Shown here: piece after piece, positions 1-64,000 of the stretch
How positions within the stretch are numbered: position 1 is the stretch's first letter
Layout: each line of letters begins with the position of its first letter
Assembly: GCA_008802785.1 (NCBI GenBank)
Contig: VUYT01000033.1
Span: forward strand, 144,387-208,386
Length of the DNA stretch: 64,000 nt
Reading direction: 5' to 3'
From: Symmetrospora coprosmae
Lineage: Eukaryota; Basidiomycota; Cystobasidiomycetes; Symmetrosporaceae
The notes under the pieces: generated by a model
The model's input: the letters and a program-made list of their open reading frames with translations, nothing else
Told to the model about the DNA's origin: nothing
Databases searched by the model: none
Made by a program: the position numbers and the translations under genes

Positions 1-37
1 CTAGATTGGCATTACTGGCTTCCCCGCCTTTCTCCCC

Positions 38-1790
38 TCAGAGCAGCATCATCGCGAAAGATGCAACGACGACACTCACGGCCGCAGCCAGCAGGCCTGA
101 AGAGCCCGTCGCTGCGATAGCAGGCGCCGCTGCGCCGGACGGTTGCGTAGTGGGCACGCTGGCACCACCGTTCGGCTGCACGAACACGGCGCTCTGCGAA
201 ATGAGGAGGACCGTCTGCTGCTGCGTGCGCGTGCTCGTCGACTGCCCCGGCTGGACAGCTACGACAACCTGCACACGCGTGCTTGTGCGCGTCACGAGCT
301 GCTGCGAGACGACGGACGAGCCGCTCTGCTCCGACGTCGTGCTCGGCGGCTGCACGGTCGATGTCACGATGCCGCCGCCTTGTCCTTGTCCATTGTCGCT
401 GCCGCTCGCCGTCACGGTGACTGTGCGCGTCGGCTGCTGCTGAGAGGTCGGTGTTGTGGTCGTGGTAGTCTCCTCGGGACGAGTGGTGCTCGCCGTCGTT
501 GAGGTGGACGGGACGGGCGCAACGGAGGTGGTGTTCGAGGCGATTGACGACGTTGAGCTCGGGACAACCGTCACGGTCGCTGTCGTAGTGAATGGCGCCG
601 TCACGCTGCCCTGAGACAGCGTCGTCGTGATCACGGACGTCAAGATCGTCGACTCGGTGATGGTGGTCGGGATGGACAGCGTGAGATTAGCGGTCGGCAG
701 CAGTACCGTCGTCGAGGCTGCACTCGTGGTCCCGTTCGTGGCAGTCGAGACGGCAGTAGTGATGTTTGCCGTCGCAGGCAAGGTAGCATTGACCCCGGCT
801 GTGGCAGTAGCCGTCGCATTGGGCGCTAGCGACGTAGTGTTGGCTGCTCCCGATGACCCGTCCTCGCAAGTGATGTTCAAAGTGGGCGCGGCTGCCTGAA
901 AAGTGATAGCCCCGTTCTGATATATCTGCCGCTCTGTAACGACCAACGAGAAGGGCCCACATGCGCCTGAAGGCAGGGCAAACGAGCCAGTGATGTCGGT
1001 GCTGGCCTCTTCCTTCCAGAGACCATTCACCACCTGCGCACCACAGGAAAGGTCAGCTAACGCGGACCCACAAACGGAAGTAGAGCTCTGCGCGAACCCA
1101 CAGTATAGTTGGCGGAATCGGAGGAGAGAATCGCATCAATAGCGAATGTCTGACCGCCCTCCGTGACTGGCGTATATGCGATCGCAAGCGAGCCTCCGGG
1201 TGACGTGAGCGAGGCGCCTCCGCTTGGGGACGTCAGGGTGCCAGATGGCCCTCCCTCAGTCTGTCTTTTGAGGAGGCTGCGCGCCCTCTTGTCGAATGGA
1301 GGAGGGAGAGCAAGCTGGATGGGCGAGCACGAGACGGTGAGGTCCCGCTCGAGCGCCAAGGTGCTGTTGCCGCTGGCGTTCTCGAAGACCTGGAGGGCTG
1401 TGAAAGCCGCACGTTAGATAAGCACATGCCAGGCAAAGGCCCCTCCGGCCGCTGTGTACTCGTATGCACCGACTTACTCAGAGCGCCGCACAGGCCCGAC
1501 GGTGCGAACACGGCCGTATAGTCCCCGCTCGATGGTAGCAGCCCGTTCGCAATCACGAACGTCTGGTTTCCGCCATTGGGATCCGCGAGGAGAGCGGCAA
1601 TGTTAATGGACGACACTGCATCGGACGAGGGCGAGTAGTCGAAGGGTATGCTGCCGGAGCCGGAGAAGCTGTTCAAGACCTGGTCGGCCGTGGGCTCTCG
1701 AAGCGTCTGAGCCAGTGCGGCAGGAAGAGCCAGCAGGCCGAGCAGGGCGTCTCGTTTCCGAGGTAGAGACGGCATTTGGTAGTCACGCAT
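38..1790 (-). CDS. Putative GPI-anchored Ser/Thr-rich cell-surface protein
   Basis: Three exons (1790-1478, 1397-1102, 1033-38) join in phase through two GT-AG introns (80 and 68 nt) to give 534 residues. The N-terminus has a basic stretch and a hydrophobic core (LLGLLALPAALAQ) typical of a signal peptide; a second in-frame Met lies at 1775. The middle is a compact region with N-glycosylation sequons, followed by about 250 residues of Ser/Thr-rich sequence. The C-terminus is a small-residue stretch and a hydrophobic tail ending AMMLL, as in GPI-anchored proteins. I infer an extracellular wall or membrane-anchored glycoprotein. No catalytic domain is recognised; similarity to Kre9/Knh1-type Ser/Thr-rich anchored proteins is possible but not shown. 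Confidence 0.75.
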
Positions 1791-2341
1791 CGTGTTATCT
1801 GAAGCCGTCCTCCCTCGCCAGTCGCACTGCAGGAACAGACGGGAGCTCTTCTTCCTCTGTCTTCTTGACGTATGCGAGCCGATCGGGCTAGGGGTCTGTG
1901 CGCAGTCGCGGCAGGGGATTAGCTGCTGGGAGAGGCTGCTATGCTGTGTCGTCTGTTGAGTCGTTTTGCCCAGTGTTCGGTTGGCGCAGAGGCGACCCTC
2001 TTCCGCCATCGCCTCCGCCGTACTGATTGCTGTCACTGAACAGCTTTTGCCACCGAGGCCGACTTCCTCAAAAAGGCAGGCCGTCACGTGCATCCCCATT
2101 GCCACGCGGCGCTCTACGAGTACCCAAGTACTCGAGAGGCGCAGTTGGATATCCTGTCCCAGTGCTCGCAATCGTATGTGAGACAATGAACCTTCCATTA
2201 CCCAAGATTGCCCAGCGTCTATGCTACACGAGTCTGCGAGGCCGCCGGTCCACCCGACATGTATCCCAAACTCTCGATGCATCGTCGCCTCTACAGATTA
2301 GGCCGGTATGTCTTAGTCTAGCGTTACGCAATGCAATGCAA
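1791..2341. other. Intergenic region, 551 bp
   Basis: This lies upstream of the GPI-anchored protein gene and downstream of the giant disordered protein gene, both on the minus strand. It should hold the promoter of the former and the terminator of the latter. No conserved coding segment, RNA gene or repeat was seen. Confidence 0.5.
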
Positions 2342-5300
2342 TCAGCTCCTCCAGCTCTGCCTCCTCTCCTCCGCACTTTCAAATCCACCCGAGTCCCTCC
2401 GGACGTGCGACAGGCCAGCGCCGCTCCCACTGCTCCGGCCGAGAGACGATGGGTCGGAGTACGTCCGCTCATGCTTGGGTCGCCGGGAAAACAAGCCGCT
2501 CAAGCGGAAGGAAGGCGTCGACGGCGAGGCGGAGGGCACAGCTGGGCTGTTGGGCCCCGTTGAAAAGGCAATGTGCGATTGGGGCGAGAGCGCCCCGGAC
2601 CTGGGGCGGGTTGGCGATGTCGTAGTGTCCAAGAAGGAGTCTCGTTGAGGCCGTCCGTCAGCCGAGGGTGTCCGCGCGTGCTTGAGCGTCGCATCGCCTG
2701 CGTCCGCGTCCGCGTCCGCAACCACGTCCGCGTTCGCATCCGCGCCATTCGCGCTTGGTCTACCTACTTTCTCGTTCGAAGAAGAGAACGTGTAGATCGA
2801 GGTCGTTTGTGTTCCCAGCGTCGATCGACTGGGGTTACCGGACCCCGCTGGAAGCTGCGCGCTCTCAGCGGCGCGCCGCCGAGATGCAAGAGTGTGGTCC
2901 GACTCCGCGGGCCGAAGCAGCGTGATGGGCGACTCTTCTGCCCGACCGTCCCCGGCACTGCCCTCAAGGTTGACGCTCGAAGCTGACGCGTTGGGCGGAT
3001 TAGGGAAGTCACCCAGTCTCGACAACAGCGACGTGTTTGATGCGGAACGGACGTGCGAAAGACCACTGCTGCGGTCTCTGCTAGCGGTTCCTGTGTGCGG
3101 GGATGGAGGCACGCCGAGCGCAAAGTCGCCTCTGATGCCTCCGAACGGCGACGAGGCGAATGACTGTCTCTGGCCTTCCTCGGGGTTCATCCGCCGGTAC
3201 GACTCGAGGACCTCGGAGATCCGCGTGCCGCCAAGATCGTCTGCTGCCTCCGTAACAGCCGTATTCTGGCTGTAGTGCGAGGCTGGGCTGAATGGAGTTA
3301 TAGGCGCTGTCGACAGGCTAGACCCTTGCACGCCCGTAGCAGTAGGTGCCCCGGTGTCGGCAGGCTGCTCAACGAATACGCTCGGGCTGACTGCTCCCAG
3401 AGCCGGAGAAATGCCCGAGTCGGGGCGGAATGCCTGTACTACTGATGTCCTCTCGACATTGCTTCGTGCTCGGAGAGTGTGATCCTGGTCCGTCCCCACA
3501 GCAGGCTGCCCGTCTTCGTCTTCCGAATCATCGTCGATGAAGCTATGCTGGCTGACCGAGTTGCGCCGAGCAGCTAGCTGCCTGGCCTCTGGAACGTCAA
3601 AGTCGATGAACGATCCTCGCGAAGACTGGACACCACTCGGCGTTGATGCAGAGGCTGTCGATGCCTGCTGCTGCTGCTGCTGCTTAGCCAAATCGGCAAG
3701 AACGGCCTGTGCCCCCACTGCGTGCTCGAAGCGGTCAGTGGCCGCAGGTCTCGGTACGAAGATTGGGCTGAGTTCTGTGCGGCGTATTGCAGCCATCGGG
3801 TCTTGAGGCTCAAAGTCGAGCCCACCCGCCGTGTCTGCATCTGCCGTGTAGAAGGGCGCTTCCCGCATCGATGAAGCGGCTGTGTCGTTCGTGTACGCCG
3901 GTCTGAAATTGAATTGCTGACGTTCAAAGCCGGGGGTGTCCCCCATGACGGTCGGGGCAGCGGAGTTCGCAGTGATGTGCGTTCGGGCAGAGACGAACGA
4001 CGGCTGGTGCTGCAGGATCATACTGCGGTCTCCGCTGACGTCGCCAAGGCCGAGTGCAACGGTCGAAGCGTTCCGCGAGTCGGCGGCTGTCGTATAGTAC
4101 ATCGAGCTCTCGCCTGCGCTCGTGACAGCCGAGACTGTCCTGCCTCTGTGGTCCATGATTCCGGCGGGTGTAAGACGGGGCTGCAGCGACTGTTGGTGCT
4201 GAGACTGTTGATCGTGCAGCGGACGGTCGGTCTCGGGCAGGATTTCTTCCTGATCGCCTCCGTTAGCCTCGAGCTCGGAGGATGCCTGCGAGCCCAGCCA
4301 GAGACGTCGGTTGCCGCGCAGAAGGTCCTCGTCGACGTCGACCCAGTCGTCAAGGACGGAGCGATCGGTCACCACTGCCGAGTTCTCAGACATCCTGCTG
4401 ATGTTCCCCTGTCCCACGTCTTCTGCACCCGCATTGTTCGCTCCATTCACGCTGAACATATCTGGGTTGCTGAAGATGGATGGTGTCGAGAAGCGGCGCT
4501 CTTCGGAGTGGGCGGGTGAATCTGGGCGAGTGGAGGAGGTTGTAGGGTTATCCTCCTCCTCGAGATGCATGGGGAGCTCTCCTTCATGTGCGCGCAAGAG
4601 AGTGGGCGAGTCTGATGGCATCGGGCGGTCGCGCCGCACTTCGGGCGATCGCGAGACTCGGGGTGAGAGCGCTGCAGCAGAGCCGGTACCGGAGTACGAG
4701 GTCGAGCGCGAGCCCGATCCGGAGCTGTCCGAAGGCGGGACTGCAGGCAGCGGTTTAGTCGGAGGCGGGGCTTTGTAGAACTGGAGGCGTATCGCATGTT
4801 AGCATGTCATTCTTGCAACACGACGGTAGCAATGTAGGCCAGTCGCTCACGAGATTGGTAAAGCTGTCCTCGCTGAGGTCAAGAACATGGGCAGAGCCGC
4901 TGCTTGCACTGGGCGCGTGTGACCTTGGGGTATGGCCCGTGCTCGCGCCAGAGCTCGCGCCATCCCTTCGCCTGGCGACCGACAGTGACGCATTCTCGGC
5001 AGCAGTGTTCTCGACAACGGGAAAGGTGCCTTCTCCGTCATGTGGCGTCGCATCACGCCTCGCGACAGGTGTCATCGACGAGCTTGACACTGCAGCGGCA
5101 AACCTGCCCGCCCCTCCATTTCCATTGCCATTGCCACTGCCATTGCCCAGCAGGAAGTAAGAGCCATGGCTTAGATTGCTCGGGTCGGAGCCACGATGCC
5201 CCGACCCGGTCATGGCGGAAAAGTCGAGGATCTCGCCTTCTTCAGACTGTGGCGCATCTTCGTGCGTCGAGAATGCCGTGCCATACACGACGGGCGAAGT

Positions 5301-8247
5301 GAGAGCCGCCTCGCCAAGGATAAAGCGGGACGCCTCCATGTCGCGCAGCTGCTCTTCTAATCCCGGAGAGATGTCGAGCTGACGCCGGTCTCGCTCTGCG
5401 CTGTCGTCGTACTCGTCACGGCTGTGAGCACGGCTGTCAATGCTCGCCATGCCGTCCGAGGGCCGACGAACATGGTCGAGCTGCCCCTCGGTGGACAGCG
5501 CCTGTCCCGAATGGGACTGCGTGATTGGCTTGGGGGTGCTCGATGCGATGACGCGGCCCGTGGTGAACATGGCAGCGCCCGCAGCTGTGCTGTACCCAAT
5601 CTCGCGGTTGTGTGCGTGACCAGAACTGTTGTGAGACGAGCTGACATCAGGCGAGGCTGTAAAGTGATTCGGCGTGGGCGAGCGCCGCGAAGGCGGGGGA
5701 AGCGCGGCAAAGAGCGCTTCGCGCCGCTTGTCGAGGTCCTCAATGGCTTCCACGGACGCTTTGCTCGGTATCTGACGGAGACTGCGGCTCTCGGTACCTG
5801 TCGAGCTCGTAGACCGATACGTTGCCACATTGTTGTTCTCAGGTGCGTGTGCTTGGGCGTGCTGCTGCTGTTGCTGGGCAAGAGCATTCGGAGTGGGTGC
5901 GGTTCTCGGCGTCTTGATGCTCTCGCCCAAGTCGCGATTGGCGAGCGGAGCCGAGATGAGCAGCCCGCCTTTCCTGTCCTTGCTGGAGGTGTACCCGCCC
6001 GCGTTACTCACAGCGTGCTGTCTGATGCTGCTGAGCGACTGTGACCGCCGGCGTAGGGCCTGCTCCGAGCCCGACATGACCATGATGGGCGCGCGGGGCG
6101 AGTTTCCCACACCTGCGCTGCTGTCCATGCCGGTGGGAGAGGGTCCCCTCCCCGTGTTGAGGTTCGGGTTCGGCGAGGCGTGGAGCAGCTCTCTATACTG
6201 ATCGACACTGGCCTGTCTGACTCTCCTACGCTCAGCAGCTGCCGCCTCTCCATCAGAGGCCATCCCTCCACTCGAGCGCGGCGTGGTCGAATTGGCATCA
6301 TGCGACTCCTGCCTGCTTCTCGCAGCGTGGCTGCCCGGCGTGACCGTGCTCGCGCTGGTCGAGCGGTGCCGCCGCCTGCCCCCGGGGTACTTTGTGTAGT
6401 CGAACTCCTCGTAGAAGGACGGGTCGCGCGCAACGAGGCTCGCCCCACAGATCCACGTCAGGCCCAGCGGCTGCGAGGGCAGGCGAGCGTCCCTATGCGT
6501 TCGGGCGGGCGAGTGCGGCGGCAGGCGAGCAGACACAAGCTTGCGCGGGGTGCGGCGTTCGCGCTCTTGTGATCTGCCATCTGCGGAGGAGGCGGACCCG
6601 GCGCGGGAGCGGGTGCGCGAGGCGAAGACGCTCCGGCTGCGCGAGCGTCGACCCCGGTCTCGCGCGCTCGAGTCGGTTCTGTGTGCAGACGCGGCAGCGC
6701 GCTGCTGATCTAGGCCAGGCGCCACTGTCGTACCGATACCAGGGGTCGATGCCGCCTGCGGGCTCCACGTCGGTGACGTGTCGGTTCCCGCTGCGCCGAC
6801 TCCTCCAAAGCTCGACGAGCGGTTCCGCCGGTTCCCTGCTTTCCTCTCCTGCGGCGAGCCGAGGCCATGTCCTTGACCATGCGCACTCGGCGACTTGCCG
6901 ATGCCAGACGCCGTCTGCCCGCTGGCCGACGCAAACGACGTCGGCGAGCTGCCGCTGCTGCCATTCCCGCCGCCGTAGCTGATGAAGCGGCTCCCGATGC
7001 TCGCGCTCTGCGAGTGGCCATGACCGTGACCGTGGCGCGAGCTGTGGGCGGCCCTTGATCCGTGGCTGTTGCGCGAGTTCTGGCGGGAGCGCGCTGCGCG
7101 CGTGGAACGCTCTGACCGGGCATCCCCATCGCCATCTGCTCGCACGGTGCGCGTGACGAGTGCCCCGTCAAGCGAGTTGGACCGGCGTCGCGTCATTTTT
7201 CGGCTCTGTTGCGACTGCTGCTGCAGAGGCGCACTGGCCGGGTTTGGGCTCGTCTCGAACGCCGATGGTAGCTGTGCTGGCGAGTGCCCGCCCGGGACGT
7301 AAAAGACCTGCCCGCCCTGCGGGGCGCGCGTGACGAGCGGTGCCATGGCGAGGCTCGCGACGAAGGACTGCCCTTCTACTGCATTTGCAGGTGATGGGCC
7401 GACGCTAAAGCCGATCTGGGGCGTACCATTGTGCGCCGCATTAACGTAGTGCGTGCGCTCCTTGCCGAAGGGCTCGAACAGGGGCGTGCGAGGTCTGGCA
7501 CTTGATGACGGTGCCGCTGCTGAGGCGTGACTTGCGAATGTCGTGTAGCCGCGTATGGACGGCATGGTCGAGCTCGTTTGCACGGCCTGAGTGGCCGCCG
7601 GAGCCATAGCTGGCGCCGACCGCGGCCCTCCAATGTCGTGCGAGGCGCTCGAGCTGGACTGGTAGCGCGACAAGATGGAGGCGGAAGCTGCGCGGGAGTG
7701 ATGGCTGTACTGCATTGGCTGGTTGACGCGCGAGCTAGCGTTGCTGAGAACCGAGTCGGACGAGTCCTGGCGCGGTCTCGCACCGCGCGGGTCCGGGGGT
7801 GACTGCTGGAGGTGGTTGATGCTGGCGAGGCTGCCGTTCCGCTGATGGAAGAGACGCGATGAGGCTGCAGAGGGTGTTGCTGATGGTGCCCGTTGCAGCA
7901 CCGCTGGGGACTCGCCTGAGTGACGAACGGTCAGACCGCCCGGACGGTTGGCATGAAAGGCGCAGGGGTGACGTCGACGCGAACGGACAGGGGAGGAACG
8001 GACAGCAATCATCAGCGAGATGCTACATAGCGAGTTCCTGTGAGCCGTGCTCTGTCTGAGCGGGTGGATGGCGTTGCGATGCGACCAGCTGCCGTACGTA
8101 GCCGAGCGACTCACCGATTCCGCCGTTGGCGCTGCGATGGCTTGTGGACGATGAAGGGCGATATCCGTATCCGTATCCGTATCCATGCTCATTGCCGTTG
8201 CCATTGCCAGTGCCATTCAGCAGGGGTGTTGTTGCCGTCGCTGCCAT
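2342..8247 (-). CDS. Giant (about 1,880 aa) Ser-rich disordered protein, unknown function
   Basis: Exons 8247-8115, 7915-4851 and 4780-2342 join in phase (introns 199 and 70 nt) to give 1,878 residues. Most of it is low-complexity Ser, Ala, Arg and Gln sequence with short tandem runs: a (GY)4 repeat near the start, a Gln run near 3,670 and an alternating Ala-Asp run near 2,700. A more ordered island near 6,380-6,480 contains LGLTWICG and DPSFYEEFDYTKYPGG, which look like conserved anchor motifs. A 66-nt segment just before that island (GTGTCT to CTCGCAG on the coding strand) could be an extra in-frame intron. Many RxxS and SP sites suggest heavy phosphorylation and a signalling or scaffold role, but this is inference and no family is recognised. 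Confidence 0.7.
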
Positions 8248-9091
8248 GGCTGCTCCTGACAACGACGCGACAGGCGCAGGGGGAATCCTGATCCTGCTCT
8301 TTCTTTGGCCGACTTGCAAGAAGCAAGAATGGGCGCAGTAGAGGGCGATACAGACCCTATTGGATGAGCAGAAGCAGCACCAGCGTCGACGCCATCGTGG
8401 TGGTTGCGGAGGGGATGACCATTGTGCCGTATTATGGGTTGAGCGGAGGATGAGGAGGAGGGCACCATTTTGCGAACGAGACAACGGCGAGCTCTGCCAC
8501 ATAGATGAAGCACGATGGCCAGCATCAACTGCAATGACACGGGTGCCCGAGCGACCTGTGTCGTCCGGGTCCGAGCTGCGGACATCCTGCGCGTGCATGA
8601 CTTCCCCCGGGACTGACGAGAAAAGGTCACAAGAGAGCTTCCACACAGACCTGCCTGTCTCCGTTTCTTTCCTCTTCTCCCTTTCGTCTCCCCAGCCTAT
8701 CCTTTCTCCCCTCGTCTTTCGTCTTTGCTGCTTTTCGACCGAGCTTGAGCCTCCTCCGGATCCATATGGCATCGCGCCAAAAGCCTGCACGCATCGTGTC
8801 AGTACAACGATCCAGCACCGCGATGACTGGGTACCCTTTGGCCGTCGTCCGCTGCAAACACCTCTGCAAGTCGACTAGGGATTGGTCTGGCACAGCCTGA
8901 AAAGCGCAGCATGACGCTGTATGAGGCCAAGTTTGTACAACCAACAATTTGAACTCGGGAGGAACTGCTACTGCGCCTCCTCAGGGTCTCACCCCTGTCT
9001 TCTCCATCTTGAAGCCCGTGTCCTTCGGGCCCCCGACGCTACCCTGCACGCCAATCATGCTCTCTGTTCGCGATCCTCCGCCCGCACTCGC
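8248..9091. other. Intergenic region, 844 bp
   Basis: This lies between the 5' end of the giant Ser-rich gene and the 3' end of SMC1. It holds pyrimidine-rich stretches near 8,660-8,720. Open frames here are short and carry no recognisable motif, so it is read as promoter and 3' flank. An additional 5' exon for the Ser-rich gene cannot be excluded. Confidence 0.5.
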
Positions 9092-12000
9092 TCACGTCTC
9101 CGCATACCGCTCCAGGTCGAGCGTAAGCACCTTGCTGCTCCTCGCATCTACATCGCGATAGATGCCCACGAGGCCCTGTGCGCGCTCCCAGAATGTATTC
9201 TTGAGCGAGATGACAATGAATTGAAAGTCCTTGCTGGCGCGGCTCCGGACACTGTGGGCCGTCAGAGCCGTCAGCGACCATCGCCTAAAGGAGGCTGAAG
9301 GGATTCGCACGCACTATTCTGCAATCTTGGAGACGTTCGAGTTGTCGAGCGACGCGTCGACCTCGTCGAGCACAAAGAATGGCGAAGGCTTGTAGCTGGC
9401 GGGTACAGCAATCAGCGAGGTCAGCCCGGAGCAGCCAACGCGACACAGCAGCGGGGGGCGACCTGCCTGTGGATCGCAAAGAGGAGCGCGAGCGCCGCCA
9501 TCGTCTTCTCGCCCCCGCTGAGCTGGTCCATGTCCCTGAACCGCTTCATGGGCGGCATGGCGTGGTACTTGATACCGTGCAGGTACGGCTCGTCGTTGTC
9601 CTCGAGGCTAAGGTACGCGACGCCGCCCATGGGCGCTGCCTTGCCCTTTGTGAGGTCCTTGTAGACGCTGTCGATGCGCTCGCTGATGTGGTCGTACGCC
9701 TTGTTGAACAGCGCGCAGCGCCGGTCCTTCACGTCGTTGAAGGCGTCTTTCGCGTCTTTGGCCGTCTTGCGCGCGTCCTCAAACTCCTTGCTGATCCCCG
9801 CCAGCTTGGCCTCGACCTCGTCCAGACGATCAATGGCCTTCATGTTGGGCGACATCCGGTCAATCTCGCCCTGCAGCTCGACGATGCGGTCGAGCAGCTC
9901 CTTCTCCGCTGCGTCGCTTGCGTTCTGCGGTCCCAATAGAAGTAGAGACGTCAGCCTCGGTCTGCCCGCATCGCCTAAGGGCATTCCGAGCTGCGCACCT
10001 CCGTCTCGTCCTCCGTCAGCGAGCCAAAGTCGAGCTCGATGCCATAGTCGTCGACCTTGCGCGCCGTCTGCGTGCCCTCGACCGCGCTCTCCTCGTCATT
10101 CTCCTCATCGACGTCCATGGCCATGCTATCTCTAAGCTTCTCCTCGACAGGGACCTTGTCCAGCCGGCCCTTGTTGAGTGGCAGATCAATCTCCTCGAGC
10201 TTGCACCGGCGGTAGATGGCGAACCGCTCACTGGCGAGCTTCTCGATCGTGTCGTTCCAGCTCGCAATCTCCTTGAAGGCTCGGTCAAATCCACGCCCGC
10301 TCTTCGCAGCCCCCTTCTTGACCTGCTCCAGCTCAGCCGTCTTGGCTTCGAGCGCTGCCTGCGCCGCGCTGGCCGTCGCCTTCACCTCGTCGATGCGCGC
10401 CGACAGCTCCTTCAGCGCTGCCTCGGCCTCCGCCTTTGCGCTCTCGAGATCAGCAAGCTTGACCTGCTCTGACGTGATGGACTTTGTGAGGACCTGAAGG
10501 CGGTCGCTGATGCTCTCGAGCTGCTCCGATTCAAAGGTCCGCCTGAGGGAGGAGACGCAACGAAAAGCTGCTCAGCGCGTGTAGCGGGAGTAGAGCAGCA
10601 GCTGAGCACCCACTGATTCCGGACTCTGGCTATCGTCGTCTCGAGCTTGAGGTTCGCCTCGCCGTGCGCCTGAGCGTCCTTGAGCTGCTTGCTCTCGTAC
10701 TCGCGAATGTTGCGCACGCCAATGCGCTGGCAGAAGGACGCGAAGACCTCGTCTTCTGCGCGAGCGACGACCGTCTTGAGCTGGTCCAGCCGTCCGGAGC
10801 GCTCCTCAATTCCTGCCGTGCCCTGCAGAGTCTCGAATCTCAGCTCGACTACTATCATATCGAGAAGGAGGTGGGAACGCACCTTCTCCACCTGCGCGCT
10901 CAAGTTCTTGATCTGCTCATCCACATGCTTCAGGTTCTCCGTGATGTCCTTCAGCTTGTTCTTCGTGACTGCGAGATCCTCCCTGTCGCTGGTCAAGCTC
11001 GATTGCAGCTTGTTGATTTCGGCGATCAGGCGGTCGTCATGCTGCTCCCTCGGCCGCTTGCTCTGGAGCTCCTTCATGCGATTCTGATACTGCTCTCTCT
11101 GGCGGTTGAGGTTCGTAACCTCCTGTTCGTCCCAGCGGCGGCCGCCCGTGCCCCGCGCGTCAAACCCACCCGTCATCAGGCCGCTCTTGTGGATCATGCT
11201 CCCGTCCAGCGTGACGGCTTTGACCTCCTGCCCCTTTTCGTACGAGACGTGCTTGGCAATCTCCATGTTGTCGCAGATGAGCGTGTTGGCGCACGCGTGC
11301 AGCATCGCCCGCTCGTACATGGCGTCGTACTCGATGATGTCGAGCGCCAGGCGTGCCCCTCGCGCGTAGTTGCGGAACTTGTCGTTGACGGGTTTGGGGG
11401 TGAGCGTGTCGAGCGGGAGGAAGGTCGCCGTGCCTTTCCGGTTCTCGCGGAGGTACTGCCAGTTCCGCCTTGGGCGTGCTCGTTAGCGGGTATGTCCATC
11501 CGGGAACAGCTGCCAGACAGACGAGCTCACGTTCATGCACTGCACGCCCGTAGCGTGCGTGTCAACGACGATGGAGTCAATGTCCCGGCCCAGCGTGATC
11601 GAGACGGCCGTGTCGTACTTGCGCGAGCTGGGCTTGCACAGATCCGAAATGCGCCCTTTCACGGCGTCGCTGCCAAAGCTGCGCTTGAGATCCTCGAGGA
11701 GCTCCTTGAAGCGCGTCTCCTTGGTGCTCTCCTTTCTGTCGGCTTCGGCCTGCTGCAGCTTCCGGTAGACGTCCTGCAGCTTCTCGTCGAGCTCTGTCTG
11801 CTGCTGGCTGCGGGGCGAAATGCGAAGGGAACGAGGCAGAGTCAGCAAGTTAGCCAACTTCGTCTAGCCTTAACGGCTCCAAGCCCACTTGAATTTGGTC
11901 CTCTCTGTCTGCATGTCCTGCAGCTCGCGCTTCACACGCGCCAGGTCCTGCGACAGCGACGCGACTCGCGCGTCCATCCTCGATCTTCGCTCGCTGTACG

Positions 12001-13598
12001 TCGCGTCCTCGTCTGCGAGGCGCTGCTGCGTGTTCCTGGCCTGCTGCAGCCTGTCCTGCACGCTGGCCATTTCCGAGCGCTTCGTCCTCAGCTCGCGCTC
12101 GAGCTTCTCGAGCTCCTGGCGCTCCTGCACTGCCTTCTTCGCGCTATCCGCCTTGAGCACATTGTACTCCTTCAAGTCGTCCTCGCTGAGCGTCATGCCC
12201 TTGCTCGCGAGCGTCTTGCGCTGGTCCTCCCTCTGCTGCGCAAAGACGGCCTCGAACCGCGCGAGCTCGCTCTGCAGGCTCGCCACTTTCCCTTGCTTGT
12301 CCTTCTTTTCGCGCACCACCGTGGCGGCCGTCTCCTGCGCTTTTGCAATCTTGCGCTTGACGTGCGTGATTTTCTCGTCAATCTCGGCCAGCTCGGGCTT
12401 CTTGTCCTCGACGTCCTTTTCCCGCTTCTTGACCTCCTTCTCCTGCTTCAGCGCCGCTTTCTGCGCAGATGCCACCTCCTTGCGCGCAGACTTGAGGCTC
12501 GCCTCGTGCTTGGCCTGTTCGGCGCGGAGGCCGGCCAGCGACTCGCTCAGGGCGTCAATCTCCTCTGTCGCCGTGCTCATCTCGTTGTTGATGTGGTAGA
12601 GCTTCCAGAGCAGGTGCCGCACGACGGCCTCGTCCTGCAGGTCGGGCGCGGGTTCGCGTCAGCTTGATAAGGACCTGACGTCGTCCAATGGAACGCAGCC
12701 CACCCTATCAGCCCTGAGCTGCTCGAACTTTTCTGCTTCGCTCTTCTGCTCCTTGAACTGCTTCACTTCGGCATTGACGCCTCTCCGCTTGACGTAGTTG
12801 TGCGTAGACGTCTCTACCGCCTTGTCCTGGACTGCCTTTGCGCGATCGTACTCGTCCTTGAGGTCGGCGGAGCTGAGTGCAGCGGCGAAGCATCAGTATG
12901 ACTAACCATCGCAGAGGCAGAGCGTGCCCGCCCGCCACGCACCCGCTGATCTGCTCGATGAGCTTTGTGAGGTCTTTCGGCGACTGGGACGCGACAGCCT
13001 CTACGTCTCCCTGGAAGACGAGAAAGTTCTTCGCCTTGACGAGGATCCCGTGGCTCTCGAGGACCTTGTTGTACTTCGCCGCCGTGGTGGTCTCGCCGTT
13101 GATCCTGTACTCGCTGTGCCCGGCGAGGGTGATGCTCCTCCGGAACTGCCACTCCTTCTCCTCGGCGTCGACGTACACCGCGAGGACCCACGCGTCCCGC
13201 GCGTCTTCCACACCATGGCCGTTTTCGTTCAGGGCGTTGCCCATCTCCTCGTCGACACCCTCGCCTTCGTCGCGATCCCCCTCGTGGCGTGCCCCGGCGC
13301 GGTAGATGAGGTCCCGGAGCTGATTCGAGCGCAGCTGTGCGCTACGGACGCCGAGGACGAACGAGATGGCGTCCATGACGTTGCTCTTGCCTGCGCCATT
13401 GGGCCCTATCGTGCATGTGAAGCTCTTGAAGGGTCCTCTGTCCTCGAGACGGCGTGATTTCGAGGCGCGCTCGTCAGCTGGTTCCTCTGGACCCTACAGA
13501 CGCGGCAAGCAACAACAGCACGGGAGCTGAGCCTGCACGCACATGACCTGATGCCCCTTGTAGCTCTTGAAGTTGTATGTCTCGAGCCGCTCGAGCAT
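9092..13598 (-). CDS. SMC1: Cohesin subunit SMC1 (structural maintenance of chromosomes 1)
   Basis: Eleven exons: 13598-13543, 13437-12943, 12872-12704, 12634-11889, 11807-11531, 11455-10883, 10822-10614, 10542-9999, 9924-9467, 9395-9315 and 9251-9092, all phase-consistent, giving 1,255 residues, a normal SMC1 length. Walker A (GPNGAGKSN) is near residue 30. The stretch [18 protein letters not shown] is diagnostic of SMC1 rather than SMC2-4. Two long coiled coils flank a hinge, followed by the signature LSGGEKT near 1,160 and Walker [13 protein letters not shown] near 1,185. The product is the nuclear ATPase that pairs with SMC3 in cohesin for sister-chromatid cohesion. The intron at 9466-9396 has a GC donor. 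The 60-nt segment at 10882-10823 is open in frame, but the family alignment favours removing it. Confidence 0.96.
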
Positions 13599-14095
13599 CT
13601 TGGCTGGGCTATGTCGCTGGGCTTTGCCCTCTGTACGCGTCGTCCTGCTTCCACTGCCTGCTTGCCTGCTCTCCTGGGCTCAGGCGAAGACAGCGACGAC
13701 GATGTACACGCTCTGTGCTAGTCAGAGATCGTCACTGGGTCGCTGCTGGTGTACAGATGCGGGTATCTGTGCGATGGGCGCTTGTTGGCATCCAGTCAAG
13801 CTCCTCCTCGTGCTCTCAGAACTCAGAAGCGCGTCCAGCTCTAGCGAGGGGAGACAGTTTGGAAGAGCTCCAACACAGCAGCATGGCGGCAGAAGAGCAT
13901 GCGGACAGCGAGGTAGTCTTTGTTGACAGGCACTTGCTGGTGCTCATGGCAGGGAGGACCCAAAGCAGAGAAAGCAGAGGGAAGGCATTGCAAGCAAGGA
14001 AGGCAGCACAGTCTGAGTGGACAACAGTGGAGCAGGGCCACGGAATCGGCGAAGAAAGGCGAAAGGGGTGCAGGACGACGAGGTAAAGGCGACTA
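13599..14095. other. Intergenic region, 497 bp
   Basis: This is the upstream region of SMC1 and the 3' flank of the histone H3 gene. No supported coding segment or RNA gene was found; the open frames here lack motifs and overlap only noncoding sequence. Confidence 0.5.
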
Positions 14096-15481
<1,386 letters not shown>

Positions 15482-15668
15482 TCTATGATGGTAGCTGCCG
15501 GCCAAGTGATCCATGGCGGACAAGGGGTGACACTGTGGGAACGGCAGGCCTGCTGACCTGTGATAGACAGAGGCCTGGATCCGGCGCAGGCACGATTTGC
15601 AGCGCCTTTACCAGGGTGGTCTGGGATGCCACTAGGATGGAATAATCAAGGGGATATCGTCGAATGAC

Positions 15669-15676
15669 CATAAAAG
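15669..15676 (+). promoter_or_regulatory. TATA-like element of zinc-finger-like gene A
   Basis: CATAAAAG lies about 100 bp before the ATG, followed by a pyrimidine-rich leader. The element occupies the same relative place as those in units B and C. Confidence 0.5.
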
Positions 15677-15773
15677 CGTGTCCGCCCACCCATTTCTCCC
15701 TTGCCTCCCGACGGCACCGAGACAGACTACAATCGCCCCTATATCCGAAATCGCCCACGATCCAGATCACAAC

Positions 15774-16559
15774 ATGTCGTACGAGTGCCAGATTTGGTCA
15801 GTCTGCGAATCCTTTCGATAGGGTTGTCTCCTTTGCTTGCTTGCTAACAACTTCTAGCATCTGCAGTGCCACTTCATTTGGCCGCCAGACGGACCTCGAC
15901 GGTGGGCAATTGCGCTTATGATGGTTGGCTAGACATGTTGCTGTGCCAGTTGAAGCTAATGTTATCAATCTTCTAGTGCACGCGCCCACGTGTGCTTTCC
16001 TTCGCAGTGTTGCCTTATCGACGGGCGGCGTTCTTCATGGGAAGTCAGCTAGCAACTGGCGAGCGAGCGAGTATAGAGATATGTGTCCCCTCGCTAGCGG
16101 GCGAAAATGCCAACAACCAATCATGGGCGGCGGTGAGGACTTCCGACTTGCATATCGTGCATGCAACTGCCTGTCTCTATCCAAGCTGACTATGAAGTCG
16201 CCTCCTCGCTAGTCGGTAACATCGTTATGCACCTGACTAAATCTAAAACCCATAGACTTGCACGGGTCGACGGCAAGTTCCTAAAAGAGGCCTTAGCCGA
16301 CATCAAAGCCGCTGCGAGGAGAGAGCGCGAAAACGCAAAGCTTGCTCTGCAAAGAAGGGTACAGTCAGCGGCAGAAGCATCTGACGCTACGGCACGCAGG
16401 AACTATCGACCCATAGCTCCGGCTAATACCCATAGTACCCCTCCGCGAGCAACCACTCCTCTTCGTTCTCGGACCGGCTTCACCCCGCTGCCACAGACGC
16501 CGCCTCACCGTGGATCCAAGAGCCCGTCCACTACACCCGGTGGTACACGCAAGCACTAA
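15774..16559 (+). CDS. Small zinc-finger-like protein, paralogue A of a tandem family
   Basis: Proposed exons are 15774-15796, 15867-15901, 15977-16132 and 16213-16559, giving 186 residues. Splicing exons 1-3 creates a perfect classical finger, YECQICATSF then DLDVHAPTC, with spacing C-x2-C-x12-H-x3-C and the core F and L in place. A second Cys/His cluster follows (MCPLAS, a Cys, then two His after the third intron). The tail is basic, then Pro/Thr-rich, ending SPSTTPGGT plus three residues. The acceptor of intron 3 (TAG at 16,210-16,212) is the least certain join; a canonical 40-nt GTAAC to CATAG segment just downstream would shift the frame if removed. A nuclear nucleic-acid or protein-binding role is inferred only from the finger. 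Confidence 0.6.
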
Positions 16560-17028
16560 GACGGAGTCTGGCACACTGATTCGAGCGTCTATATTGACTA
16601 GACGATCCGACAGGTTCCAGAAATGTCTGATGCGATGTCCAGATCCCCTCCTAACAGTCCTCTTCATACCCTAGACGCTACTGCTAGCCTGCCTTCCGAA
16701 ATTCATATATGCAATGGTCTAACTCCATCTTACCGTCCCTCATGTTACCTCTGCACTCGCCCGTAGTTTGGAGATACTGAAAGGGCAGCTGATCCTCATG
16801 CGATTGACAGCTGACCTGCTTACCGTGCAGTCGTGTCGTCTGGCTACGGCAGCTGCCGACCAGCTGATCCGTGCCAGACAAGGGGTGACACTGTGGGAAC
16901 GGTAGGCCTGCTGTTCTGCGCCAGACAGAGGCTTGAATCCGGAACAGGCACGATCATGCAGCGCCTCCACCAGGGTGATCTGGGGATGTCATTGCGACGA
17001 GATGGCCAAAGGGAGTGACCTGAGTCGA

Positions 17029-17036
17029 CTATAAGA
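17029..17036 (+). promoter_or_regulatory. TATA-like element of zinc-finger-like gene B
   Basis: CTATAAGA lies about 80 bp upstream of the ATG. The following AGCGTGT is shared with unit A, so the core promoter is conserved between units. Confidence 0.5.
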
Positions 17037-17111
17037 GCGTGTACCGCTCCATCACCTCTCTTGACTCTCGGTTCCATCTAAGCACAGTCTCCACGAAGCT
17101 CAGGCACCATC

Positions 17112-17889
17112 ATGCCTTCCAAAAGATTCTGCTCGCGATGGTCAGCTTGCTGCCTTGTTCTTCATCTTCAGATCGTGTTTATTCATGCTGACGATGTGCG
17201 CTGGCTGTCTTACAGCGCTAAAAGGTCCAAGAGCAAGGAAGATGAAGACGGTGCGTTAAGCCGAATTCGAAGGGGGCGCTTCTCCAATGTCATGGACCGT
17301 TATGACTGACGGTCTGGCGTGCCGTCAGAGCACGACAGGATCTGCTTACTCATATGCGCGATTGCCCTCTCGGCTGCCGGGAAGTATAATGGCAAGGCCG
17401 AGAGTGATTGGAGAATAGAGATGTTCCGCTCAAAAATCCCGTGTCCGCTGGCATCATGTTTGACTTCAATCCAGCAGGAAGGTATGCTTAAAACTTGGTA
17501 CCATCCGATGCCGGCGCTGGCACGGCTTATCGCTGATACGAGCCCTTCCTGCGGCAGCGGGTGGCGTTGCCAGACACCTCCGGACTGTTCACAGTGGCGA
17601 GCAGCACAACGGCATGGCCTTCTCGGACCTCTTCAAGTCCTCCGATGCCAGTCGGCGCCAAGCGAAGGCGTACTCTCGAGCAAAGCAGCCTCGCGCTGGC
17701 GAGTCCAGTGCCGCCGGGGCAGCCAACGCTACGAGACAGATTCGTTCGTCGGCTTCGCGGACACCTCCTACTAGGACACCTCCGCCTAGAACAACTCCGA
17801 CTGGAACTCCTCCGCCTGGATCGGGATCTGCTCGTCAGGCCTCGAAGAGCCCTTCCAAATCACCCGGAGGCACACCAAGGACTCGCTAG
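17112..17889 (+). CDS. Small zinc-finger-like protein, paralogue B of a tandem family
   Basis: Exons 17112-17140, 17216-17250, 17329-17481 and 17558-17889 join in phase to give 182 residues. Exon 2 is exactly 35 nt, as in paralogue A, and exon 3 is 153 nt against 156. The first finger is FCSRCAKRS then EDEHDRIC, again C-x2-C-x12-H-x3-C. A second possible finger starts PCPLASC and ends HLRTVHSGE, which resembles the end of a C2H2 finger plus its linker. The tail contains repeated TPP motifs and ends SPSKSPGGT plus four residues, matching the tail of A. The central segments of A and B share ALS, a GK and PLAS. Function is unknown. Confidence 0.65.
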
Positions 17890-18382
17890 CTCCTAGATAG
17901 TCTTGCGACCCCTCGATCCAAAAGGCTCTTTCATCAGATACGCCGGCAACATTCGAAATGGATCAATGCTATTCTCGCAGTTCCCTTCCACTGTCCCCCT
18001 TCCAACACGCTGCTCATACCCTAGACGCTTCTGCTAGCCTGCCTCCGGAAACTCATGTATGCACTGAGCACTGACTTGAATCCATCTTACCGTCCCTCCT
18101 GCTTGCCTTTGCACTCACCCCATGGAACTACTGTGCGGACAGCTAACGTTGATGCCGACGGCAGCTGACCTACCTACCGTGCAGTCGAGTCGTCTGGCTG
18201 CAGCAGCTGACGATCAGCTGACTTGGCCCGGTCAAAGGGAGCCGTGTGGGAAAGACAGCCCTGCTGGCCATACGAGCAAGAGGACTGCATCCGGGGGAGG
18301 CAATGCCCGGCCGCGCCTCTGCAAAGATGAGGTGGAAATGTCATGAGGACCTGCTGGATAAAAGGATCTAGGATCCGCTGGG

Positions 18383-18390
18383 TATATAGG
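18383..18390 (+). promoter_or_regulatory. TATA-like element of zinc-finger-like gene C
   Basis: TATATAGG lies about 95 bp before the ATG, in the position equivalent to those in units A and B. Confidence 0.45.
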
Positions 18391-18479
18391 AGGATCTGGT
18401 TGCGGTCACTCATCGACTTCCGACAACTCCTAGCCTCGCATCCGATACACCGTGCTATTTCGACCGTACGACTGTCGAT

Positions 18480-19179
18480 ATGGGTAACACCCCTTGGGCA
18501 TGCGGCATTTGGTGAGTCATTCGGTGTCAATGTAGACCGTTGCCGTCTCGATTAAACGTCGGCAGTATCCCCCTCGCTCTCCGACAATAGCCACGCTGAG
18601 TTGAAGCTGGATGCTGGAGCAAAGAAGCGTAAGCTCGCCGTGCTATTGTCCTGCTTGGCCTTTCGGCTGTCAGGGCTGAGCTTCAGCTTCTGGCAGATCA
18701 CGAGCAGATTTGTGGTGCCAGAATAAGACTCGCTGCTCAGCAGTTTCCCGACAGGCAGTACAACCCAGCGACCCGTACCTGCCCCTGCTGCTGGCGCTCG
18801 GACTTCAGTACCCAGGTCCGCGCTCTACTTCCTGGCCCCTGTGTGCTATGTCCCGTCACTGACGATATGCTGTTCCCGACCAGCATCCCTCTTCTTACAC
18901 ATACAGACACACACGGACATTACGCTGGATGGGCAACCGCTTACCAATGTTTTTGCGGGATATCGGAAAACGTCTGCTTCCTACACTCGGCCTAACGCAA
19001 CTGTCCAACGCCAGCCGGTGGTACGCAAGCCGGTCGTACGCAAGACGATAGTACACCAGCCTGTCCAGCATTTGAGGCTGCCTCCCCCTACGGGCTATTT
19101 ACTGCCGTCGCAAGCACAGCGTCCCGCGTACCCCGATGGGCCTTTCGCAGACGGCGTTAGAGATTTCTTCAGGAAGTAG
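18480..19179 (+). CDS. Small zinc-finger-like protein, paralogue C of a tandem family
   Basis: Proposed exons are 18480-18511, 18591-18628, 18697-18815 and 18907-19179, giving 153 residues. The first finger is assembled as WACGIC, then HHEQIC after a 12-residue spacer, the same position and spacing as in A and B. Exon 1 ends in the same phase within the second Cys codon (TG followed by the intron) in all three genes. A CPCCW cluster follows. The tail differs from A and B: it carries a repeated (V)VRK(P/T) stretch and then Pro-rich sequence ending DFFRK. The acceptor of intron 1 must skip a nearer AG that would bring in a stop, and the last intron is ambiguous, so the model is less secure than for B. 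Confidence 0.5.
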
Positions 19180-19534
19180 CTGTCGACGTCCTAGATGCGG
19201 AGCTCCGTCTGGCCCTCTGATACCCTGATGGCTCCTATCAAACAATCCCCTGCTCCGCATGCAATTCCTTCCTTCTTCCCTCTGGCCGTGTTGCTAGCTT
19301 TGGTCTTGCACTTAAATATACCGCCAGATGCAGATGCTCTTCAGCTTCAGATCGAAGCTGAGTCGGATGTTCCACCTTCCACAGAGACAGCATCGCTCAA
19401 GCCTTCCGCGTCCACTCCCTCTTCAGCACCGCTTTCCTCCGTCCCGGGGTGGTACCAAACGTGCGGCGAAAAGTCGTCCACCCAGTCAATAATGCATTCC
19501 ACCCCTCTCGCCTCGCACAGCCTCGTCGCCTCCG

Positions 19535-20722
19535 CTATGTCCGCGCCACCAAAGCCTTTCTGGGCAATCCGACATCCAGACGTTCGAGGTACACCTGCCA
19601 TTGCGGATCTGCGAGATGAGCAGCGAGCTGATGCACGATGTCGGAGGGTGTGTAGAATCCGAGCTGGGTGAGATAGAGACGTCGTAGCTTGGGCGGAAGA
19701 AGGCTGGCGTCCACGGAAGACAGAGGGCATGACAGCACGAGCTCGCGAAGAGCAGCGAAGGCGCTGTAGTCGAGCACGGCCGGCTGCCATGGCAAGTCGG
19801 GATAGTGGACTGTTGCCGCGTGCTGAATCTCCAGGCTGAGCAGACGCTTTCGCACGAATCCGCAGATCTTGCCGAGATTCCTCGCTGCGGCGAGACCGTG
19901 CTCGTCAAAAGGCGGTGAGACATATAGATTGAGGTATAGACTCTTCAGAACTGGCGCTTGCTTGGCGACGGCCAAGGCGAAGTCGCTGTTGCAATCGTTG
20001 CCGGAGCCCAAATCGACGCCGCGCAGCTCGGTCAAATGGGCGAATAGCGGTAGCTCGTAGGCACCTGCAGGAATCGGCTCGGGAAGGTGGAGGGTACGAA
20101 GGGTAGCACCGGCGCGGCGTACTAGTTCCACAGTTGGTACTCCGTCCGGAAATCCCGATGCCCTGTACTCCAGGGTCTGCAGGCGGTCGGCCTGCACGGC
20201 CTGCTCGATGAGATGAAGCGTTTCCACCCAGGCATCCTTGAATGGATATACCAAGTCGGAAGAGCCTACGTGTAAATACTGCGGTGATGTGCAGCTGAGG
20301 AAGTCACGCAGCGCTTCCGGCGTGACGGCAACGTCCTCCGGGTCGGGGCGACACCCATATAGGGCGACGCGGAGCACATTGAGATTGCGGATGAGGCGCC
20401 TGACATTGCTGAGCTCGTTCACGCAGTGGAAGAGCTTGGCGGGCTCTAGGTACGGCACAATGGTCTGTTTGTCGTCGCTGACATGACAGTGGATGGCCAC
20501 CCAAGCCCATTTGTACAGGGCCGTTTGTAAGGCGCGATGAAAGCGCTTGCAGACGAGCATCCAGGAAAGGACTGTGGCGTTGAGCAGATGTGTGTCACAA
20601 GGACCGATCTCGAGCTACGGTATGGTGCCGCGAAACGCACTGGTCGATCTAGGCCTCTTGATATCGCCGACTGTCGCCACCCTTTCGAGGATTTCCAGGG
20701 GAAGGGAGTTGATGGTGATCAT
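19535..20722 (-). CDS. F-box/LRR protein with a disturbed 3' reading frame
   Basis: Exons 20722-20641 and 20571-19535 (69-nt intron) give 372 residues. The N-terminus is a clear F-box: INSLPLEILERV, then across the splice LVCKRFHRAL. The rest is leucine-rich with LRR-like segments (LTELRGVDLGS, LRRLYLTQLG). Such proteins usually act as substrate receptors of SCF ubiquitin ligases through Skp1. The frame stops at 19,535 soon after YLERLDVGL. The frame ending at 19,347 continues directly with sequence rich in plausible family residues (IAEATRLCEARGVECI), so the true C-terminus may lie there, through a frameshift near 19,560-19,580 or an improbably short 35-nt intron. Confidence 0.7.
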
Positions 20723-20858
20723 GGTAGTGCTCAGCAGTGCTGCTTGATTGACGGTGTGGTTGTTCGCCGCGCGCGACGTGCACAGACGAGTTCGTCGAAG
20801 GACAACCCCCGAGGACGCCAGCTCGCTGACTCTTGACCTTCCACCATCAGCACGCAAT
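20723..20858. promoter_or_regulatory. Short divergent promoter between the F-box gene and bL31m gene
   Basis: Only 136 bp separate the two start codons on opposite strands, so both genes probably share a bidirectional promoter. No TATA box is evident. Confidence 0.5.
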
Positions 20859-21702
20859 ATGTCACTTCATCGCGCGACGGCGACAACAGCGTCGACGTCC
20901 ACCATGCGATGCTCGTGCCTCTGTCAGGCGCAGGTTCGCGCCGCGTCAACCTCATCGCACGCCGTCCGCCCTCCAAGAACATGGGTCCTCCCGAAGTTCA
21001 GCCAGATGAAAAAGAGCGTCGACCTCCCTGCGCCGCGCGTGCAGAAGTTTGAGAACACGGTGCGCGCATCATTCGCCGTTCCGTTAGCTTGCTCCCGCTG
21101 ACGCGGCATTGCAGGTCTCCCTGCCCAACGAGCGGACCCTCACGCTGTACTCGACCTGCCCGCGCCCGAACATCGCCGTCAGCCGGGACGTGTCGAACCA
21201 CCCTCTGTGGGGTTACGCCTCGACGCTGCCATCCGGATCAGGCGCGGGTGCCAGTGCGCCGCAGGACGAGGAGCAGGCCGGGCGGATGGGCAGGTTCGCT
21301 CGGCGCTTTGGCGGAGGAGGGCAGTCCCGCCCGGCGCCGCAGCAGCAACAGGAGGAACCGAGCATCAGCCCCGCGCAGGAGCGGGCCGCAGTGCAGATGG
21401 GCGAAGCGAGCGCGGGGGCGACAGCGGGAGAGACGGAAGCGGGCGTTGCAGCTGCGCGCAGAGTCATGAAGGAGCAGGTTGCTCCTGCGTCGGCGGAGGC
21501 CAAGCAACAGCAGCAAGGACAAGCAAAGGCGCAGGAACAGACGCAGAGCAAGAGTGCAGACACGAGCGATGGCAGCGAGGATCTCGAGATGTTTGACCTG
21601 GCCCTTGAAGGCGAGGTCTTTGAGGAGTCCAAGCACAAGATTGTCGAAGAGACGGGCAAAAAGGGCAAGGGCAAGGGAGGCAAAGGGAAAGGGAAGAAGT
21701 AG
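20859..21702 (+). CDS. MRPL36: Probable mitochondrial ribosomal protein bL31m
   Basis: Exons 20859-21059 and 21115-21702 (55-nt intron) encode 262 residues. The N-terminus is rich in Arg, Ser, Thr and Ala without acidic residues, as expected for a mitochondrial presequence. The core has FENTVSLPNERTLTLYST, then RDVSNHPLWG and a later GRMGRFARRFGG, which fits the bL31m pattern (a hydroxyl-rich strand, a D-x-x-N-x-P-L-W motif and a basic RF tail). A long Gln/Ala/Glu-rich extension ends in a Lys/Gly tail (GKGKGGKGKGKK) unlike short yeast homologues. The predicted role is in the large mitoribosomal subunit. The family call rests on motif recognition only. Confidence 0.6.
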
Positions 21703-21904
21703 GGATGTGGACTGTCATAGTATGCCATGCTGCGATATGTGCGTCGAGCAGCAATCTCCATGTCGAGCTTTTTGCACGAGTTCCACCGTGGCTTCACCGG
21801 TCCTTCATCCTGATCCACCGCGCTCTGTCTCCTGCCTCCATATAATTGCATCGTCTCGAAAGAGCAGCACCGACTGCATAGCAGAGCTCGCAGCGCGCAC
21901 GAGG

Positions 21905-24241
21905 ATGTCGCTCTACTCTGGCATCAGCTTTGGCAGCAGCGTCGCCAGCTCTGGCAGCGGCGGCAAGGACGACGCGATCTCTGTGGATGCTGCTCCAGGC
22001 AATGCAGGCGACGCAGCAGGCAAGACGGCAGCACAGGCAGACGCAGACAAGTATGCAGCTGAGCAGGCTGCCAATGCTGCAAGGGAGCAGCAGGAGAGCA
22101 ACCGCAAAGCCGCGCTGGGCTTCCAGCCTGTCGTGAGGAAGCGACCAGCAGCTGGGAGTGCGGCTCTGAAGCCCAGGATGGCCACGGCGACACTCGCTGC
22201 AGCCGCCGCTGGACCATCTTTGAGCACCGCAGCGCCAGCGACCTCCACCAGCGCCAGTCCGCTCGCCGCCGCCGCTGCTCCAGCAAAGCAGAGCGCCGAG
22301 CCTGCACCAGCTTCGACGAGCGCGCCTGCGACTGCAACAGGAGGGACCAGCATGGTCGGGCGCACGCTCATTGTCGCGCCCTCAATGACGCTCGCCGACG
22401 AGGACGTGAACGGCTTTGCGAGCTCCGCAGCGGGGAAGAAGGCACACGCGCAGGCGAACAAGCGCGCGGGCGGGAACAGCAAGAAGAACAAGGCAAAGCG
22501 GAGGGGTGGAGCCGGTGCCGAGGAGGATCCAAGCCTGGCATGGACGGCAGAGTACGACCCTGCTCGTCCCACGGACTACGTGCGTGTTGCGTTCGTCTTC
22601 TTTGGGAGCTTTCCGACGCTTCCCTGACGATTCGTCCCATTGCAGACAATGTACAAGGAGTACACGAAGCTCCTGCGCGCACAGAAGCGCGAGGCCGCTC
22701 GCGAGGAGCGGCGTCTCAAGGAGCGGGAACAGCGCTTACGGGAAGCGTACGGCGAGTCTGGGACTGGGTCAGGCTCGTCCGGCAGCGACGACGATGACGG
22801 GGACGACTCGGACGAAGAGCGGCGGAGAAGGATTGACGCGGCCGAGAAGCGCTTCAAGGGGTTTGTGCCGCCGCCCGTCAGCTACGACACGCCTGTGCAG
22901 CCGTATCCGTACAGGAATGATGACGACGCCGTGCCGGATGACACGGACGAGGAGGACGCGCCGAGCGGGATGCAGGGCGTCCAGCCCGCGGCTGCGGCGT
23001 CTGCTCCAACATCCAAGAACGAAGCGGACGAATGGGCAAGCTGGTCTGGAGCTGCCCCTGCCTCGGGCGCTGCGGTAGTGGACGACCCGTACGCGAGACG
23101 GATGGCCATGTCCATACAGAACCAGTCTGGCCAGCCAGCGCAGCCGTCTCAGCCAATCCAAGCGCAGTTATACGCTCCTGCAGCGCAACCTCCCGCTTTC
23201 CCACATCCGAGCGCGTTCGGCGTACCACCCTTAAATCTGCCTTTGCCCGGGGGCCAGTCCATCCCACTCCCGCCGTCCTTCCAGGCTCGGCCGGCGTCAG
23301 CTTCACCTCTGCCTGGAACCTCGCCGGCGGGGGCCGCGCAGATGCCGCAACCGCCTCAAACAAGTGCAGCGGGTGGAGTCTCGATAGAGGAGGCTCAAGC
23401 CAGAGCGAGGGCGATAGCAGCGCGGCTGGCGGCTATGAAGGGTGGCGTGTCTCCAGCGGGATCGGCAGGCGCTTCCTCCCCGTACGTCGCTCCACCAGCT
23501 TCGTCATACGATGGCATCCCGGGTATCGATCCGCCCCAGCCTCCCGCACCTCAAGCTTCAGTAGGCGGACGACCCTCGCCAGGCGCAGGCATTGCCAGCC
23601 AGGGTAATCCTGAAGACTTTGCCAAGAACCTGATGAACAAGTATGGATGGACGAAAGGACAGGGGTTAGGGGCGACGTCTCAGGGCATGCTCAACCCGCT
23701 GGCGCTGTCGACGGATCCGGCAACTGCTGTAGCAGGCGCGAGCAAGAAGAAGAAGCAGCAGCAGCAGGCACAACAGCAGCAGCAGCAGGCGCAGGCGAAG
23801 GTGACGGGGATGGCTAGTGCGAAAGGGAGGGTGACGAGCGATCTAAAGACGGAGAAGGAGCGGGCCGAGCGGGAGAAGTTTGGCGAGCCGACGCGGATAG
23901 TGTGCCTGTCCAACATGGTGGGGCGGGACGAGGTGGATGAGGAGCTCGTGAACGACGTCTGTGAGTGGGCTTCCCGTCTCCCAGGCAGCAATTCAAGGCT
24001 GATCGTCATGCTCGCAGCCGAGGAAGCGGGCAAGCTGGGGATCCTCGAGCGCTGCTTTGTGCACGTCATGCCCGAGTATGCGCCAGAGGACGACGCTGTC
24101 CGTGTTTTTATCGTCTACAGCGGGCTTGTGGGAGCGTGGAAGGCGGCCAAGGCGTTCGAAGGGCGGTTGTTCGGGGGCAGGCAGGTCCGGGCTCGGTTTT
24201 ACGACGAGACTGCGTTTGCGACGAGGACGCTCCATCTGTAG
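21905..24241 (+). CDS. SPF45: Splicing factor SPF45 (RBM17) homologue, G-patch plus UHM
   Basis: Exons 21905-22579, 22646-23960 and 24018-24241 give 737 residues. The protein starts MSLYSG like SPF45 and has AEYDPARPTDY followed by a charged helix. Near residues 545-575 there is a G-patch (NLMNKYGWTKGQGLG). The last 100 residues form a U2AF-homology RRM: IVCLSNMVGRDEVDEEL, then VRVFIVY and the RxF-type loop EGRLFGGRQVRARFYD. SPF45 acts at 3' splice-site selection by binding ULMs of SF1, U2AF and SF3b. The 57-nt intron at 23961-24017 contains no stop, but removing it restores the expected alignment (NDVSEEAGKLG). Long Ala/Pro linkers and a Lys-Gln run near 23,745-23,790 make it larger than animal SPF45. 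Confidence 0.92.
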
Positions 24242-24538
24242 TGAGCTGCGTACCCAATGCGCCTCGTAATAGCGAAGTCGACGATCTGCAATATTCACGC
24301 GCAATCACCTCGCTCGTCCCGAAGAGTCTCACTCGAAGTGTCCGCCGCACGGTGTCTTGACGTCAGCAGACTAGACTTGGCACGTGCACCCGGTGATGAG
24401 AGGCGAGGAGGAGGAAAAAGCCCCAAGGTGTGGGGCTAGACTTGGGACAGGCAGAGTGACAGCACCTGCTCCTTCGCTCTTCTCCCTTCCTCCTTCCTTG
24501 CCTTCTCTCCAGCATCGCATCGAGAGCAGTCGACAGTC
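24242..24538. other. Intergenic region, 297 bp, promoter of the first TMEM63-type gene
   Basis: It holds a CT-rich leader (near 24,475-24,510) just before the ATG of the channel gene. No other feature was seen. Confidence 0.4.
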
Positions 24539-27500
24539 ATGGTGCGCAGAGCTGCCTGTTCCCGCCGGGATCTTAGGACGCCCCAGCTGTTCTACCCCAG
24601 CGAGTCTTGCTGCCAGCGATACTGACTTCCTTTGCCTTCTCCCGCCGTAACAGGCGAGCGTCGCTTCCGGGTCGCAGAACGTCGGGGACAAGTCGACAGA
24701 GGTGAGCTCGCAGCTCGCACAGTGGCGCAAAGCTCCGTCTCCTCTCGCGGCAGGCGCTTGAGACTCTGAGAGAGGCCCGCTGATTTTATGGCTTGGTATC
24801 CGTCTATCCTCTGCAGTCCTTCCTGACCGCACTCGTCACCAATGCCGCTATCGGGGCGGCTACCCTCGGCGCCTTCCTCATCCTGCGAAGGCGGTTCCGC
24901 AACGTCTACGAGCCAAGATATGCTCTGAAGCCGACAGGCCCCAAGCAGAGCCCGCTCCCTCAGGGCTTCCTCAGCTTCATACCTGCAGTCTTCCGTGCGA
25001 GAGACGAGGATATCATCCGGTGCGTCGCATCGGTATCCGATTTTGGTCCGTCCAAACGGTTCTCATCTCGATATCATCCCCCATCCCTCCCTCACAGACA
25101 TAACGGCTTGGATGCGTACCTATTCAACAGGTATAGTGGCGTTCTGAAGCTTTGGTATAACCCAGTTTTGAGCTAAGACCGTCAACACATCTGTATTTCC
25201 CGTCCAACTCTGAAGGTTCATCAAGCTCCTCTTCTACTTCTTCCTGCCGGTAGCTATCGTCTCATGGGCGGTCGTGAGTATGCTCGACTCGTAATGCCCC
25301 GATCAGCTCACTGACGCCCCTCCGCGGACAGCTGCTACCCGTGTACGGAACGGGCTCCAACGGCAATGTGCAGCTCAACCGCTTCACCTTTGGTGCGCGC
25401 ATATCCTTATACATTCCTCGTCATAGCCTCTAACATGTCCCTCCCGCTCTCCAGGCAACATTGGAGCCGATCAGCAGCCGCGACTGGCAGCCCCGCTCAT
25501 TCTTGCATGGGCCAGTACGCTCGGCTTTCTCTGGCTCATCCGCCGAGAATGGCTCAACTACATACAGGCTCGTCGAGAGTTCCTTACCAGCCGCGGCTGG
25601 GCCACCCGGGTCAGTGTCTCGTGTATCACTTCTTATCGCTTGGCGCTGAAACGTCATTTAACTCACAGCCACAAGCGAAGACGGTGCTCATCACCGGCCT
25701 TCCTAGTGACTATGCAAGCGAATCCGCCCTTCGCTCTCTCACTAGCCACCTCCAAGGGGGTGTTGCTTACATCTGGATCGCAAAGGACGTCTCGGAGCTA
25801 TCCGACGTGTACGAGCGACAGATGGATGCTGCGCAGAAGCTCGAGAAGGCCAACATCAAGGTCATCAAGCAGGCCACCAAAGCCGCGCGGAAAGACAAGG
25901 CGCCGGCTGGGGGAAGCTCCGATGGGCAGCACAGCAAGTCGCTCGCCACAAAATACTTGAAACCCAAGAAGCTGCCACACCATCGCCTGGGCAAGATCCC
26001 GTTCATCGGCCAGAAAATTGAGACAATTCCTTGGGCCGAAGAGGAGATTGAAACAACCCAGAAGGAGCTTGATGCCGGGCGGTCCAACCCGGACAAATAC
26101 GAGACCCGACCGAGCGCTTTGATCCTGTTCAATGACCAGATCGACGCGCACATCTTTGCGCAAGGCGGAGAGGAGGGCGAGTCGAAGAAGCTCAAGCTGT
26201 GCCAGCGATTCATCAATGTGTCGCCGGATGACATCGTCTGGTCGAACCTGGGCAGGAAACCGCTCGTCAACACGGGTCTCCGGGTCGTCTCACTCACGAT
26301 CACGACGCTGATCACGACACTTTATGCGCCAATCACTGTCTTTGTGAGTCTCTATTCCCTCTCACAACCACCGTGTCCGACTCTGGACTAATATTTTGGC
26401 GAATTCTCGTGTTCATAGGTTACCGGAGTGTCTAATGTGTCTTCTCTATGTAGCACGGTGTCCTTCCTTGGCTGGCTGTGCGATCTCCCTTCGCCCATAA
26501 ACGGTATCATCCAGTGCGTGTCCGGGTTCAAGGGAGAATCCCCAGTGGATCGGAGCTGATACCTCTGTATCATCGATCAGGGGTGCATTGCCGCCGCTAG
26601 CTCTCGCTCTGGTCTTCCTGCTCGTTCCAATCGTCTTCCGGCTGCTCATCAAGCTCGAGGGCGTTCCCCTTCAATCCCAGATCGAGCACCGTCTCGAGAG
26701 AAGATACTTCGTATTCCTGTTCCTGCAAGGCTTCCTTCTGGCCACCATCAGTTCCGGCATTGTCAAATCTATTAGCACCATTACGCAGGATCCGTCAGCG
26801 ACCGTCAACATCCTCGCGCAGAACCTACCAGCCGCCGCCACATTCTTCATCACGCTTATCCTCGTACATGGCCTCACTAAGGCTGGGCTCGGCATCCTTC
26901 AAGCTCCTAAGTTCCTTCTGTACTTCGTCAAGGTCAAACTGCTCGGCAGCACGCCGCGCAGTCTTCTCAATGCCCGGCAGTCGATTCCCCAGGTCCAGTT
27001 TGGCACGGAATATCCCAACTCGGTCAGTCCCAGCGCTCGTCTTTGACACCGATCCCACGCTGACCCGATCTACTACACAGCTGCTCATTGCCGTCATCGG
27101 CCTGTCGTACAGTACCATTTCTCCCATCGTGTGCGGCTTCAGCGCCTTTGCCTTCTTCAGTCAGTCTTGGCAATCTTTCCATACCTGAGTCCCACAGTGA
27201 AACTGACTTCCTGCACGGCACAGCATGGTGGTTTGTCTACAAGTATCTGGCTCTCTACGTTTGGGTGAGCTGAGTGGCGTAGTGATCCCTGTGCCATCGA
27301 GCTGTAACTGACCTGCAACTGCCATCAGGACCAACCGCCCGAGACCGAGACTGCCGGGTTGTTCTTCAAGACGGCGCTCAACCAGCTCTTCGCCGGCATC
27401 TACATCTACCTCCTCTGCCTGACGGGCCTGTTCTTCCTGAGTCGCAACGAGTCCAACAGCCTGAGCACGGCGGGCCTCGCATGCGGCATCTGTTCGGCCA

Positions 27501-28057
27501 TTCTCCTGGGTCTGTCGATCTTGGTGCAGATCTACCTCAACTGGCGACTCGGTTCGGCAAGCGTGTACCTCGATGCCTCGATGGCCGACCAGACCCGCCA
27601 GAACGAGCGGCGATACGCTCAGGAGATGGCGGCAGAGAAGGCCAGCCCCAACGGCGGAATGCGACCGGTCGACACTCGCGCTACGGATGGTACTGCAGTC
27701 GGCGCGGGGGGAGACGATCAGAAAGCGGGCAAGGGTCGCAATGACGCGTACGTGGAGAGGGATGTCGAGTCGGGCGACGGACACGGCCAGCAGCGTGACA
27801 GCACCGGTACAGCAGAGGCAGACGGGGAGCTGGCAGGAGGGCTCGATGAGACGACCTTCATGCACCCGGCGCTGTACAGGGAGCAGCCGACCGTCTGGCT
27901 GCCTCGCGACCAGCTCGGCCTGTCCAGGGAAGCTGTGGAGCGAGCGCGAGCGCGCGGGGTGCAGATTACGGACGAGGATGCCACCATAGACAACGATGGC
28001 AAGATCGACATTCAGACGGACGAGCTGCCGGGTGAAGATCACGATGCCAATCTCTAA
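24539..28057 (+). CDS. OSCA/TMEM63 (CSC1/RSN1-like) osmosensitive cation channel, copy 1
   Basis: Thirteen exons: 24539-24541, 24654-24701, 24817-25019, 25098-25130, 25216-25273, 25332-25392, 25455-25609, 25669-26343, 26419-26513, 26581-27022, 27081-27159, 27224-27264 and 27329-28057, phase-consistent, 873 residues. The first coding exon is the ATG alone. Family marks: an extracellular N-terminus with a first TM (SFLTALVTNAAIGAATLGAF), YEPRYALKP, a cytosolic RRM-like domain (KTVLITGLP, a long helix, SALILFNDQIDAHIFAQ), then DDIVWSNL and the multi-pass core with SPINGIIQGALPPLALAL and FFKTALNQLFAGIYIY. The C-terminal PALYREQPTVWLPRD is a conserved fungal tail. The predicted role is as a plasma-membrane mechanosensitive or hyperosmolality-gated calcium-permeable channel. 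It forms a tandem pair with the next gene. Confidence 0.93.
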
Positions 28058-28076
28058 TCTAATCTAATCTAATCTA
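28054..28076 (+). repeat. TAATC pentanucleotide tandem repeat
   Basis: Four consecutive TAATC units follow one another; the first contains the stop codon of the first channel gene. A short microsatellite in the 3' UTR. Confidence 0.8.
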
Positions 28077-28575
28077 GAACGCGAACAGTCCATGCTTGTC
28101 CATACACGAAGCGACATTTTATTTCATCTACTTAATTCTTGTCTACGACCGAGCGTGTTGAAACCTCACGACAGCACAGCTTCTGTAACGTTAGATGTGC
28201 GTCGAGCTCTATACAAATATACACGGATTCTGTGCTGCGGCATGCCTTATTGACGTTGTTGTTCACTTGTGAGGCTCAGCCGGTCCGCAGTGACACGCCT
28301 CCGCGTCCGCCCTCCCTCCGCAGGGGCCACCCGCCCGTTCCTTGATCAGATAGGGGTTAAATTGGGGTGGGCGGATTCTGGACCGCTTGCTGAGACGGTG
28401 TTGACGTCGACGTCGGTGGCACGGAGGGGATGGGAGGACAAGGGGGCAGCAGCCCATTGCGAAAAGCCAGTCCAGTCCGCGTGAGTGTCCACACACGCTT
28501 GGCTTCCTGTTCATCATCAGTAACATCGTCGCCATTCTGCTTACTGTAGGGGTACAGTACAGTCGCAGCCCAGCA
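28077..28575. other. Intergenic region between the tandem TMEM63-type genes
   Basis: About 500 bp holding the 3' flank of copy 1 and the promoter of copy 2. No TATA box, RNA gene or further open frame is supported. Confidence 0.45.
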
Positions 28576-31500
28576 ATGGTGGGTGGGGATCATTGAGCGA
28601 GCACGCCCTGGCGCGTCCCTCTGTTGCTGGCACGAGACTGCTGCGAACGCCTCGCAGAGGGGTTCCCGCCTGGATGAGCACGCACAGCAGCATCGACAGC
28701 GGGGGAAGGCATATCCAAGGACGTGTGGCTGATGATGCAGAGTGTGTACTTCTCCATCCACAGTCCACGGTAGGCCAGGGAGCCGCCCAGGGCCAGGACA
28801 AGTCGACAGAGGTGAGGCACGGGATTCCAGAGGGAATGGTGGCGAAAAGGCCCGTGCACGTCAGAGGGTGGAGTCGGTCGCAACTGACGCGCAACATCTC
28901 GATAGACCTTTGTCACCGCGCTCATCCTCAATGCTGCCATCGGAGGCGCAGAGCTGCTCGCCTTCCTCATCCTGCGACAGCGCTTCAAGGTGGGGGAGCT
29001 CCCCGCAACTGTTTGAGGCAGGGTTACTGACTGAATTACATCCCATGATGCAGACTGTGTACGAGCCTCGAGCCACTCTCAAGCCCTACGGACCCAAGCA
29101 AGACTTGCTCCCCAGTGGCCTGCTGAGCGTCATCCCTGCCGTCTTCCGCGCCAAAGATGAAGACATCATTCGGTGCGTGGGCCCGATTCCCTCTCGAGAC
29201 TCTGGAGACTAAATCGCGGGTATGCATGCTGTGCACACAGTCACAATGGAATGGATGCCTACCTCTACGTCCGATTCTCCAAGCTCCTCTTCTATTTCTT
29301 CCTCCCGACGGCCATCTTGACATGGGCAGTGGTGAGTAACGTCCTACTCTGCTCATCGACCTCAGATCTCACCGAAAACATGCCCCGCAGCTCCTGCCAA
29401 TCTATGGAACTGGCTCGAACGGCAATCAGCAGCTCAACAAGTTCACCTTTGGAAACATCGGACGCGACCAACAGCCCCGCCTGGCAGCCCCTCTGATTCT
29501 CATTTGGATCATGACGCTCGGCCTGCTCTGGCTCATCCGCCGAGAATGGATCTCGTACATCAGCAAGCGCAAGGAATTCCTCACCTCGCGAGGATGGATG
29601 ACCAAGCCTCAGTCAAAAACGGTGTTGATGACCGGCATCCCCGACGAGTACGCCAGCATCGAGGCCATCCAGTCCCTGACCAACCACCTCGAGGGCGGCG
29701 TCGCGCACATCTGGCTCGCAAAGGACGTCAAGGAGCTGGCCGAGCTGTACGAGCGCCAGATGAAGGCTGCCAAGAAGCTCGAGAGCGCCAACCTCAAGGT
29801 CATCAAGACTGCCACGAAGCTCGTCAAGAAGGGCAAGGTGCCCGCCGAGGGTAAGCCTGATGCTAGCGAGGACGGCTCCCTGGCACTCAAGTACCTGCCA
29901 GCCAAGAAGATCCCGCACCACCGTCTCGGAAAGATCCCCTTCGTCGGAACTAAGGTTGAGACGATCGACTGGGCAGAGGGCGAGATTGAGGAAACGCGCA
30001 GGCTCCTCGAGGCTGGTCGGGAGCGCCCGGACAAGTACGAGCCCAAAGCGTCGGCTTTCATTCTGTTCAATGACATGATTGACGCTCACGTGTTTGCACA
30101 AAGTGAGTGACTGCTTGTCTCATGCAGCGTCCATCTGTCCGGATGAGCTGACTTCCGCGAACAGAACTCGGAGAGAAGGACCAGCCAATGAAGCTCAAGC
30201 TATGCAAGCGGTACATCAACTGTGACCCGGAGGATGTTGTGTGGTCCAATCTGGACCGCAAGCCTCTCGTCAACAAGGCCATGAAGGCGGTGTCTCTGGC
30301 GGTCACCACTCTGATCATTAGTGAGTCCAGCTGGACATGACCACTCGATTAGGCAATGGATAGCAGCTGACAAAAGCATCTTTGGACAGTCTTCTACACT
30401 GTGCGTCTCTATGTGTCATGCTTGGGCCATCCCGTTCGAGCACGCTGACCGGACATCGCCACTGATCGCTTATGACCTACCTTCGAATAAATACAAAGGT
30501 TATCACGACGTTTGGTAGGTCTACATGGTGTCACGAAGCGTTCTACGATCGTAAGCTAATCCTGTCCAATGCCAGTCACGGGAATAAGCAACGTGAATCG
30601 CCTATGCACGCTCGCTTCGTGGCTAGGATGGCTGTGCAACCTTCCCACTCCCATCAACGGTATCATCCAGTGAGTCTCGCTCAGATGATCGTCCTGTTGG
30701 ATGGTAAGCCATCGTCGTGGACGATCTGACACCCCTGCCGCCTCCTCACCTATCTTTCAGGGGTGCACTGCCGCCCATTGCGCTCGGTAAGGCTCTCCCT
30801 CTGACTCCCGACATTCGTGCGGCCGATCTGACGCTTGTCTCTGTCAAAAAGCCGTGGTCTTCATGCTCGTTCCAATCATCTTCCGGCTTCTTCTCAAGCT
30901 CGAGGGTATCCCTCTCAGGTCGCAGATAGAATGGAAATTAGAGCGCCGCTACGGTGCTTTCCTAATCATCCAGGTGAGTGATCTTAGCTATCCTGTATCG
31001 TGCTGTTCGTACTGAGACCGTTCTGGCTCCGTTTAGGGCTTCATCGGTCGGTCGGCTTCCCCGGCAATTGTCTGCCTCTGCTATGCAAACTGACGTCTCT
31101 ACATCCGCAGTCGGTACGCTGTCATCCGGCATTGTGGCTAGCATTTCGGAGATCATCGACAACCCTGGATCGGCCGTCAACCTTCTCGCTCAGAACCTGC
31201 CCGGAGCCGCCACTTTTTTCATCACCCTGATTCTCGTGTCGGCACTAACAAAGGCGGGAGGAGCCATACTGCAAGTCGTCAAGCTGCTCCTGTATACAGT
31301 CAAGGTCAAGCTTCTCGGTGGAAATCCGCGTAGTCTGCAGAAAGCCCGTCATGCGATGCCGCAAGCTGCGTACGGAGTCCAATATCCCAACCAAGTAAGT
31401 CACTTTCGTTTGCGCCGGCCCTCAGGCGAGACTGACCTTGTCCTTCGCATCATAGCTCCTCCTGGCAGTCATCGCGCTGTCGTACGCAAGCATCGCGCCT

Positions 31501-32395
31501 TTGGTGTGCGGCTTTGCGGCCTTGGGGTTCTTCAGTAAGCGCAACTTCCGACCACTGCTGCCTGTGTCCGTGCACTGACCTTCTGCGTTCTTCAGCCTGG
31601 TGGTTCGTCAACAAGTACCAGGCTTTGTTCGTCCTCAATCAGTCTCCGGACACCGAGACTGGCGGACTCTTCTTCAAGACTGCCCTCAACCAGCTCTTTG
31701 TCGGCATCTACCTGGCGCTCGTCTGCCTCATTGGCCTATTCTTCCTCTCGCGAGACGCCAACGACCAGCTCTCGACTGCGGGCACCGTCTGCGGAGCGCT
31801 CACTGCAGCCCTGCTCGCCATTTGCGTCATTGTGCAGATCTGGCTCAACTGGAAGCTCAACCCGACGAGCATTTACCTCTCAACGGACCTTGCCGACGAA
31901 ACACGCAAGAACGAGCATCGATACGCGGAGGAAATAGCTGCGGAGAAGGGCCTGACGAACAACAAGATGGGTCCGGTCGACACCCGGGCTACCGACGGCA
32001 CTGCAGTAGGAGGCAACGAGCAGCGCTCCAGCTCTGAGGGGCTCATCGGTGGCAAGGGTGCCACGAATGGCCGAGGCGACATTGAGATGGGCGACCTCGA
32101 CGGCAGGCACGCCGGACAGGGCGGCAAGTACGGCGGTTCGGCGGGTCTTGCCCAGGCGGATCGTGAGCTAGCTGGCGGCCTGGACGAGAACACGTTCAGT
32201 CACCCCGCACTGTACCGCGACCAGCCTACCGTCTGGCTGCCTCGAGACAACCTTGGCCTCTCGCGCGAGGCAGTCAGGCGCGGCCGAAAGCACGGCGTCC
32301 TCATTACCGACGACGATGCCACGATTGACGAGAAGGGCAAGGTGGACATCACGCGGGATACTCAGCCGGGCGAGACATTCGACGTCAACCTTTAG
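28576..32395 (+). CDS. OSCA/TMEM63 (CSC1/RSN1-like) osmosensitive cation channel, copy 2
   Basis: Sixteen exons: 28576-28578, 28764-28811, 28906-28989, 29054-29172, 29241-29331, 29391-30102, 30165-30320, 30390-30400, 30499-30514, 30576-30669, 30761-30786, 30852-30973, 31037-31046, 31111-31394, 31456-31534 and 31596-32395, phase-consistent, 884 residues. It is closely similar to the preceding gene throughout: the ATG-only first exon, a 48-nt second exon ending DKSTE, YEPRATLKPYGPKQD, DDxxW-type VVWSNLDRKPL, TPINGIIQGALPP and the tail HPALYRDQPTVWLPRD. Introns differ markedly from copy 1, with micro-exons of 10, 11, 16 and 26 nt in the transmembrane core. Same predicted channel role, arising by tandem duplication. 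Confidence 0.92.
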
Positions 32396-32786
32396 GCGGG
32401 AACACCATCTCTCCCTTCCCCATGTCGCCCCGTATTCGTTTGTTCTCGCCACCGCACCATACACGATACGACCCGCACCACACCGCCAGTAGTAATCGCT
32501 TTTCCCTCTCTCTGCCACTTAGATCAGATACTGCGGCCATGTTGTGTGCACGTCGCTTAGCCATGACTAGTTCTAACTGGAATGCAATGCCTTCTTCTCC
32601 CTGCCCAGCCCAATTTGCCACAATGTCTTTGCCGTTTTCAGCCCAGTCTCGTTGCGACTTCCCGGATGTCGCTCACACCAACTCGCTGGAGTTGCAACAG
32701 CATAGCAGGAGAGGCCAGGGTCCACGCACAGAGAAGGACACATTCTCCGGAAACAGAGACATTCGCTTGTCTGCCTGATTCCAGCA
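32396..32786. other. Intergenic region, 391 bp, promoter of TFIIE-alpha gene
   Basis: A C/T-rich stretch follows the channel gene stop (32,400-32,525). No supported open frame or motif was seen. Confidence 0.45.
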
Positions 32787-34864
32787 ATGGCCCCCGTCGA
32801 CCCGAACGTCCTCCGCCTCGTCCAGGTGACGCTTCGCACCTTTTACGATGCCAAATATGTCATTGTCGCAGACCAGCTGCTGCGCAAGGAGGCGTCAGTC
32901 ATGCTCCTCGCATCGAGACAGTGCAGCTGCTGGATGGAGCACCTGTGCTGATGCGCCATGCTTTCTAGAATGCGCGACGAGGAGCTCGCAGCGAGGATTG
33001 GGCTAAACACCAAGGACCTCGGGAAACTCACTCACCGCCTCGCAGAGGACGGGTTCCTCGCAACGTGAGCCTATTTGGTGGTGGTCCGCGTACCAGTCCC
33101 TTCAGCTCCTCGGCCATGCGCTGTCTTTGGGTGATTCCGAAGGTGCAAGTGGGCTGAGCGAGCCGAGTTGATGCTCAGGCGGCAAAGGCATGGGCAGGCC
33201 CATGCTACACATAGACTGCAAGCTGCAGCGAGCGCGTCTCTTCGGACACGTCTCGTCTGTTGCGCTCAGCGTGCCCATAGCGCCCTCTGCCAGACAGACG
33301 GGTGAGGGCAGGTCCGCCTGACCAGGCAGGACCTCCGGCTCCAAATGGGCAACTGGGCTAGAATGAGCCAGAAGCGCCGTACCGCCTCCTCTCCACCTTC
33401 CGCCCTCGCGCAAGCAGGCAATACGTGATGACCGAGAGAGAGCCAGTATTGACAATTCATGCCTTCTCGCGTGTGCCTGCCTTGCGCACAGTCACCGCCG
33501 GCTAGAGCTTCGCCCGGGTGCCATGAAGGCCACCTCGCGGACGTGGTACTACATTGATTACCAGCGCACTATCGACAACATCAAGTGGCGCATGTTCAAG
33601 ATTCGCAAAGTCATTGATGACAAGCTGCGGAATGTCAGTCCGGCTTGACTCCACAGAATTAGCCTGTCCAGGCCGCTGACGCAGACCTTCGCTATTATGC
33701 TCACAGGAACTCGACCAGCAAGGCTACGTGTGCCCTCGCTGCAAGAAGCGCTTCTCGACGCTCGACGCCAGCGCTCTCCTCGATTTCATTAGCAATACGA
33801 TGCGCTGTGACGTGTGCAGCACCGACCTCATCGACAACGAAAACCTCGAAGATGTCAAGCGGAGCAAGGACAAGATGTACCGGTTGCAGGATCAGACCAA
33901 GCCGATTGTGGAGGCACTGAAAAAGACGGAACAGTTGCCGTTGATGGCATTCGACATTGCCGACTGGCTGGAAAAGTTCCAGCCAGTGCAGACATCGGAT
34001 CTGCCCACCGCGCAGAGCTCCGGTCCGGCCAAGGTCACGATCGAGCTTGTGGATGGCGCGACAGACGAGGCGGAGCGGCACAAGAAGGAAGCCGATGCGG
34101 AAGCGCGGCGGACGCAGAACGCGCTCCCGAGCTGGATAGAGCGGTCCACCATCACTGGCGAGCTGACTGCCGTTGGAGCGGCGCAGCACAAGCCAGGCGC
34201 TGGTGCAGGAGTCAGTATATCGGATGCAGACGGCAACGCGCCGCCCTCGCCGACGAAAGCAAAGCCGGAGCAGGACGACACGGACGCGTACTATGCCAAT
34301 CTTGCAGCGGCGCAAGCTGCCACGGCGAGTGGAAGCGGGGCCCGAGGGGACGAGTCTCAGCAGGGCTCTCCAGCGTCGGGTACCGCCAAGCTGGCTGACA
34401 GCGGGTACGAAGAGTTCGGCGATGAGCTCTACTCACACTCCGCGAGTCCCGCGTCGGTTGTCGCAGCGGGAATGTCTCCCTCCATATCTGCGGGAAGCCG
34501 GCAACGGCAAGGCAGCAAAGCGCCGCTCCGGTCGAGCGAGATGCTGCGTCCGCCATCTGTCGCGTCACTGTCGCAGTCGCTGGGTAAGCGGAGTCGCGAG
34601 CCGAGCGAGGAGGACGACGGGCCGGACGAGTTTGGCAAAAAGTCGCGCACCGGCGACACGACACCTGTCGAGCATGTTGCTCCCTCGCCTCCGGATGCGG
34701 CACCGGACGAAGAGGAGTTCGACGAGGCTGAACCTTCGGACGAACCCATGGTATCGGTCGCAGGCAAGGAGATGCCGTTCTCGGAAGTCACGGAGGACAT
34801 GACGGAGCAGATGACGGCGGATGAGTATACGCGGTACTTTGAGGTCATGTCGACCGTGGGATAG
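32787..34864 (+). CDS. TFA1: Transcription initiation factor IIE subunit alpha (TFA1)
   Basis: Exons 32787-32893, 32969-33064, 33492-33633 and 33707-34864 give 500 residues. Residues 1-115 form the winged-helix domain (VTLRTFYDAKYVIVADQLL, then LAARIGLNTKDLGKLTHRL and TWYYIDYQRTIDNIKWRM). Residues 122-158 are the zinc ribbon, C-x2-C (YVCPRCKKRF) and C-x2-C (MRCDVCSTDL). A coiled segment and long acidic/Ser-rich tail follow, ending with a conserved acidic helix near MTADEYTRYFEVM. TFIIE-alpha recruits and regulates TFIIH at RNA polymerase II promoters, in a complex with TFIIE-beta. Intron 2 (427 nt) is several times longer than others in the window; nothing else was recognised in it. Confidence 0.95.
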
Positions 34865-35068
34865 CCAGGTTCATCATTCCCTTCGCTACCTTTCGTTGTG
34901 CAGGATCTCGCCTCGGGAGCTTCTGTGTTGTTTTCGTCTGCACTATCATACGGAACACGTCCGCATCTCTCGACAGTCACCTGCATTGTCAAGATTCGTA
35001 CAATGCTGACGCTGCTTTCGGCCTCTATCCTCTTCCTTCGTAATCTGCGTCGTCCTCCCCTCCGTGCG

Positions 35069-35993
35069 CTACCACCACCAAGCATGGGAAGCGCTAACGC
35101 TCTGAGCCGCCACTCCGCTCCAGCCAACCTCTATCTGACGCTGCGCACACAGTGACTCGACCTGTTCCTGCGTAGCGGACTTGCCGACTGAACTCACATT
35201 GTCAAAAAATCCCTGCTCCCGTAGGCAAGGGGATTGCTGGATGATCCGACAAACTGTGCCGACTATGCCGACCGTTGGCGAGAGCTTGATCTCTTCGAGG
35301 CACGGGAAGACAGGGACAGCGCCATTGATGTGGGCTGGCTCGGATACAGGTAGGCTGATCGTCCGAAGAGTCGGAGCTGCCCGAAAGAGGAGAGCGACGA
35401 AGGCGTGGACCGGTCCATCTTTCCAGCCGAAACGGCCGACCGACGCGGACTGTAGCCTGCTGACTGAAAGGCGATTCAGGATGTTCTCGCTTAAGGCGGA
35501 GCAGAGCGTCCCGCACTCTAGTGGAAGGACAGCGGACTGAGGTGTTCTACGACCCAATCGACCACATCATTGAACGGCGTGTTGGACCAGGCGAACACTT
35601 CCGCCGGATGCTCCTCTTCCCGTTCGTGCGAACTGCCCCAGCTGTCGCGTTCTTTGCAGCCAGAGACAATTTGGCAGCAAGAGCTACCAGCTCCTCGACG
35701 ATGGGTGATGCCGTCGTGCACATCACTAGCTTGTGCAGTGATCTCTGTACGGCATCGAACCACGAGTCGGTTGCGCGGAAGATGCGACCGTCGAGTTGGC
35801 GGTAGAGCTGCTCGATGCTAGCCTTGTAGAACTGCTTGCTGGTGGCAATGCATGAGTAGACTGAGACGGAGGATTAGCTGAAGAGATGAAGGCACGGCAA
35901 TGACGGCGAGTACGCACGATCAGATTGGCCGAGATAGGACACCACCAGCTCGAGAGTCTCGACAGGCAAGGTTTCAACGGTGATGCCGGGCAT
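35069..35993 (-). pseudogene. F-box/LRR-like gene, apparently frameshifted
   Basis: The first exon (35993 to about 35,920)–intron–exon join reads MPGITVETLPVETLELVV, then LYSCIATSKQFYKASIEQL, a clear F-box. After about 100 residues the coding signal moves to another frame (AEVFAWSNTPFNDVVDWV) near 35,640 and then to a third near 35,530 (LRTISLPVSEPAHINGA, CLEEIKLSPTVG), ending at 35,069 with QVESLCAQRQIEVGW. Introns with weak splice sites could explain the first shift (for instance an acceptor AAGAG near 35,612), but the second would need a very short intron with a poor donor. I read it as a decaying gene or one with sequencing indels. An intact product would be an SCF substrate receptor. It is convergent with TFA1. 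Confidence 0.55.
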
Positions 35994-36366
35994 GGCTGTG
36001 CGCAAGAGGTCACTGGATCCAGATGGGAGGGAAGGGATGGAGCAGAGGCAACCTGCACGGAGGAGGAGCTGGCCTTGTCCAGCTGGGCCATGCTCAGTAC
36101 GCAAATCCTGCATGTGATGCCCTTTCACGCAGGCGTCTTCGCGCTTCTTCTGGGCATGCGTCATGCGTCATTGGACCGATTGGGGCTTATCGGTATTGAC
36201 TGGGCAAGTTGTGCGATCAGGACAGGATGACACCGAGCATTTGTTAGGACTGGATTGAGTCCATCGAAGCCTGCGTGGCAACGAGTTGACCTAATGCAGG
36301 ACACGCTCTCGGCGGAATGCAGAGCAACATGTACAACAACAGTCTAGACCATAACGATATTCCAGA
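35994..36366. other. Intergenic region, 373 bp
   Basis: The promoter side of the F-box-like gene and the 3' flank of the BRPF-like gene. Nothing further was seen. Confidence 0.4.
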
Positions 36367-39300
36367 CTACCGCCTCCTCTTCCTAGCCTTGTTGTCTTCC
36401 TCCAAGAGATCCTCCGGCACTTCTGCAATAGCCACAGCCTCCTCGTACGCTTTGGCTATGGTATGTGCCGACCGCTTGCTCTTGCTCGGCATGGCGGCCG
36501 ACGTCTTCAGGAGATTATCCAGCTCTTCGTTCTCGCGCAACTTGGCCAGATTGCTGACCTTGACGATGTCCCTATATATGGAGGATCAGCGCCGGTCAAC
36601 ATATACTCGGACAGGGACACTCACCACGGCCTCTTGTGCCCAAAGTACTGCACGAGCACATCCCGCTCCTTTGCCGGGGGTGCACGCCATGTTTTCGGCA
36701 TCTTGCGTCCGAGCGTCCCTTCCGGAGCGTTCGCAAGCAGCTCCTTTGGGATATCTCGATCTTCATCGTCCAGCTCGATGCAGACCTCGGCAGGCCAGAA
36801 TGCTTCGCGTACATTCTTCCGCGCCCACACGAGCTCGTAGTCCCCAATCTCCTTTACGGTGTTGTATGACAGGGTCGGGAGGAGTTCGGCCAGGCGGTCC
36901 ATTGCTTTCACGCCTCGAGCTGGTGTGGCGGTACTCATTGACGTGTCTCCGGCGCCCACGATGGGCGTCGCAGAGCTGGACGCAGCTGCCGATGCTCTGG
37001 GTCGACGACGCGGAGCAGGCGTGGGCGCAGGCGCAGGCGCAGTCTCTATTGGATCCTCTCGTAGTTCCGGCTGCGGCATCTCTTCTGATACGGCCGGCTC
37101 GTCCGCAAGTGCGGCTGGAGTGATGGACGCTTCCCGCGAAGGAGTGGCTCGCAGGAGGGCAGCTTCGGCAGCGAGCATTCCGCGTGTTCGGGATGGTGCG
37201 TAGTGAGAGCGCGGAGTGGCAGACGCAGCAGTAGATTCGCGCCTGCTCCGAGTCCTTCTAGGCGATGTTGTTGGACCGCGCGAGGAATTGACGGCCTCCT
37301 TCTTCGCCTCTTCGTCGGGGTCGGAAAGATCGGAAAGATCAGAGATGTCGGAGAGGGCACTGGAGGGGTGAGCCAGGGGGGCATCGGGCTCTGGCTCATC
37401 TGTCTCCATCGGCTCTGCCGCTGGTAGAGCTGATGTTGAAGCAATTGACGCTTCCTGCGGCTTCACCGCTTCCTGCGGCTTCACTTCTGCGAGTGGTTGC
37501 GAAACCGTCGACGGCTGCGGTTGGCTCTGGCTGTCCTCGAGTGTAGAGAGGTCGCTGTCGCTTGCTTGAATGCTCAGAGTCTGCACGCGCTCTGCTGGTG
37601 AAGCAGCAAAGATAATGCTCTGGCTACCCTCCCCAAGCGTGGGAAGGGGCACAGTGGGCAGCGGTGCCGTCTTTGCCGTTGGCGAGATTGTCTTTCTCGA
37701 TTTGCCGGAACCAACACTGCCTGGCTGTGCCGCGCTCTTGCTGCCGCTCGAGCCGACACTCGTATTGGCGACGAGACCGTCGATCTGGGCACTCTTGGCT
37801 CGCCGTCTGACGCCGTCAGGCAGCACCCAGCCAGTGTTGAAGAGGAGGAACGAGTCATGGTCGGTGACGTCGTTTCGCGCGACCTCTTTGCTGTTATCGC
37901 TGGTATCGGCTACGGGCTCGGGCAGCGGCTGTCCGTCAATCGCCATGCTAACTGACGACTCTTCGGCCGCAAATTGCTCGCCGACGACTGGTTGGACGAC
38001 CTCTGCGATCTGCTCGGATGCAGGCATGACCTGAGGAGGCGCTTGATGGTCCAGTGCTTCTTCCGCTCCGGCGTGCTGAACGTTGACGCCGCTAGCCCTT
38101 GGCCCAGCAGAAATGCCTTCCGCCTCCATTGCAGCGCCGTCCGCAGGGAGATCGAGCGTCGGGAACGGTACGGGCGCTGACGGAGAAGCCGTAGCAGGTT
38201 GTGCCATTGCAGGAGCTGCAGGAGTTGCAGGAGCTGCAAGAGCCGGAGGGTCAGCTTGCGGCTTGTCTCCCTTCTTTGCGCGCTCCTTCGACAGCGCTTC
38301 CGCCTCCTTCCGCTTCCTCTTGCGCTCCCTCTCCGCCACGCGCTTCGCCTCGAGCAACTTCTCCCTTTTCTGCGCTGCCAGGACCGCAGCGTTGAGAGCC
38401 TCCCCTTCGAATTCCTCGAAATTCGGGGTCGGCTGGTTGGACGCACGGACAGCGGGCGGCAAGGGCGGAAGCAGTGCATTTGGCTGCTTGCGCGTCGAAG
38501 GGCGGGGACCGGGAGTGGCACTTTCGGAGTCCCTTCCGGCACGCTTGCGCTTTCTGCTGCCGGATGCAGCTGGATTTTGTACTGCGGCCCCATCCTCCTG
38601 CTTTACGCTGTCGATACCCATCGGTGTCCCGTGCGGCAGAGACTGGCGCGCAGGAGTCGATGCCAGCCCTTGCGCAGGTACGGGCTGCAGCGCCGCGAGC
38701 CGAGCAGCCTCTGCCAGGGCCTCCTCTCGGGCTTTCTGCGCAGCCGCAGCTTTGCGCACGTCTTCAGGCGTGGGGGCGGGATACCAAATCCTGCTCAGCC
38801 CGTTGACGGTCTCAGCGTCGAGGAGGCTCGGCATCGCAGCATGCAGTGCGTGCAGGGTCGATGATGGGTCTTCGAGGGCATCGAGGCCGCGCAGGATGGG
38901 CTGCAGAGTGGTCTGTAGCTTCTGTGCAACCTTTGCGTGGCGATCTTCTGGCCGATTGTAGGAGAGCGCATTCTTCAGGACCAGGTTGACATCCGTCTCG
39001 AACTCGTCGGCTGTGTGGTACGCGTTGGCATCGATCTTTTCGGCGATCCGGCCCCACCACATGGGCTGCTTGATGAGAGTGTAGTAGTCGGGCACCTCGG
39101 CTTCGTCGACTGCTTTCGTGAACAGGCCGTTCTTGTCTTGTCTGTGGACGGCATGTATCGCATCAGCTCTGGACGCGAGCATCGCACGCACGAGGGATGG
39201 ACAAACTGCATGATGGCCTGCAGAGCCTGCTTGAATAGAGTCGACTGCGGGAAGACGACCTGCTCGACGATCGTCCTGAGCAGCTGCGTCCGGCGCAGCT

Positions 39301-41025
39301 TCTCGCGCTCGCGCTTCCGGACGAGCTCGGTGAGCGTGCGGACTTTTTCGAGGTCGTTGCGGAGGAGGAAGACGAGTTCGAGCTTCTTCTCCTTCTCGAG
39401 GTCGGTTGCACCCCGTGCTCCGCCAGATGCAGTCCAGGGCTATGAAACGAATGAATGTCAGCGGATGTCGGTTGGCAACAGAGAAGGTGTGCAGCCCACC
39501 TCGAGATGCAGCCGTTTCAGCAGAGGCGCTCCCCGCCTGCTCTCCCTCTTCAGACTCCAGTACCGGCACACGCTCCGCACGGCCATCGGCTTCTGCTTGC
39601 ACTTGAGCGGGCGGACATACTCCCACAGCTTGTCGTAGATGTACTGCGGGACGATGGGCGGGCCAGCCGGCGCGACAGACTTGTTGCTTGCTGCTCGATT
39701 GTGCCTGAATAGCGGAACGGGCGGGCCGACGGGCGCAGAGGGCGTCCCCGGCGTCTCCGAGCGATCCCTGTGCCGGCCGCCCTGCATGAGCAGGCGGTTC
39801 TTCGGTGGGCGGCCCCGCCTGCTACTCTGAGGTTCCTCCGCATCGTCCTCCGTAGCGTCCCCGCCCTGATTCAGCTGAGCGTAATTTGGCGAGTGCTTGT
39901 GGCAGTACGAGATGTTGGCGCCGGGCGAGCCGTCGGCGGTCGTCATGCCGCTGGTGGTGCCGAGCTTGAGGTGGAGGCCGTACTCCTGGGCGCAGGTGAC
40001 GTGGTACGCGGCGTAGCAGCTCCCTTTGCTGCACTGGATGCACGCGCCCATGCGCTTCTTGCACAGGTAGCACACGAGCTTCCAGCGGCCTTTTGGGATG
40101 GCCTCGACCCCGTCAATGGGCTCCATGTACACCGTGTTGCTCACGCCCGTCTCGTTGATCCAGATGGCGCACAGGAGGTGGGCCCACTTGCCGTTGGTCG
40201 TCTGCTTGAAGGCGCCGTAGTCGGTCGGGCAGAGCACGCAGGTCTGGGCAAGTTGGTGGTCCGTCTCAGCAAGGGGCCACACGCGGGGTCAGGTGTGCAA
40301 TGTGCCCTCACCACCGGCCTATCTGGGGAGACTGTACATTTCCTGCAGAGCCACTGCCCTTCGGGGATGTATGGCACGCCGTAGCAGTCTGTCCTCCCGG
40401 AGTGACGCGTAAATGGATGGGCGGAAGTGGGTCCAGGTCAGCAACAGGGCGTCGCTCAGCTACCCAGAGAGAGTGCGGACCCACCCTGGTGGACGGCCAA
40501 GTTGCAGCCGTCGCAGAAGACGATAGCATTGCTCGCCTCGCACTCGCCGTCGTCGCAGATGGCGCATGTGCTGTCCTCTGCCGGTAAAGTCGAGGCGGGT
40601 TTGGGGATGTGCTTCTGGAGCTCGAACCAGCTCTTCTCGAGCTGGTCAATGACAATCTCAAAAAACTCGTACGAGAGCGCGTCGTTCCCTTCGTAGACGC
40701 GCTCCCTGTTGTACTCGTCGAGCCATTCCCTGTCCCCGTCGTCCATGTCGTACTCGACCTGCTTTGCGAGCTCGGACTCGAGCGGCTGGACCCAGCGCGT
40801 GTAGCTGAGCTCCTGCCGCCACGGCGCATCGTCATTGTACCCGAACCGCTCGCTGTCCCGTCCATCGCCTAGGCTCCTCGGGTCTCGCGGCTGCAGTCCT
40901 TCCTCCCTGTCCTCGTCGCCGGCGTGCTGGACCTTCCAGACCTCGACCCGGGGCAGCGTCGTCGGCAGCGCCCGCAGCAGCAGGGACTGCGGGTGGTGGT
41001 GGTACGGATGCTGCGCGGACACCAT
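36367..41025 (-). CDS. NTO1: BRPF/Nto1-type chromatin reader (PHD-extended PHD-bromodomain-PWWP)
   Basis: Exons 41025-40485, 40388-40312, 40243-39500, 39439-39207, 39141-36625 and 36571-36367 give 1,438 residues. An EPL-like segment ([19 protein letters not shown]) precedes PHD1 ([34 protein letters not shown]). A linked extended PHD follows ([45 protein letters not shown]). A bromodomain lies near 533-640 ([20 protein letters not shown]). A long basic, disordered linker leads to a PWWP-type domain near 1,295-1,400 ([31 protein letters not shown]). BRPF proteins scaffold MYST acetyltransferases and read histone H3; yeast Nto1 serves NuA3. The architecture is closer to animal BRPF1-3 than to yeast Nto1, which lacks the bromodomain and PWWP. 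Confidence 0.92.
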
Positions 41026-42247
41026 TGCCCCACGGGTTCTATGCTGCTATTGCGGGGGACATGGAGAGCGGGAGTGTGGTGCAGAGCTCAAGAGCAAGCA
41101 GCGGGGGCACGTGTGCAGTTGGGTCCACTGGACTGGATGGGACTGCGCTTCCAAACAGGCAACGGCAAGGGCTGTGTACAAGCGATACATTGCGCAAGGG
41201 TATCGCTATCGTGGTTGCATTGCATTGGGCTCTGTTGCGACGGTGCGGACGGGAAGCCCGTCTGAGCCGTTGAGCAGAGATGCCTGACGCGTCCTCGCAA
41301 GGTGGCCGACTGAGCGATTGAAAAGAAACGACTCGCATCCGGTACGGTAGTGGAACACACCGCTGCAATCATGCATCATGCGAGATGGATGGCTGCTGCA
41401 GATCCGCACAACTTGGACGACTCTGGCCGTTCGCTGGACACGGCCCTGGAAGCCCGGGCCGCCACCAGGCATCAAGCAACGACGCGTCCACACAGCCGGA
41501 CGATGCGGACGGCATCAACAAGCAGCTGAGCCGCCGACAAGCACGCTCGATGCGACCGATGACGCTGTTGCTCTCTGCACTTGCAGCTCCTCACCAGCTG
41601 GAGACGCGTCCCCGCGCACCCTGGGCACGAGTAGATGTTGAACTGCGATCACGCGCGACTCTGTCTCCACCCAAGTCGCATTCCTCGAGCACGACAGGGA
41701 GGAAGATGGACACCGATGCCGCAGGACAGAGAAGGATGCCTGCCTGCGCCTGCGATGAATGGATGGTGGGATGGACGTGCAGGGCATCCTGCGCCAGCGC
41801 CTGCGCCAGCGCCAGCGTGCCCTCCCTCGGAGACGCGCACCAAGCTTCTCCCGTGTCTGTGCCTGGAGAACGATAAAAAGCAATTGGCATGCAAGGTGAA
41901 GGCGCGGCTGCGCAAACGTCAAAGAGATGGGATGAACTGTGCATCGGCCGAGCCAAGACTCTGTCCTGGTGCTGAGTGTCGGAAAACAAACAATGCCCGT
42001 CTTTGCCGAGGGGGAGGGTAGAAAAGGGCCAGCCTCTCCTCCTGCAGCAGCTTCTCTCTTCTTCTTCTCCCAACCAACACGCACACACACACATACTTAT
42101 ACTCCCTACACACACACAACCCCCAAGCCAGACTAGCTCACAACAGGTCACCTTACGCTCACTCAGCTAACTCGCACTCTCCATCCCCCTCAAGCAACTT
42201 CCCATCAAGGCCCACCCACCACACCTCCTATCTCAAATCAACACAAC
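41026..42247. other. Divergent intergenic region, 1.2 kb
   Basis: This separates the BRPF-like gene from the secreted protein gene on the other strand. Near 42,080-42,120 there is a CA-rich simple repeat (ACACACACAC), followed by a C-rich, A-rich leader before the ATG. Open frames within carry no recognisable motifs on either strand. The length suggests substantial regulatory sequence for the secreted protein. Confidence 0.45.
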
Positions 42248-43103
42248 ATGCACTTCTCCACTGCCCTCGTCGTCCTCTCTGGCGCTTCCGTCGCCCTCGC
42301 TGGCTCGTTTGCCGCGCCCGCCGCACCTGCTCTCGCCCTCCGCCAGGCGAGTCGTGAGCAGATTGTCGGAAGGCAGCGTCACAACATGCAGAAGGTCAAG
42401 CGTCAGAACCCTTCCATCCGAGTCAAGTGGGTCGCTTCCCCCTCCCCCTCCTCACGACTCTCGGATATCTGCTGACGCTCATCTCGATGTTTCCCCCGAC
42501 CCGCAGCGCCTGTGGCGCCCCCACCACCGGCTTTGTCCTCCAGCTCCGAGGCATCAACTCCAACAGCAACGGCGACACGGTCGATGGCGAGCTCAACGCG
42601 CTCAACAACCAATACGTCCTCGTCGACACGGCCGAGCAGTCATTGACGGCCATCCAGTCGCTCGGCGAGGCCACCACGCTCGCACTCAACGACGCGAATT
42701 GCAACTTTGAGTCGCCGGACGGCACTCGGTTCGCCAACCTCGACTCGGTCGACACCGCCACCCTGCAGACGCTCTACTTCTCCACCGACGCAGAGGCCGC
42801 CTCCGTAGACGAGAACTTTGGCACCGTCTCGGCACCCGTCGCGTGCAGCATCTCGTCCGGAACCTTCACCTGCAATGGCCAGACGGCGGCTGATGCACCG
42901 CTCAATGCCTTTGTCATCTGCAACAATGCCAACACTGGTGCTGTGAGTAGCAGCGCTCTCCTGCGCCGTTTCCCTCGCTGTCCTCGACTGACGCGTCCCT
43001 TTGTGCTTACTCCACGCAGAAATTCCTCGGCCTGGCTACCCAGGATCAGCAGAGCGCTATCGCCGGCTGCACACCCGTCACCATCGCTTCCATGGCTGCC
43101 TAG
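42248..43103 (+). CDS. Secreted protein with propeptide-like Kex2 site, unknown function
   Basis: Exons 42248-42426, 42507-42942 and 43020-43103 give 232 residues. The start MHFSTALVVLSGASVALAG is a strong signal peptide. Within the next 40 residues a KVKR site suggests Kex2-type processing. The mature part (ACGAPTTGFVLQLRG onward) has paired cysteines (NANC, VACS, FTCNGQ, VICNN, AGCTP) and no GPI or transmembrane tail. I do not recognise the family. The compact Cys-containing secreted form would suit a wall-associated or apoplastic protein, including an effector, but this is inference. Confidence 0.8.
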
Positions 43104-43364
43104 ACTGTGCAGCGGTAGTGCCCGCGCCCTGGTCCGGCATGACGACGATACCCCTCGGTCTCTGGCTCCCTCTCCTTTCGGCTGGTTCTGCGGGCTTGGC
43201 TGGCGTTTTTTTGAATCCTATTAGACAGTTCTATCCAATCCAACCCTTAACGACTCATCGCCCTCCCCCATGCAGTTCTGTCTGAAGGCACATCGTTGTA
43301 CAAACTAAGACGCGTACATATTAGATGGTCGAATGCAGTTCCAGCGGGGGTCGAGGTTCCTCTA

Positions 43365-44150
43365 TCATCGTGACGCAGTGAGCTGCTTGCCGACGAGGAA
43401 CGCGAGTCCGGACTTTGCCCCGTCGATGATGCGCACTTGCGGCAGACCAGCCTCTGCAACGCCTGCCTCGATGACGCCCTCCTTGCCCGCAAAGCCCGCA
43501 CACCCAAGAATGACAGCCTCCGCTCCGGCCGCGACGAGCTTTGCCGCCGCGCGTTTGATGGCCGTGTCTACACGCGCCTGCTCCGGCCCATGCAGCTCGA
43601 GCACGCCCAGGCCCGTCGTGACGCATCCAGCGTACCGCTCGAGCCCTCCGCCCAGGAAGCTCGACACGCCTTTGTCGATCCCAGGCTTCATGTCCCCGTC
43701 GCCGCAAGTGGTGAGGATCCCGAACGCCCGCGAGAACATCAGCGCGTCGCTTATCGACGCCTCGAATATGCCCGTGCAGAGTTTCGGAGAGGATGAGCCG
43801 AGGTGTTCGCGTATCATGTGTGTGAGCGGGTGGTCCGAGACTGTGGCGCGTCGGGAGCGGAGGACGTCAGGTCTGTCTAGATCCGGACGCGCTGCTAGAG
43901 CGACGAACGTACAGCAGCAGATCAGGAACGCATCGTGTTTGTCGATAGCGCCAGACTGGCACAGATCCGCATAGCAGACTTGAGCAGACTGAATGCCCGT
44001 GCGGAGATCCGAGATGGCCGCGGGCGCTTCGGGAGGTGCAGTGTAAAAGGTCAAAGAGATGCCATCTGGGATGCCTCCAGCCGTGAGGGCCACCTCGAGC
44101 CCATGCGTGAACGACTTCGTCGAGTTCGGGTTGATGACGAGAATGGACAT
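43365..44150 (-). CDS. Asp/Glu/hydantoin racemase family protein (Dcg1-like)
   Basis: Exons 44150-43913 and 43840-43365 give 237 residues, the normal size. It begins MSILVINPNST, the family's N-terminal signature, and joins across the 72-nt intron as FLICCFSDHPL, containing the first catalytic-type Cys. The second lies in VILGCAGFAG near residue 190. The family includes hydantoin and allantoin-related racemases; fungal Dcg1 is linked to nitrogen-catabolite genes, but its reaction is not settled. The intron has no stop and a length divisible by three, so a read-through isoform would add 24 residues beside the active-site Cys. An upstream in-frame ATG at 44,195 is possible. It is convergent with the secreted protein gene. 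Confidence 0.85.
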   Translation of the reverse strand: MSILVINPNSTKSFTHGLEVALTAGGIPDGISLTFYTAPPEAPAAISDLRTGIQSAQVCYADLCQSGAIDKHDAFLICCCTFVALAARPDLDRPDVLRSRRATVSDHPLTHMIREHLGSSSPKLCTGIFEASISDALMFSRAFGILTTCGDGDMKPGIDKGVSSFLGGGLERYAGCVTTGLGVLELHGPEQARVDTAIKRAAAKLVAAGAEAVILGCAGFAGKEGVIEAGVAEAGLPQVRIIDGAKSGLAFLVGKQLTASR

Positions 44151-44349
44151 GTTGGTCTCTGACGAAGCAGGCTGATGTATTGCAGCGTCTGGCAAAAGCC
44201 AGGAAGAAGACGAGTAGAAAACGAGACACCCTATATTTTGCTACAGAGGATAGAAAGGAGTAATGCGAGCCCTGCTCGGAACGGGTCGGACGGTCGTGAT
44301 AATACTACTTTGCGGAAAAGGAGGGTCGTGATAAGGGGAGGTACCAGCC

Positions 44350-45848
44350 TCAGAGATACTTGTGTCCTGGTTTCTGCTTCTTCCATCCAGGGTCGGTGCG
44401 GCCAAGGCACAGGCTGCAGGTCGGCTTTGGCCCAGAGTTCCAGACGAGGTTGCATCCAGGGAGGTAGTCAAGGGCATACTCCTCGCCCACGGGCTCGTTC
44501 GGGATCTGGTGTTCGTGCTCGCACCCCGCAACTGACGAGGCCACAAGGGCCGCGCACGCCTTTTGTGGAGGTTCTTCGACAGGGACGGTCTTGCATTCGT
44601 TGATCATGCGCGTGAGGACAGCCTGGTCCCAGCCAGAGGCAAAGTCGGCGTGCAATCCATAGCCTGTGGTGTCACCGTTCGCGAGGATGTACTGCAGCTT
44701 GTTGTTGTGCTTGGGCTTCTTGTCCCAGTAGTAGGCTGGAGGAGGGTGCGACTGTCAGCACGGATTGTCGGAATGCAGGCAAGCAGGACTCACTCTCGAA
44801 GAGGATGGAGGGGATGCGCATTTCGAAACCGGCAGGACAGTTCTTCCCAAGCTGTCCCCCACCCCAGCTGGCGTACCGGACGTGAGCTCTGGAGCGGAAG
44901 GGTCAGTCCGGGCTCTAGATCGGACAGGGACACATAAACGGACCTGGGGTTCTTGGGATCAAATGCTGCTCCGCTCCAACATGTGGGGTAGAACGATTTT
45001 GCTACCAGGACGTCGCAGTGCTTCGTGGGCATCGAGTGCGACTCGCTGCTGCTGATCTTCTTGCCGTTGGCGTCCTGCTGCTCGCAGTAGTAGATCTGCG
45101 AGATGTCGTCCTGGACCTCTGGTCGCACGCTCTTGCGGTTGGGGTCGCCGGCGATCATCCTGAAGTCGTATGGGAAGGGTTGGACCTTGACACCAGGCTA
45201 GACCGGGGAAACCAGCGTCAGCAACCTAGTCGGCGCAAGGACAAAGAGCCAGACTCACCTTGGTCGCTGGCTGCTCGTAATAGATCCTGGTGTTGCTCTT
45301 CATCATCGTATAGCTTCCGTTTGCCAGGACGCTGCGAAGTCACATCAAGTTCAGATGCCCGGTTCCACAGCCAGCTTTAAGCCCGAAGATTCGGGCTGAA
45401 GGAAAGGTTCACCTGTACACGACCGGTTGCCAGTAGGCCGAGTTGTCTGCCTTGACGCCCAGGTTGCTGCACTTGGACTTGCGCTGCTGGTCTGCACTGT
45501 AACTTGACGAGAAGGCCGAGCCCCCAGCAACGCGGTGCACTGAGAAGAAGCAGGAGAACAGTAGCGGAGTCAGAGCCGGTAATAGTGGTCCACGAGAGCG
45601 TCTTGCACTGATCCCTCACCATGACCGGAGACCTTGCCGGGTCTGCCGGAGCTCCGTCAGTCAGCGGCAGCGGACCCCTTGCAGACACGGCAGCTTTGAC
45701 AGACCACTCACGAAACGATGGGATCGATGCGCGCATTGACGAGGGATGAGAGGGAGTGAAGGACAATCCTCGACGCGGCGGACGCCGGGCCAGCCGCGGA
45801 GAGGACGTAGAGTGCGAGCGGGAGAGCGGAGGTGAGAGCCAGTCTCAT
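44350..45848 (-). CDS. Secreted DUF1996 protein
   Basis: Seven exons: 45848-45712, 45642-45620, 45539-45413, 45331-45259, 45197-44944, 44888-44794 and 44735-44350, giving 364 residues. A signal peptide (LALTSALPLALYVLSAAGPASA) precedes the DUF1996 start RIDPIVSPGKVSGHVHRVAGG, then the family blocks CWSGAAFDPKNPRAHVRYA, GQLGKNCPAGFEMRIPSI and GDTTGYGLHADFASGWD. Exon 2 is only 23 nt yet encodes the conserved SPGKVSGH. The domain is common in extracellular fungal proteins, sometimes beside WSC domains; its activity is unknown. It is divergent from the calycin-like gene. Confidence 0.9.
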
Positions 45849-46471
45849 GTTGGTCGAAGATGGATGGGGCTTTTGAGGGTGGAGAAAGGCGGTACGAAAA
45901 GTGTATGGAGGTGATGGAGCAGAGCAGAGCACAGGAGCGAGAGAGAGTCCTCGTTCCTGGTCAGGTTTTCATCGCTGGCCTGCATTCTTCGGCATCGCTT
46001 CTCCCCTTCTCCGTGCTTCCTTGCATACTCGCCACCTCAAGGCCAATCTCGGACGGCGGCTTCGCTCCGCGCAGACAAGTTCACGTCAGAAGGGGGACCG
46101 ACGGCGAGAGAGAGAGAACGCGTCGCCCTTGTTTGCTGTTCGCACTCGATCCCAAACACGTCAGGCAGGCCGACAGGCAGGCGAGATGCCTTCGCTGATC
46201 CGGAGCCATTCCGGTCTCTTTGCGCAGTCAAGCCAGGCACCGACGGACCTGTGCCTGGCACCCTTCTCTCTTTGATTGCCCTTCAGCTTTGGTGCCAGCT
46301 TGGGCTGTCTGCATGGCTTGCGCTATGAGTCGGCACCTTGGCAAGCTGCTCACTCAGTCCGCGGAGATCTCCCGCCGCAGAACGGTGGCAAACGTTTGCC
46401 AACCCGGTTCTCCACCTTCTCCCTCTGACTGCCTCACACCATAAGCCCAAGCAAGCGCGCACTCTCTCAGC
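45849..46471. promoter_or_regulatory. Divergent intergenic region, 623 bp
   Basis: Shared upstream region of the DUF1996 gene (minus) and the calycin-like gene (plus). No TATA box stands out and no coding segment is supported. Confidence 0.4.
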
Positions 46472-47055
46472 ATGTCCAAGAGCCTCAGGAACCTCTCCGG
46501 CAAGTGGACGATGAACCGCGATCTCTCGAGCGATGTCACCGAGACGCTCAAGATCCAGGGCTTTGGGCTCGTGATGAGGAAAGCGGCCGGTGTCGCTCCA
46601 GTGACGCTCGAGGTCGAGCAGTCCGAGAACGAGATCCGAATCAAGCAGAGCACTGTGCGTTGCTTGCGTCGCATGGCATGGTGGTGATTCGCGCGCTGAC
46701 AATCCGACTGCGACTGCAGGGCACGACTGCAGTCTCGATCCCTGCTGTCCAGGAAATGTGGACGTTGGATTGGGAGATGCGCGAGCAGGACGACGCCTTC
46801 CTTGGCAAGGTCCGGAGCAAGTCGCGCTGGACGACGGCGGAGAAGGTCAAAGAAGCGCACTCGGGCTATCTGACTGAGGGACTATCCGGCGGCGACAGCG
46901 AGCTCATCGAGTCGTATGTGGAGAGCGCCGAGTCGGACGGATGGAAGGCGACGCAGATCTGGACCATGGAAGGGGAGCAGTTCGTCAGGAGGGTCGTCAC
47001 GAGCAAGGGCGATGAGTGCGCAGAGACCCTGCTGGATTACGATTACAAGGGGTAG
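46472..47055 (+). CDS. Calycin (lipocalin/FABP)-like small protein
   Basis: Exons 46472-46654 and 46720-47055 (65-nt intron) give 172 residues without a signal peptide. The pattern, N-terminal LSGKWTMNRDLS, a GFGLVMRKAA segment, alternating strands, then WKATQIWTMEG and FVRRVV near the end, fits fungal calycin-type ten-strand barrels that bind small hydrophobic ligands. The ligand and role are unknown. A cytosolic location is inferred from the lack of targeting signals. Confidence 0.65.
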
Positions 47056-47425
47056 TTTGTCGCCACCGAGGTGGTCTCGGAGCTGCCACTGAGAGGACTT
47101 GCAGGACTGCTTTCGACTAACTGGACCGGACGTGTCATAGCTGGGAGAGCAACAAGCAAGAGCGATAGCATCAGCCATTCTCGACGATGTTACTATTGAG
47201 ACGAACCCGTTCCAGACCTTCTCAGCTCTCCTCGTATCGCTCCGTTTCTGCGGGACACGGACCCGCCTTCAACGGCCAGGCCCCGGGGGAATAGCAACGC
47301 ATGGGCACAACGGACCGGGCATGACCCTCGCTTCTCTCGCTCTTGCCATATCAGAAACGGCATCATCACCTCGCTCTCTCCCTGCAATTGACCACCCACG
47401 CTCCTTTGGCCTGACACTCCCTTCA
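47056..47425. other. Intergenic region, 370 bp
   Basis: Upstream of the DUF7729 gene; an alternative in-frame start for that gene lies at 47,321. No other feature was seen. Confidence 0.4.
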
Positions 47426-48755
47426 ATGCCCTCCTCCTCCTCCTCCTCCTCCCGCACCTCCTGTTCCGCCCAGAAGGCACGGAGGCGGCGTCCGCTGGGC
47501 TGCTTCCTCCTTCTCACAGCAGCACTAGGCACAACCAGCGCATGCATGACGGAAGCCCTCCACACATCGCCTGCTCAGCTTCGGCTCACTACGGATTGCC
47601 AGTACTTAGAGGCGCCTCGCCCGCCCTCGCCACGGTTGGCGCGACGCCATCCTGCGCCCCAGAGCCAGCTCGAAATGGAGGACACGGGCTTCGCTGCAGA
47701 AGCGACGCTCGTTGCCAGTGGGACTCTGACATCAGTGCTGCCGGAAGAGACGGCCGCACCAATACCAGTAGCTGGGAGCTGGTCGCTTCCGCCGAGCTTT
47801 GCGCTTCCACAGCCTTTCGAGTGGGTCGCGCCTGCTCCTTCTCGTCCCCCACATCAGCTGACTCTCCTTCTCACCTCAGCGCGGTACTCGGCGTCAACTT
47901 CACCGCTCCCTCGTGTCCTGCGTTCTTCGAATCGTTCCTCTCGGACCCTGCCTTCCGGGCATGCTCTCCGCTGTCCCTCTTGGTGCGTTACTCCTCTTCC
48001 TTTTAGGGTAGCACAAGCTGACACGCACCACAGCTCGAAACATCCAGCTCCTTCTTCCAGACTATGCGCAACAGCACGCTCCTCCCTGCTGTGCTCGACA
48101 CAATATGCTCGACAGACACGCTCACCTGCCAGGGCGTAATGGACAGCTACGCCGCGCAGATCGCGCAGCCCGCCAACTGCGGCCAGGACATCAGCAAAGG
48201 CAATGCACTCGCTGTCGCTGCCCTCAACGGGTTCAGGAACTTTCGGCTGTACCGTGAAGCGGGGTGCTTGAAGGATGCGGCGCAGGATAGTGAAGGGTAC
48301 TGCTTTGCGCGGGCAGCAGGTGCGGCAACGGCCAGGTGAGTTCCGACGATGCTGTCCCACAAGAGCGAGGCTGACTGCGTGGTTCGCAGCGACCTCTACC
48401 TCTACTACCTGCCTGGCGGGACGTCACTGCCATCGGGTTCCCAGCCCTCGTGTGACAGCTGCTCCAAGAGCACTCTCGATGCGTTCAGGTGGGTGTGCTT
48501 CCACGGCTCGAATCGTTGTTTTTACACTAGCTTACCTCTCTATGCAGCTCATACGCATCCAATGCGACACTGCGCATATCCGAGACGTACCCTGGAGCCC
48601 GCAATGTCGTGTCGATGACTTGCGGGCCGGCCTTCGCACCCCTGGTCGCTGCAGCCAGCAGTACGGGGGCTGCCTGGCGCACAAGCACTCATTCATTGCT
48701 TGGATTGCCGGTCCTCGGTCTGGGCATGCTCGTCGTGTCTCTCCTCTCCTTCTGA
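47426..48755 (+). CDS. DUF7729 protein, secreted and probably GPI-anchored
   Basis: Exons 47426-47820, 47880-47982, 48034-48335, 48390-48488 and 48548-48755 give 368 residues. After a basic patch (KARRRR) there is a hydrophobic signal segment (PLGCFLLLTAALGTTSA). The conserved domain reads CPAFFESFLSDPAFRACSPL, then MDSYAAQIAQPANCGQDIS, GYCFARA, YLYYLPGGTSLP and CDSCSKSTLDAF, with about ten cysteines expected to form disulfides. The tail (LLGLPVLGLGMLVVSLLSF) is hydrophobic to the end, as in GPI-anchored proteins. The domain is fungal-specific and uncharacterised. The shorter start is preferred because it brings the signal segment nearer the N-terminus. Confidence 0.85.
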
Positions 48756-49126
48756 ACGCTCATCCTATCCACGACACGGACACTAGGGCTTCCTGTGCAT
48801 CTGCGTCGCGCGTCTCGTTGTACCCCGGAGCGCGCGTCATACCCTCATTTGGTATACCCGTCACTTTCTTTCAGTTTGGCAGCGGCAGTGATGGCACACT
48901 CGACGTTAGTGGGCGCAATCTTGTCTTGAGTGCGCATCTGTTTGCCTGTTTGCCACCGACCCGGTCCAGGGGGAGAGACAGGCGCATCGGAGGCGAACTG
49001 TTTTCGTCCGGATCCCAACATCATCGAAAGCTCACGTCCTTGCATGTGCTTGCAGGGATAGACTACAGCATGCGATAATGCTGCTCGAACCGCGGCAAAC
49101 GGAGTCGCACTCCCACTTACGCAGCC
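48756..49126. other. Intergenic region, 371 bp
   Basis: Between the DUF7729 and T5orf172-type genes; nothing supported was seen. Confidence 0.4.
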
Positions 49127-51121
49127 ATGACCAAGCCCGCCTGGCTTGCGCCCTGGCTGGCCGAGCTCGGTGGAAAGGGCAAGGATGGTCAGAGACCCAG
49201 CTCACCTGAGCGCGAGCGTGTGCAGAGCGCTCACGATCGGCACGCCGAGCGGTGGCATCCACGCGCGGCCAGCAACATCCCGACGCGTCCTGCTGGACCC
49301 TCCGACTCGAGCTCGCCGACGCGGAGCAGCTTTGCGCGCGCGAATGCAGACGACGCACAGTTATCGGCATATACAGACAGACTGCGCATCGATGAGCCGC
49401 TTCAGAGCGTCCCAGACGCCCGCGAGAGCGCGCGGGCGACCGAGGAGCGCGTCCGGGCGCGGTCTGCTGGTGGGCAGCCCGTTGCGGTATACGGTTCCCC
49501 TGCATATGTGTCCACTCGCACTCCGGACACGCAGAGCATGCGACCGCCTCTGTCTACACCGCCTGGCCGGTCGCCGCCGAAAGGACCCCGTCCACCGCCA
49601 GATAGGCCGCATTCGTGCTCTGCAGGTGGCGCCTGGCCCACAATCGACACTTTCGAGCGGTCCTCTCCACAAAGCTACAGACCGCAAGTCTCGCCAGGCA
49701 GCTTCGTTGATCCCAGAGGACCGCAAGCCCAGCCGCGTCCGCCGGTCTACAGCACCCCTCCGCGACCCTTCTCAGCTGGGCCTTCATTCCCCTACGCTCG
49801 TACGCACTCCGACGGCCCGCAGCATGCGCACGGTTTGCCAGAGCCACCGCCGCGCTTCTCGAGTCCGAGCGCTCTCGTTGGAAAGTCCAGCAGCCAACAA
49901 CATCCGAGAGCTCAAACGCACTCGAGTCCGACCGCTCCTGCGTCCGCTCGCACGGCCGGGAAGACACAGCCTCCTTTGCTTCGACCACACAGCGATTCTG
50001 CCGCTTCGACAAGTGCATATCACTCTCCAAGAGCCACTCCCAGGGCTTCTACCAGCGCGACTCCCGCTTCTCCGGGCGCTGTCAAGCCCAACCAGTGCCA
50101 CGGGATCACAGGCGCGGGAAAGCGCTGCACGCGCGTAGTCGGGGCGTCAAAAGGCCCAGGAACGCCGAAGAAGAACGCCACCCCAACGAAAGCGGCACCT
50201 GAGCACAGACAGAGCGGGCTCAGTACAGGCGCGCTTCAGCAGCTAGACAGACGGCTAAGCATCGGGCGCGGCAAGCGGCAATCGGCGGGCGGGAAGGCCA
50301 GAGCGTCACCGAACAAGCTGCAGCAGACGACTGTTATTGAGGTGGACAGCGACAGTGACGAGGACTTTGACCGGCCAACAGGCAGGCTGGACCGCGCTTT
50401 GGCCGAGGACGAAGATGCGCAGCTGGAGGAACTGCCCGTATACTGCTTCCAACACGCCAAGCAGACGCTGGAGCAGAAGGGCATATTCATCGGTCCCGTC
50501 TTCATAGACTTTGCGCAATGGATACCAGAGTACCTCCCGCGCGACACCAAGCTGCAGCTACGGCACGAAATCAGCAAGCCCGTCACCGGCGACGACACTC
50601 CTGGGTACATCTACGTGCACGAGATGGCCAGCAGCGGTGAGTGCGGTCCGCTTAACGCAATCCGCCGTGGCTGACCAGGCAAGGCAGACGTCAACACCAG
50701 CAGCACGACCTTCATCAAGCTCGGCCGATCCATCAAGCCTGTGGCGCGCCTCAACCAGTGGAAGTTGCAGTGCCGGAGCAGGAGCCCCGTGGTCCGGGGC
50801 ATCTTCCCGCAGCATGCGAGTCAGGAGAGAACTGCGACATTGCTGCAGTCTGCAAGTCCGGCGCAGGTGCACGGCGCGCTGTCCTTTGCGGCAAAGGGCC
50901 TTGCGCACCACCACAGATGGGAGCGGCTGTGCCTCATCGAGCTCGCTGGCCTGGCGGCTCATCAGAGCGCGCAGCGGCGCGCCGATACGACAGCTCAAGG
51001 GAGATGCTCGGATTGCGGCAAGATACACGTCGAGCTCTTCCTGGTCGACCGGGGCAGCTACGAATCGGCAATCCGCGACATGGTGCTCAAGTGGCAGGCG
51101 TTCGTCGAGATGCTGCCGTGA
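49127..51121 (+). CDS. T5orf172/DUF1766 (GIY-YIG-like) domain protein
   Basis: Exons 49127-50636 and 50679-51121 (42-nt intron) give 650 residues. The first 320 residues are Pro/Ser/Arg-rich and disordered. The fungal DUF1766 module follows: NQCHGITGAGKRCTRVV (a Cys motif), LPVYCFQHAKQTL, then PGYIYVHEM and, across the splice, FIKLGRSIKPVARLNQW, the T5orf172 core related to GIY-YIG nucleases. A Cys pair (CSDCGKIHVELF) follows and the C-terminus contains an amphipathic helix. The predicted role involves nucleic acid, but whether it cuts is unknown. The gene converges on the TOPORS-like gene with only 50 bp between stop codons. Confidence 0.85.
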
Positions 51122-51171
51122 CGATTACAACGACACGTGTGTACACCGAAGCTCGTATTGTTGTTGTCACT

Positions 51172-53614
51172 TCAGGCGCCCTCCTGCGCCAATCGGATCT
51201 CCTTCTCTGCCTTGAGCTTGGCCTTCAGTGCCGCCATCCTGTCGACAGGAGTGACGGAACTAGCATCCTGGACACTTTTGCGCTCGGCGAGCAGGCGCGC
51301 GCGAAGGTCTGCCATACGGCGCTGAGCTGGAGCTGCATCGGGCTGGTTGGCGTCCGACTTCGCGGCGACACCGTTCGTGGGATCCTCTCGGACCTGAGCT
51401 GAGTCCTTGACATCCCCGTCGCCATCCGCGTGTACTGTAGGTGCACTTCGTGATTTCTCCTCTTCCAGCCGTGCCATGAGCTTCTGCCTGAGGTCATTCC
51501 CGACTTTTGCAGAGCGGTACCCTCCTTCGACAGGCGATATCGGAGCAGGTCTCACGGAAAGGCGTTGCAAGAGGTCCGGTCCCCTCTGCGCGCCCTTGGA
51601 CCGACTCGCTCCTCGAATGGCGAGGGCCCCTTCGCGCTGAGTCGCCGGTCCCGTCCCGTCCGTCCAGTCAGAGCGCAATGCCCGCTGCTTGGCGTGCCCC
51701 CTTCCTCGGATGCTCAATCCGCTGTTCTTGTGATGTCGATCAGAGTCCTGACATGTGTCACCCGGAGCGAGCATTGGCAGATCGGCAGTGGTGTGCTCCT
51801 CCACGTCGCCGAGCGAGATCAGGTCCTCGAGATCCGAATCTGCTGGCAGTGGCCCCTCCGCGGGCAGATCTGCTCCATTTGCTTCGGCCCGCTGGTCTGC
51901 GGATCCCTCCTTCGTCTGATTTGGCGACCTCTGCCGCTGAGCGTCCTCATTACGTCGCTCAACGTGTCCGGCAGAAGACCGCGGTTCAGGGAACCGATCT
52001 CGCCGGTCTCGTCTCGACTTTGTCTCACGCCGGGCCAGTCTGCTATACTCCGGCACATAGGTGTCTCTGCCTTGTCGGGGCGCAATGTCGCTTGCAACCC
52101 TGCTCCTCCGTGCAGGTGAGGTCGCCCGGTCTTGATTTCTGCAAGCATCTCGCGGTCTCGAGCGGCGATCATCGTCAGACGAGCTCGAGGAGGGGGAACG
52201 GCGTTTGCGGGTCTCGTAGATTGGGGGCGCCCTGGCACTCTCGGGGTAATCCTCATTGCGGGTCTGCAGGTCTTTGCGCTCCGGTCGACTGCAGGCGATG
52301 AATACTCAGCGGTATTTCAGACTCATAATAACCTCGAAAGCGCACACACTCGTACTGCACAGCCCTGTCGTAGTTCCTGATGTCCGAGTACGGACTCCTG
52401 AGGAAGCTGCTCGTCTCGTGGAGGAAATGCTCGGCGTCGCGCTCACCGAGAAACTCGCTCATCAAGCGCGTGGCAGAGTCGGAGCGCAGCTCGAGCTGCG
52501 ATGCAATGTTGACGCCGTATCCGACGAGAAACTCGAGGTCGATCCCGTCGAACACGCGCAGCTCTCTGCGGAGCCACCGCGTCAGCCTGGCTTTGAGGTC
52601 AGAGGATGCGCTGATCTGAGAGAAGGAGACGTCTCGATACTGTGTGCGGGGAGATTTAGCTGGTGAGCAACGGAAGCAAGCGCAAAGTGGACCCACTCGT
52701 GTGTAACGGTTCGCGCCAACGTGCTTCACAAACAGACCGTGCCGGTAGACGTAGCGCCGCTTCTCGACTGCGAGATCCTCGGCGTCCATCTCCGGGATGG
52801 CAGCTGGCCTGTTGCGCATCTTCCAATCTGCGAACTTGAAGCGCGGGTGGGTGGGCCTGTTCAGGAGCTGGGACCGTGCACCCTCTGCGAGCACCTGCGA
52901 GGCCGTGCGCTGCGACGCAGACGCGTAGGCCGACGCGTCGGACCTGTCGATGAGCGGGGCGAGGTAGTGTCTCTGGAAGTCGCGCTCGCTGCGGATGTGG
53001 TGCAGGAGGAGCTCGATGGCCGTGTTGCAGAGGGGGCACTTGCGCGACTGGTCCGTCCATGCGAGGATGCAGCGGAAGCAGTACGCGTCGTGGCTGCACG
53101 GCTGCACGACGGTCCGGTCGTCAATCACGCCGAGGCAGATTGCACAGTGGAGGGATTCGTCCTCCTCGTCGTCGTAGATCTCGATGTCTTCTTCTTCTTC
53201 CCGCGTTCCTGACTCGACAGCGGGCGGCGGCAGAGACAGCGGCAGCACTCCATTCTCCTTCGTGTCCGTGTCTACAGTAGCTTCCTCGTCATCGTGGTCC
53301 TCCTGCTCGACAGCTCGCGCTTTCCCCTTGCCCTTGCCGTCATTGTCGGAAGAGGCATGGCTGCTTGCGGACAGCTTGCGTGATATGAGCGCGTCGAACG
53401 GATCTGCCTCAGTTACTCCATGTTCCTCCTGCTCCCAGGACGTCCCGAACGGCGCTGCCGCCTCTCGCGGTCTGCTGCTGGTTGTCCAAGAAACGCCATT
53501 GCCGTTGCCGTTCCTGGTCGCCGAGAAGCGACGCCGCTTGCGCTGCGATGCGGCTGCAATGGACGCTGGGACCAGCCGGCTGGTGGATGCTGATGCTGAT
53601 GCTGATGTGCTCAT
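51172..53614 (-). CDS. TOPORS: TOPORS-like RING-type E3 ubiquitin ligase
   Basis: Exons 53614-52697, 52639-52350 and 52288-51172 give 774 residues. The RING (about 156-196) is C3HC4: CAICLGVIDD, PCSHDAYCFRCI, CPLC. It is followed by the family's YRHGLFVKHVGANRYTRYRD and a helical region ending SDIRNYDRAVQYD. The tail is RS-rich (ETKSRRDRRDRF) with a final amphipathic helix (MAALKAKLKAEKEIRLAQE). TOPORS-type ligases act in the nucleus on topoisomerase I, p53 and related substrates in animals; fungal roles are less known. The 57-nt intron (52696-52640) has no stop; the 61-nt intron (52349-52289) is required to join the RS tail. A start further upstream at 53,704 is in frame but lies near the neighbour's promoter. 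Confidence 0.85.
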
Positions 53615-53723
53615 ATCGGCGTCACCATGATATGCCGTGGAAGCGAGTTGGAAGGAGACAGAGCCAGTACCAGTATGCGCATCTCCGCCTTGGACGCGCT
53701 CCAAAATCGTCTATCCCACAAAG
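53615..53723. promoter_or_regulatory. 109-bp bidirectional promoter (TOPORS-like / PDCD5)
   Basis: Only 109 bp separate the divergent start codons, so the two genes must share regulatory DNA. No TATA box is visible. Confidence 0.6.
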
Positions 53724-54514
53724 ATGTCGGACGCAGACATGGACGCGATACGCCAGGTGTGCGATGCGATGCTGCGACGAATGGATGGATATGCTCAGCC
53801 AGATTGACTGACTCGAGCGAGCCATCCACAGCGGCGTCTGGCCGAACTCGCAGGCGGGTCCGCAGCTTCACCTTCAGCCGCCGGCGGACAGCAGCAGCAG
53901 CAGCTGCAGCAGCAGCAGGATCAGGCTGTGCGTTGGTGGAAGCGCACCGTGTAGGTGCCGCGGAAACAGCTAACGCCCGACGTGTATGCTCGACCCAACG
54001 CGCAGGCCCGCGCAGCTGAAGAGGAAGAGTCCCGACGGACAATCATGGGCCAGATCCTGGACCCCGAAGCGCGCGAACGGCGTGCGTGCCCTTTCCTTCG
54101 TCTGTTCTTCTGTGGAGGCCCGCACTGACGCCGTTCCATTCCATGCTCTGATTGACCCTTGCAGTCTCGCGGATAGCGCTCGTCCGGCCCGAGCGCGAGC
54201 GCAGCCTGCAGGAGCTCCTCGTCCGCATGGCAAAGTCCGGGCAGCTGCGCGGGCGCGTGACGGACGCACAGCTGCTCGGCCTCCTCGACCAGGTCGCGCA
54301 GGCCGAGCAGGGGCACGCTGGCGGCGCGGCGTCTGCGGGCGCAAAGAGCAAGATCACCTTCAACCGGCGGCAGGACAAGAGCGCGCTTTCGGACGATGAT
54401 GAGGACGACGGGTTTGATGCATATGACGGGCGCGCGCGGACAGCCTCGAGCAAAGCGACAAAGTCTGTGGCGGCCAATAACGACGATGACGACGACGACA
54501 TCTTTGATCTCTGA
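53724..54514 (+). CDS. PDCD5: PDCD5/TFAR19 family protein
   Basis: Exons 53724-53756, 53832-53927, 54006-54081 and 54165-54514 give 184 residues. The assembled N-terminus is MSDADMDAIRQRRLAELAGG, then a Gln-rich stretch and RRTIMGQILDPEARERLSRI, the conserved helical bundle entry. VRPERERSLQELLVRMAKSG and KITFNRR complete the double-stranded DNA-binding fold. The C-terminus is acidic (DDDDDDIFDL). PDCD5 proteins act in nucleus and cytosol, in chaperonin/TRiC binding and stress responses in animals. The Gln run and the acidic tail extend it beyond the usual 125 residues. Confidence 0.93.
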
Positions 54515-54647
54515 GGTCCGTGTCGAGGACCGCGGAGGATACCCTCTTCGTTCATATCTGTTCTGTCTCGGGTCCACTCAGCAATGCAAGGCAGTTGCGC
54601 ATCTCTGTCTCTCCCATCTAAGCTTGCTTTATACACCATTGCACTGC

Positions 54648-55600
54648 TCAGATATACTTTTTCTCCTGGAGGTATGCGACCATCTGCTTGACGCCGTCCT
54701 CGATGCTCGAGCTGTCCGTCTTGATGTGGATCTCTGGGCTCGACGGCGCCTCGTACGGTGCAGAGATGCCGGTGAAGTCTGCGGCAAGGACCACAGCATA
54801 CAAGGTCAGCTCTGAATACCCTGTCCGTGGCGACGTGCACACACCCTTGATCTCCCCCGCGCGGGCCTTCTTGTACAGGCCCTTTGGATCGCGCTTCTCG
54901 ACCTCCTCGAGCGACGCGTCGACAAAGACCTCGATGAAGGGCAACCCCACCTGGTCGTGGAGCTTGCGGGCAATGTCGCGGTCGGCCTGGTAGGGCGAGA
55001 TAAATGCCGTGATTGCGGTTGTTGCGGAGAGGGCAAACAGCTTGGACACCTTCGCGCGCCACTCACTTCATGTCAGCTCGGCGCCTGTAAGACGAGGGTT
55101 GGAACGGGTGGGAGCGCACCTCTCCGATGCGCCGGATGTTCTCCTCGCGGTCCTTGGGGCTGAACCCGAGGTCCTTGTTGAGGCCGAACCGGATGTTGTC
55201 GCCATCGAGGCGGAACGCGCGCTTGCCGAGCTGGAGGAGCGCAGACTCGAGCGCGACGGCGAGCGTCGACTTGCCCGAGGCTGTCCATCCATTCGTCCGT
55301 TCCCAAGTGCGCATGTCAGTCAATTCTGAAGCGGGCGGGGTGTCTCGCAGCGATAGTTTCGAGGGGGACGCACCGGACAGCCCCGTCAGCCAGATGGTGA
55401 CGCCTTGCTGGCCGGCGAGGCGCGCGCGGTCAGCATCAGTGACGGTGGATGCGCTGGGACGATGTATTCGCGGGAAGGAGCGGAATGCGGGACAGGATAC
55501 AAGATGTCACGGAGTTGTACGCGTCCCGTCAGCGGAGTTTTCTACAGACGGAAGGGCACGCGGGATTGCGCACGCACTGCCATGTGATGTTTGAGGCCAT
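54648..55600 (-). CDS. MET14: Adenylylsulfate (APS) kinase
   Basis: Exons 55600-55578, 55453-55374, 55280-55120, 55049-54845 and 54778-54648 give 199 residues, the usual length. The P-loop GLSASGKST is assembled across the second splice. [45 protein letters not shown] and [19 protein letters not shown] follow, with [13 protein letters not shown] near the end. It phosphorylates APS to PAPS in sulfate assimilation. The 66-nt intron (54844-54779) is open in frame, but the join KDFTGIS fits the family. It is convergent with PDCD5. Confidence 0.96.
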
Positions 55601-56359
55601 GTTGCAAAGAGTGTAATCAGCTGCAGAGGAATGATTCTGGTGATACAGAAGAGAAAAGAGATTTCTTGCGAGCTCTCTCTGCGTACTCGGTCGGGCAAGG
55701 GCAAGACGCCTTCGGGGATCCTCCGGAGGTCTCTGATAGAGCGGGATCTCGGATTGTGACGGGTCAGGCAGATACGAATCGACAAGGGGTAAAGTAGCTG
55801 CACGAGATGGTCAGATGTAGCACGGATCATGATCTTGCACGAGCTCGCTCGCGCCGCAAGTCGGCCATCCGGGCTGCTGACGCGCTTGGAGTGGCTGTAG
55901 CCGGCGATCCTGCCGCCCGGCATGACACGTACGCCAGCGAGCCGTCTTCAAAGGCCCATCTATACCGTAACAGATTGACAAGGACTGCTCGCCCTGACGT
56001 GTGGACACCTCGATCTGGACGGCATCTCCAACGCTCATCTCGCTGGCAGTTGGCAAGACACCTCGCTGACTCGGTCGGCTCCCTTTGGCTGCTGAGAAAT
56101 CCCACGATGCCCCCGGCAGTCACTGCCGCCTCCACATCCGCAAAAGCAGTCCTTGCATGCATCGTCTAACCCAAGGGCTTCACCGCCTTGACACGCCTCC
56201 CCTGCTCTCCTCTCTTGCCTCGAGGTATAAAGCCGACTGTGGTCCAAGCTGCCCTTTCGAGTCCGCTCCAAACATATCATCAGGTCAGAAAGGACTCCAA
56301 GCGCTTGATACTCGATTACTCTACTCAAGGCTTGCCAAGTCTCAAGCCCTCACTGCGTC
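55601..56359. other. Intergenic region, 759 bp, with a TATA box before the next gene
   Basis: This separates MET14 from two unrecognised genes. A 120-codon open frame at 55,807-56,169 shows no motif or splice context and is not called. A TATA element is listed separately. Confidence 0.4.
56226..56232 (+). promoter_or_regulatory. TATA box upstream of the orphan gene at 56,360
   Basis: TATAAAG, about 130 bp before the ATG, in a promoter style similar to that of the tandem zinc-finger-like genes. Confidence 0.5.
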
Positions 56360-56873
56360 ATGCCGCCTCCTGCAGGCCCTGCTCTCCCACGCAGATCTTC
56401 TCAAGGTCCTGCGACACTTCCATTCAGGTGAGAAGAGTGGTTAGCCGTGTCCATGCACTGACCCGCAGGCGTCATGATACTGACAACGTCTTTGGTGCTG
56501 CAGCACCATCCCAATTGAGCAGGGCAGCTTGTCAGACGCGCAGAGATATAGTCTCCATTACGCTTTGGTATCCTCTGCTCCGAACAGCATTATACTCCAT
56601 CTGGATAAAACGCCAGTCGTCGCAGAGATACAGTCAGGCACATACACATTTCGGCACCCGCCCGTCTCCGGGAACGAGCTCGTGGCTACGATCACTCGCG
56701 TCATGCCGCTCCGATACTGCAGCAAAGCGCCCGAGTCTGCTTTCCAGAAGGGCGTGCAAGCGGATCAGCTTGGCAGATGTGCTCAGCATCACGACACCTC
56801 TAAGGTGCCCTTCTGGCATAGCGACGACTTAGCGAAGAGGCACGAGCACCACCACCACCCTCCGGAGGGGTAA
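56360..56873 (+). CDS. Small His-rich orphan protein
   Basis: Exons 56360-56427 and 56504-56873 (76-nt intron ending GCTGCAG) give 145 residues. The start is MPPPAGPALPRRSS; the centre alternates strands (SIILHLDKTPVVAEI, GTYTFRHPP). The C-terminal third concentrates Cys and His: YCSKAPES, RCAQHHD, then FWHSDDLAKRHEHHHHPPE. The last segment resembles the F-x5-L and His part of a C2H2 finger, so metal binding is possible. There is no signal peptide and no family I recognise. An earlier acceptor at 56,468 would give a different frame, but this join keeps the longer one. Confidence 0.5.
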
Positions 56874-56912
56874 GTCGGCTCGGCACATCATTAGAATCTC
56901 GTATCTCGTACA

Positions 56913-58166
56913 ATGAACCGGAGGATCGTAGAGCTGACACGCGCTTCCGTGGCGTCGTCCTCGAATAGTTCCACTTTCGCCGGTGATGCATCCGGCGTCC
57001 GCGAGATCCAGAAGTGCAAAGATCTGAACGACAACCAGACATTGGCACTTGTGAAGCATCTCGTTGCTCATGGGGAAGAGATTGTTGATGCCCAGAACAA
57101 GCAGAATCCCCACCGCCTGATCCGGATCGCAAATGGGCGTTATTGGGTTCGCGGCGCCATGGGAGAGGAATTCATCATCGCCCCACTCAGCAAAGGCGCC
57201 CCATACATGCATCTGCTGCATCTGTGCCGCTATGCGCAAGCAGGAGAAAATCATCGAGGCGAATTCAGCATCAAATGCGGGAGTAGTAAACACAACAACA
57301 AGATATTTGTGAACACAAAAGCAGCCGCAGCGCACGCACGTCAGCATCACAAAGACGGGGCCCCGGCTTTGCAGCCTGTACTTCGATTGCTGGTGGGCAG
57401 CGCGTCCACACAGAGACCTTCCAACACCAAACGCGCGCTCTCGCAGTCTGCAGAGATCCCCGGAGCGCATCGGCGAAAGGCCTCGCCGGTGCACGACGCG
57501 CCACGCCAAGAATCGCCGAGCGCCGTTGGCGCCGGTGGCCGTGGATCATTGAGGTCCGTTTCAGCTTCTTCACGGGGTCATCTGAACAAGTCGCCATCTC
57601 CGGTGCGACCTGCTGTACATGGCGGTCCGGATAACAGTCCGCCGCCGGCATCAGCACGCATATTACGTCCCTTGTCGATGACGCGCCCTTCGCTCCTCGT
57701 GTCAGCCTCGACCCATGCGAGCAATGTTGCGCAAGGCGTTCGGCGCTCGAGTCTGCCAGAGTCCTCTTCGTCCGAGCCTGCAACAAGGTCCAAGACGCGA
57801 GACGGCAATAGTGGAGGTGATGCACAGGCACGCGACGATGATCGCGGTCGGAGACAGATTCGTCAGCAAATGGCACGCACTAGAGTTCGACGCATTTTCG
57901 ATGCCCCGCCAGCCGGAATGACAAGGGCTACGGACGTCGAGGTAGCTGAAAAACTACTTCGGCCTTCCGGCAATGGTCTCTCTCAGTCCAGCATGCTCTC
58001 GAACCCGCACTCCCGACGCCAACTCTCTCCTCGTGACGTCTCGCCAGCGTCCGGATCACGCATGCTGCCCAGTGGGAGTTCCTCACTAGGCCGACCATCC
58101 ACCCAGTCTCGAGCTCCCGCACAAGAAGGGTCAAGGTCGAGACCGTGCGGAAGTTCTCTACGCTGA
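56913..58166 (+). CDS. Orphan protein with degenerate finger-like segment and basic Ser-rich tail
   Basis: One open frame of 417 codons starting MNRRIVELTRAS, 40 bp after the preceding stop. Residues 30-130 look folded (NQTLALVKHLVAHGEEI, IRIANGRYWVRGAMGEEFII). They include KCGSSKHNNKIF followed by AAAAHARQHH, which keeps F-x5-x-x2-H-x3-H finger spacing but has His in place of the second Cys. The remaining 270 residues are Ser/Arg/Pro-rich with SPSP motifs. No family is recognised. An unspliced gene of this size is unusual among its neighbours. Confidence 0.55.
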   Translation: MNRRIVELTRASVASSSNSSTFAGDASGVREIQKCKDLNDNQTLALVKHLVAHGEEIVDAQNKQNPHRLIRIANGRYWVRGAMGEEFIIAPLSKGAPYMHLLHLCRYAQAGENHRGEFSIKCGSSKHNNKIFVNTKAAAAHARQHHKDGAPALQPVLRLLVGSASTQRPSNTKRALSQSAEIPGAHRRKASPVHDAPRQESPSAVGAGGRGSLRSVSASSRGHLNKSPSPVRPAVHGGPDNSPPPASARILRPLSMTRPSLLVSASTHASNVAQGVRRSSLPESSSSEPATRSKTRDGNSGGDAQARDDDRGRRQIRQQMARTRVRRIFDAPPAGMTRATDVEVAEKLLRPSGNGLSQSSMLSNPHSRRQLSPRDVSPASGSRMLPSGSSSLGRPSTQSRAPAQEGSRSRPCGSSLR

Positions 58167-59019
58167 CCTAGATGCTCCCGCTATCACGCAGATGTGTCTC
58201 AGAGATACTATGCCCAGGGTGTAAGTTAGGCCCGTCGAGAGCCTCTTCGCTTGTAAGCTTCGCAGTGCATTGCTTCATGTAATGAAACCCGCGAACTCCG
58301 CCCCAGCGACACATCTCCGGCCGCAACGGCGACCGACCAGGTAATGATCGCGCATGATGCGACCGCGTTAATGTGATGTCCATCTGGTGCCAATGTACGC
58401 CCCTATGCTTTCTGTAATGCACCTCTTCCTGTGCCTTCTGTCTGGTAACCTCTATTGCCGCCTGGCCCTCTTGTGCCCGTCATCGTCATTTGCCCTTCTT
58501 CCCGCAGCCACCACCTTCATCCATCCATCATCGCATACAACCCAGCGAACGGCCAACAGGCTGCTCAGACTGGAGCCACGCTTGGATCTAGCTCGGCTCT
58601 GCTATCTGCCACCCTATACCGCAGCCTCGTCGCAGTTCTCCGTGAGTGTCATCATCCCCCGATAAGGCAGCAGCAGCGAGCCATGGGTCCCGTCACTGCG
58701 ATGCGAGGCGGCGAAGGCAGCTCGGGCGCAAGGGTGCTACGGCACGGCACAGCATATGGCACAGGCTGATCTCATTGCTCATTGCCCACTGCTGCATCGC
58801 ATCCGATTGTGCGATCCTCCCCACTCCGTCTATGTGGTCACCTGGCCCCTCCTGCTGGCGCGGTCGCCCCTCCTCCCTTTAATGGCGCTGGCTCTGGCTG
58901 GCTGGCTTCCTCCCCATTCGCCGACACATAGCACACAGGGGAGACCACCCGCATCGAAGCAGAGCAGACCAGCAATGTCACAGAGCTAGTAGTGCCCCAC
59001 ACTCTTAGAATCCACAGAC
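58167..59019. promoter_or_regulatory. 853-bp upstream region of the REG1-like gene
   Basis: No coding segment is supported here. It contains several C/T-rich stretches (58,420-58,510 and 58,840-58,930) typical of basidiomycete leaders. Regulation of the REG1-like gene presumably lies here. Confidence 0.4.
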
Positions 59020-62000
59020 ATGGCCCCTCCTGCGGCAGCCGGAGCTGGAGGAGTGGACCCGGCGACGGGCAAGAGCAGCGCCGCACCCTTGGTCGCCGCC
59101 AACTCGGGAGCCGACCCAGAGGAGAGAGAGGCGAGCAGGCTCGAGGACATCAACAGGGCAGAGAAGGAGGCGCAGAAGGCGCTGTTTGGCGGGAAGTCCG
59201 GAGCCGCCATTGCGAGTGCGAGCGATGGAGACAGCCCCAAGATCGCCGGCGCAATCGCCGCCGCGGGTGTCAGAGAAGGAGCATCTCCACTCGGCGCCAA
59301 CGGGGACGAAGGACGCCCGCTCAGCGAGACAAAACGCAGCAGCAGTCATGGCAACATTCCATCGCTGTACACGGCGGCGGCGGGTGGCCTCGCTGCTGCC
59401 TCAGTTCCTGCTGCAGAAGCTCCATCGCCCACTACGCAGCAGCAGCAGCAGTCGGCCACACCGCACCCGCCCCAGCACGCAACCGTCATCCCCGCCTACC
59501 CGTACAACGTCTCCATGTACCCGCACATCCCCGGTTCCACCTCGAGCCACTCGTCGAGCTACTTTGAGCAGCACGTCCCGGACGACAGCAACGTCCAGAC
59601 GCGCCTCCCGTCCATCTGCGTAGACTACCTCAGCCACGACTGGCAGGAGGACGACATCTGGTCATCGTGGAAGGCAATGACAAAGCACAAGAGCGAGATT
59701 GCGAACGGTGTCAGATTGGAGAATGCGAGCTGGCGGACGTGGGCAAAGCAGAGAGGGAAGCTAAAGACGATTTCGCCCGAGACGCTGAACTGGTAGGTCC
59801 ACCTTAGTTTCAGTCTCATACAGGCCATCCCTGACGTTTAGTCTCTCTCTCCAGGCTGAAAGACTCGGACGTGACGTGGCTGTACGGCCCGCTCCACACT
59901 GCCGTCGACCCCGTCCCGATACGCAAGGCAGCGACGGCAGAGGAGCGACTCGGCCTCGCAACGTCGCACACGTCCCCGAACAGCGGCTCAAAGACGGTGG
60001 CCAACAAGGCCATCAAGGGCGGCAAGTCTGCACGGCGGAACAGCGGATCGTCGTCGCGCAAGCCGCAGCTCACCGTCAAGCCCATCCTGAAGCACCGCTC
60101 CTTGTCCGACATTCTCTCGGTGCCCAGCAGCGGGCACGCCAGCCCGAGCGTCGAGAACATGAGCGTCGCATCGTACGACAATAGCGAGGACGAGAGCGAT
60201 GCGGGAGCCGCGGTGGCAGCTGCTCGAGCGGGGAGCGGCGGGATCAACGACGAGGACGACGAGCACATGTACAACTCGAACTCCTCGGGCGAAGGGACCC
60301 CAGTTGGGGACGGTGCACGCACGCCAGACGGCAAATCAGAAGGGAGCACCACCCACTCGCGGACATCCTCGGTCGACTCTACCGCTTCTGGCCGGAGACG
60401 GTCAAGCTCGGGCAGCGGCAGCCAGCCGCAGCACCCAGGTGTGGCGCGCACGCGGACACTGTCCGACTCGAGCAATCGCTCATCGCCTCAGTACGAGGCG
60501 GCGCACTTTGACCTGCCGAGCGAGCGGCCGGGGTTCCGCCGGGGCAGCTCGCACGACCACCCGCTCCGCCATCCGTCAGCTTCGGCGGGCTCGTACCCTG
60601 CCATGCCCAAGAAGCGGCACATTACCTTCAACCACCGCGTTGACCAGTGCATCTCGCTCGACATTGACGAGATCCAGCGCCTCAATGCCGGGCGGAACGC
60701 CAACGCCAACGACAGCAAGGCCGCGCCGCATTCGAATCAGCTCCACCGGTACGGGAGCAACACCTCTTCGCGGTCTTCGTCGTCCTCGTCTTCTTCCGGC
60801 GCGTCCAGTACCGAGTCGTCCGACGACGACGATGAGGAAGAGCAGGTCCTCTCGTTCAAATCGTCCTCTCCCAAAAGCGCAAACTTCATCAAGCCGCTCA
60901 TCCACTCGCCGACGGACCCCAACGGGCCAGTCTCTGCTGCAAGCGGGGCCAGCCCACGGTCGCCGCACGGCACTCACGAGAGCAAGAAGGAGAGCTCGTC
61001 CCCGCACACGATTGCGAAACTCGCGCCGACAACGCTCAAGGAGTTTGAATTGCTTCCCGGACCCACGCCCATCGTCGTGTTTGAAGACGGCAAGATCACG
61101 GCGCTGTACGGTACCGAGCAGGACTACGTCTTTGACGCGGAAGAGCACCGCGGAATGGGCGAGTGGGTCCCGCCGCACAAGGACGATGTGCCGGAGCATG
61201 CAGTCGTGACAGAGGACGAGGAGGTCGATGGTGACGACGACGACGCCATGCACGGCGATGTCGACCTCGCCGCGCATCAAGGCGCGCCATTGCAGAGGAC
61301 GGTCGGGCGTGATGCGCTGCTGGACGACGAGCACTACAACGAACATCCTGCACAGACCACGACGGAGGAAACGCCAGTCTCAACGTCGGACCGGTACGCT
61401 TCGAGCGATGCGGAGGGCGTTTCGACCGCCAAGCAAGCCGCTGCGACAGGGACGGGCAAGGCCGACTACTTTGCAGGACCCGAAGCACCCATGGGCCGCG
61501 ACCTGTACGACAGCGCCGGCTATACGAGCAGCCAGGCAAAGTACGGCGCGTCGGCTTCGCGAGGCTCGACCGACTATTCCGAGGGGACGTCGGCGGGTGC
61601 CATACACGCTCAAGGTACAGGGACGGGCGCATCGTCCGCCTCGAGCTCGGGCACCGTCAGCCCGTCAATTCCCACTGTCCCGCTGAGCATTGCCTCTGAT
61701 GCGACGAGCACCAACATCGGGATCGGTCTTTCGAGCTCGCCCTCGTCCGCTGGCCGGTTCATCCCGGGCAAGTCCATCCTCAAAAAGGGGAGGGACCCAC
61801 AAGGACCCGGAAGCGCAGAGTACTACCCGCCTGTGCCGCCTGCCAGCACGCGAGCGAGCAGAGCGCATGCGGCCATGTTTGACGAGAATGGGGACGAGGT
61901 CGCGCAGTCTCCGCGAAAGGCGGGGGATGCCCTTCCCGATGGGGCGCTGCCGGCTCCGACGAGCACGAGCGCAGGTGCCAGCACGGCACGGACAGGCGAG

Positions 62001-63496
62001 CGTGAGTAAGCGGTTTCTCTTTTCTGTATCACCCCTTCCCATCCCTGTACCCCAGAGGTCGCACACTCTATAGTGCAGCGAGCAATTCACCTCGCTCGAT
62101 CGTCGTCATCGTCGTCTTTGCTCCAGAGCCATGCCCGAGATGCATACTGACATGGTTGCTTGCGGTCACTCCAGAGCCTAAAGATGCGACTCCGGGTACC
62201 GGCCTGCCATCGCCGCCGATAACGTCGAGCTACTACGGCGCGTACACGACGTCTACGCCAAGACAGAGCAATCTATCCGCCACAGCGCCGACTTCTCCGG
62301 GAATGTACACCGAGCCGGCGCGCGGGCGGTCCATCTCTCGCGGGTCGTCGTCCTCGTCGCTGTACGAGCGGGCTGTGGCTTCGGGAGCCGTTGCTGACCC
62401 GTATGGGCGGACGCGGAGCACGAGCGGACAGTCGACATCGCCTGGTGCCAGCTACTCGCCGCCTCACGCTTCGTCGCTCAACAGCCTTGGCATTGGCACG
62501 GCCGTCATGCAGGTCGAGCCGGGGTCGCTTGGGAGCACGTCGAGCGACGGCCGGGGGAGGCCGCCGCGCGGGGGAATACAGACTGCGCGCCGGGTGAGCG
62601 ACGACGAGCGGCAGCAGAATGGGCTCGAGGACAGCTCGGACGAGGATGAGACGAGCTCGGAAGAGGATGAGGCGTCCTCGGACGGGGAGAACGACACGGT
62701 CATTACGCTGCGAGGTGCAGATTCTGGCACGGCGACGCCAGTCGACGGTGTTTCGTGCAGTCGCAGGCACATGTCCACGTCCTCGGAAGCCATGAAGCAG
62801 TCGCACCGGGCTGCATTCGACCAGGACGACGACGGCGGGACGCTCGAGGAGGTCTCGCACAGTACCGAAGAGCCGGGTTTTGATGGACGGCCTGTGTCAA
62901 GTGCAGCAGACGCAGGTCGTGACGGCGAGGGCGCCACTCATGCCCGAGCTGCACCATCGATATCGAACAAGGGGTCCTCTCAACCGAAGCTGGTCAATGC
63001 CGAAGAGGACGACGGGGGAAGGCTGTTCGACTCGCCTCATTGGCCCAGTTCTCCCCAGTTCATGAGCGGGACCAACCTGCCGTCCCTTGTGCCATCCGAA
63101 GCGAAGGAGGCAGGGCAGAATCGTACCGCCTCAGCAATAGGCGCTCACCTTCAGTGGGCTGATTCTGACAGTCCGCGACCCTCTGCGGCTCGGAACTCGC
63201 TGCTGCGGAATCTCTCATCGTCCTCGCAGGGCGCATCTGCTCGGGGCACCTCTCCGTCCAAGACATTCCCTGCTCGTGTCCAGCGGGTCGCCGCAAATCA
63301 CGACAATAACGACGACGACGACTCGGACGAGCAGTCTGACCCTGCGAGCAATGGGTACTCGTACGGGTTCAGCCTGTCGGACGAGGAGGAAGAGGACGAG
63401 AACAGGGGCTACGTCGGTCGGGCTGTTGATCTCGCCGGCGCACTCTGGACGGTCGGGAGGGGTATGGTGTGGGGTGGCGGAGGTGGCGGTCGTTGA
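59020..63496 (+). CDS. REG1: REG1-like regulatory subunit of protein phosphatase 1
   Basis: Exons 59020-59792, 59855-62001 and 62175-63496 (introns 62 and 173 nt) give 1,413 residues. Residues about 205-275 form the fungal DUF1752/AreA-GATA-like domain (DDIWSSWKAMTKHKSEIA, ENASWRTWAKQR, then LKDSDVTWLYGPL). Near residue 505 an RVxF-type PP1 docking motif occurs in KKRHITFNHRVDQCISLDID. The rest is Ser-rich and disordered with acidic clusters, and the C-terminus has a conserved-looking GYSYGFSLSDEEE and GALWTVGRGMVWGG. Reg1 targets the Glc7-type phosphatase to Snf1 and glucose-repression substrates in yeast; the same role is inferred here. Confidence 0.88.
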
Positions 63497-63885
63497 GCGT
63501 AAAGGTCATAATGTGTATATGCTTGCTATGTCTTTCCTTGCATGTCCTTCCCTGTACACTATACACTCTCTATGCGGCCGTGTATCGAGGACGCTCGGGT
63601 CCCCATGAACCAACAAATCCAATCCAATGTAATGCAGGCCGTGTGAGCCAGCCTCGTCGACACTACATCATGTACAGTATGCGTTGCAGCAACCATCTGT
63701 CAGCCTGTTCCTGCATCTTGTCGTCGTTTCGGCCAATCAGCGTGTAGGCGTCAAAGATGTGTATGGTAGAGAGTCAACAGTCACGCTCAGCGCTGGCGCG
63801 TACGTCGCTCGCTCGGTCCTGTGTGCAATGGTTGTCTAGCCTGTGTCGCCACCTAGTGGCAAAGTAGTCGCGCACGCTGTGCCGT

Positions 63886-63887
<2 letters not shown>
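63497..63887. other. 3' flank of the REG1-like gene
   Basis: 391 bp with no supported gene; it presumably contains the 3' UTR and terminator. Confidence 0.35.
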
Positions 63888-63936
<49 letters not shown>

Positions 63937-63971
63937 ACAACCACCCCCCCCCCCCCCAGCCCCCCCCCCTC
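63888..63971. repeat. Poly-C homopolymer tract with few interruptions
   Basis: 49 consecutive C residues (63,888-63,936) are followed by ACAACCA and two more C runs. The composition changes abruptly relative to the flanks. It could be a real G/C tract or a sequencing/assembly artefact near a gap. Confidence 0.85.
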
Positions 63972-64000
63972 CCTCATCGCCCTCTCCTCCTCACCCACTC

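Follow-up and report, generated by a model that had tools for sequence, protein, structure and literature searches.

A probably old tandem array of three small predicted genes, each with a C2HC-like finger assembled by splicing

Are the three direct units that lie between positions 15490 and 19179 of this DNA a family of genes, and if so, how old is it? The window, by which we mean the whole stretch of DNA analysed, is the final 64 kb of a 208,386-base contig in a genome of 20.05 Mb and 77 contigs. A preliminary description had proposed three direct units of about 1.35 kb, and the direct-repeat families bear this out with start-to-start spacings of 1350, 1354, 1357, 1358 and 1359 nt. Each unit carries an ATG and the TATA-like element ascribed to it (Table 1), and a scan found three further boxes at 16590, 16706 and 17385. 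Indeed, the first-intron junctions 15796/15867, 17140/17216 and 18511/18591 yield at the sequence level the reading claimed for them: the intron divides the codon of the second Cys (TG|GT) in all three units, and the second exons have the expected lengths. The spliced Cys/His clusters are CQIC-x12-HAPTC in A, CSRC-x12-HDRIC in B and CGIC-x13-HEQIC in C, the last of which can also be read as x12-H-x4-C, since two His are adjacent. All three units would thereby hold a C2HC ligand set in the broad sense, i.e. four ligands in one spliced frame.

Could a free choice of introns produce such clusters by chance? As controls we used 360-nt pieces of the window with free choice of GT-AG introns (n = 686; half-overlapping, on both strands, with plus-strand starts from 15301 to 19199 excluded and minus-strand ones there retained). 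Any C-x2-C-x12/13-H-x3-C finger appeared in 1 of the 686 pieces, and no piece combined such a finger with a donor inside the codon of the second Cys and a second exon 30-42 nt long, against 3/3 units. Under the same rules each unit gave a single solution, every time with the shared architecture, and under looser rules shuffled units gave a solution in 2/200 (A), 1/200 (B) and 0/200 (C) cases. Based on the repeat spacing, the spliced cluster, the shared intron positions and phases (all three introns for A and B, introns 1 and 2 for C), the last-exon homology of A, B and the database protein P0002, and the upstream conservation, we favour with moderate confidence an old array of small protein-coding genes, three in tandem, derived from one ancestor and each with a single N-terminal C2HC (CCHC)-like cluster.

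Table 1. Positions of the upstream regions, TATA-like boxes and predicted exons of the three units in the window.
Feature	Positions	Strand	Remarks
Unit A conserved upstream core	15490..15625	+	vs B 115/136 identical, z 21; vs C 92/125, z 11
Unit A weak TATA-like box CATAAAA	15669..15675	+	
Gene A exon 1	15774..15796	+	ends TG before GTCAGT
Gene A exon 2	15867..15901	+	35 nt; alternative acceptor 15857 would alter spacing
Gene A exon 3	15977..16043	+	carries HAPTC
Gene A exon 4	16256..16559	+	basic S/T-P-rich tail, stop 16557-16559; homologous to B exon 4 and P0002
Unit B upstream stretch between A and B	16664..16847	+	common to C only; CAGCTG 16786, 16808
Unit B conserved upstream core	16848..16984	+	CAGCTG 16850, 16861
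Unit B TATAAG	17030..17035	+	
Gene B exon 1	17112..17140	+	spliced reading, finger test
Gene B exon 2	17216..17250	+	35 nt
Gene B exon 3	17329..17383	+	carries HDRIC
Gene B exon 4	17595..17889	+	alternative start 17574 keeps frame
Unit C upstream region matching unit B	18014..18336	+	CAGCTG 18162, 18204, 18215
Unit C TATATA	18383..18388	+	
Gene C exon 1	18480..18511	+	spliced reading, finger test
Gene C exon 2	18591..18628	+	38 nt
Gene C exon 3	18697..18815	+	carries HEQIC; 18815 is one choice of 3' end; poor codon score
Gene C last exon	18907..19179	+	start is one choice; best of six frames by codon score; head like P0002

The proposed four-exon structure is firm at the sequence level for genes A (142 aa) and B (137 aa), while for gene C many junctions of exons 3 and 4 would keep the frame. 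In A and B the intron phases are 2/1/2 and the introns (15797-15866, 15902-15976 and 16044-16255 in A; 17141-17215, 17251-17328 and 17384-17594 in B) are nearly equal in length, with 70/75, 75/78 and 212/211 nt. An acceptor at 17573 (exon 4 from 17574) would also keep gene B in frame with 144 aa; the predicted start at 17595 is preferred, because the intron then has 211 nt against 212 in A and the acceptors line up in the DNA alignment. The score of the A-B finger-region protein alignment was matched by 0/1000 shuffles, as was each of the exon-4 protein scores for A-B, A-P0002 and B-P0002. The tail reported as common to A and B is present as SPSTTPGGT and SPSKSPGGT, respectively. In the last exon of gene B, in-frame 15-nt repeats at 17761-17817 (TPPPR-like) are a possible source of length change.

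How far does the family reach? A protein database search with gene A retained 2 of 114 candidates. One is P0001, which reads gene A itself without splicing; the other, P0002 (E 5e-8), is a database ORF of 212 aa on an ENA contig of 2788 nt. P0002 as query retained 2/522, itself and P0001, and a four-sequence exon-4 profile 1/2630, again P0001; these searches are blind to relatives that share no five-residue word or are cut by introns. P0002 is 44% identical to A over 110 columns and has the last-exon head and the tail TGFTPLPQTPP-x-RGSKSPSTTPGGTRK as here; its N-terminal half is probably intron. Searched against this genome, it matches A only (50% identity, E 1e-15), plus weakly B (E 0.03). 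The family was thus lineage-specific, as first described, insofar as a single outside relative was found, but it extends beyond this genome, where the best match of that relative is only 50% identical. The expectation that ordinary gene calling would mangle these genes was borne out by P0001, which starts within intron 3 of gene A and runs into exon 4. At 16107-16556, P0001 has W at an in-frame TGA, so that the database entry follows another code or differs by one base.

A fourth copy was found in the same genome by neither DNA nor protein search, and the counts of these searches are lower bounds; weaker protein matches, with E 0.04 and above, were taken as chance. A genome scan for a 24-base upstream pattern with at most 3 mismatches found A and B, and neither C nor further copies. 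When we searched the flanks for a decayed fourth unit, its score was reached by 22, 85 and 14 of 200 shuffles on the left and by 3, 183 and 11 of 200 on the right, where there may be a faint trace of such a unit. Contig collections of viruses and prokaryotes gave 15 and 268 pattern matches, with no relative among them. Our literature search found no description of the array, although one may exist in print; a C2H2 gene survey of 30 basidiomycetes, in the part of the paper available, covers three Ustilaginomycotina (PMC12295980).

The first two intron phases of gene C are those of A and B. Its finger compares with the fingers of A and B no better than shuffles do (307/1000 and 211/1000 reach the score), and the same holds for its last exon against theirs (853/1000 and 345/1000). 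Common ancestry of A and B as tandem paralogues is seen in upstream DNA, finger, intron phases and exon 4; for C the predicted kinship comes from upstream DNA, position, the first two introns and the Cys/His frame only. We found no phase-2 junction linking the expected donor 18758 to the head of the last exon; a phase-0 intron at 18816-18906 is one among many open frame-keeping choices. The head itself, HTDITLDGQPLTNVFAGYR, resembles HQDMTFDGKTMQEVFKSVR of P0002, with 0/1000 shuffles reaching the score head to head and 19/1000 with the whole exon. One could also picture a decaying array, with A and B as genes or recent relics and C as a pseudogene, in which gene conversion left the upstream likeness. 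The missing junction, the poor coding score of exon 3 and a C protein that cannot be aligned with A or B speak for such decay, which we nevertheless hold to be unlikely, as C retains its ATG and its first two introns and has the four Cys/His still in one frame, and as its last exon stays open to 19179 in the best of six frames with a head like that of P0002. In-frame 15-nt repeats at 19008-19044 (VVRKP-like) are a possible source of length change in this exon.

Was the array recently amplified, as the preliminary description had it? Introns 1+2 give z values of only 0.4-2.4 between units, and in local alignment of the transcribed regions 75/200 (A-C) and 133/200 (B-C) shuffles reach the score, against 0/200 for A-B. 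Exons 1+2 (z 0.2-2.6), exon 3 (1.7-3.9), intron 3 (1.9-3.8) and the 5' leader (-2.0 to 1.5) are similarly diverged, and exon-4 DNA gives z 6.9 for A-B, 1.7 for A-C and -0.5 for B-C. We reject a recent duplication, for which this divergence of introns and most exons gives no support. Since introns 1 and 2 and most exon DNA are near chance between units, the duplication would be old, or the gene bodies change fast. Judged at the sequence level, the array is a real tandem family, old and with very few known relatives.

The upstream DNA behaves differently, and this contrast of kept control regions with drifting bodies is the most interesting part of the array. Similarity between units is clear over 136-321 nt upstream of the TATA-like boxes; beyond the values for A in Table 1, the core gives 90/130 identical positions for B-C (z 12), and the far-upstream stretch of B matches C at 85/101 (z 17) and 59/79 (z 13). 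As shuffled alignments reach about 0.65 identity, the z values outweigh the percentages. Around the TATA-like boxes the unit pairs give z 5.0, 2.7 and 2.8. Either constraint on a long control region or gene conversion confined to it could account for this. A control region kept beside drifting bodies suggests that expression timing and the Cys/His frame outweigh the remaining sequence. That the upstream stretch is so much better conserved than the transcribed part might also mean that it is itself the functional element, e.g. a non-coding RNA, and that the frames downstream are incidental; we give this hardly any weight, given the finger architecture in 3/3 units against 0/686 controls, the exon-4 homology to P0002 and the lack of any Rfam family at gathering score within the window.

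Tandem or micro-exon families of rapidly evolving genes have tandem copies, very short 5' exons and fast change. The array shares these traits as a kind and differs by its conserved spliced Cys/His cluster. In a bolder reading, on which we would place only a small stake, the units are cassettes: gene conversion or strong constraint holds the control region constant from unit to unit, and the micro-exon bodies come under diversifying selection around fixed zinc ligands, in the manner of a system of self-recognition or genetic conflict.

Within the conserved upstream DNA the hexamer CAGCTG stands out. The window contains 49 copies against about 21 expected from base composition, and the 200-nt groups richest in it are the two upstream of B (16786, 16808, 16850, 16861) and C (18162, 18204, 18215), with spacings of 42 and 11 nt common to both. 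In the unit A core the hexamer is altered at both aligned places that fall within the core. Two copies left of unit A, at 15335 and 15388, lie beyond the aligned core and are 53 nt apart like the outer two of the B/C three, a match that may be coincidence. The motif ACAAAGGGA resembles a pheromone-response element from smut fungi. With at most one mismatch, 13 sites occur in the window where 7.57 are expected; 7/100 shuffles reach 13, and we take the motif as no evidence; one-mismatch sites lie upstream of B and C at 17006 and 18232.

What kind of proteins would these genes encode? The coding signal is weak. Codon scores, with 11 long window ORFs as the training set, are -0.01 per codon for A and -0.05 for B (with the earlier exon-4 start), to be compared with an off-frame 95% point of -0.03 (132 windows) and an in-frame 5% point of -0.05 (66 windows), and this counts against the gene reading. 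In gene A the spliced frame is the best of three forward frames for exons 1-4, a reverse frame being higher for exons 1 and 3; in B it is best for exons 2 and 4, barely for exon 3 and not for exon 1; in C it is best for exon 2 and not for exons 1 and 3, and the tail is the best of six. The predicted proteins have pI values of 10.9, 10.9 and 9.8 and contain 6, 7 and 1 S/T-P motifs (A, B and C, respectively).

The C2H2 core consensus is C-x2-C-x3-F-x5-L-x2-H-x3-H. Gene A fits it as C-x2-C-x3-F-x5-L-x2-H-x3-C, i.e. except for the last ligand, and shows a weak alignment with C2H2 fingers of solved structure, Gfi-1 being the best (E 0.0046); B lacks F and L, and in C the F position is taken by L, with no L at the L position. 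Against PF00096 (zf-C2H2, cut-off 25.2 bits) and PF13912 (zf-C2H2_6, 25 bits), gene A stays below cut-off, with 13.3 and 13.5 bits for the whole protein and 17.1 and 17.3 for the finger piece, and B and C have no match. The best Pfam match of B is a zinc ribbon (14.5-17.6 bits against a cut-off of 24.8), and C matches no Pfam family at all. Among the 62 and 7 matches listed for two C2H2 models in this genome, none is one of the three fingers. All three clusters share the Cys/His spacing of C2H2/C2HC fingers (PF00096, PF13912 and PF22995, the C2HC finger of BIRD-IDD), to which A alone adds the F and L core positions and sub-threshold matches; they differ in the Cys as fourth ligand, the single finger and scores below cut-off. 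Because the cut-offs are missed and B and C keep the ligands without the usual core residues, we do not place A-C in the Pfam zf-C2H2 families.

The predicted Cys/His cluster, split over three short exons, would bind zinc, and A and B end in a basic, Ser/Thr-Pro-rich and probably disordered tail, perhaps tuned by proline-directed phosphorylation. The combination of a single C2HC-like finger with such a tail suggests small nuclear adaptors that would bind nucleic acid or another protein, and the shared upstream region would co-regulate their genes. Could such proteins instead act in the nucleus of another organism? By analogy with rice blast, small, basic, fast-diverging, tandem and finger-like proteins might be host-directed nuclear effectors. 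The part of the source available describes Magnaporthe oryzae effectors that are fungal and nuclei-associated, with C2H2 fingers, a likeness by description, and that are secreted and enter host nuclei (PMC7672089); here, the N-termini MSYECQ, MPSKRFC and MGNTPWAC are by eye not hydrophobic leaders, and the effector reading is very improbable. The favoured reading is an old, narrowly distributed and probably co-regulated array encoding small basic proteins with one C2HC-like finger. It offers a worked example of small eukaryotic genes whose family escapes six-frame searching. Here the control region identifies the paralogues more readily than the protein does, so that a promoter search may turn up members overlooked at the protein level. 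Provided that it is expressed, the array would make a simple test of what one C2HC finger plus a disordered tail does in this organism.

Turning to the surroundings, no Rfam family reaches its gathering score in the whole window, and the minus-strand ORF at 19535-20560, right of the array, matches nothing above any Pfam cut-off. A Pfam scan of 30 window ORFs or ORF pieces outside the array found a G-patch protein, an SMC-type piece, PHM7/CSC1-type channels, a bromodomain protein, a RING protein and TFIIE-alpha. The channel genes form a tandem pair on the plus strand (25366-28054 and 29511-32392), pieces of which match PHM7_cyt, RSN1_7TM and PHM7_ext. The 86-nt C-rich run at 63888-63973, just before the contig end, suggests that this end is probably an assembly break and not a telomere. 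Left of the array, the minus-strand protein starting at 14646, interrupted by introns, is one that we take to be histone H3 and that marks the window as eukaryotic; a compact fungal genome would fit. Short tandem repeats at 14648-14812, of GAGTGTGA type and then GAGGGA, lie directly upstream of the start of this protein.
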